Assembly: GCA_024680675.1 (NCBI GenBank)
Contig: JAILBX010000241.1
Coordinates: forward strand, 1 to 42,906
Reading direction: 5' to 3'
Length of the DNA: 42,906 nt
Origin: Lachnospiraceae bacterium
GTDB taxonomy: Bacteria; Bacillota; Clostridia; Lachnospirales; Lachnospiraceae
Position 1 is the first letter of the stretch. Each line of letters starts with the position of its first letter. A program made the position numbers and the translations under genes. This document shows positions 1-42,906 of the stretch, one piece after another. The notes under the pieces are model-generated. The model did not search any database and had not been told where the DNA came from. It saw only the letters and a list, made by a program, of their open reading frames with translations.

Positions 1-44
1 CTTTTAGTTTAGATAATTTGTGTTGATATTATATTTCATCTTGA

Positions 45-1745
45 TCAAAAAGTTTTTATATTCATATAATATGCTTCAAGCTCTGGAAGACAAGCAATAA
101 AAACGGATTCCATCTGGGGATCAAAGTGAGAGCCCATGCCATCTAGCATTATTTTAGATACTCTGTTAAGATCAAATGCTTCTTTATAACTCCTCTTACT
201 GGCAAGGGCATCATAGACGTCAGCAATAGCCATAATACGTGCTTCCAAGGGAATCATTTCGCCAACCAGACCTTCCGGATATCCACGTCCATCCCAATGT
301 TCATGGTGGTAACGAGCAATGTTAAAGGCAATTCTGACAAAGTGTTCTTCTTCAACATCGTTAAGGATTATACTGACAAATTCCCCACTCTTTACAGAGT
401 GCATTTTCATAGTGTCGTATTCTTCTTTTGTGAGTTTATCCGGTTTTCTAAGAATTGAGTTCTCAATAGTAATCTTGCCCAGATCGTGCATAGGTGCTGC
501 TCTTATTACATCATCTATAAATTGATCATTAATATCATAAATTCCCTGATTCTTCACTTCCTGCACTATGATACGTATTATGTCACTGGTTCTTTTAACG
601 TGTCCACCCGTATTGTCATCTCGGTTTTCAATCATATTTGCAAGTCCAAGAACGAGTTTCTCCTGAATCAGTTTTATATGTGCTGTTTTTTGAGCCACCT
701 CTATATTAAGAGTTTTATTGTAATCTTTGGTTATGTTGAGGATACGCTGGTTCTCGGTCACATCTCGGACTTGAAAGAGATATCCTCCCGCAAGGTCATT
801 GTTTCGTATATTAAACTCACTTATCTCACATTGGCATGTAATATCATCTGAATTAAAAAGCAGGCTGTTTTCACCTGTTAATATATAGTTATCCATAAGT
901 CGGTAAAAGACATTTGCTAATTCACTGTCTTCAGGTAGGTTCTCATCTATATTTTGGAGAGAGAGCTCCGGGATAAATTCATATATTTTTTTGTTGCATC
1001 CAAGGTAGTTACGAAGGCGGTCAAAGGCAGCATATCCTATGGTTCCTTCAGTATTTTGGAGTTCAGATACCAGTAAGGTTATATCATGCATCCGTGAGTG
1101 ATCGTAATTTAAGGCGATCATAAAGTCGGATATAATATATAGGATAGGCAGGCTTGTGAACTGGAGATTTTTTATTGTTTCAACAGCATATATTAGTATG
1201 GCAATAATGGTTAATGTAGAATAAAGATAAAGAGAACGTTTTGAATAGGTACCTTTTTTTATTAATGAATAAACAAGTATGCCAATTATAATAAGTGTCA
1301 TTCCTATAAGATAAATCCAATGAAATATCTTAAGTGGACCGGAAGTCGTTTTAACATAGGTACCCATTACGGTTTGGATGAGTTCGACAGAACTGTAATA
1401 CATATTATTCTTAATACAATAAAGTACCAAAAAAAGATGGGAAAAGGCACAGGTATATATAAGGAGTTTGATCCATATAGGTATACGAATTCTTAAAAAC
1501 CAAAGGATAGAGAAGAGAATTGTGGCAAGGAGTACCGTACTTTCAATATGAATAAAGCATAAGGAAAAAAAAGCACCTTCCACAGTCTGAGCCTGGGATT
1601 TAAGCCAATACCCAAGAAGTATAATAGGGATAAGAATAAGGACAGTCCAATAGTGAATCTCAATATTATCGTACTTTTTATAGATCATGAATAATATGAT
1701 CAAAACAGATGCTATTAGTAGTATTCCATAAAAAGAAGTAATCAT
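45..1745 (-). CDS. Membrane HD-GYP domain protein (7TM-type N-terminus, putative c-di-GMP phosphodiesterase)
   Basis: Multiple hydrophobic helices at the N-terminus; HD-GYP motifs 'MHDLGKI' and 'HHEHWDGRGYPEGL'. Confidence 0.9.
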   Translation of the reverse strand: MITSFYGILLIASVLIILFMIYKKYDNIEIHYWTVLILIPIILLGYWLKSQAQTVEGAFFSLCFIHIESTVLLATILFSILWFLRIRIPIWIKLLIYTCAFSHLFLVLYCIKNNMYYSSVELIQTVMGTYVKTTSGPLKIFHWIYLIGMTLIIIGILVYSLIKKGTYSKRSLYLYSTLTIIAILIYAVETIKNLQFTSLPILYIISDFMIALNYDHSRMHDITLLVSELQNTEGTIGYAAFDRLRNYLGCNKKIYEFIPELSLQNIDENLPEDSELANVFYRLMDNYILTGENSLLFNSDDITCQCEISEFNIRNNDLAGGYLFQVRDVTENQRILNITKDYNKTLNIEVAQKTAHIKLIQEKLVLGLANMIENRDDNTGGHVKRTSDIIRIIVQEVKNQGIYDINDQFIDDVIRAAPMHDLGKITIENSILRKPDKLTKEEYDTMKMHSVKSGEFVSIILNDVEEEHFVRIAFNIARYHHEHWDGRGYPEGLVGEMIPLEARIMAIADVYDALASKRSYKEAFDLNRVSKIMLDGMGSHFDPQMESVFIACLPELEAYYMNIKTF

Positions 1746-1763
1746 TTTGTTAAAAATAGCTCC

Positions 1764-3647
1764 TTAAGGATTATTTTTAGATTCGTCTACTGATATAGAG
1801 CCAATTATCTGTTGATCAAGCTCAAAATAAAAGTCACTACCTTCACCGTAAATGCTTGCCACCTTAAGTTTGGAATTCATAAGTTCAAGAAGGCCACATA
1901 CAAGGTTTATGCCAACTCCGGCACCTTGTGCTTTCTGTTTTTTTTCTTCACCAACACGAGAATAGTTTATAAAAAGTTTCATTTGCTCATCAGCTGTCAT
2001 ACCTATGCCGGTATCCTTAATTGATATCAAAAGATGTATTAGTCTTTCATTGATAATTTTGCCAAAGATGGCAAAACGTATGCTACCGACCTCAGTATAC
2101 TTTACAGCATTGCTAAGCAGATTGAGTATAATTTGTTTTAGACGCATTTTATCTCCTAATAGAGTGTCAGGCAGAGAAGGTGATAAATCGACATCAAAGA
2201 CGAGATTTTTTGCTTCAGCCTTTGGTCGTATAATTCCTTCGATATCCCAAATGAGGTCTTTAAGAGAGTATTTGTCAGGTTTAAGTTGAAGCTGTCCAGC
2301 TTCAAGCTTTGAAAAATCCAATATATTATTAATGAGTGAAAGGAGAGAGCTTTCTGAGTCCATTATTCCATTTGCATAATGACATATACGGGCATCCTCA
2401 CTTTCTTTTACTATTTTAGAGCTAAGTGCAATAACATTGTTTATAGGAGAGATAATCTCCTGGGACATATTAGCAAGGAAAGCACTTTTTGCATGGCTTT
2501 CCGATTGTATTTTTTCAACTTGCCCGATAACATCATCCAATTCCTGTTTTTCCTGGTTGATTTGCTGTATCGTACAGAGTACTTTTTCCAAAGGTCTGTA
2601 CTTAACACGATCCATAGCAATAAAGCGCATCTGACACCAACCGTAGCTTTTACTGATATACTCAAATACCACGCTGTTACGGTTCTTAAGTCTTTCCTGT
2701 AAAGTGCTCAGTTCAGTAAACTCAGTCATAAGAGAGTTGTATTCAGGTTCAACATCATTATTGCATAGTTCCTTTAGCTGGTCATTGGCCCCTATATCCG
2801 ATGCTTTTTTATGAGATCCGGTGTCATTTATGTTTACAGGCGTTAAAGTGTCTTTTACAAGGTCTATTATATACATAAAATTATATAATTCTGCCATGCA
2901 TGATATACCGGATCGACGAAGCTGCATTTCTCTTTCGGTAGATCGGTAGATATGCATTGCTATATTATATGCTATAAAGAACATGATAAAGATAGTGCCC
3001 AGTAAACAAAGTATGGTAAAACCAATACCGTTATAATAGTTTCTATAGTAGTAGTAGTCAACACTATAATCTGTAAGATCAAGTTCAGTATCATAGTAAA
3101 AGATCATGCCTATGGCCGTAGTATTTCCGGGATTAATGGTCATCTCCCCATATTCTGTTGAAGGAATGTATATAAGATAATCACCCTTATGAAGAGGAAT
3201 AAGGAGTTCTCCTGAGCTCATCATATATTCCAGACCAATCTTGCTTGTATCATATTCAGCTAGATTAAGGGTTTGTACAGTCTCATTTATAGAACCAACA
3301 TATTGGTGGATTTCAACTGTTCCATTCCAGAATTGATTAAGATAGCAGGCCTTTGTAATATTTAAACGTAGAGACCATGATTTAACACTATCGGGGGAGT
3401 TGTTGTACAAGACACCGTCATAGGTTATGCCTCTAAGATTGACATCCTCTTTATACCAGCTTGAGTTGGGATCACCCCGATAATGAAGATCCATGTATAC
3501 AGGCTTATCTGAAAAAAGACCCTTGCTGGTGTGTAATTGATTGTTAAAGGAAGTAGTAGTACTAAGGTGTATTCCTGCTACTATAAATAATAGTATTACA
3601 TTTATTATTAAAGCTTGCTGAAAACGTTTTTTGCGTTGAGTGTTCAT
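1764..3647 (-). CDS. Membrane sensor histidine kinase-like protein, degenerate H-box
   Basis: TM, ectodomain, TM; HisKA-like 'KSAFLANMSQEIISPIN' followed by HATPase N-box 'NLLSNAVKYT', G1 'DTGIGM' and G2 'GAGVGINLV'; no receiver domain. Confidence 0.9.
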   Translation of the reverse strand: MNTQRKKRFQQALIINVILLFIVAGIHLSTTTSFNNQLHTSKGLFSDKPVYMDLHYRGDPNSSWYKEDVNLRGITYDGVLYNNSPDSVKSWSLRLNITKACYLNQFWNGTVEIHQYVGSINETVQTLNLAEYDTSKIGLEYMMSSGELLIPLHKGDYLIYIPSTEYGEMTINPGNTTAIGMIFYYDTELDLTDYSVDYYYYRNYYNGIGFTILCLLGTIFIMFFIAYNIAMHIYRSTEREMQLRRSGISCMAELYNFMYIIDLVKDTLTPVNINDTGSHKKASDIGANDQLKELCNNDVEPEYNSLMTEFTELSTLQERLKNRNSVVFEYISKSYGWCQMRFIAMDRVKYRPLEKVLCTIQQINQEKQELDDVIGQVEKIQSESHAKSAFLANMSQEIISPINNVIALSSKIVKESEDARICHYANGIMDSESSLLSLINNILDFSKLEAGQLQLKPDKYSLKDLIWDIEGIIRPKAEAKNLVFDVDLSPSLPDTLLGDKMRLKQIILNLLSNAVKYTEVGSIRFAIFGKIINERLIHLLISIKDTGIGMTADEQMKLFINYSRVGEEKKQKAQGAGVGINLVCGLLELMNSKLKVASIYGEGSDFYFELDQQIIGSISVDESKNNP

Positions 3648-4091
3648 AGATTGGCACCTATTTTAAGATAAAAAAAAGATATTTATTATAAATAGTAAGA
3701 TTACAGAGCTATGTGCATTAGCTATAACATAATAAAAAAAATTGAAGATCTTTTGTGCAACTTCAACAATAATTGTATAGCCATACAAAGATATACTATC
3801 ACAAACAGTGGAAATTATAAATAGGAAATTATATATGTGGGTTTGACTAGATATCTGAAATCAAGCGAAAAATTGCTTTCTGTATTGCCATGCTTTGGAG
3901 GTCCATATAAATCCCATAATATACTATAACCTAAGAGATAAGTTGTGGTGAGGCGGAAAATAGAAACAGACATTTTTAAAGTCTTGTATACTGGTCTACA
4001 TTTAGTGGTATAATATCGGATAAGTAATCAACATATGGTTTAACAGAGTTAGAGCTTTAGTTTAAACCATTTTGAAAATAAGGAGGTTTCT

Positions 4092-6134
4092 TTGAAAAAA
4101 TCAGTATCGGTAGTTTTGGTAATGTTAATATTAGCAGTTTGTTTATTTGGATGTGGAATAGGGACTGATATCAGTACAGAGTCAGATAGTAGGAGTGCGG
4201 ATCAAGCAGATTCTTCTATCCCAAAAAAAGAGAGGGATGATATAGAAAAGGCAGAGGAAGTAAAAACAGCTGAAAATGATAAGAAAGCTGATGGTGCCAT
4301 TTTAGCTGATGATTCGGATATCGAGGTCAAAGCAAATGAAATACTTGCAAAAATGACCATGGAAGAAAAGCTTGCACAGATGATAATCGTTGCATTGCGT
4401 TCAGATCCTCAGAATACTTATCTTACAACAGAGATAACACCTGTTTACAGTGAATTTTTAAGTAAATACGGTTTTGGAGGGGTAATCCTGTATGCCAAAA
4501 ATCTAGTGGATGCTCGACAGACAAGAACTATGATAAATGATATTCAGATAGCAGCACTTGAAGCTAAAAATAATATTCCTATGTTTGTTTGTGTGGATCA
4601 AGAGGGAGGTATGGTAAACCGTATATCTTTTGGAAGTGTGACTTCGGGTTCAATGGCTTTATCTGCAACGGGGGATCTGTCAAATACAGAAAAGAGTGCT
4701 GATATAATAGGACGTGAGCTCTCAGCACTTGGATTCAATGTTGACTTTGCACCGGATTGTGATATTAATTCAAATCCTTCTAATCCTATTATAGGGGTAA
4801 GATCCTTTTCAGATGATCCTTCAATAGTAGCGGAGCATACTAAGGCATTTATAAAGGGTATAACGAAAAACAAGGTAGTTACTTCTTTAAAACATTTTCC
4901 GGGGCATGGGGATGTTGACGTTGACAGTCATTTAGGACTTCCGAAATCTGATATTACATTGGAAGAACTCAGAGAGAGAGAACTTATACCTTTTAAGGCA
5001 GGAATAGAACTGGGAACAGATATGATAATGACGGCACACATCCAGTATCCGAATATTGAAAAGGAAACCTATTACTCAGAAAATGATGAAGAAGATATAT
5101 TCCTTCCGGCAACCCTATCACATAAAATACTTACAGACTTATTGAGGGACGAACTGGGCTATGAAGGAGTAGTAATTACTGATGCCATTGAAATGGGGGC
5201 ACTCACAGACCACTTTGATCGACAGGATGCAGCTATAATGGCAATAAATGCCGGTGCAGATATATTGCTATGTGCACTTGACCTTAATGATAGCGAAGAA
5301 GTAAATACTTTCCCAAAAGAGGAGGATTTTTTCAAGGGTCTGGTTGACAGTGCAAATCAGGGTAAAATAGATGAAGATAGGATAAATGAGTCAGTACTTC
5401 GTATATTAAAGCTTAAGTTGAAAAGAGGGATCATGGAAACAGATCTACTCGAAAATGATGAAGACATGGAGGGAATTCTGGCAGAGGTAGGATCAAAAGA
5501 TAATCGTGAGGTTCAGTGGAATATAACCAAAGGTGCCATAACTCTTTTAAAGAATGATGGTTTGCTGCCTTTTGACGGAAACAATGGGTCTAAAGTATTG
5601 GTGCTCTATCCAAGTGAGAGGAGAAAAAATACATTTGAGTACTCTATAGAAAGGTTAAAAAAAGAAGGTCTTATTAAAAAAGATACGATTTCATTATTGT
5701 GCTATGACGGGATTTCAACTGATAACGAAGCCTTAATTAAAGAAATTACAGATACAGATAAAGTTATTATAATGAATAACAGTACAGAATACATGGGAGA
5801 AGTGACTAAGTTTATTGATATTGCTCATAAAAATGATAAGAAGGTTCTTTTACTAAGCTGCAGTGTACCTTATGATTCAGCATATTATAATGAAGCTGAT
5901 GCTATTCTTTGTGCTTACCAGTATACCGGAGATGCATACGATACAGAAGGGGAGGGACCTTTTAATCTCAATCTGGCAGTCGCTTTTTGTATGGCCTTTG
6001 GAGAATCGGTTCCGGAAGGGACGCTTCCCGTAAATGTGCCCCAATATATTCTTGATAAAGGTGGGGAAGGAGATTTTTCAGATGAAATGCTATATGAGAG
6101 AGGTTTTGGCCTATTTAACTGGGGGGAGAAGTGA
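4092..6134 (+). CDS. Glycoside hydrolase family 3 lipoprotein (beta-N-acetylhexosaminidase-like)
   Basis: TTG start behind AAGGAGG; lipobox 'VCLFGCG'; GH3 motifs 'KHFPGHGDVDVDSHLGLP' and 'VVITDAIEMGAL'. Confidence 0.92.
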   Translation: MKKSVSVVLVMLILAVCLFGCGIGTDISTESDSRSADQADSSIPKKERDDIEKAEEVKTAENDKKADGAILADDSDIEVKANEILAKMTMEEKLAQMIIVALRSDPQNTYLTTEITPVYSEFLSKYGFGGVILYAKNLVDARQTRTMINDIQIAALEAKNNIPMFVCVDQEGGMVNRISFGSVTSGSMALSATGDLSNTEKSADIIGRELSALGFNVDFAPDCDINSNPSNPIIGVRSFSDDPSIVAEHTKAFIKGITKNKVVTSLKHFPGHGDVDVDSHLGLPKSDITLEELRERELIPFKAGIELGTDMIMTAHIQYPNIEKETYYSENDEEDIFLPATLSHKILTDLLRDELGYEGVVITDAIEMGALTDHFDRQDAAIMAINAGADILLCALDLNDSEEVNTFPKEEDFFKGLVDSANQGKIDEDRINESVLRILKLKLKRGIMETDLLENDEDMEGILAEVGSKDNREVQWNITKGAITLLKNDGLLPFDGNNGSKVLVLYPSERRKNTFEYSIERLKKEGLIKKDTISLLCYDGISTDNEALIKEITDTDKVIIMNNSTEYMGEVTKFIDIAHKNDKKVLLLSCSVPYDSAYYNEADAILCAYQYTGDAYDTEGEGPFNLNLAVAFCMAFGESVPEGTLPVNVPQYILDKGGEGDFSDEMLYERGFGLFNWGEK

Positions 6135-6249
6135 CTTTAGAAGGAGAATTTTTGAAGATTTAATTTATAATATCAGATATTTGGGAACACTAGGAAAGGA
6201 GACACCAAGAGCTTGAGAATAGCTTTTAAGGTTTGTAAAGTAGGTAAAA

Positions 6250-6657
6250 ATGGATAAAAAGAGAAGATATATCATCGGTATAGTTGCAATGGTTTTTTGT
6301 GTAATTTGCTTGATAATAGTATATGCTAAGCTTTCACCTAAATCTGAAGCAAAGGGTAACAAGGCATATGAGCTTGAGGTCAATGATGGTAATAAAAGTA
6401 TAAAATATTCAGGTAGCACAGATGCAATGTATTTATCAGAGTTAATGGATGAATTAAAACAGGAAGATTTTACTTATGAGGGAAGTAGTGAGGAATTTGG
6501 GACATACATAACTTCTGTAAATGGTGTAAATGCTAATGAAGGGGAAAAAACTGCCTGGATGATATACGTTAATGGTGAATATGGTATGTATGGGGTTGAT
6601 GCACAATCGGTAAATGATGGAGATCATTTTGAACTAAGATTAGAGAAATATGAATAA
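6250..6657 (+). CDS. DUF4430-type secreted or membrane-anchored protein
   Basis: N-terminal signal anchor; 'GEKTAWMIYVNGEYGMYGVDAQSVNDGDHFELRLEKYE' resembles DUF4430/transcobalamin C-terminal-like domain. Confidence 0.8.
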   Translation: MDKKRRYIIGIVAMVFCVICLIIVYAKLSPKSEAKGNKAYELEVNDGNKSIKYSGSTDAMYLSELMDELKQEDFTYEGSSEEFGTYITSVNGVNANEGEKTAWMIYVNGEYGMYGVDAQSVNDGDHFELRLEKYE

Positions 6658-7159
6658 AGGCAGGTTATCAGTTAAGGAAATAACTTATTTAGGTGCTTCT
6701 CTGGCAATGATCGAAGTTTCTAAATTAGCACTTGATTTTTTACCCAATGTTGAGCTTGTAACTCTGCTTTTTATAGTTTTTACAATCTTTTACGGCAAAA
6801 AAACAATTCTTATAGCATTAGGATTTACTTTTATTGAATGCCTTTTAAAGGGTTTTAATATCTGGTCGATAATGTATCTTTATATCTGGCCTTTATTGAT
6901 AATCATTGTATGTATTGCTCATAAATGTAAAGTGGATTATTTGTTTTACTGTATTTTATCAGCTTTTTTTGGACTCTTTTTCGGAATGTTTTGCTCAATA
7001 CCGTATTTATTTATTGGAGGGTTTAAAATGGCTTTAACATGGTGGGTCGCCGGCATACCTTACGATATACTTCATTGTGTGAGTAATTTTATTGTTTGCC
7101 TTATTCTTTTTAATCCTTTATGTAGGATAATGAAGAAAGTAATGGCTGGTATATTGTGA
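6650..7159 (+). CDS. ECF transporter S-component-like membrane protein
   Basis: Five to six hydrophobic helices, overlaps the upstream stop codon (translational coupling), partner of a DUF4430 gene. Confidence 0.75.
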   Translation: MNKGRLSVKEITYLGASLAMIEVSKLALDFLPNVELVTLLFIVFTIFYGKKTILIALGFTFIECLLKGFNIWSIMYLYIWPLLIIIVCIAHKCKVDYLFYCILSAFFGLFFGMFCSIPYLFIGGFKMALTWWVAGIPYDILHCVSNFIVCLILFNPLCRIMKKVMAGIL

Positions 7160-7234
7160 TTTATGGAGCGAATGTACCTAAAGTAAAATAGAGATGCTTA
7201 GTGTAAGTTGTTACCAGAGTTATTCTTTTATACA

Positions 7235-7273
7235 AGGAGGATTTAATAAAGCCTCCTGTAGGGAGGCGTTGAT
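7235..7273 (+). promoter_or_regulatory. Candidate SD-sequestering hairpin with alternative pairing
   Basis: GCCTCC (7251-7256) pairs with GGAGGC (7262-7267), covering the SD; AGGAGG (7235-7240) pairs alternatively with CCTCCT (7252-7257). Confidence 0.45.
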
Positions 7274-8377
7274 ATGAGTATGGCGGACAGATCTAAAAGG
7301 AAATATTATGATTCTCTTCCGGGAATGCTACATCTTTATAAGAAACTTGGGCATGTGGATCATTTTACAGGATATTCGGTCGAAGAACTTAGAGAGTGGC
7401 AAGAGAATGAGAGGAAAGTTCTGAGAAATATTATAGGACTGGACAGGTTGTATTCTGCTCTTGATGATGAAGCTTCCGGGTATTCTTATAGTCCGGATAG
7501 GTGGAAAGAAATGGAAATAGTTTCACCGGAGAAGGGAATAATCAGGAAAAAAGTTATCTTTGAGGTAGATAAATATACTTTTATGCCAATGTATGTGTTA
7601 GAACCTGAAGGGAATTTTTCAAGATTGTATTATGCATTTGCAGGTCATCAGGGAGGCGGAAAAGAATCAGTGGCCGGAGTCAGGGAAATTAAAGAAATTT
7701 CCGAAAAGATAGATTTTTTTAATTATGACTATGGACTTAAGTTGGCACGAAAGGGTTTTACAGTGATTTGTCCGGATCCCAGAGGGTTTGGAGAGAGAAG
7801 AGATGCCTCAGCTCAGGGAGATAATGCTGCGGTACTGAGCTGTAGTTGTCGAAATATAAGTAATATGGCCATACCTCTTGGCCTTTCAGTTATAGGACTT
7901 CTAGCATATGATTACATGAGGCTGACAGATTACCTGGAAGCAAGTGGGAAATATGATATAAGTGAATTGAGCTGTATTGGGTTCTCGGGAGGAGGCATGC
8001 AGACATTATTTCTCTCCGCTGTTGACAGAAGGATCAAAAGGGCTCTTATAAGTGGGTATATGTATGGCGTTAAAGATGCTCTTTTGCTATTGAATAATAA
8101 TTGCAATTGTAATTACGTACCTGGGCTATGGGAGCATTTTGATATGGGCGATATTGGTGCCTTGCTGGCTCCGATTCCCCTTGTGATCCAGTCCTGTAGA
8201 GATGATCATTTAAATGGCGAAAGAGGGCTGGAAAATGTTTATGAGCAGCTGGAAATAATAAAAAAAGCTTATAAGCTTATGAAAGCAGAAAAAATGCTTA
8301 TACATGATATCAGACCGGGAGGTCATCATTTTCACGATGAAATATTGACAGCTGATTTACTTAGCGACAAGGGATGA
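7274..8377 (+). CDS. Alpha/beta hydrolase (dienelactone hydrolase/acetyl-xylan esterase-like)
   Basis: 'YAFAGHQGGGKES', 'GFTVICPDPRGFGERRD', nucleophile elbow 'GFSGGG', C-terminal 'GGHHFHDE'. Confidence 0.85.
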   Translation: MSMADRSKRKYYDSLPGMLHLYKKLGHVDHFTGYSVEELREWQENERKVLRNIIGLDRLYSALDDEASGYSYSPDRWKEMEIVSPEKGIIRKKVIFEVDKYTFMPMYVLEPEGNFSRLYYAFAGHQGGGKESVAGVREIKEISEKIDFFNYDYGLKLARKGFTVICPDPRGFGERRDASAQGDNAAVLSCSCRNISNMAIPLGLSVIGLLAYDYMRLTDYLEASGKYDISELSCIGFSGGGMQTLFLSAVDRRIKRALISGYMYGVKDALLLLNNNCNCNYVPGLWEHFDMGDIGALLAPIPLVIQSCRDDHLNGERGLENVYEQLEIIKKAYKLMKAEKMLIHDIRPGGHHFHDEILTADLLSDKG

Positions 8378-8412
8378 AAGGGTCTTTTCCTGGCAAAAAT
8401 TATAATTAAAGG

Positions 8413-8841
8413 ATGAAGGTATTCTATATGTGGCTTATATTTGCAATTTTATCATCCGTATTTGCGGCGCTTACATCTATTCTTGCAAAGATCGGTATTG
8501 AGGATGTAAATTCTAATTTGGCTACCGCAATACGTACAGCTGTTGTTTTGGTAATGTCCTGGATCATAGTTTTTTTTACAAATGCACATAAGGGAATAGG
8601 GGAGATTGGACAGAAAAGTTGGATTTTTTTGATCTTGTCAGGACTTGCAACAGGAGTATCCTGGTTATGTTACTATAAGGCACTTCAGATGGGAGAAGCA
8701 TCAAAGGTAGTGCCCATTGATAAGTTGAGTGTGGTGATAACCTTAGTTTTAGCATTTGTTTTTTTGCATGAGCAGTTTACCCTAAAATCTGTTTTAGGTT
8801 GCATTATGATCGGAACAGGTACTTTACTTATGGTTTTATAA
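8413..8841 (+). CDS. Small EamA/DMT-family transporter
   Basis: 142 aa with hydrophobic helices; 'SGLATGVSWLCYYKALQMGEASKVVPIDKLSVVITLVLAFVFLHEQ' is typical of EamA. Confidence 0.9.
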   Translation: MKVFYMWLIFAILSSVFAALTSILAKIGIEDVNSNLATAIRTAVVLVMSWIIVFFTNAHKGIGEIGQKSWIFLILSGLATGVSWLCYYKALQMGEASKVVPIDKLSVVITLVLAFVFLHEQFTLKSVLGCIMIGTGTLLMVL

Positions 8842-8896
8842 TAGTAAAGAAAGCTTCTATTTGGGAGGATTTAGGCTGAGTTATTAAAGGTTAACG

Positions 8897-8930
8897 CTTG
8901 TTTTCTTATAATATAAGTGGTATATTCAAA
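8897..8930 (+). promoter_or_regulatory. Putative sigma-A promoter for the riboswitch-antiporter transcript
   Basis: TTGTTT, 17-nt spacer, TATATT. Confidence 0.5.
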
Positions 8931-8940
8931 TGTGTTATGG

Positions 8941-9010
8941 AAAGGGGAATGATGTCTCCCTTAGCATGTTTGCTTAAACCGCTTGTAAGGCTGATGACTT
9001 CTGCAGTTTT
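8941..9010 (+). ncRNA. Fluoride riboswitch (crcB motif) aptamer
   Basis: GGGGAAUGAUGUCUCCC ... UUAAACCGCUUGUAAGGCUGAUGACUUCUGC matches the remembered crcB-motif layout (GG.GAUG..GU..CC; AAACCGC; GGCUGAUGRC..CU.C). Confidence 0.75.
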
Positions 9011-9039
9011 TTTGTGATGCAGAAATTGTCAGCTTTTTT
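8990..9039 (+). terminator. Intrinsic terminator / riboswitch expression platform
   Basis: GCTGA..TTCTGCA / TGCAGAA..TCAGC followed by TTTTTTG; the 5' arm overlaps the aptamer 3' half. Confidence 0.8.
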
Positions 9040-9060
9040 GTATTAAAAAGGAGGTATTGT

Positions 9061-10227
9061 ATGCTGTTAAGTATTGCTTTGATTATTTTATCAGGTTTGT
9101 TATTGGGAAATATTTGTAAAAAATTAAGGTTTCCAAGTCTCTTTGGGATGATTATTGCAGGTATAATAATAGGACCAAGCGTATTTAATCTTATCGATCC
9201 TTCAATCCTTAGTATATCATCGGAAATACGCAGGATCGCTCTTATTATAATATTAATAAGAGCTGGTCTGAAACTTGATCTTTCGGATCTTAGAAAAGTA
9301 GGTAGACCTGCTATTTTAATGTGTTTTTTACCTGCATGTTTTGAAATCGGGGGGATGGTAATGCTGGCTCCTATATTATTTGATATGAATAGGCTGGATG
9401 CAGCAATACTGGGAGCCGTTATTGGTGCAGTTTCACCGGCAGTTATTGTTCCAAGAATGATAAAGCTCATAGATGAAGGGTATGGGACAAAAAAGGGTAT
9501 ACCCCAGATGATACTGGCCGGTGCGTCAGTGGATGATGTATTTGTGATAGTAATGTTTACTACTTTCACAGGTTTAGCCCAGGGAAGGGATGTTTCTGTG
9601 ATGTCTTTTATAAATATACCTATATCAATCTTATTTGGGATTATTATTGGGGCTTTGCTTGGGTTTATTCTTTATAAATTTTTTTTGATAACAAATATGC
9701 GCCGTATTATTATGAGTGTAATATTACTGTCATGTAGTTTTATATTGTCCGCATTTGAGACTGAACTTTCCTATATTCCTTTTGCATCTCTGATTGCTAT
9801 TATGTGCATGGGCATTGTAATAAGACAGTCAGATAAGGACATGGCGGTTAAACTCTCCGGTCAGTATGATAAGCTTTGGACTGTGGCAGAAATATTTCTT
9901 TTTGTGCTCTTAGGTGCATCGGTTGCCGTGGATTACCTGAAAGAAGCAGGAGCAAATGCGATAATTTTGGTTCTTCTTGTTTTATTGTTCAGAATGGCAG
10001 GAGTTTATATTTGTATGATAGGAACCGGTCTGACCCTGAAGGAAAAAGTATTCTGTATGGTTGCATATACACCAAAGGCAACTGTACAGGCTGCAATCGG
10101 AGGTTTACCTTTGGCGATGGGTCTGTCTTGTGGTGAGCTTGTTCTGACAGTTTCTGTTGTTGCAATTTTACTTACAGCTCCTTTAGGGGCATTTGGCATA
10201 GATATGACATACAAAAAGTATTTGTGA
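9061..10227 (+). CDS. Cation:proton antiporter (CPA family, Na+/H+ exchanger domain)
   Basis: About 12 hydrophobic helices; 'RFPSLFGMIIAGIIIGP', 'AGASVDDVFVIVMFTTF'; strong SD AAAGGAGG. Confidence 0.9.
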   Translation: MLLSIALIILSGLLLGNICKKLRFPSLFGMIIAGIIIGPSVFNLIDPSILSISSEIRRIALIIILIRAGLKLDLSDLRKVGRPAILMCFLPACFEIGGMVMLAPILFDMNRLDAAILGAVIGAVSPAVIVPRMIKLIDEGYGTKKGIPQMILAGASVDDVFVIVMFTTFTGLAQGRDVSVMSFINIPISILFGIIIGALLGFILYKFFLITNMRRIIMSVILLSCSFILSAFETELSYIPFASLIAIMCMGIVIRQSDKDMAVKLSGQYDKLWTVAEIFLFVLLGASVAVDYLKEAGANAIILVLLVLLFRMAGVYICMIGTGLTLKEKVFCMVAYTPKATVQAAIGGLPLAMGLSCGELVLTVSVVAILLTAPLGAFGIDMTYKKYL

Positions 10228-10424
10228 TATTGTTTTTACTTTAAGTTTATAAAAATATAAGGCCAAAGCAGCTTATGTTGTTACTATTCAATGAACTTTT
10301 GCAAAGATAGTTCTTTTGTCCGGGCTTGGATATTGCGGCTGTTGCAAAGCATTCGGTAATAAGGTATGCTTATAAAGCAGCTTTGATTGCAGAAAAAAAT
10401 TTAGCTGTTTTTAGAAGGGGTAAT

Positions 10425-11312
10425 ATGGATTTTATTATTTTTGCATTTATTATGGCCGGAGCCATATTAATGATCGTAAATATTATAAGATATCTTAAAT
10501 TTATAAGATCAACTCAGGATGTTCTTTCGTCGGGAAGTTCACGTGACAAAATGTGGATATATACAGCCTTGATTTTATTGATCTTTTTTTTGTTAGGGTA
10601 TCTTTTTATTGGTTTTTTTTCAAATCCCAGCTTTATTATGGCCATGGTTTTGTTTTGGGGAAGTGTTTTTGTTGCTATTGTTTTAACCCTTATTTTCAAC
10701 CTGTTGGACACAGCAAAAGAGAGAAGTATAGATATAGCAAAAGTTCTTATAGGCGTCATTGATAAAAGAGATCCTAACCTTAACGGTCATAGTAGACAGG
10801 TTCAAGATGTAACAATGCTTTTGTACAATGCTTTACCTCACAATATAAGAAATGATATTAATCCTATAAGTCTGCAGTATGCAGCACTTATGCATGATGT
10901 AGGTAAGCTTGGTATACCCGAATCAATTTTAAATAAGCCTGCAAAGCTGGATCCCGAAGAATGGGAGATAATGAGAACTCATCCAAAGCTTGGGGTCGAT
11001 TTATTAAGATCTCTAAATACTTTTGATGAGATTTCAGATTGGATATTATATCATCATGAAAGGATTGATGGAAATGGTTATTATAAGATAAAAGCAGAAG
11101 ATATACCGCTTCCATCTAAAATAATTGCTGTTGCGGATACATATTCGGCTATCACTATGCGAAGATCTTATAAAGAGCCAAGATTACATGAAGATGCTAT
11201 AGATATCATAACAGAGGTCGCCGGCACACAACTTGATAGGGAATTGGTGGATATTTTTATTACTATTCCTAAGGAAAATCTGGTTGCTACTTTGCCCGAG
11301 TCCTGTATGTAA
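10425..11312 (+). CDS. Membrane HD-GYP-like HD domain protein
   Basis: Start taken as ATG 10425 with SD AGAAGGGG; TM helices then 'LMHDVGKLGIP' and 'HHERIDGNGYYKI' (GYY instead of GYP). Confidence 0.85.
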   Translation: MDFIIFAFIMAGAILMIVNIIRYLKFIRSTQDVLSSGSSRDKMWIYTALILLIFFLLGYLFIGFFSNPSFIMAMVLFWGSVFVAIVLTLIFNLLDTAKERSIDIAKVLIGVIDKRDPNLNGHSRQVQDVTMLLYNALPHNIRNDINPISLQYAALMHDVGKLGIPESILNKPAKLDPEEWEIMRTHPKLGVDLLRSLNTFDEISDWILYHHERIDGNGYYKIKAEDIPLPSKIIAVADTYSAITMRRSYKEPRLHEDAIDIITEVAGTQLDRELVDIFITIPKENLVATLPESCM

Positions 11313-11319
11313 TAAGCTA

Positions 11320-11502
11320 GTGAATGGAAGTGAAGCTTATTATCAATTTTCAAAAAGATATAACATTAAGGAGAATGATCATTCTGAGATAGTTGATGTT
11401 ATTAATAGATTAAAAGTGAATAAATACAGATATATTGGAATGCTTGCAAACCTGATGGGTAATCATGATATTGATCGGTTCAGCATCTTTCAGGAGATTT
11501 AA
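11320..11502 (+). CDS. Possible small protein, GTG start
   Basis: 60 codons open (VNGSEAYYQFSKRYNIKENDHSEIVDVINRLK...), plausible helical composition, sits in operon order; no obvious SD. Confidence 0.35.
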   Translation: MNGSEAYYQFSKRYNIKENDHSEIVDVINRLKVNKYRYIGMLANLMGNHDIDRFSIFQEI

Positions 11503-11506
11503 TATA

Positions 11507-11803
11507 ATGGATAATAAACATGAGTGGGTAAGATGTAAAGAAGATTTAGTAAATGCAGTTTCGGGCCTTGGTTTTCCTAAGGAGCTTGGAGAGGAGATCG
11601 CAAAAAATCTCGGAAGTCCAAAAGCCATTAGAAGAATGATAGGATACCTTTATAACGTAAGGCCTAAAAGCGCTGAACTTATTGTGGATGAGATGCTGGC
11701 TATCTGTAGTGATATTGAACGCTTTAGAGATAAGAAGGCAAGTGAGCATGCCAATGCTATATATAATAATGTGTTAAATTACGGACTAAAGGAGGAGAAA
11801 TAA
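11507..11803 (+). CDS. Small helical hypothetical protein
   Basis: ATG 11507 with SD CAGGAG; 98 aa, charged, co-directional. Confidence 0.7.
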   Translation: MDNKHEWVRCKEDLVNAVSGLGFPKELGEEIAKNLGSPKAIRRMIGYLYNVRPKSAELIVDEMLAICSDIERFRDKKASEHANAIYNNVLNYGLKEEK

Positions 11804-12118
11804 GAAGAGGTATTGATTACACAGGCAGAATTCAAAAATAAAAGATCCTTTAAAACATGCACATACTTGTAATGAAGTGGATTTGGATAGATATTATTCT
11901 AAAACGTATCTTTTATGCTCATATAATGAGACATTCAATGCTTTCATATGGAATAAACAGTAAAGAAGAACAGAAAAGATGAATTGCTCCTACAACAATG
12001 AAAGAGTATAATAAAATGTAGGAATTCTTATGGCGATTTTATTGTTATTGTATATTACCTGAATCGTTTTGAATTACTTGAATATAAAGGATTCAATTAT
12101 TAACACTTGGAGGTGCTT

Positions 12119-13549
12119 ATGGGTAAATCACAGGAAAAAGAGATCTACAGAAATGAGTTGGCAAAAAGACAACAGATAATAAAAAATGAGGGTCTTCCGG
12201 TGATAGTTATACTGGAGGGATGGAGTGCATCCGGTAAAGGATCCGCTCTTGGAAGCATAATAAAGTTTATGGATCCAAGGTTTTTCAGGGTGTATAACAT
12301 GGATGTTATATCAGAAGAGGACAAAAGATACCCTTTCCTTTACAGACATGCAATTAAGATGCCTCTTAAAGGACAGTTTTCTTTCTTTGATGGAAGTATG
12401 ATGGATGAGGTGACCTATAGGTATTTAAAAGGCGATATTTCCGAGAAAGAATATGATACAAAAGTTAATTCAATTATTAACTATGAACGGCAGCTTAGAG
12501 ATAACGGATATCTTGTAGTCAAGTTCTTTCTGGAGGTAAGTGAGAAAGAACAGAGATCCAGAATAAATAACTTGTTGGACAGTAAAAATACTAAATGGCG
12601 TGTTAATAAAAAAGATTTATGGCAGAATAAGAACTATAAAAAGTGTAAGAAGGTTTATGAAGATTATTTAAAGAAAACGGATTCCAAAGCCTGTCCTTGG
12701 CATATGATAAAAGCAGATGACAAAGATCAGGTGGAGGCTATAATAGCCAATACTATTATTTCGAGTATAGACTCTGCGGTAAAAAATCCCTGGACGGCCG
12801 ATATAATAGATAATCCCTATGAGATGGCAAAGGTTAAGAAGCTTTCAAAGATTGAACTTAAGGGGAAAGAGCTTACAGACGATGAGTATAAGGTTAAGCT
12901 AAAGAAGTTGCAGAAGGAACTGGCAAAGCTTCATAACAAATTATATAGGAAGAAGATACCTGTTATCATCGCCTATGAAGGATGGGATGCCGCGGGGAAG
13001 GGTGGAAATATTAAGCGTGTAGCCTCTGCACTTGATCCCCGAGGCTATGAGGTTTTTCCTATTGCAAGTCCGTCTTCAGAAGAAAAGAATAGACACTTTC
13101 TATGGAGATTTTATAATAGATTACCAAAGACCGGCCATATAGCTATATTTGACCGAACCTGGTACGGAAGGGTCATGGTTGAAAGGCTTGAAGGATTTTG
13201 CAGTGAAAATGACTGGAAGCGCGCATATAATGAAATCAATGAATTTGAAAAGGATCTCACCGATTGGGGCGCTGTAATAATAAAGTTTTGGGTTCAAATT
13301 GATAAGGAGACTCAGCTCGAGAGATTCACATTACGTCAGAATACACCCGAAAAACAATGGAAGATCACTGATGAGGATTGGAGAAACAGAGAGAAATGGG
13401 ATCTTTACGAAGATGCAGTAAATGAGATGATAAAGAAAACCAGTACTAAATTTGCACCTTGGCATATACTTGAATCCAACGATAAAAAGTATGCAAGGAT
13501 TAAGGCATTGGAGATAATTGTAGATGAAATAAAAAAAGTAACCGGTTGA
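12119..13549 (+). CDS. pap: Polyphosphate:AMP phosphotransferase (tandem PPK2 domains)
   Basis: Two P-loops 'EGWSASGKGSALG' and 'EGWDAAGKGGNIKR'; 'FDRTWYGRVMVERLEGF'; SD GGAGG before ATG 12119. Confidence 0.92.
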   Translation: MGKSQEKEIYRNELAKRQQIIKNEGLPVIVILEGWSASGKGSALGSIIKFMDPRFFRVYNMDVISEEDKRYPFLYRHAIKMPLKGQFSFFDGSMMDEVTYRYLKGDISEKEYDTKVNSIINYERQLRDNGYLVVKFFLEVSEKEQRSRINNLLDSKNTKWRVNKKDLWQNKNYKKCKKVYEDYLKKTDSKACPWHMIKADDKDQVEAIIANTIISSIDSAVKNPWTADIIDNPYEMAKVKKLSKIELKGKELTDDEYKVKLKKLQKELAKLHNKLYRKKIPVIIAYEGWDAAGKGGNIKRVASALDPRGYEVFPIASPSSEEKNRHFLWRFYNRLPKTGHIAIFDRTWYGRVMVERLEGFCSENDWKRAYNEINEFEKDLTDWGAVIIKFWVQIDKETQLERFTLRQNTPEKQWKITDEDWRNREKWDLYEDAVNEMIKKTSTKFAPWHILESNDKKYARIKALEIIVDEIKKVTG

Positions 13550-13590
13550 TATAGTAAACTTAATTAATAAAAGAGTAGAATCTTATATTG

Positions 13591-13619
13591 TTGCGCATTC
13601 CACTTATATTATGTATAAT
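13591..13619 (+). promoter_or_regulatory. Putative sigma-A promoter
   Basis: TTGCGC, 17-nt spacer, TATAAT upstream of the EAL gene. Confidence 0.5.
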
Positions 13620-13640
13620 TTATATGTGGAAGTTTGGTTT

Positions 13641-13678
13641 TATAAAAGGTATCCTTTCACATAAGGATATCTTTTATA
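13641..13678 (+). repeat. Long 5'-leader hairpin
   Basis: TATAAAAGGTATCCTT / AAGGATATCTTTTATA, 16-bp stem with one G-U. Confidence 0.7.
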
Positions 13679-13701
13679 TTATAAGAAATTAAGGAAAAAG
13701 T

Positions 13702-15405
13702 ATGGAAGATTTATTAGGGACAAATAATGGGTCTGTTTTGGAATATAATTGGAAAAAGGTAAATTCATTTCTTGAAGAAATGCGTCCATTGTTCGAGATT
13801 GTGCGTTTAGTTGATCCTCAGGAGTGCAGGGAAATTCAGATAAGTAAAAAGGGGATGATAGATTTTGGGAATAAGTGTTATTCTCTTTGGCATTCGGATC
13901 ATAGATGTGCCAACTGTACAAGTCTTATAGCTTGTAGAACAATGACAAAAAGAAATCGTTTCGAATATTTCGAGGGTACAAAATATCAAATACAGTCTGT
14001 TCCGGTGTTGGTGGAATTGGCGGATGCAACAAAATATCGTTGTAATATGGAGATGATAAACTACGGTCCGATTCTTGACAAAGTAGATAGTTATAAAAAA
14101 GCTGCTGATCCGGTAGAAACAACCGGATACATATCAACTCACGATAATCTGACAGGGGTATTGAATTGGGAAGGTTTTTGCCAGCAGGCTAGAGAATTAC
14201 TGAACAGCAACCCTAATGAAGACTGGATAATAATATCAACTAACATTCATAATTTTAAACTGGTCAATAATCTGTTTGGGATAGAAAAAGGTGATGGGCT
14301 TCTTATAAGCATTGGTTCGATTTTTTCTGAAATGAGCGGGGAACATTCTTGCGTCGGAAGAGTTAGTGGAGATAAATTTACCATCTTTATGACTTATAGG
14401 GATGATATAGAAGCAGTGCTTAAGAAGTGTGTCAATAAAATTAAGGGTCTTATAAAAGGCGCTGCTTACCGATTAAATCTCAGTATAGGTATATACAAAA
14501 TAAAGTCTACGGATATAGCCATATCCATAATGTATGATCGTGCATATATGGCCCTGCAGACTATACGAAATAATCATGAAAAGGTAATAGCTTGGTTTGA
14601 TGATGATTTACTGAAAACAGCTCTGCATGAACAGGAAGTAATAAGTGATTTTGAAGATAATTTGAAAAGCGGACAGTTTGTTATTTACTTACAACCTCAG
14701 ATAAATATCGAAAATAAGATTGTTGGTGCAGAATGTCTGGTTCGTTGGATACTTCCTAATGGAAAAATGGTTCCTCCTTTTGAATTTATAGGAATTCTTG
14801 AAAAATCTGATTTGATTGCTTCTCTGGATCGATATGTTTGGGAGCTTGCTGCAAGGCAGTTGGATCAATGGAAAAATACTGAATTTGAAGATCTTTATCT
14901 TTCAATAAATGTATCACCTTTGGATTTTTATTATATAGATGTTCCATCAGTTATTATTGATATCTGTGATAAGTATGATATTCCATATGAAAAGCTTCAT
15001 GTAGAGATAACAGAGACTGCTGTAGCCGATGAAGCAATTAACAATAATAAGGTAATCGATCAAATGCAAGAGAAGGGTTTTTTGATAGAAATTGACGATT
15101 TTGGAAAGGGCTCCTCTTCATTAAGTCTTTTGAAGGATCTAAAGGCGGATGTTCTTAAGATCGATATGGGATTTTTACGTAAAAGCGAAAATACAGAAAG
15201 AGGAAATGTTATTCTCAAAGCTGTGATAGATATGGCAAAAAGTCTCAAAATGGAAATAATAACTGAGGGTGTTGAGACTAGAGAACAGCTTGATAAACTA
15301 ACAGAATTGGGGTGTGGCATCTTTCAGGGATATTATTTCTCAAAGCCTATTCCCGTGGCTGCATTTGAAAACATGATACATGATAATAGTCTGGCTAAGT
15401 CCTGA
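13702..15405 (+). CDS. GGDEF(degenerate)-EAL protein with Cys-rich N-terminal sensor region
   Basis: 'RVSGDKFTIFM' in place of GGDEF; EAL motifs 'GAECLVRW', 'SINVSP', 'VEITET', 'IDDFGKGSSSL', 'LKIDMGFL', 'EGVET', 'FQGYYFSKP'. Confidence 0.92.
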   Translation: MEDLLGTNNGSVLEYNWKKVNSFLEEMRPLFEIVRLVDPQECREIQISKKGMIDFGNKCYSLWHSDHRCANCTSLIACRTMTKRNRFEYFEGTKYQIQSVPVLVELADATKYRCNMEMINYGPILDKVDSYKKAADPVETTGYISTHDNLTGVLNWEGFCQQARELLNSNPNEDWIIISTNIHNFKLVNNLFGIEKGDGLLISIGSIFSEMSGEHSCVGRVSGDKFTIFMTYRDDIEAVLKKCVNKIKGLIKGAAYRLNLSIGIYKIKSTDIAISIMYDRAYMALQTIRNNHEKVIAWFDDDLLKTALHEQEVISDFEDNLKSGQFVIYLQPQINIENKIVGAECLVRWILPNGKMVPPFEFIGILEKSDLIASLDRYVWELAARQLDQWKNTEFEDLYLSINVSPLDFYYIDVPSVIIDICDKYDIPYEKLHVEITETAVADEAINNNKVIDQMQEKGFLIEIDDFGKGSSSLSLLKDLKADVLKIDMGFLRKSENTERGNVILKAVIDMAKSLKMEIITEGVETREQLDKLTELGCGIFQGYYFSKPIPVAAFENMIHDNSLAKS

Positions 15406-15419
15406 TATGGACTTAGCCA
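15392..15419 (+). repeat. 11-bp perfect inverted repeat enclosing the stop codon
   Basis: TGGCTAAGTCC-tgatat-GGACTTAGCCA; the TGA stop is in the loop; no U-tract. Confidence 0.75.
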
Positions 15420-15476
15420 AGCTATTATATTGAGCTTGATAAATTATTGTATGATAGGATTTTGAAAGGACAGTTA

Positions 15477-17042
15477 ATGAAAAAATATAAATACCATAAC
15501 CCGGTACAAAGAGGCTTTTTCCCTGATCCATCAGTAATAAGAGTTGGACAGGATTATTATATGGTAAATTCGTCATTTCAGTATTTTCCCGCCATACCTA
15601 TATCTCATTCCAGAGATATGGTGCATTGGCATATAATAGGTCACGCTATTACAGAGCCGGACTGGCTTGATATAGGGGATATAAAGGATTCCCATGGTAT
15701 ATGGGCACCGGATATAGAATATGTGGATGGTAAATATTATATAATTGCAACTTTACGTCTTAATGCAGACGGAAAAAGAAATAATAATGTAATGAGAAGA
15801 CAGCTGTTAATGCACGCTGAAAGACCTGAGGGTCCTTACTCAAAACCACAATGCATTGAGATAGACGATATTGATCCTTCTTTTTTTGTGGATTCCGACG
15901 GAAAGAAATATATCACAATAGCTAAGGCTGTAAACTTGTTTCCTGTGTCAGAGGATTTCTCAGAGCTTGTCGGAGATGGAAAAATGATATGGGAAGGCAC
16001 CGGCGAAAGATGTCCGGAGGGCCCGCATATTCAGAAAATAGGAGATTACTACTATGCTATTTTAGCTGAAGGAGGAACCGGATATGGCCATGGAATAAAT
16101 GTGGCAAGGTCAAAAGAGCTTTATGGTGAATATGAAGTTTCACCTTATAACCCGGTTATGAGGCAGACTGATACATCAGCTGTGCTTCAGAGGTGTGGTC
16201 ATGGAAAACTGGTTCAGGACAGCAATGGTAAGTGGTGGTGTTACTATCTTTGTGCACGTCCCAACAAAGGCAAATATTCAACAATAGGCAGGGAAACCGC
16301 ATTGGATCCGGTTGAGTTTACCCCTGATGGCTGGTTTAAAATCAATAGGGGATGTGGGCCAAGTTTAACTCAAGATGCTCCGGATCTGACCCCGGTAATA
16401 TATGAAAAGAAATTATACGACGATTTTGATAGTAGCGTACTTTCGCTGGAGTGGGAATTTGTAAGACTTCCGGATAGAGGATCATACTCCCTTACAGAAA
16501 GACCCGGGCATTTCAGAATATGGACTAGGGATGGTCAGCTTAATGAGATACGAGCCAAAAATACCTTATTAAGACGGGAAGAGGAGCTTTATTATGAGGC
16601 TGAATGCAAGGTTGAATTTTATCCTGATAAAAATGGAGAACAGGCCGGATTAACATGTTATTATTCAACAGCAACTTATATCAGATGTTCGCTATGTTAT
16701 GAAGAGGGGCGAAAGCTACAGCTTGTGATTAATCGTAACCATGGTGAAGAACTCATAGCCGAAGAAAAAGATATTAAAGAAATCCCGCTAATTATAAGAG
16801 TTGAGACAAAGGGCCTTTCAAGAAGCTTTAGTTATAGCTATGACGGAGAAAGCTTTAAGATTATCGGAGAGGTTGAAAACTGTATCTTTCTATGTGATGA
16901 AGGAGTTCCCGATGACCCAAAACGTCATACAGGTACCATGGTTGGTATATATGCAAATAATGGAGGCTGCGGATCTAGAAAGAAGGCCGATTTTGACTAT
17001 TTTGGAATAAATTACAGTAAACATAAGACTATACAGTTATAG
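15477..17042 (+). CDS. Glycoside hydrolase family 43 (beta-xylosidase/arabinofuranosidase type)
   Basis: 'NPVQRGFFPDPSVIRVGQDYYMVNSSFQYFPAIPISHSRDMVHW', 'HGIWAPDIEYVDGKYYI', 'EGPHIQKIGDYYY'; SD GAAAGG before ATG 15477. Confidence 0.93.
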   Translation: MKKYKYHNPVQRGFFPDPSVIRVGQDYYMVNSSFQYFPAIPISHSRDMVHWHIIGHAITEPDWLDIGDIKDSHGIWAPDIEYVDGKYYIIATLRLNADGKRNNNVMRRQLLMHAERPEGPYSKPQCIEIDDIDPSFFVDSDGKKYITIAKAVNLFPVSEDFSELVGDGKMIWEGTGERCPEGPHIQKIGDYYYAILAEGGTGYGHGINVARSKELYGEYEVSPYNPVMRQTDTSAVLQRCGHGKLVQDSNGKWWCYYLCARPNKGKYSTIGRETALDPVEFTPDGWFKINRGCGPSLTQDAPDLTPVIYEKKLYDDFDSSVLSLEWEFVRLPDRGSYSLTERPGHFRIWTRDGQLNEIRAKNTLLRREEELYYEAECKVEFYPDKNGEQAGLTCYYSTATYIRCSLCYEEGRKLQLVINRNHGEELIAEEKDIKEIPLIIRVETKGLSRSFSYSYDGESFKIIGEVENCIFLCDEGVPDDPKRHTGTMVGIYANNGGCGSRKKADFDYFGINYSKHKTIQL

Positions 17043-17308
17043 AACTATTAAAAATGGATTATTTTTAGCCGCCTTTATAGCATAAAAAGATCGTAAATGG
17101 CCGGTTTATTACTTTTAAAATCTAAAATATTTATAAAATTCTTCAGATTTTATAATTTGTAAACAATTTGTACACATTTTGGGTGTATATTAGTACTCAG
17201 AACGGATGCTGAACAATATATTGTATTTGAGTTGCTTTTTTTAAAGTAACAGAACTACAAACAAGGAGGGTAAAATATAAGGGCGAAAGCAGAAAGGAAT
17301 GAAGGGAT

Positions 17309-17527
17309 ATGAATAGTTTGTTTCAAACAGAAATTGCTACATTTATTGGTAATTACATTAGAAAGTACGGTGTTGTTCCTACCATAGGTAATGTAGTACA
17401 GGCAAAGGGATTCATGATGGTCATGGTAAATCTTAATTATATTTTAGGACTGGTAAATACCGGAATGATAAATACTTCATTCAGTCCAAGAATGGTTCCT
17501 GCCATAGAAATGTTAAATGTTCAGTAA
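17309..17527 (+). CDS. Small orphan protein (72 aa) of unknown function
   Basis: ATG with AAAGGA upstream, stand-alone, followed by an intrinsic terminator. Confidence 0.65.
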   Translation: MNSLFQTEIATFIGNYIRKYGVVPTIGNVVQAKGFMMVMVNLNYILGLVNTGMINTSFSPRMVPAIEMLNVQ

Positions 17528-17590
17528 TGGATCTTCCCCTGAAAAGTAAAGGAGAATGATCAGACAGATTTGGAATGGTCAAATTGATCA

Positions 17591-17632
17591 AAAAGATGAG
17601 CTGCTTTGAATGGAAAGTGGCTCATCTTTTTG
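17591..17632 (+). terminator. Intrinsic terminator
   Basis: AAAAGATGAGC ... GCTCATCTTTTTG. Confidence 0.85.
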
Positions 17633-17801
17633 TATTGTTATTAATAAAATTATGGTATTATAATTTACGTATAATAGAGTTTCTTTTATACATTAAACCG
17701 GCATCAAATTAATTTTCAGGTCTGATTACCATAGTTCATTGAAATATCAGGGATACGCAGCATAAGGATATATTTTAAATATCACAGAAAGGAAATGGAG
17801 A

Positions 17802-18665
17802 GTGAAGTTATATACGATTAATATTAATGATCAGGAGCTAGTAGCTGTAGAAAAAGAAGCAGGAAATATCTACACTTTGGATTCTCTGGGTGTAGATGTC
17901 ACTGATATGAATGATCTTATATGTAGGTATGATAAACTAGAATCCCTGCTCAAGGATAAACTAAAATCATCTAATGGGGAAAAAAAAGCAGAGAATTATA
18001 GACTTTTGGCACCAATTCCAAACCCTCGTCAGGATATGGTGTGTTTAGGGGTAAATTACCGTTCCCATATAGAAGAAACAGTAAATGGCATTGCATTTAC
18101 AAAGAAAAATGATACAGTTTATTTTTCAAAAAGGATAAATCGTTGTAATGATCCTGGCGGTATTATTCCTTTGTATGATTTCGTGGACAGTCTTGATTAT
18201 GAAGTAGAATTAGCTGTTATACTTAAAAAAGACGCGTTTCAGGTAAAGGAAGAAGATGCAAAGAATTATATCTTCGGATACTCTATTGTAAATGATGTCA
18301 GTGCAAGAAATATTCAAACAAAACATCAGCAATGGTATCTTGGAAAAAGTCTTGATGGGTATGCCCCCTTTGGACCATGTATAGTTACCCCTGATGAGTT
18401 TACGGATGTATATAACCTTAGTATATCCTGCTGTGTAAACGGAGAATTACGTCAAAATAGCAATACGGCTCATATGATTACAAAAGTTGAAGCGGCCATT
18501 GCAGAGCTTACTGAAGGAATGACATTAAAAGCAGGTACAGTCATTGCTACCGGAACTCCCGGAGGCGTGGCTATGGGCATGAAGGAACCCTTATATCTTA
18601 AGAAGGGAGATCTGGTCACCTGTGAAATTCAGGGGATAGGAAAGCTCACAAATACTGTAGGATAG
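17802..18665 (+). CDS. Fumarylacetoacetate hydrolase family protein
   Basis: GTG start after AGAAAGGAAATGGAG; 'CLGVNYRSH', 'LDYEVELAVILKK', 'IFGYSIVNDVSAR', 'KSLDGYAPFGPCIV', 'ATGTPGGV'. Confidence 0.92.
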   Translation: MKLYTININDQELVAVEKEAGNIYTLDSLGVDVTDMNDLICRYDKLESLLKDKLKSSNGEKKAENYRLLAPIPNPRQDMVCLGVNYRSHIEETVNGIAFTKKNDTVYFSKRINRCNDPGGIIPLYDFVDSLDYEVELAVILKKDAFQVKEEDAKNYIFGYSIVNDVSARNIQTKHQQWYLGKSLDGYAPFGPCIVTPDEFTDVYNLSISCCVNGELRQNSNTAHMITKVEAAIAELTEGMTLKAGTVIATGTPGGVAMGMKEPLYLKKGDLVTCEIQGIGKLTNTVG

Positions 18666-18700
18666 AAAAACTGTTATTTACTGTTGAATGGAGCGTAAGA

Positions 18701-20404
18701 ATGAATAAAACACTATTTACATGCATACTAAGTATTTTTGCAGCAATTGCATTTCCCTTTTACATATATGCTTGTACAGGAGTATATGTTGGAAAAAATG
18801 TCAGTGAAGAAGGAACTACGATTATTGCACGTAGTGAAGATTATTCCAGTGGAAGTCATCCAAAACATTTTATGGTTCAGGAAAGAATAGATAAAGCAGG
18901 GAGATATCTGGAAGACATAGGCAACGGTCTTAAAGTGGAACTCCCTAAGGTTACCTACAAATATACCCATCTTGCGGATTCATCCTACACTAAAGAAGGA
19001 CTTTATCCCGGCGTATGTATGAATGAAATGGGCTTAAACGTAATAGGTACTGTGTCGGCTAAAGCTTCCGATGAGTATTACAAATTGGATCCTTTAGAGG
19101 AAGATGAGGGACTTAGAGAAGCGATCCTGCCTGCTCTCATTGCCGCTCAGGCTCAAAATGCAAGGGAGGCTTGTGAGATCACAGCCAAACTTGTAGATAA
19201 ATATGGATCCTGTGAAGGTAATATTTTGTTGCTTTCTGACAGAGAGGAAGCCTGGATCTTTGAGATATATGGTGGGTCTTCATATTGTGCTATAAAGTTG
19301 GATCCCAACATGGTTTCTGTCTTCGGAAACCAGTTTATGATAGATTGGGTAGATTCTAAAGCAAAGGATAAGGATCATATATATTCTAAGAATCTTTTCA
19401 AAACTCTCGATAGCTTAGATTCGGTTGTTAAGAAGGGTAGCAAATACAATATTACAGAATCCATAAAACCCGAGCGATCTGATAATGATAACATGAGAAA
19501 TTGGGAGGGTATTCGATTATTCGCAGGAGATAAACAAGCCGGAGAATATGATAGTGGTATTTATTACCCTCTCCAGTTTACTCCTGAAAAAAATATCTCT
19601 GTAATTGATATAATGAACCTTTACAGAGACAGATATGAAGGAACTTCCTATGATATGAGATTAGGCGGTAACGATTTTTATCGCCCAATAGGTACTACTC
19701 GTCAGACTAATGTTCACATAGTTCAGGTTTTTTCTGAACTTCCAAAGGAAAGCTGCTCTATTCAATGGCTGGCCTTAGGAAACGCAGAATGCTCAGGATT
19801 TGTTCCATCCTTTTCCGGAATAAACGATACTCTTGATGCATATAAGATTGACGGATCTGCCTATGATCCTAAAAGTGCTTACTGGGCTTTTAAGAGAATA
19901 GGGGTTATTTCCCAGAGCGATAGGACCTATCTATCAGAAGGAGTTATAAATTTTTGGCAAACCGCTGAAAAAAAATGGCTTGACAGAGTCCTTAATGAGT
20001 TACCATCCGTGGAATCAAAATATAAAAAAAGCTCTCAAGAGGGGAGTAAATATGTTACTGAATTAAGCATGGATTTCATGAAAGAAGCTATTGAAAATTC
20101 AGATATACTATATAATTCTTTACTATATAAATGTGCTGATAATTATCAGGATACAGTAAAAAATTCAAGTGCATACTTCTATATGCCGGTTCCCCTTGTC
20201 AGCTATGCAGAGGAAAAAGGATATAAGGTTAATAAGAATAAAGACGTATATACCCTAAAGAAAGGAAAGAACACTTTTACCCTGGAAGTTAATTCCGACC
20301 TCTGTATAAAAAATGATACAATTATAAAGAATTTGTCTTACCCACTTTATGAAGCTTATGATAAAGTTTGGCTACCGGAAAATTTCATTAGTATATTGAA
20401 TTAA
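18701..20404 (+). CDS. C69-family (U34) dipeptidase, secreted
   Basis: Signal peptide then 'CTGVYVGKNVSEEGTTIIARSEDY'; 'CMNEMGLNVIGTVS'; 'REEAWIFEIYGG'. Confidence 0.9.
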   Translation: MNKTLFTCILSIFAAIAFPFYIYACTGVYVGKNVSEEGTTIIARSEDYSSGSHPKHFMVQERIDKAGRYLEDIGNGLKVELPKVTYKYTHLADSSYTKEGLYPGVCMNEMGLNVIGTVSAKASDEYYKLDPLEEDEGLREAILPALIAAQAQNAREACEITAKLVDKYGSCEGNILLLSDREEAWIFEIYGGSSYCAIKLDPNMVSVFGNQFMIDWVDSKAKDKDHIYSKNLFKTLDSLDSVVKKGSKYNITESIKPERSDNDNMRNWEGIRLFAGDKQAGEYDSGIYYPLQFTPEKNISVIDIMNLYRDRYEGTSYDMRLGGNDFYRPIGTTRQTNVHIVQVFSELPKESCSIQWLALGNAECSGFVPSFSGINDTLDAYKIDGSAYDPKSAYWAFKRIGVISQSDRTYLSEGVINFWQTAEKKWLDRVLNELPSVESKYKKSSQEGSKYVTELSMDFMKEAIENSDILYNSLLYKCADNYQDTVKNSSAYFYMPVPLVSYAEEKGYKVNKNKDVYTLKKGKNTFTLEVNSDLCIKNDTIIKNLSYPLYEAYDKVWLPENFISILN

Positions 20405-20474
20405 AGGCCTCTTTTATTATTGCGTCAATACCTTATTAGGATTATCTTTATCCCGGACACAAAGGAGATTAAGA

Positions 20475-21167
20475 ATGATAAGCGAAGAGATCAAAAAGGA
20501 ATTATTCATGTTGCAGGATGAAAAATACCGTGTTTTTCAAAGCAAACTTATACCCTCTATCGATGCAGAAACAGTGATAGGTGTTAGAACACCTGAATTA
20601 AGAAGATACGCAAAAAAGCTGCTAAAGCAAAAAAATATCACAGACTTTCTTAATGATCTTCCTCATCAGTATTTCGATGAGAATCAACTCCATGGGTTTA
20701 TTGTTTCCGAAATAAAAGATTATATAAAAGCAGTAAATGCAGTTAATAATTTTCTACCATGGGTAGATAACTGGGCAACCTGTGACCAAATGTCCCCAAA
20801 GACTTTTAAAAACCATAAGTCTGAGCTTTTGGAGTCAATAAAGCAGTGGATCGATTCTGAAAAGACTTATACAATCCGTTTCGGTATAGGTATGCTTATG
20901 CGGTTCTACCTGGATGAGGATTTTGATCCGGAATATCCGATAATGGTAGCAAAAATTAAATCCGAAGAATATTATGTTAATATGATGAGAGCCTGGTATT
21001 TTGCGACTGCTCTGGCAAAACATTATGAGATTATAATCCCATATATTGAGGATGAAAAGCTGGATATTTGGACTCACAATAAACTTATCCAAAAAGCTTT
21101 AGAAAGCTATAGGATAACCCAAGAACAGAAGACATATCTTAAAGATCTGAAAATTAAGACAAAGTAA
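20475..21167 (+). CDS. DNA alkylation repair protein (AlkD-like HEAT repeat)
   Basis: 'VIGVRTPELRRYAKKL', 'WVDNWATCDQMSPKTF', 'VNMMRAWYFATALAKH'. Confidence 0.88.
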   Translation: MISEEIKKELFMLQDEKYRVFQSKLIPSIDAETVIGVRTPELRRYAKKLLKQKNITDFLNDLPHQYFDENQLHGFIVSEIKDYIKAVNAVNNFLPWVDNWATCDQMSPKTFKNHKSELLESIKQWIDSEKTYTIRFGIGMLMRFYLDEDFDPEYPIMVAKIKSEEYYVNMMRAWYFATALAKHYEIIIPYIEDEKLDIWTHNKLIQKALESYRITQEQKTYLKDLKIKTK

Positions 21168-21281
21168 TAGAAGTATATATTTGCTTAAAATAAGCTATAC
21201 TATACTTCCACAATACAATGATCATTCGTATATAACTATAATGGTTTTAATAAATTTTTATTTACAAAAGGAGGCACAGAA

Positions 21282-23348
21282 ATGAAAAAGACACATTTTA
21301 AAAGCTATTTTTTCTTAAGTCTGCTAATTATATCAACTATTTTAGCGGGCTGTACTTCTACCTACGGAACAATTGCCGGTCCCGACGAAGGCAGTGACTC
21401 TGCAGCGATCGACAAATCTGAAACGACAGCAGACCTTGAAGATTGGACAGAAGGATCAGAAGTGGTTACATCAATAAAGGATTATGTTGCCAGAGTGACA
21501 GATCCCGAATCAGAAAGCTATATTCCACCCGAGGATCGTATCGTTGTTTTTGATCTTGACGGAACTTTGATCGGTGAACTGTATCCCTCTTATTTTGAAT
21601 ACATGATGTTCATTCACAGAGCCTTATATGATGATTCATATAAAGCTCCTGAGGATATGAAAAAATTTGCCAAGGATTTGGAAGAGGGTATAGCAAATAA
21701 AAGTATGCCTGATAATCCCGAAAGAAATCATGCCAAATATGCCGGTGAGGCTTATAAAGGGATGACAATTGATGAATTGAAGGAATATACCCATGAGTTT
21801 ATGAAAACCGAAGCAACCGGCTTCAATAACCTTACAAGGGGTGATGCCTTTTATAAACCTATGGTATCTTTAGTTAACTACCTTGATGCAAATGATTTTA
21901 TCTGCTATATAGTCAGTGGATCCGATAGAACCATAGTTCGTGCTCTTATCGAAGATAAACTACCTATCCCGGAAGAAAGAGTTATAGGTATGAGTTATAG
22001 TATGGTTGCATCGGGACAGGGAGATACTGATGGTTTGGATTATCTCTACAAAGCAGATGATGAGGTCATACTTGGAGGAGATCTCATTATTAAAACAATA
22101 AAGATGAATAAAGTCAGTGAAATAGCCCAGGAAATCGGAAAAGTTCCTGTTCTTGCTTTTGGAAACAGTTCCGGTGATGAATCAATGCAGCAGTATACTC
22201 TAAACAATGATAAATATGAAAGTAAAGCCTTTATGGTTCTTTGTGATGACCTTAGCAGAGAATATGGAAATTTGGATAAGGCAGCAAAGCTTCAGGATTT
22301 CTGCGATGAGACAGGCATTGAAACAATTTCTATGTGTAATGATTTCGCCACCATATACGGAGATGATGTTACATTAAATGAAGAAGCTGAAAATGAAGTG
22401 TTTACTGTAACCATGCCAAAAGAGCTGGATGGCATCTATGAATTGAAAAGCAGGAAAAACGGTGTTTTAATATATGACAAGGCATCAAAGGATGCCGGTT
22501 TTGGTGGTTATGTTTATTCCATATTTGCATATGCTGACCCTTCTGAATATTCAGGTGTAGTAGATGTAAAGAGGGGTGAAATAAAGAAAGATGATGAAAC
22601 CCTTTACGACATAGTTGTAGGTGAAGCCACCGATGTACAGTATGATTATCAGGAGAACACAGACGGGATGCCTGAGTCCTATAAAAAGCTCTGTGACTCC
22701 TTAGAGGATATATTGAAAACAATAAAGCCTCTTGAGGATGGAAAATTTGTTCTTGGCGCCGGCTGTGAGGGTCAGGATCTGTATTCCGAAATACTTAATG
22801 AATACATTAAAGCAATAGAAGAAAAATGGGATTCGGCAAAGCTTGAGGAAAATAATATGAGCCCTGAATACAGTTCCGTGAATGCTGCAAGTGACGGAAA
22901 CGGACTTAAAAACATAGGATATGCATATTATGACGTAAACAGCGATGGTGTTGAGGAGCTTCTAATTGGTGAGATATTAAAGGATGAACTAAAAGGAACA
23001 GCCTACGATATTTATACAATCGTTGACCGTAAGCCTCAGCATGTAGTAAGTGGATCCGGTAGAGACCGATACTATGCTCTTGAAGGAGGATTGCTTTGCA
23101 ATGAACGGTCAGGTGGCGCTGATGAAACTGAATGGATTATTTATAATATAACCCCTAACTCAACAGAGTTATATCCTCAAATGGGACTCAAATATGATGG
23201 ATATGAGGATAAAGAGAACCCTTGGTTCATATCGTACGATTTTGAAGGAGACGAATGGGAAAGTATCAGTGAAAAAGACTATGATGATTATAAATCCAGA
23301 AACAAATATATAAGATTTGACTTTACACCTCTCGAAGAGGCCGGTTGA
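21282..23348 (+). CDS. HAD-superfamily phosphatase lipoprotein with long C-terminal extension
   Basis: Lipobox 'LAGCTS'; HAD motif I 'VFDLDGTLIGE'; 'IVSGSDR'; 'LAFGNSSGDESM'; C-terminal 'DVNSDGVEELLIGE'. Confidence 0.88.
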   Translation: MKKTHFKSYFFLSLLIISTILAGCTSTYGTIAGPDEGSDSAAIDKSETTADLEDWTEGSEVVTSIKDYVARVTDPESESYIPPEDRIVVFDLDGTLIGELYPSYFEYMMFIHRALYDDSYKAPEDMKKFAKDLEEGIANKSMPDNPERNHAKYAGEAYKGMTIDELKEYTHEFMKTEATGFNNLTRGDAFYKPMVSLVNYLDANDFICYIVSGSDRTIVRALIEDKLPIPEERVIGMSYSMVASGQGDTDGLDYLYKADDEVILGGDLIIKTIKMNKVSEIAQEIGKVPVLAFGNSSGDESMQQYTLNNDKYESKAFMVLCDDLSREYGNLDKAAKLQDFCDETGIETISMCNDFATIYGDDVTLNEEAENEVFTVTMPKELDGIYELKSRKNGVLIYDKASKDAGFGGYVYSIFAYADPSEYSGVVDVKRGEIKKDDETLYDIVVGEATDVQYDYQENTDGMPESYKKLCDSLEDILKTIKPLEDGKFVLGAGCEGQDLYSEILNEYIKAIEEKWDSAKLEENNMSPEYSSVNAASDGNGLKNIGYAYYDVNSDGVEELLIGEILKDELKGTAYDIYTIVDRKPQHVVSGSGRDRYYALEGGLLCNERSGGADETEWIIYNITPNSTELYPQMGLKYDGYEDKENPWFISYDFEGDEWESISEKDYDDYKSRNKYIRFDFTPLEEAG

Positions 23349-23422
23349 TACTATGGAAAGATAATTCATTCTTAAACTTTATGTCTCTATCTTACCGTAT
23401 TAATCGTTAACAAGGAGATCTA

Positions 23423-24226
23423 ATGATCACAGAGATTTATATTGACACCTTAGATAAGCTGCTTCCCCTTCTTACAGAGCAGGAATACAGGCCTGATCTT
23501 GACAGAAACAGAAGTTCATATTTATATAGGGGAATGTGCGATTCCTCCTACAAGATGTGTACAAGCCTTGGCAGAAATTGTAAAGAACTTCAAAAGCAGC
23601 TTGAGCCTGCAATACTTGAAAGCTTTGCAAAGTATGCAATAAATGACGAGCCATCAATAGTACAATCAGTATGGCGGCAAATGATATTTGGACAGCATTA
23701 CGGACTTCCTACCAGGCTCCTTGACTGGACTCAGTCAGCGCTTGTTGCATTAAATTTTGCTACTACAGAAGAAAATTTGTCTAATATGGATAAGCACGAT
23801 TGTATGGTCTGGCGAATTAATATGTCTGAAATAGTGAATAGTCTGCCCGACATCTACAGGTCGGCTGTAAATAATAAACATTCAACGATCTTTACCGTAG
23901 ATATGTTAAAGGAGCTTACCGGGAACAGTCTTAATAAGTATGATAGAGATATGGGGGATTCATCCATGGTAATTATCGAACCTCCTTCTCTTAACCAAAG
24001 GATAATCAACCAGCATTCTTTTTTTGCAGTAGTTCCAATGGGCATAGCCGATATTGAAGAATTTCTGAATAAAAACACTACTGATAGTGTCAAATACATA
24101 ATAGACAAAGGACTTCGTTGGCGGATAAGAGACATGCTGGATCAGCTCAATATGAGTGAACGTATAGTATTTCCCGGGCTTGAAGGAGTGTCAAAATGGA
24201 TAGCAAGACATTATTTTGTTAAATAG
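23423..24226 (+). CDS. FRG domain-containing protein
   Basis: 'YLYRGMCDSSYKMCTSLGR' and 'GQHYGLPTRLLDWTQSALVALNFA' match the FRG family. Confidence 0.9.
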   Translation: MITEIYIDTLDKLLPLLTEQEYRPDLDRNRSSYLYRGMCDSSYKMCTSLGRNCKELQKQLEPAILESFAKYAINDEPSIVQSVWRQMIFGQHYGLPTRLLDWTQSALVALNFATTEENLSNMDKHDCMVWRINMSEIVNSLPDIYRSAVNNKHSTIFTVDMLKELTGNSLNKYDRDMGDSSMVIIEPPSLNQRIINQHSFFAVVPMGIADIEEFLNKNTTDSVKYIIDKGLRWRIRDMLDQLNMSERIVFPGLEGVSKWIARHYFVK

Positions 24227-24227
24227 A

Positions 24228-24270
24228 CAAAGCGTGGCAGTGTGACAAACTGCCACGTTTTGCTTTTTTT
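24228..24270 (+). terminator. Intrinsic terminator
   Basis: AGCGTGGCAG ... CTGCCACG, then TTTTGCTTTTTTT. Confidence 0.85.
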
Positions 24271-24482
24271 CTATAAATCCTTTAATAACTAAACAGTTAA
24301 ACACCAAAGTATGATACTATATACCCATCTTTAAGTAGCTGCTTCAAAGATTTTAAAAGCAAAGCTTTTTTATTTATTATAATTATTAAAAGACATACAT
24401 TGTAAAAAGACGATGTCGGGGATAGAATATCTATTTAGAAGCCATTTAATGTATTCCGTTTTAAGACCTTGAGGTAAAGATA

Positions 24483-27083
24483 ATGAGAGAAACAAAAGAA
24501 GGCCTTGTTTATACAAACGAGAAATGTATTGGTTGCAATAAATGTATAAGATCTTGCAGTTGTATTGGTGCAAATGTATCTACTGAAGCTGATGAAAATG
24601 GAAGATCAAAGATTCTCGTAGATGGAAACCTTTGTATCGCCTGTGGAGCCTGTTTTGATGTATGTGAACATAATGCACGTGACTACATAGATGATACTGA
24701 CAGATTTTTTGAAGATCTAAAAAAGGGGGAGGCTATTTCCCTTCTTATAGCACCTTCTTTTCCTGCAAATTACCCTGATAGCTATGAAAAAATCCTGGGA
24801 GGATTAAAAAATCTCGGAGCAAAACAAATATTAAGTGTGTCCTTCGGAGCAGATATAACCACTTGGGGATATGTAAATTACATAGAAAAAAATAATTTTA
24901 CTGGTGGAATATCCCAGCCCTGCCCTGCCGTTGTAGGATATATAGAAAGATATCTTCCGGAATTGATTCCAAATCTCTTTCCGGTACAGAGCCCTGTTAT
25001 GTGTGCTGCTATATATGCAAAAAATGTACTTGGTATTACAGATAAGCTGGCCTTTATAAGTCCATGTATTGCAAAAAAGCTTGAAATAGATGACCCTAAT
25101 AACAAGGGCTTCATCAGCTATAATGTCACATTTGATCATCTCATAAATTATGTTAAAACCAATAATATCTATGGCGAACCTTATAAAGAGGAAATAGAGT
25201 ACGGTCTTGGTTCAATATACCCCATGCCCGGTGGTCTTAAAGAAAATGTCAGATGGCTCCTTGGAGATGATGTATTTATACGTCAGGTTGAAGGAGAGAA
25301 GAGGCTATATAGCTTTCTTGAACACAATAAGAACCTTCTTAAAGATAAAAAAACTCCCTTTCTGTTTGTTGATGCACTAAATTGTGAAAATGGTTGCATC
25401 TGCGGAACAGGAACAGAACCTTCAAAATCTTCAACTGATGAGGCTCTTTATGCCCTTCATGATATCAAAGAAGCAGTAAAAAAGACCAGTCCTGACAGCG
25501 CCTGGTCTAAAAATGCATCTCCAAAAGAGAGACTTAGAAATCTCAATGATCAGTTTTCTCATCTTAAGCTTGAAGATTATCTCAGAAGCTATACGGATAG
25601 ATCAAAACAATGTAGGCTTCGTATTCCTGATGCCGAAGAACTTGAAATGATCTATATTGAAATGAATAAACTTGATGAAAACTCACGCAATATCAACTGC
25701 TCTTGTTGCGGTTATGACAGCTGTAAGGATATGGCAATAGCGATACACAATGGAATAAACCATAAAGATAATTGCATTCATTATCTTAAAGATATGTATA
25801 TAGTAAGAGCCGCAGAAAGTGACATGATGACAGGACTCCCAAATGCTTCAGGCTTCAGAACATTTGTAAATCATCTTAAGACAAACGGACATCCTTCCCT
25901 CTTTAATGCCTTTTATCTCAATCTTCGTAATTTTGGACTTATAAACAGTAAATACGGGAAGCATATTGCAGATGATATTATTATCAAATTTGCCAAGTTA
26001 CTAAAGAAAAAAACTGATGAAGACGAGTGTGTAGGCCGACTTTCCGGAGATAATTTTATTATCATGGTACATAAAGAAAAGACTGATGATATCCTAAAGG
26101 TAACAGAAGGAATAAAATTATCAATGTCCATGGAGAATAAAGAGGAAATAATTACTATACAGGCTACTGCCGGATGTTTTGACATTAATGAGGACGAAGT
26201 TGACAGTGAAGAAATACTTGGAAGATGCTCCACTGCTCTTAACATGGCAAAATATGAAAAACATGTACCTTACGTATTTTCAACATTAGACATGCACTCC
26301 AAAGTGCTGTACCATAAACACATAGCTTCTATATTTGCCGATGCGCTAAAAAATGGAGAGTTCAGACCCTATTATCAACCAAAGGTCAACACAAACACAA
26401 ACACTCTTGCAGGAGCAGAAGCTTTGGTACGTTGGATAAGAGAAGGAAAACTAATATCCCCCGGTGAATTTATACCGGTTCTGGAGATGGACGACAATAT
26501 ATGTATATTGGATTTCTATGTTTTTGAGCAGGTCTGCAAGGATATTCAAAAATGGATAAATGACGGAATAGAACCCGTCAGAATATCTACGAACTTCTCA
26601 AGAAGAAACCTGCTCAATCCGGATTTTTCACGTAAGATCGAGGATATACTCCATAAATATGAAATTCCAAGAGAATATATAGAAGTCGAACTTACTGAAA
26701 CGGTAAGTGAAAAAGAAAACGACAGACTGAGTAATTTTATAAGTGATATGCACGAGGCCGATATAGCTATGGCAATTGATGACTTTGGAACAGGCTATTC
26801 ATCACTTAATCTCCTAAGAGATTTCCCGGCGGATGTCTTGAAGCTTGACAAATCCTTTATAGATGGACACATTGATACTAAAAGAGATAACGTTGTAGTA
26901 TCCAATGTTGCAAAAATGGCCAAGGAACTTGATATGAGTGTAATAACAGAAGGTGTCGAAAGTCAGGAACAGGTGGATTTCCTAAAGAGTATAAATATCA
27001 ATATGGTACAGGGCTTCCTCTTTGATAAGCCTCTGTCAAAGGAAGATTTTGAAAAAAGACTGATTAATAAGAGCTATGATTAA
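24483..27083 (+). CDS. Ferredoxin / [FeFe]-hydrogenase-like sensory domain / Fe-S / degenerate GGDEF / EAL fusion
   Basis: 'CIGCNKCIRSC', 'CIACGACFDVC'; H-cluster motifs 'ISQPCP', 'SPCIAKKLE', 'NCENGCICG'; 'CSCCGYDSCKDMA'; 'RLSGDNF'; EAL 'GAEALVRW', 'IDDFGTGYSSL', 'LKLDKSF', 'EGVES'. Confidence 0.93.
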   Translation: MRETKEGLVYTNEKCIGCNKCIRSCSCIGANVSTEADENGRSKILVDGNLCIACGACFDVCEHNARDYIDDTDRFFEDLKKGEAISLLIAPSFPANYPDSYEKILGGLKNLGAKQILSVSFGADITTWGYVNYIEKNNFTGGISQPCPAVVGYIERYLPELIPNLFPVQSPVMCAAIYAKNVLGITDKLAFISPCIAKKLEIDDPNNKGFISYNVTFDHLINYVKTNNIYGEPYKEEIEYGLGSIYPMPGGLKENVRWLLGDDVFIRQVEGEKRLYSFLEHNKNLLKDKKTPFLFVDALNCENGCICGTGTEPSKSSTDEALYALHDIKEAVKKTSPDSAWSKNASPKERLRNLNDQFSHLKLEDYLRSYTDRSKQCRLRIPDAEELEMIYIEMNKLDENSRNINCSCCGYDSCKDMAIAIHNGINHKDNCIHYLKDMYIVRAAESDMMTGLPNASGFRTFVNHLKTNGHPSLFNAFYLNLRNFGLINSKYGKHIADDIIIKFAKLLKKKTDEDECVGRLSGDNFIIMVHKEKTDDILKVTEGIKLSMSMENKEEIITIQATAGCFDINEDEVDSEEILGRCSTALNMAKYEKHVPYVFSTLDMHSKVLYHKHIASIFADALKNGEFRPYYQPKVNTNTNTLAGAEALVRWIREGKLISPGEFIPVLEMDDNICILDFYVFEQVCKDIQKWINDGIEPVRISTNFSRRNLLNPDFSRKIEDILHKYEIPREYIEVELTETVSEKENDRLSNFISDMHEADIAMAIDDFGTGYSSLNLLRDFPADVLKLDKSFIDGHIDTKRDNVVVSNVAKMAKELDMSVITEGVESQEQVDFLKSININMVQGFLFDKPLSKEDFEKRLINKSYD

Positions 27084-27133
27084 TAGCTACAAAACATCTT
27101 CATAATAGCAGATGAAAATATAAGTTTAAAGAA

Positions 27134-27177
27134 TAATAAGAATGTAACATAAATTTTCATGTTACATTCTTATTTTT
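27134..27177. terminator. Intrinsic terminator, potentially bidirectional, between convergent genes
   Basis: AATAAGAATGTAACAT ... ATGTTACATTCTTATTTTT. Confidence 0.9.
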
Positions 27178-27303
27178 AGTCCAATATGACAAGCTCCATA
27201 ATTTTATTTATCATAAACTAAGTCACAAAAAAGGCTAGCTTTTTCACACATATTTAAAAGAACATTATTTTTAAACCAGGCCTTCAGGCTAAAAGCCTTG
27301 TAT

Positions 27304-28872
27304 TTAATTGATAGTTTTTTCGGCTTCTCCCTTCATCTCTTCGCCATCCGGCTTCTGAGGTGGCTCTCCATTTGGCTTTTCAGATACTTGTCCATCAGGA
27401 GGAGTCGGTCTTTCACCATCTTTTGGAAACTGGGTATCTTCTCTACCTGAATCTTTCATTTTCATATCCTTAGGCATTTGTGATCCATCGCCTCCTAAAG
27501 GTTCTCCGTTTCCATCCATATGAGCTGGTTTATCCCCATCTTTTCCCGAATTTTCACTTATTTCTATCTCAATCATTTCACCCTGTGATGATGTAGCTTC
27601 TTCGTATGTTTTTCCGTCTACAGTAAGGGTATAACCATTTAAATCTATTGAATCTTCATCACAGGTAAGTGAACTTATATTAGAATCTGCCGTAAGTATC
27701 CACTTGGAACCCTCATCTAACTCCAGGTATATTTTTCCATCTGTAGCATCATTGTTAATAGCACCTTCAAAGGTACTGGCTTCCTTAAGATAAAGATTCA
27801 GAGTCGAAATATCATCAACAACAAAATCACCGGAAATAGCTTGTGAAGAAGCTGTTAAGTTAACCTTACCACCATTAGATCCTTCATTACCCCATCCCGC
27901 AGCGGCAGCACGCAAGAATACTCCGTCTCCTTTATTTGTGATATTCACACTTGATAAAGATATATCAGTTGCGGTATTATTCACAAAAAATACATCTCCC
28001 TTATTATTTGTAATGCTTCCTCCATTGGCAGTAAACTTGGATAAACCGGTATCTGCATCCCCTGACATTGATTGATATATCATAATCCCCTTGAATATAT
28101 CAGATTTATCGCTGTTATGTTGATTATGATCTGCGCTCAAGGTGACATTATTAAGGGTTACTGAGTTTCTCCCTTCAACAACAATACCTTCTGAAGCATT
28201 CGATGTAAGACTTGCATCATTTATTGTAATGTCAGCTGTTGAATATACTGCAGGAGACCCTTTTCCATCAGTTATATAATTTCCACCTGTTACAGTAACA
28301 ATTCCTCCGCCTCTGTCAGACCTTATAGCAGCTGATGAGTTACCACTTGTATGTATTTCAAGATTTGATGCGTTCATGGTAGCTCCACCTGTTGTCATAA
28401 TACCACCTGAACAATCCCCCTTAGTGTTGATAGTAGATTCCGATATATTGATTACTGTACCTTCTCCATAAGAGAATACTCCATTAGCATGCTTTCCATC
28501 AGTAGAAATATCCATATCAGAAAGCGTCAAATTAGCTTTGTTTGTAGCAAATATAGCTGAATTTTCCCCATAAAAATCTGCCTCATCACCTTCTGAATTT
28601 CCGGTTTTTGAAACAGTCGCATTACTGTATTCTGCTGTTTCACCATCTACTGTTATAGCATGTCCCCCATCCTCATCACTGCTGTAGGTACCTGCTTCTA
28701 CGCTTTTATCAGAGCTATTTGAACTGTTTTCTATCGTTTCAGCAGTATTTTCACTTATCTCCTCAACAGGAGAATTCTTCGGACTACTTGTTGCACTGTT
28801 ACAAGCGCTTACCAAAAAAGCTGAAGATGTCAAAAAAAGGCAGAGAGTCCTCATTAAATAGCATTTTTTCAT
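27304..28872 (-). CDS. Beta-helix-like repetitive surface lipoprotein with Pro/Gly/Lys-rich C-terminus
   Basis: Lipobox 'LVSACNS'; repeated 'ITINDASLTSNASEGI / VTLNNVTLSAD / LTLSDMDISTDG' strand-turn units; C-terminal 'PPDGQVSEKPNGEPPQKPDGEE'. Start taken as ATG 28872 (MKKCYLMR). Confidence 0.85.
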   Translation of the reverse strand: MKKCYLMRTLCLFLTSSAFLVSACNSATSSPKNSPVEEISENTAETIENSSNSSDKSVEAGTYSSDEDGGHAITVDGETAEYSNATVSKTGNSEGDEADFYGENSAIFATNKANLTLSDMDISTDGKHANGVFSYGEGTVINISESTINTKGDCSGGIMTTGGATMNASNLEIHTSGNSSAAIRSDRGGGIVTVTGGNYITDGKGSPAVYSTADITINDASLTSNASEGIVVEGRNSVTLNNVTLSADHNQHNSDKSDIFKGIMIYQSMSGDADTGLSKFTANGGSITNNKGDVFFVNNTATDISLSSVNITNKGDGVFLRAAAAGWGNEGSNGGKVNLTASSQAISGDFVVDDISTLNLYLKEASTFEGAINNDATDGKIYLELDEGSKWILTADSNISSLTCDEDSIDLNGYTLTVDGKTYEEATSSQGEMIEIEISENSGKDGDKPAHMDGNGEPLGGDGSQMPKDMKMKDSGREDTQFPKDGERPTPPDGQVSEKPNGEPPQKPDGEEMKGEAEKTIN

Positions 28873-29048
28873 ATTTTTAATCCTCCAAATAATCATTGAT
28901 TTTTTTTATGATATGCAGTATTCTAGTTAAAGATTTTGTACAGCTTGTGTTGGAAATGTGTAAAAAGTGTGATCAATAATACCTTGTAGTACTCAGTTCA
29001 TAACACACTCTTATCAAATCAGCTTTTAAAGGAGTATAAACAAATATT

Positions 29049-29516
29049 ATGAATAAAAAAATATTAATTCTTGCACTTTGTATTATAGCTTTTGGCTTAT
29101 CTGCCTGTAAAACAGAAGAAAAAAAGGAAAGCGTAATAGAAATAAAAGAATCCCCTGTAACCCCTACTGAAACGACAGACAATATCACTGAGGAAAAATC
29201 GGAAGAAGAAATTAAAGAAAGCACAGATGAATTAACACAAGAACAGTGTCTTGAAGCTGTCAAAAAATATTGTTTCTCCAACAATCCTGATCTGGAAGAT
29301 ATGGTAAATTCAAATGAGTATGATATCAGCTGGGATGTAACTCAAAATGAAAACAATGAAATAGTTGTTTTATACAGATCCTATACCGGTGCAGAAACAC
29401 GCTACTACATAGATCCGATTTCCGGAGAAACTTATGTTACAGAGTTAGTTCCGGGAATAATCGATAATGAAGAGCAAACTGATGAGCATCTAGATATAAA
29501 AAATTATATTGAATAA
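29049..29516 (+). CDS. Small hypothetical lipoprotein
   Basis: Lipobox 'FGLSACK'; acidic linker then a PepSY-like 'VLYRSYTGAETRYYIDPISGETYV' segment. Confidence 0.75.
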   Translation: MNKKILILALCIIAFGLSACKTEEKKESVIEIKESPVTPTETTDNITEEKSEEEIKESTDELTQEQCLEAVKKYCFSNNPDLEDMVNSNEYDISWDVTQNENNEIVVLYRSYTGAETRYYIDPISGETYVTELVPGIIDNEEQTDEHLDIKNYIE

Positions 29517-29621
29517 TCATAGCAAAATTAGAAAGCGTTAAAGATAGTCTTTAAGGAGTATATCTATTCGTTAAAGCTGCCTTTCGCGAATAGATCAATG
29601 TTATTATAATATTAACAAAAC

Positions 29622-29662
29622 AAAAAGAACTGCTCCATAGTGTGATCCGGAACAGTTCTTTT
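29622..29662 (-). terminator. Intrinsic terminator for the phosphofructokinase gene
   Basis: Minus strand: AAAAGAACTGTTCC ... GGAGCAGTTCTTTTTG. Confidence 0.85.
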
Positions 29663-29723
29663 ATTGTATATATGTATATACTTGTAATCCTCTTCTGACT
29701 ACCTTATTAAAGGCTTCTAAATA

Positions 29724-30953
29724 TTACTTACGAACAAGATGTCTGGGAAGTCCATTTACAAATAAAGGAGTTAACTCACCCATAATAAGAGGTCTTGCAT
29801 ACCTTTCGTATCCTATGTTAAGTCCACATCCATCCTCTGTGATCCACTCATCAGGAACCGGTCTCTCTACATTTGCAATAGCATGAATATCATAAGCACT
29901 TGTACCACACTGATAAGGTGCCTCTCCATTACGATTAAGGGTGATCATCATTCCTGTCTTTCCTTCATCAGCTGCCTTTGCAGCATCATAACCAACCTGA
30001 AATGCCTCATTTATATCCGTAAGGGATGCAATATGAGTAGCTGCTCTCTGTAAGGTAGAGAATTCAACAGCTCTTGTTTTAAGACCTGTCTCCTCAGCAA
30101 CCTTTTGAGCAAGGTAAGCGGCTGTTCCAGACATCTGCTTATGACCAAAAGCATCGACTGCAATATTCTCATTAGCAAGCTCACAAACATAACGACCGTC
30201 TGCGATCTTTATTCCTTCTGAAACTGCAATAACTACTGAAGATTCGGTAGCCGCCAGTTCCTTAACCTTTTTCATGAAGGCATCCATGTCAAAGGTTCTC
30301 TCAGGAAGATATATAGCATTTGCACCCTTACAATCATCTCCCTTTGCTAAAGCTGCCGCAGCTGTAAGCCATCCTGCATTACGTCCCATAATCTCTACGA
30401 TAAGTATGGTAGGCTTTTTAGCACCGAATGACTCGTTGTCGCGGATTATTTCTTTTAAACTTGTAGCAATATATTTTGCAGCTGAACCATATCCCGGGCA
30501 ATGATCTGTTATAGGAAGGTCATTGTCTATTGTCTTTGGAACGCCCATAAATCTCTGCTTCTTTCCATGCGCAGCAGCATAGTCAGAAAGCATCTTTACT
30601 GTATCCATTGAATCATTACCACCGCAATAGAACATATACTCTATGTCATGCTTTTCCATGATTTCAAATACTTTTTCATATACATCCTCATGACCTTCTA
30701 TCTGAGGCATTTTAAAACGGCAGGATCCAAGGAAAGCCGAAGGAGTCCTCTTAAGTATTTCTACCTCTTCAGGCTTATCAAGATACTCATCGAGGTCACA
30801 AAGCTGATCTTCCAAAAATCCCTCTATACCATGAACCATTCCATAAACCTTATTCGCACCCAGCTTCTTAGAAGCTACGTAAACCCCTGCGACTGATGAA
30901 TTGATAACAGCGGTAGGTCCGCCTGACTGCCCAACTACAACATTTCCCGTCAT
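29724..30953 (-). CDS. 6-phosphofructokinase, PPi-dependent type
   Basis: 'GQSGGPTAVINSSVAGV', 'CGGNDSMDT' (Asp in the PPi-type position), 'PKTIDNDLPITDHCPGYGSAAKYIA'. Confidence 0.92.
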   Translation of the reverse strand: MTGNVVVGQSGGPTAVINSSVAGVYVASKKLGANKVYGMVHGIEGFLEDQLCDLDEYLDKPEEVEILKRTPSAFLGSCRFKMPQIEGHEDVYEKVFEIMEKHDIEYMFYCGGNDSMDTVKMLSDYAAAHGKKQRFMGVPKTIDNDLPITDHCPGYGSAAKYIATSLKEIIRDNESFGAKKPTILIVEIMGRNAGWLTAAAALAKGDDCKGANAIYLPERTFDMDAFMKKVKELAATESSVVIAVSEGIKIADGRYVCELANENIAVDAFGHKQMSGTAAYLAQKVAEETGLKTRAVEFSTLQRAATHIASLTDINEAFQVGYDAAKAADEGKTGMMITLNRNGEAPYQCGTSAYDIHAIANVERPVPDEWITEDGCGLNIGYERYARPLIMGELTPLFVNGLPRHLVRK

Positions 30954-31054
30954 TTTTCTCTTCTCCTTTTTATTTGTTATTTTACATTTTTCAATAAAAA
31001 AACTCCTTTTAAATTATATCAAATGCTAATATCCCTTTCAAGTGCTTGTATCTG

Positions 31055-32059
31055 CTAACCTAAAAACTTTAACAGTCTTTCCTGAAAGTCTTTATAGTAG
31101 GGCTTCTCTATATATACAACATGGGAGCCACCCTCAATCATCTCAAAAACAGATCCCTTAGGAAGCAGATCTATCGCTGTATTTACAAGATCATAGTTTA
31201 AATAAGGATCCTTATCGCCACAGATCAACAAAGTAGGTACAGTTACCTTTTCAAGATCTATAAGCTTTACTGTTTTCGATACACAAACATCTTTTCTTCC
31301 ACCATTTGGACTTGACTCTTTATCATAGTACCAGGCACCTGAACAAAAGGTATCAACTATCACCGGATCTGTAATGTCATAATCTATGGAACCATCTTCA
31401 AGTCGCTGAAAATCTCCGGCTGCACCTACCCAGTTATTGTGATTAAAGGGTTCGTTTACTGTGTACTCTCCTATTCCACTGAGTATAGGTGCATATAATA
31501 CAAGCTTATTTATATATTCCGGGTGAGCAACCGCAAAGAGACCCACAGTAACTGTACCCCAGCTCCAGCCCAAAACATCTATTTTCTCTTGCCCACTGAC
31601 TTCTAATATTTTCTCTACTGCAGCATTTATATCCTCAGATGCATACTGAGAATCCGGAATAAATCCATCCTCAACTTCGCCTGACTGACCAAAGCCAGCG
31701 ATGTCAAGTCTCCACACAGAATAACCCTCTCTTGCCAGCCTGCGTACCAGACTGTAGTCCTTATAATTTATATCAAACTCAAAGGATGAAAACGTTACGC
31801 CATGTACCAAAAGAATATTTTTTGAAGGCTTGCTTCCCTCTACCCACATGCGATCAAGGTGAAGTGAAACTCCCTCCCTTTCTAAAGGAATTACCTCGTA
31901 GCCATAGGCTTCTTCAGCTTTAGCAGAATCTTCCGAAAAGTTTGATCCCCCGTTTTCAACCGGTGACCCACCTTGTTTACTCTTACATCCTGAAAAACCA
32001 CAAAGTGAAATCAGCAATAATATAACAAGATATTTACCTAAATTATACCTGAAAATCAC
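31055..32059 (-). CDS. Alpha/beta hydrolase lipoprotein
   Basis: Lipobox 'LCGFSGCKS'; 'LLVHGVTFSS', 'LDIAGFGQSG', nucleophile elbow 'GWSWGT', 'CGDKDPYL'. Confidence 0.88.
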   Translation of the reverse strand: MIFRYNLGKYLVILLLISLCGFSGCKSKQGGSPVENGGSNFSEDSAKAEEAYGYEVIPLEREGVSLHLDRMWVEGSKPSKNILLVHGVTFSSFEFDINYKDYSLVRRLAREGYSVWRLDIAGFGQSGEVEDGFIPDSQYASEDINAAVEKILEVSGQEKIDVLGWSWGTVTVGLFAVAHPEYINKLVLYAPILSGIGEYTVNEPFNHNNWVGAAGDFQRLEDGSIDYDITDPVIVDTFCSGAWYYDKESSPNGGRKDVCVSKTVKLIDLEKVTVPTLLICGDKDPYLNYDLVNTAIDLLPKGSVFEMIEGGSHVVYIEKPYYKDFQERLLKFLG

Positions 32060-32129
32060 AACTTTTCTCCTTGTTTATCCACATATTCTTACCAATTTGA
32101 CTATTAAGACTCTTCTTTTGATCCTAAGC

Positions 32130-33362
32130 CTAGCTCCAATCTGAAATCTTCTGATGGTTCATACGCCAGTCTATACATTTATTTATATATTCAAGATAAT
32201 CCGGATTTTTACACATTCCTTTTCCCTGGACATCCGATATCTTGGCAACATCCTGGCCGTTACAGGCGGTGGTCTTCATAACTATATTCAGAGCTTCAAC
32301 CTTTGTATCGTTTGACAGATAAGTACCTATACCAAAGGCAACCTTAGCTTTCCCATTAAAGTGTCTAAAAAGCTTATCAGCTCTTTCAAAATCAAGGCTG
32401 TCCGAGAAAAGCAGAGTCTTTGTAGTCGGATCGATCCCCAACTCCTTATAATGCTCAATAATTTTTTCACCCCATTCATAAGGATCTCCTGAATCATGTC
32501 TTACTCCCGAGAACAAGGTGGCATATGTTAATTGAAAATCCTTCAGAAAGCAGTCCGTAGTTATAGTATCCGTTAAAGCTATACCATTTAGAATCCCATA
32601 TTCTTTAACCCAGGCATCCAATGCATACCAGTTTGAATATGCCGGATTATGCTTATGATTACCCTGACCAACACACATTATCCATTCATGCGCCATTGTT
32701 CCAACCGGCATGACGTCAAACTTCCTGGCCAGATATACGTTAGAAGTACCAATAAACTTACTTGACGAATGTTTTGTATCTTTAAGATGAGAGAATTTCT
32801 CAACTACAAGCTCCTGAGCCTCTGCAGATAGTCTCCGTCGAAGACCAAATTCGGAAAAAACTCCGGCATACCACTTACCACTATGGATCATATTGTACTT
32901 TTCATCCAGTTTTTCCTTAAAGCTCTCTATCAGATCATTATAAGCATATTGCATTCTGAAATAGACCTCATTGACAATAGCTAAAGTAGGTATCTCATAC
33001 ATGGATGTATTTAGCCAGGTTCCCTTTGTTTCAATGGATAATCCACATTCCGCATTATCTGATATCTCAAAGTCCTCATAGCGGGCATGCCAAAGTCGCA
33101 AAAAATCTATATAGGAGCCCTTTATCCATTTTATTGTATCTAAATACTGAAGCTCTTCTTCTTTAAACCTCAGCTGACAAAAATGGTTGATCTGGTCCTT
33201 GATCTCCTGAACCATTTCTTTAGAAAACTGCACATCGTTATTACGACATTTAAATGACCATGTTGTCTTATAATCCGGAAACTGGTGATATATTGCCTGC
33301 CCCATACTAAACTTATACATATCTGTTTCAAGTAAACTGGTTATAATCGGATCCAAAATCAT
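32130..33362 (-). CDS. pncB: Nicotinate phosphoribosyltransferase
   Basis: 'SLLETDMYKFSMGQAIYHQFPDYKTTWSFKCRN', 'GTMAHEWIM', 'GVRHDSGDPYEWGEK'. Confidence 0.95.
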   Translation of the reverse strand: MILDPIITSLLETDMYKFSMGQAIYHQFPDYKTTWSFKCRNNDVQFSKEMVQEIKDQINHFCQLRFKEEELQYLDTIKWIKGSYIDFLRLWHARYEDFEISDNAECGLSIETKGTWLNTSMYEIPTLAIVNEVYFRMQYAYNDLIESFKEKLDEKYNMIHSGKWYAGVFSEFGLRRRLSAEAQELVVEKFSHLKDTKHSSSKFIGTSNVYLARKFDVMPVGTMAHEWIMCVGQGNHKHNPAYSNWYALDAWVKEYGILNGIALTDTITTDCFLKDFQLTYATLFSGVRHDSGDPYEWGEKIIEHYKELGIDPTTKTLLFSDSLDFERADKLFRHFNGKAKVAFGIGTYLSNDTKVEALNIVMKTTACNGQDVAKISDVQGKGMCKNPDYLEYINKCIDWRMNHQKISDWS

Positions 33363-33402
33363 AATTCTTTCCTTTCCATACTTTGCTAGACAAAATATTA
33401 TG

Positions 33403-34506
33403 TCAACCTTTAGAATCTTCGAGCTTCATATCTCCTTCCTTAACCCAGCCGGCCTTAACCACAAACTTGTGTATGATAAGAGAAAACACAGCCGGAAGCA
33501 GAAAACAGATCATAATAAGCCCAAGCCAGTCAAATCCTGTAATGGCAGTCTTTGTTCCTGCCGCAATATCATTTACCCATCCTGTATAAACACCCAAAGG
33601 ACCCACAAATCCACAGGTTCCCATCCCGGATGAAATAGGTGCACCATTCATCTTCATCTTAAATACACAAGTTGCTATTGGACCTGTAATGGCTGAAGCT
33701 AATGTAGGTGCTATCCATATTCTTGGATTTTTTACTATATTTCCCATTTGAAGCATAGAGGTTCCTATCCCCTGGGATATCAAACCTCCCACTTTATTTT
33801 CTTTGTATGAGATAACGGCAAATCCAACCATTTGCGCACAGCATCCTGCAACTGCAGCTCCCCCTGCCAGACCGGTAAGTAATAAGGCGGCACATATCGC
33901 AGCTGAAGAAATCGGCAGCGTTAAAGCTATTCCCACTATTACCGATACTAAAATTCCCATAAGGAAGGGTTGTAGCTCTGTTGCCCACATGATCAGATTC
34001 CCCACTGACATTGCTGCCTTTCCTAAAGGAGGAGCTATAAGCCAGGAGAAAAACATTCCAACTCCAATTGTAACAAGAGGAGTGATCAAAATATCCACCT
34101 TAGTTTCCTTTGAAATTGCCTTACCAAACTCTGCCGCCAGTATAGCCACAAAAAGAACCGCTAAAGGACCTCCTGCACCTCCCAGTGCATTAGCTGCAAA
34201 TCCCACGGTTATCATAGAAAACAGCACCAGGGGAGGGCATTTCAATGCAAAGCCTATTGCAACTGCCATAGCCGGACCACTCATAGCGGAAGCCATACCA
34301 CCTACTGTATAGTCAATTCCACCTACTGTTGCTATTGTATCCATCAGAAATCCAATATGAAACTGGCTTCCAATGGTGTTGATTATCGTTCCTATAAGCA
34401 GGGAACAGAATAAACCCTGAGCCATAGCTCCAAGAGCATCTATTCCGTAACGCTTAAGAGAAATCTCAATATCCTTTTTTTTCAAAAATCCTTTAAACTT
34501 TTCCAT
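33403..34506 (-). CDS. PTS sugar transporter subunit IIC-like (PTS_EIIC_2) membrane protein
   Basis: Hydrophobic, 'RYGIDALGAMAQGLFCSLLIGTIINTIG', 'GAPISSGMGTCGFVGPLGVY'. Confidence 0.85.
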   Translation of the reverse strand: MEKFKGFLKKKDIEISLKRYGIDALGAMAQGLFCSLLIGTIINTIGSQFHIGFLMDTIATVGGIDYTVGGMASAMSGPAMAVAIGFALKCPPLVLFSMITVGFAANALGGAGGPLAVLFVAILAAEFGKAISKETKVDILITPLVTIGVGMFFSWLIAPPLGKAAMSVGNLIMWATELQPFLMGILVSVIVGIALTLPISSAAICAALLLTGLAGGAAVAGCCAQMVGFAVISYKENKVGGLISQGIGTSMLQMGNIVKNPRIWIAPTLASAITGPIATCVFKMKMNGAPISSGMGTCGFVGPLGVYTGWVNDIAAGTKTAITGFDWLGLIMICFLLPAVFSLIIHKFVVKAGWVKEGDMKLEDSKG

Positions 34507-34759
34507 AACTGTTCTCCCTCACTACATAAAAGCCTGATAAAACATACAAACTACCAACATCACCCTATTATAACACTATTTAAAAAAGTTATAATATTTT
34601 TAGAGAATATAACTTGTTTTTTAAGAATCTCTATTATCATTGTTACATATTATCATAATCGAAACCCGATTCACAGTCCATATCTTATAATAAAACAATA
34701 TATAAGGTAAGATGAATACTAACAAAATGACCATAAGACCTTATATTACAGCTTTAAGC

Positions 34760-36115
34760 TTAATTGAATTCCTTCGTCAAATTTCTAACCCACTTATATT
34801 TTCTAAACCTGTACATTACCCAGGGGATCTTTCCAACCTCATCAAGACAAGTACAGGCATAGACTAAAAGCACCGGCCAGTGGAATACAAAAGCACCAAG
34901 AATAGCAAGTGGAATCGCAATACCCCACATACACACCGCAAGGCTATACATATCAAAAATAGTGTCACCTCCGCCATCCATTACTCCATTGATTGTAACA
35001 CTGTTCACACTTCTTCCGATCATATAAATAGACATTATTATCATCATTCCCAAAAGATACTCCTGTGCCTGTTCAGTCAGGATAACAAAATGCATTATAG
35101 CAGGTGTAACCAAAAGCACTACCGCTGTGGAAGCAAATCCTATAACATATGATACATTTTTAAGCTTTATTCCATAGGCCTTACCTTTTTCAAGTCTCCC
35201 GGCACCTAGCTCATGTCCTACCATTATTCCTGCCGCAATAGCCACACCATTACATGCACAACAGATCAAGTCTCTCACCACAGACGCTACTGAATTTGCT
35301 GCTGCAGCATCTACTCCCAAATGTCCCATTATTGCTGTATATGAAGTAAAACCCACACCCCAGAACAGGGAGCCCCCCATTAAGGGTAAGCACTGCTTGA
35401 TAAAATCAAAAATAAGTTGCCTGTTTACAGAAAAAAATCTTTCAAATGCCGGTTTGATATATGTTTTTCCTGTCGATACAATAATACATAATATAAGCTG
35501 AATAACTCTTGAAATTGTTGTCGCCAATGCAGCACCATCAGACTCCATCCTTGGTGCTCCAAACAATCCGAATATAAATATAGCATTAAAAAGTATATTC
35601 AATAAAACAGCACTGCAACTAATATAAGCACCCGGACGCACGTGCTCGGATACCTTCATAACGGCAAGGTAACACTCAGAAATACCTGTCAAAAGATATG
35701 ACCAGCCGGCAATACGAAGATATGAGCTTCCAATCCTTATAAGCTCTTCATCATGTGCAAAAATATGCATCAATCCACCCGGGATAAATTCACAGGCCAA
35801 AAAAAACAGGATAGAGATAATTCCGGTTACCAAAAGCATAAGATCAAAAAGACTTCTGAGAGTTTCTTTATCCTTTTTTCCCCAATACTGAGCTCCAAGA
35901 ATAGAGCCTGCAGCGGTTATTGCAGCTATAAACATATTTTGTACGAACTGAATCTGTGTGGCAAGAGATACTGCTGTCATTGCTTCCTGCGTCACACGCC
36001 CCAACATAAAGGCATCACAAGCTGCAACAAGCGCAAGCATAAGACTCTGGAATACCATAGGAAGGGATAATGTCCTGAGTTTCCTGTAAAATAATCTGTT
36101 ATCTGTTTTTTCCAT
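34760..36115 (-). CDS. MATE family efflux transporter
   Basis: 12 TM; 'SLPMVFQSLMLALVAACDAFMLGRV', 'GAQYWGKKD', 'VGHELGAGR'. Confidence 0.93.
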   Translation of the reverse strand: MEKTDNRLFYRKLRTLSLPMVFQSLMLALVAACDAFMLGRVTQEAMTAVSLATQIQFVQNMFIAAITAAGSILGAQYWGKKDKETLRSLFDLMLLVTGIISILFFLACEFIPGGLMHIFAHDEELIRIGSSYLRIAGWSYLLTGISECYLAVMKVSEHVRPGAYISCSAVLLNILFNAIFIFGLFGAPRMESDGAALATTISRVIQLILCIIVSTGKTYIKPAFERFFSVNRQLIFDFIKQCLPLMGGSLFWGVGFTSYTAIMGHLGVDAAAANSVASVVRDLICCACNGVAIAAGIMVGHELGAGRLEKGKAYGIKLKNVSYVIGFASTAVVLLVTPAIMHFVILTEQAQEYLLGMMIIMSIYMIGRSVNSVTINGVMDGGGDTIFDMYSLAVCMWGIAIPLAILGAFVFHWPVLLVYACTCLDEVGKIPWVMYRFRKYKWVRNLTKEFN

Positions 36116-36238
36116 TATAGTGACTCTCCTAAATTCTATTTCCTCCCCGAAAGATCTGATAAATATCTCTGATCTGACATATCAACATTTCTTCCTGACT
36201 GATTCCCAAGTATCCATGCAGAGCATATAATATGAATA

Positions 36239-36280
36239 AAAAAGTGCTTTCAAGAATACCATTATAAGAAAGCACTTTTT
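36239..36280. terminator. Intrinsic terminator-like hairpin
   Basis: AAAAGTGCTTTC ... GAAAGCACTTTTT. Confidence 0.8.
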
Positions 36281-36325
36281 AAGACTATTCTGAAAAATAT
36301 ATGTCAACCTATAAAATTTATCTGT

Positions 36326-37534
36326 TTACTCCAGATAATCATTCCAGGTATTAACATATTCATTTAATTGTGGATATGAATATGCAACCAAAATAAATGT
36401 GGTTAACCATATAACTCCATAAATATAGGCTTTTTTCCTGCCTTTGAGCTTATAAAAATGAATATTATATTTTTTACTGTTTAATTGAATGATATAGTAG
36501 GACAAGAACAGTACTCCAATTCCAAAAATAAATGCTACACCAGCCGGAGCTGCAAAATCGTCCTTAAAAGCAAGCAAATACAGATATATGGGATATATGA
36601 TAATATAGCTTATACAATAATACTCGGCAATATGTACTGAAATATGTGTGATCAGGCCCTCCACCTTTTTGCTGCATATTTTAGAAATCTTATAAAATAT
36701 GCCCATAACAAGAATAAAGGAAATACAATTTGCAATAGCATCCGGTCCAAAGCTTACGATGTAGGAGCTATCTGCACTAATCGGATCAAGAAAAGGTACT
36801 TTACAAAAAACTCTGATAATATAATATACAACATATATGGGTAAAAATATCATTAAGAAACGATTAAAGAAACCATCTTTGTCTTTAATCTTCAAATAAT
36901 AGCCTCCAAACCAATATCCAAAAGCGACAAATACAAAGTAGGCAGCTAATGAAAAATAGGATTCTGATCTGGTTGTTACAAAATAACCCAAAAACTGACT
37001 TACAAGATAATTTTCAGGATTAAAACCACTTAAGAATATCATATAATTAACAGCGTTCATTATAAATCCAATAACAAGTATTCCAAGTGGGGATACTTTA
37101 AAATATATCAATATGGCAAAAAAGATCATTGCAACTCCGGCAAAACTATATATATCTGCCTGCAAAACAAGTAAAACATTCGATAAAAGAATTTTTTTAC
37201 CGCTTAAAAAATAGAAGATTAAAGAAGGCAGTCCGTTTCTGAAAATATTCAAAAGCTGTCCAAGTGTCAGCAGTTCAACCCCCCTTAAAAGAATAGACCT
37301 GTAGTCGTTATGTTTTGTATAGTTAAATGTCATTCCCATACATATCATAAAGGCCGCTGCACCGATTATGACATCAAGATAACCACAAATCTCAAGAGCT
37401 ATTGATTCCGAATCTCCTAAATAAATTAAAGTGTGCTCAAGTATCATAAAAATCACTGCATATGCTTTTACCATATCAACCTCAAGCTGCCTTCCATTAT
37501 TTATGATCTTGTCTGAAAAATAATCCTTAAACAA
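36326..37534 (-). CDS. Polytopic membrane protein, acyltransferase/DUF1624-like
   Basis: 'LEVDMVKAYAVIFMILEHTLIYLG' N-terminus and about 10 hydrophobic segments. Confidence 0.7.
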   Translation of the reverse strand: MFKDYFSDKIINNGRQLEVDMVKAYAVIFMILEHTLIYLGDSESIALEICGYLDVIIGAAAFMICMGMTFNYTKHNDYRSILLRGVELLTLGQLLNIFRNGLPSLIFYFLSGKKILLSNVLLVLQADIYSFAGVAMIFFAILIYFKVSPLGILVIGFIMNAVNYMIFLSGFNPENYLVSQFLGYFVTTRSESYFSLAAYFVFVAFGYWFGGYYLKIKDKDGFFNRFLMIFLPIYVVYYIIRVFCKVPFLDPISADSSYIVSFGPDAIANCISFILVMGIFYKISKICSKKVEGLITHISVHIAEYYCISYIIIYPIYLYLLAFKDDFAAPAGVAFIFGIGVLFLSYYIIQLNSKKYNIHFYKLKGRKKAYIYGVIWLTTFILVAYSYPQLNEYVNTWNDYLE

Positions 37535-37700
37535 ATATTGCTACCTCCTTAAAACCTTAACCCTAGACTTTTATACTCCAATAATATTATATAAATTGCT
37601 ACTGTAATATAAATATTCACACTATAATGTAATTTTTACTTTTATTAAATTAATCCTTTGCTTTTATAGCATAAATAAAAAGAGATTACAATAGAGACAT

Positions 37701-37738
37701 AAAAAACGCCTCTTTATATAAACATAAAGAGACGTTTT
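37701..37738 (-). terminator. Intrinsic terminator of pgi
   Basis: Minus strand: AAAACGTCTCTTTA ... TAAAGAGGCGTTTTTT (one U-G wobble). Confidence 0.85.
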
Positions 37739-37768
37739 AAACTTTATTATAAATCCTAATATATATAC

Positions 37769-39349
37769 TCAGATATTTAAAAGTTCACTATATACTTTAA
37801 GAGCCCCATCCGCATCGTGAGCAAGAACTTTCTTAGCTAATATCTTTCCAAGCTGCACTCCTTCCTGATCAAAGGAATTAATATTCCATAAAAAGCCCTG
37901 GAACATAATCTTATTCTCAAAATGAGAAAGCAGTGAGCCCAATGCTTCCGGTGTTAACTGTTCCCCAATGATAATACTTGAGGGCCTTCCGCCTTCAAAT
38001 TTCTTATTATTATCCGGATCATCCTTTCCACAAGCGAAAGCAACTATCTGGGCAGCTACATTAGCACATAGCTTTTGCTGACTGCTACTACCCTGTATGT
38101 CCACATCAGTCCCTATCTGACTCTTTTTAAAGCCAACAAACTGGAGAGGTATAATATCCGTCCCCTGGTGCAACAACTGATAGAATGAATGCTGCCCATT
38201 AGTTCCCGGTTCTCCGAAAATAACAGGCCCTGTCTTGTAATTTACCGGCTCTCCGAATCTGTTTACTGATTTTCCGTTCGATTCCATATCAAGCTGCTGT
38301 AAATGTGCAGCGTAGCGGCTAAGAGCCTGCGAATACGGAACAACAGCTGTACATTCATATCCCAAAATATTTCTCTCATACACACCGATAAGCGCATCCA
38401 AAAGTGCGGGATTCTTAAATATATCCTTGTTTGCAGCCAGCTTATCAGCTTCCCCGGCACCATCCAGGAAACGAGCAAACACCTCAGGTCCAAAAGCAAG
38501 TGATAATACTGCTCCACCTACAGATGATGTACCGGAAAAACGACCGCCAATAAAATCGTCCATAAAGAAGGCTGCAAGATAATCAGAACTTTTTGCAAGC
38601 GGTGAAGTCTCCGAGGTTACAGCAATCATATGCTTTGAAGGGTCAAGACCGGCTTTCTTTAACGCATCCTTAACAAAAGATTCATTTGTCAATGTTTCAA
38701 GAGTAGTACCCGATTTTGATACAAGTATAAAAATAGAGTGAGCCACATCAGTTGAAGCAAGTACTGCAGCAGCATCATCAGGATCCACATTGCTTATAAA
38801 CTTAGCTTCCATTTTAAATGTATTATTCTTTTTTGCCCAATTCTCCAAAGCGATATAATTTGCTCTGGGGCCAAGATCACTTCCGCCAATACCTATCTGA
38901 ACAACCGTTGTAAATTTTTCCCCTGCAGCATTAGTTATCTCACCCGAATGAACTTTTCTTGCAAAATCAGCTATTCTCTCCTGCTGCTCCTTATAAAATT
39001 TCCTCTTATCAATTCCATCAGCAACTACATCTTCCCCCAACTGACCACGAACAAGATGGTGAAGAACCTTTCTTTTCTCACTGATGTTTATTATCTCTCC
39101 ATTGTAAAGAGCCTCAAATTTCTCAAGTAACTGCGCCTCATCAGCCAGCTTTGAAAGGGTCGACAATATTGAATCATCAACTGCCTTCGCAGCATAGTTG
39201 TAGGAAAGTCCCCCGGCCATAGGAACAGAATATTCCTTTACTCTTTTTGCACCGTTTTCACCGGCCATTAGCTCTTTAACATCAACCTGTGTTGATTTTT
39301 TAAGCTCATCGTAAGCCTTCAAAGTATCCAGATTGTTCCAGTTAATCAT
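37769..39349 (-). CDS. pgi: Glucose-6-phosphate isomerase
   Basis: 'VQIGIGGSDLGPRANYIAL', 'VSKSGTTLETLTNE', 'GRFSGTSSVG', 'GTNGQHSFYQLLHQG'. Confidence 0.96.
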   Translation of the reverse strand: MINWNNLDTLKAYDELKKSTQVDVKELMAGENGAKRVKEYSVPMAGGLSYNYAAKAVDDSILSTLSKLADEAQLLEKFEALYNGEIINISEKRKVLHHLVRGQLGEDVVADGIDKRKFYKEQQERIADFARKVHSGEITNAAGEKFTTVVQIGIGGSDLGPRANYIALENWAKKNNTFKMEAKFISNVDPDDAAAVLASTDVAHSIFILVSKSGTTLETLTNESFVKDALKKAGLDPSKHMIAVTSETSPLAKSSDYLAAFFMDDFIGGRFSGTSSVGGAVLSLAFGPEVFARFLDGAGEADKLAANKDIFKNPALLDALIGVYERNILGYECTAVVPYSQALSRYAAHLQQLDMESNGKSVNRFGEPVNYKTGPVIFGEPGTNGQHSFYQLLHQGTDIIPLQFVGFKKSQIGTDVDIQGSSSQQKLCANVAAQIVAFACGKDDPDNNKKFEGGRPSSIIIGEQLTPEALGSLLSHFENKIMFQGFLWNINSFDQEGVQLGKILAKKVLAHDADGALKVYSELLNI

Positions 39350-39576
39350 TAAAAAAATACCTCCTTAAATAAATAATTCGTGATTATTTTTTGTAGATTT
39401 CCGTTCCAAGACCAACAGTTTAAGTTATAAAAATCAGATACTGATAAGGTCAGAATTCTTATAAAATTATACCTCTAAATATATGCCTTTTTCAAGATGG
39501 ATTACAAAATATGACAGCCATCTTAAAAAAGCTGTATCGATCGTAAAATCCGGCTAAGAGAAATAGCTCTCTGGCA

Positions 39577-39975
39577 TCAACTAAGAAGATCCTCCCCCTC
39601 TCCCATAACGGCTATGTCAACTGCTGTTGCTTCCTCAAGGTGAAAACACATCAGCTTTTTTCCGGTCTTTTCATTATAAATATCCTTTAGATTTGGCATA
39701 GCATCCAACATTGCTTCAGCATATTTCTCATCTCTTTCAAATACCGCCTTTCCGGTATACCTCATCCAATGTCCATCCTGCTTTGTTGATACAATCTCAC
39801 ACTTTGGGTTGGTCAAAAGCTGCTTATATACATTTTTAAAATCTCCCACACCAAAGATAACTTTTCCGTCCATCTCTATATGTGCGCCTAACGGTCGGCA
39901 CTTAGGCTGATCTTTATCTGCAGTTGCCAAAAAAAAGACTCCTGCTTCGTTTAAGTAATCATTAACTTTACCCAT
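39577..39975 (-). CDS. Pyridoxamine 5'-phosphate oxidase family (FMN-binding) protein
   Basis: 'VFFLATADKDQPKCRPLGAHIEMDGKVIFGVGDFKNVYKQLLTNPKCEIV'. Confidence 0.88.
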   Translation of the reverse strand: MGKVNDYLNEAGVFFLATADKDQPKCRPLGAHIEMDGKVIFGVGDFKNVYKQLLTNPKCEIVSTKQDGHWMRYTGKAVFERDEKYAEAMLDAMPNLKDIYNEKTGKKLMCFHLEEATAVDIAVMGEGEDLLS

Positions 39976-40006
39976 TATACTTCTCCTTTTTATTTATTCT
40001 TGCTGT

Positions 40007-40462
40007 TTAAATAGAATACCGATTTTTTAGATCTGAAACACTCCTGACAAGAATTGAATCTACCGAAATAGCCCCCTTTACCAAAGATTTAATTTTTTTC
40101 TCTGAACTCCCTATTGTACTTCCTCCTGCAGTGGCAAATACGTGCACCTTCTTCCCTCTAAAATCGTGTTTTTTACAAAAAGAATCAATTACAAGTGGCT
40201 GACAATTATACCAGACAGGAAATCCCAGATAAACGGTATCATAATCATTAAATCCTTCAACGATACCTGATACAGGAACTTCCTTCTTTGTTATCCATTC
40301 TTTATTACATCTTGACAATGGATTCTTCCAGTTAATATCTGCCATCGAATAAGGAATTTCCGGAACTATCTCATAAATATCAGCCCCTATATCCTTTGCA
40401 AATTCTTCGGCTATCTTCTTTGTATTTCCTTCTGCACTAAAATATGCCACTAATGCACTCAT
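40007..40462 (-). CDS. Flavodoxin
   Basis: 'LVAYFSAEGNTKKIAEEFAKDIGADIYEI', 'YDTVYLGFPVWYN', 'FATAGGSTIGSS'. Confidence 0.92.
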   Translation of the reverse strand: MSALVAYFSAEGNTKKIAEEFAKDIGADIYEIVPEIPYSMADINWKNPLSRCNKEWITKKEVPVSGIVEGFNDYDTVYLGFPVWYNCQPLVIDSFCKKHDFRGKKVHVFATAGGSTIGSSEKKIKSLVKGAISVDSILVRSVSDLKNRYSI

Positions 40463-40486
40463 TTTTACCTCTCCTTAAAATAATAA

Positions 40487-41338
40487 TCATTCACTATATT
40501 CACTTTCAGCTACCTTCCATTTCTTTTTCCAAAGCTCAGTAGTAGCATCCATTACAGGCTTACTAAAGAAATAACGCAATACAATAAATACAATAACAAT
40601 TACTAAAACATCATCTATTATTGTACCTTTAGTTAAAGTTCCTTGCATTATTCCATTGTCAGAAACACCTGTTACATTCATAAAAGCAACAATATCAGTT
40701 AAGGCATGCATTAAAATACAAAAGATCAGATTTCCTGAAGCAAGAAATAATGCACAAAAGCACATTCCTAACAGGGCGGTTACTACAACCTGATTTAAAG
40801 TTACCAAAGGATCTGCTCCCTCAAGTGCATTTGCGCCATGAATCAATCCAAATAACACCGATGAGATTATCATGGCTATTATCATTCTTTTTTTATCAGC
40901 ATCTCTTCTCATCAATGGTAAAATAATAAAAGCTCTGAATATAACTTCTTCTGAAATACCGGCAAAAAGTGAAGTGCGGATACCGGCAAATGAAGGAAAG
41001 CCGATTTTAATACCTTCTATAAGCATGAATATTGTTCCCACAACCCAATAAATAAAAAAACAGGTGCATATCATCATTGCAGGCTTTAAATTATATTCAG
41101 CAAACATCCCTTTTGTTTCCGGACGAAACCACCATATTATTATAAAATTGCTTAATATGGTAGTTATTATCATAATGATAAGTGTAATATTATCGTTTTG
41201 TCCAAAAATAAGCACTAAAGGAGTCAAAAAAATATTAGTTATGGTAAGTAACACTAATAACATTACCAAACTAAACAATAAACTCCCACCAATTGGATGT
41301 TTATCCATAACCTTATGTTTTCTTGTTTTTGTTTCCAT
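40487..41338 (-). CDS. CPBP family intramembrane (CAAX-like) metalloprotease
   Basis: 'GISEEVIFRAFIILPL' and 'FGLIHGANAL' motifs within TM segments. Confidence 0.88.
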   Translation of the reverse strand: METKTRKHKVMDKHPIGGSLLFSLVMLLVLLTITNIFLTPLVLIFGQNDNITLIIMIITTILSNFIIIWWFRPETKGMFAEYNLKPAMMICTCFFIYWVVGTIFMLIEGIKIGFPSFAGIRTSLFAGISEEVIFRAFIILPLMRRDADKKRMIIAMIISSVLFGLIHGANALEGADPLVTLNQVVVTALLGMCFCALFLASGNLIFCILMHALTDIVAFMNVTGVSDNGIMQGTLTKGTIIDDVLVIVIVFIVLRYFFSKPVMDATTELWKKKWKVAESEYSE

Positions 41339-41490
41339 TCTTATCCTCCTGACTCTATCATAGAAAAGATTATACCACTTAAATACAAATAGGTAAATTG
41401 GAGTCTTTCTCTCTCATACTCTTCCTTTTAGGATAGTATTACCCTATCCCTGTTCAAGTCTCTCAAGCAAAAAATATCAAATCCTGCAAT

Positions 41491-41545
41491 CCTAACAATT
41501 CCCTAACAAATTCCAAATAATTCCCTAATAAATCTTTTATATTAT
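41491..41545 (+). promoter_or_regulatory. Four 11-bp-phased direct repeats plus -10 element (PhoP/PhoB-box-like operator)
   Basis: CCTAACA 41491, CCTAACA 41502, CCAAATA 41513, CCTAATA 41524; TATTAT at 41540. Confidence 0.55.
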
Positions 41546-41571
41546 CTACACGTAACAAGGAGACAGGAAAA

Positions 41572-41964
41572 ATGAAGGAGATAAAAATGACAGCAAAGGA
41601 TAATCTTTCAGATGAACAGAAGACAAGAATACATCAGCTGGAATTCTTATATAAGGAAGCTGAAAGTAGTCCTAAATCCTCATCTATAGATAATCTATAT
41701 GATAGGCTTTTAAAGCTGGATGAAGATGTGAAGAGAAAAGCTTTCAAAATTTCTTTAATAGATGGTTTTGCAGGAACCCTGCTTTTAATTAGCGGATATA
41801 ATTTCCTGACAAAGCTTTCCGGTGCTTTTCTGTCAGGAATAATCTTCTTCTGCATAGGTTTTGTGATGTTAGCATTAACCTATCCCATATATAACTATTT
41901 ACTAAAAAAAGGGAGAAAAAAGTACGCACCTGTCGTTTTAACAATAACAAACTATTTAAATTAA
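41572..41964 (+). CDS. Small membrane protein of unknown function
   Basis: SD AAGGAG upstream; two hydrophobic segments in the C-terminal half; co-directional with the next gene. Confidence 0.7.
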   Translation: MKEIKMTAKDNLSDEQKTRIHQLEFLYKEAESSPKSSSIDNLYDRLLKLDEDVKRKAFKISLIDGFAGTLLLISGYNFLTKLSGAFLSGIIFFCIGFVMLALTYPIYNYLLKKGRKKYAPVVLTITNYLN

Positions 41965-41980
41965 AAAGAGAGGAAAAAAA

Positions 41981-42906
41981 ATGAAAAAGAGAGCAATTAT
42001 TTTATCAACACTTTTAGCGTTATCTTTAGGCATTACAGCTTGCGGAGGTAACAACACCTCAGAAGCAACTCCTTCAAATGAAACAAAAGCTGAGGCAACT
42101 GCCGAGCCTACTGAAGAAGTAGTGAAAGAGGAAGAAACTAAAAATGAAGAAGCCAAGGCAGAAGAAACTGCAGATGGAGAAACTGCTGTGACCGATCCTA
42201 ATTCTCCTGATTATGTTATCGAGCTGGATCCTCAGTACAACGTACCTACAGATGAACTTTTAAAATCTTTCCCTATTGAGTATCAGACACCTGCTGAATC
42301 TGACCTTTCAAAAAAAATACAGAATAGAATGCTTAATGGATTTAATCGTTGGAATATGGGTTATGAAGCCTGGGAGCACTGGGGCGAAGTCCTTTATCAT
42401 CCTGACTCGATATATAACGTAAATGGTGTAAGACTTACCCTTAAAGAATATCAACAGGCAATGGATATATCCTTAAAAAAGCTTGATATCCAAATGGGTA
42501 CTTTCAAGAATATGGTTCTCGTAGATGACTGGATGGCTATTCAATATGACATCGTTAATATAGACAGAGAAACAGGCGAAGCAAAGCCCGGAACAACAAT
42601 GGAATTTGCAAAGTTTGGTGATTATGGTGAGTTAGGTGCCAAGGTTGACGAGGGCTGGGGCGGAGTTAAAAACGACAGCTATTCAGGAACTATGCACTTC
42701 CAGACTGAAGAAGAACAGAAAGCCCAGCAAGAGTTTATGGATGAGATTGCAAATACAAAATTACCCGAGACAGATAATTTGGAAGAAAAATATCCAATAG
42801 TTTACCCTACAACTATTAATACTGAGATTGGTGAAAAAATGAAAAAAGCCATATTAATGGACACAGATAACTGGAATCAGGGTGCTGATAAATGGGAAGA
42901 GTGGAC
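41981..42906 (+). CDS. Secreted lipoprotein with SnoaL-like domain, truncated by window end
   Basis: SD GAGAGGAAAA, ATG 41981; 'MKKRAIILSTLLALSLGITACGGNNTSEATPSNETKAEATAEPTEE...'; open to the window edge and absent from the ORF track. Confidence 0.85.
   Translation, partial: MKKRAIILSTLLALSLGITACGGNNTSEATPSNETKAEATAEPTEEVVKEEETKNEEAKAEETADGETAVTDPNSPDYVIELDPQYNVPTDELLKSFPIEYQTPAESDLSKKIQNRMLNGFNRWNMGYEAWEHWGEVLYHPDSIYNVNGVRLTLKEYQQAMDISLKKLDIQMGTFKNMVLVDDWMAIQYDIVNIDRETGEAKPGTTMEFAKFGDYGELGAKVDEGWGGVKNDSYSGTMHFQTEEEQKAQQEFMDEIANTKLPETDNLEEKYPIVYPTTINTEIGEKMKKAILMDTDNWNQGADKWEEW

Follow-up and report, generated by a model that had tools for sequence, protein, structure and literature searches.

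A predicted one-protein sensor joining an [FeFe]-hydrogenase-like module to c-di-GMP hydrolysis in rumen Lachnospiraceae

The main lifestyle switch of bacteria is c-di-GMP. Sensory [FeFe]-hydrogenases, on the other side, continue to bear the label putative, since direct physiological evidence of their role is scarce. A gene of a Lachnospiraceae bacterium brings the two subjects together and raises the question of what a hydrogenase-like domain reads when it is fused to an enzyme of c-di-GMP turnover, and whether it carries the complete H-cluster when doing so. The gene lies in a window of 42,906 nucleotides (the whole stretch of DNA analysed), and the original prediction took its product for an H2 or redox sensor that controls c-di-GMP breakdown within a single protein.

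The open reading frame at positions 24483–27083 of the window is a complete fusion gene of 866 amino acids with exact coordinates; like all features of the gene given below, it is on the + strand. Direct reading of the sequence places a Shine-Dalgarno-like GAGGT (24471–24475) 7 nt 5' of the ATG. The protein consists, in order, of two ferredoxin motifs, an [FeFe]-hydrogenase H-domain, a CX2CX4CX16C FeS domain, a degenerate GGDEF domain and an EAL domain, which is the domain string, motifs included, that had been predicted. In the Pfam search, Fer4_7 covers residues 14–65 (24522–24677; E 1.4e-6), with the [4Fe-4S] cysteines 15/18/21/25 and 51/54/57/61. Homology to hydrogenases is clear from Fe_hyd_lg_C (PF02906), which matches residues 88–308 (24744–25406) at E 1.4e-28 and 100.6 bits against a cut-off of 22.1. 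The C-terminal [4Fe-4S] domain (25692–25778; Cys 406/409/414/431) is PF04060-like; its match (residues 404–432, E 8e-5, 22.7 bits) falls 0.3 under the cut-off, which is exceeded in many relatives. GGDEF (residues 445–592, 25815–26258) and EAL (residues 618–850, 26334–27032) match at E 1e-18 and E 1e-59, respectively, and the scan gave no PAS domain. FeFe_hydrog_B1 and c-di-GMP phosphodiesterases of NCBIfam matched in part, with no equivalog above its own cut-off among the matches listed.

An AlphaFold2 model of the protein has a mean pLDDT of 89.1 and a pTM of 0.63, so that the individual domains are modelled with confidence and their arrangement is not. Searched with Foldseek, the model finds solved GGDEF-EAL structures first (4rnh, E 5e-32) and then [FeFe]-hydrogenases (8a6t, E 1e-18). 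The observed fusion architecture is far beyond chance. A chance or pseudogene reading frame is ruled out by the complete frame, the model, the conservation of the EAL residues and low dN/dS; a unique chimera or an assembly artefact is ruled out by independent relatives that share the full architecture at 78%, 73% and 72% identity in the module.

Judged by its loops, the H-domain is of the sensory type, with the relay cysteine lost and four cubane ligands (C147, C195, C301 and C305) present. Residues are compared here in CpI numbering, which was assigned via motif alignment and not from coordinates. The alignment of the L1 loop (ISQPCP, I143-S-Q-P-C147-P; 24909–24926) gives Pro146 at the relay position C299 next to the retained ligand Cys147, which upholds the predicted change from Cys to Pro. 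In the L2 loop (SPCIAKKLE, S193-P-C195-I-A-K198-K-L-E201; 25059–25085), M353 is replaced by S193, while K358 (K198) and E361 are retained; in the L3 loop (NCENGCICG, N300-C301-E-N-G-C305; 25380–25406), M497 is replaced by L299 and both Cys ligands are kept. F417 has become Tyr. The residues predicted to line the [2Fe] pocket (A230, P231, P324, P354, K358 and C503) are retained in the fusion protein and its clade. About 10% of the sensory enzymes in HydDB have Pro at the relay (PMC10055695). The pair S193/L299 is the same second-sphere Ser/Leu pair (353/497) as in TamHydS, an active enzyme that incorporates [2Fe] (PMC8163306; PMC11803613).

The retention of the H-cluster ligands that had been claimed for this protein extends to its relatives. 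Across 88 aligned modules, the four H-site ligands and the CX2CX4CX16C cysteines are present in 88/88, as are all 16 Fe-S cysteines apart from the first four, which are found in 87/88, one sequence being truncated. An extra cysteine specific to the sensor-module family, Cys174 (25002–25004; about CpI 327), is retained in 85 of the 88 modules; in the sequence it lies near the presumed diiron pocket, and the aligned relatives of PAS type and of group-D-like type do not show it. Purifying selection on the module is strong, with dN/dS of 0.04–0.18 where measurable, several pairs being saturated.

On the output side, the twelve EAL active-site residues (E646, R650, N704, E736, E739, D766, D767, K787, D789, E823, E826 and Q843) are identical in 19 EAL-type proteins, that is, the fusion protein and 18 others, and the loop 6 stretch DDFG[TS]GYSS is unchanged in all of them. 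The best PDB sequence match of the EAL domain is MorA (E 4e-51), whose catalytic residues it shares. In 14 of the 19 the GGDEF motif has degenerated, and in the fusion protein it reads SGDNF (residues 521–525), as noted earlier, in place of the GG[DE]EF A-site of diguanylate cyclases. This combination of identical EAL residues and a degenerate GGDEF motif makes c-di-GMP hydrolysis the most likely output. A bifunctional or c-di-GMP-synthesising enzyme could be imagined from the relatives with an intact GGDEF motif (L056, L067–L070), but SGDNF lacks the catalytic Glu and the EAL domain is fully intact, so that we regard synthesis as extremely improbable. A possible cyclase counterpart by its motifs is L078 (4680–7046, −), in which the module is fused to GGDEF with an intact GGEEF and in which L1 and K358 are altered.

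How does this protein relate to known systems? HydDB lists [FeFe] groups C1 (kinase), C2 (chemotaxis) and C3 (phosphatase), all putative, together with a diguanylate-cyclase-linked [NiFe] group 2c, and its listing holds no c-di-GMP-linked [FeFe] type (PMC5037454). Group C has been proposed as the H2 sensor of Ruminococcus albus in a rumen study (PMC6776011). No description of an [FeFe] sensor fused to EAL or otherwise linked to c-di-GMP was found in the open-licence literature searched. The PF02906 H-domain and the N-terminal Fer4 pair are common to C1/C2 and the fusion protein; C1/C2 are linked to HK or MCP, exactly as in the close relatives, whereas the fusion protein carries GGDEF-EAL. TmHydS (group C, M2f) resembles it in the two Fer4 motifs, H-domain, CX2CX4CX16C, lost relay Cys and Tyr at the F417 position, but has PAS after FeS and Ser/Gly at M497/M353 where the fusion protein has no PAS and Leu/Ser. 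TamHydS (group D, M2e) shares the Leu and Ser, the CX2CX4CX16C motif and the lack of PAS; its relay position is Ala rather than Pro, and no fused output has been described for group D. Two proteins of 440 aa, assigned to group D by architecture alone, form a separate branch in a tree that was built without the reference TamHydS. For [NiFe] group 2c, H2 sensing into c-di-GMP has also been proposed, with an unrelated metal site and a cyclase instead of a phosphodiesterase. The same output module is found in sensor-GGDEF-EAL phosphodiesterases of the DosP and MorA type; the N-terminal sensor of DosP controls its EAL domain and senses O2 via haem-PAS, whereas the input here is a hydrogenase-like Fe-S module. 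With the two N-terminal [4Fe-4S] motifs and CX2CX4CX16C of group C (M2f), the protein is filed as one that would work like a group C sensor; because it has neither the M2f-type PAS nor an HK or MCP link, its architecture sets it outside M2f and C1/C2. Known group C types are linked to kinase, chemotaxis and phosphatase, and new here, by the literature searched, is an [FeFe]-hydrogenase-like sensor with a GGDEF-EAL c-di-GMP output.

The fusion protein had first been described as a single oddity. It is instead a branch of a family whose members share the input module and differ in output, which can be MCP, HK(-REC-Hpt), MCP-REC, GGDEF or GGDEF-EAL, chemotaxis (MCP) being the commonest. The 59 modules in the 37 genomes of its genus, a rumen Lachnospiraceae genus, comprise 25 MCP, 24 EAL, 9 HK and one without a detected output, and the EAL form occurs in 21 of these genomes. 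At class level, the module was found in 37 of 388 genomes (E <= 1e-60), with best matches mostly of MCP output, and no EAL fusion outside the genus was seen among the matches examined; most of the relatives that have a name are Lachnospiraceae of the rumen and gut. Close relatives with MCP or HK outputs are about 40–70% identical in the module. In a tree made by a quick method with SH-aLRT support only and long branches flagged, the fusion protein falls in an 18-row EAL+HK clade (97 SH-aLRT) nested among MCP forms, so the EAL output most likely arose by domain exchange, for which the tree shows two or three changes.

A second, divergent EAL clade (L079–L084) forms a separate long branch of unsure placement. 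In it K358, the CN-binding Lys, is replaced by Ile or Met, all cluster cysteines are retained and C174 is kept in the members aligned, and if any sensor of the family does without [2Fe], these proteins are the most promising candidates. Their genes lie directly 3' of a FIST-domain gene in a conserved order (e.g., L080: 4861–5982, then 6001–8574). PAS-bearing relatives form their own clade, and distant PAS-type relatives show PAS and sigma-54 activator domains as further outputs. In L109, L110 and L111, a sigma-54 activator that includes HTH is joined to the H-domain and FeS; L109 and L111 also have PAS, and all three are putative one-protein H2/redox transcription regulators.

The surroundings of the fusion gene in the window are unrelated housekeeping and carbohydrate genes. 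Inspection of the neighbours confirmed that no hydrogenase structural or maturation gene adjoins it, and no regulatory partner gene was seen next to it; no conserved neighbourhood common to the gene and its clade was found. With 12 EAL and about 30 GGDEF matches in its own genome, c-di-GMP signalling there is extensive. The window itself contains a second GGDEF-EAL protein (13702–15405, +) and two HD_5 (HD-GYP-like) proteins (45–1745, −, and 10326–11312, +), which are likely further c-di-GMP turnover proteins. There is also a fluoride riboswitch (RF01734, 45.3 bits) at 8936–9010 (+).

A complete H-cluster would call for the maturases HydE, HydF and HydG, and all three are present in the own genome, with HydF and HydG adjoining on contig C235 and HydE on C207; a single TSCCP-type hydrogenase of 490 aa is on C276. 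Across the genus the check turned out otherwise. One and the same set of 16 among the 37 genomes lacks all three maturases, whose genes are often linked; several of these genomes are 95–99% complete (thresholds: HydE 1e-20, HydF 1e-40, and for HydG 1e-10 in nine genomes of the set and 1e-60 in the others). Among these are G002, G004, G010, G016, G017 and G029. The sensor-bearing genome G373, which is 99% complete in one contig, likewise has no over-cut-off match to HydE, HydF or HydG, and searches for HydE and HydG found neither in the isolates YSD2013 and AC2028. Masking of some stretches, or maturases too divergent to reach these thresholds, might conceivably account for absences; gaps in assembled genomes are unlikely as their sole cause, given the identical 16 genomes, the completeness of several and the two cultured isolates.

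Foremost among the new results, the presence of the sensor family is not linked to that of HydEFG. Sensors occur in 14 of 16 maturase-free and 18 of 21 maturase-bearing genomes (Fisher p=1), those in the former include EAL fusions with unchanged pockets, and along the sensor tree there are at least 19 changes in maturase status. There is no association between EAL type and maturases (p=0.32), no difference in pocket residues between the two sets and none in the tip branch lengths of the sensors (p=0.61). K358 is retained in 37 of 46 sensors without maturases and in 36 of 42 with them. The closest EAL relative, L031 (78% identical), comes from G002 (95% complete), which has no HydE, HydF or HydG. 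Catalytic-type HydA with TSCCP and intact L2 and L3 (TSCCPGW, MPCTAKK, EVMACRRGC) also persists in the maturase-free genomes examined (L232, L235, L250 and L251). Lone HydA large-subunit genes are known from butyrivibrio genomes, and their activity has been doubted (PMC4478896). In isolate AC2028, a TSCCP hydrogenase (L194: 4608–6113) lies directly upstream of an MCP-type sensor (6401–8338). The persistence of catalytic-type HydA and sensors without maturases means that either HydEFG-independent maturation exists or both kinds of H-domain use the cubane alone.

What, then, does the module sense? If HydEFG insert [2Fe], oxidation of H2 would reduce the clusters and switch the EAL domain. For such an H2 sensor with a complete H-cluster, to which we give roughly an even chance, speak the maturases of the own genome, the pocket retained throughout the clade and the second sphere shared with [2Fe]-binding TamHydS; it is countered by the replaced proton-transfer residues and by L031's genome and 13 other sensor-bearing genomes that lack the maturases and conserve the pocket equally well. 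Those same genomes, together with G373 and the two isolates, fit a [4Fe-4S]-only redox sensor, in which the H-site would hold a cubane, possibly with Cys174 nearby, and the cue would be a low-potential electron or ferredoxin state and not H2. This possibility, which we rate clearly below an even chance, agrees with the lack of relaxation in sensors without maturases (equal tip branches, all Cys retained) and with the divergent EAL clade that has lost K358 and no cluster Cys. TSCCP HydA persisting in maturase-free genomes, however, hints at HydEFG-independent maturation, and most sensors keep K358 even where maturases are missing. Loss of the proton-path residues might also suggest a vestigial fusion with the H-domain as a mere structural scaffold, but invariant cluster ligands, low dN/dS and the repeated re-use of the module with different outputs make this very unlikely.

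Overall, we consider it probable that the fusion protein is a one-protein H2-or-redox-sensing c-di-GMP phosphodiesterase, and we infer the signal, its direction and the activity as follows. A soluble transducer would read H2 or a low-potential redox state through a group-C-like sensory module (ferredoxin pair, relay-less H-domain and C-terminal [4Fe-4S]); a linker helix would pass the state to the degenerate GGDEF domain, probably dimerising or regulatory, and the active EAL domain would hydrolyse c-di-GMP. The re-use of the module with MCP, HK(-REC-Hpt), GGDEF and GGDEF-EAL, all of them signal outputs, speaks for this explanation. Against it count the sensors that do not track maturases, the lack of an adjacent catalytic or regulatory partner and the finding that the C-terminal cluster of TamHydS is not reduced by H2 (PMC13104023). 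As chemoreceptors are where the input module is found most often, and as its output was swapped to GGDEF-EAL in one rumen Lachnospiraceae genus, the cue that steers chemotaxis in relatives would set c-di-GMP here.

Through this protein, a sensor of hydrogenase type is linked directly to c-di-GMP in anaerobes of the rumen, a setting in which H2 and methane are important. The fusion of sensor and enzyme offers c-di-GMP hydrolysis as an in vitro read-out, which makes a sensory role testable. That sensors and HydEFG do not go together casts doubt on the idea that no sensory H-domain can do without the full H-cluster. We tentatively suggest, at somewhat less than even confidence, that the H-domain of this Clostridia sensor family works without HydEFG, either as a cubane-only redox site or with a HydEFG-independent diiron site that also serves HydA; if true, H-domain sensors of chemotaxis, kinase and c-di-GMP outputs across Clostridia would operate independently of HydEFG.
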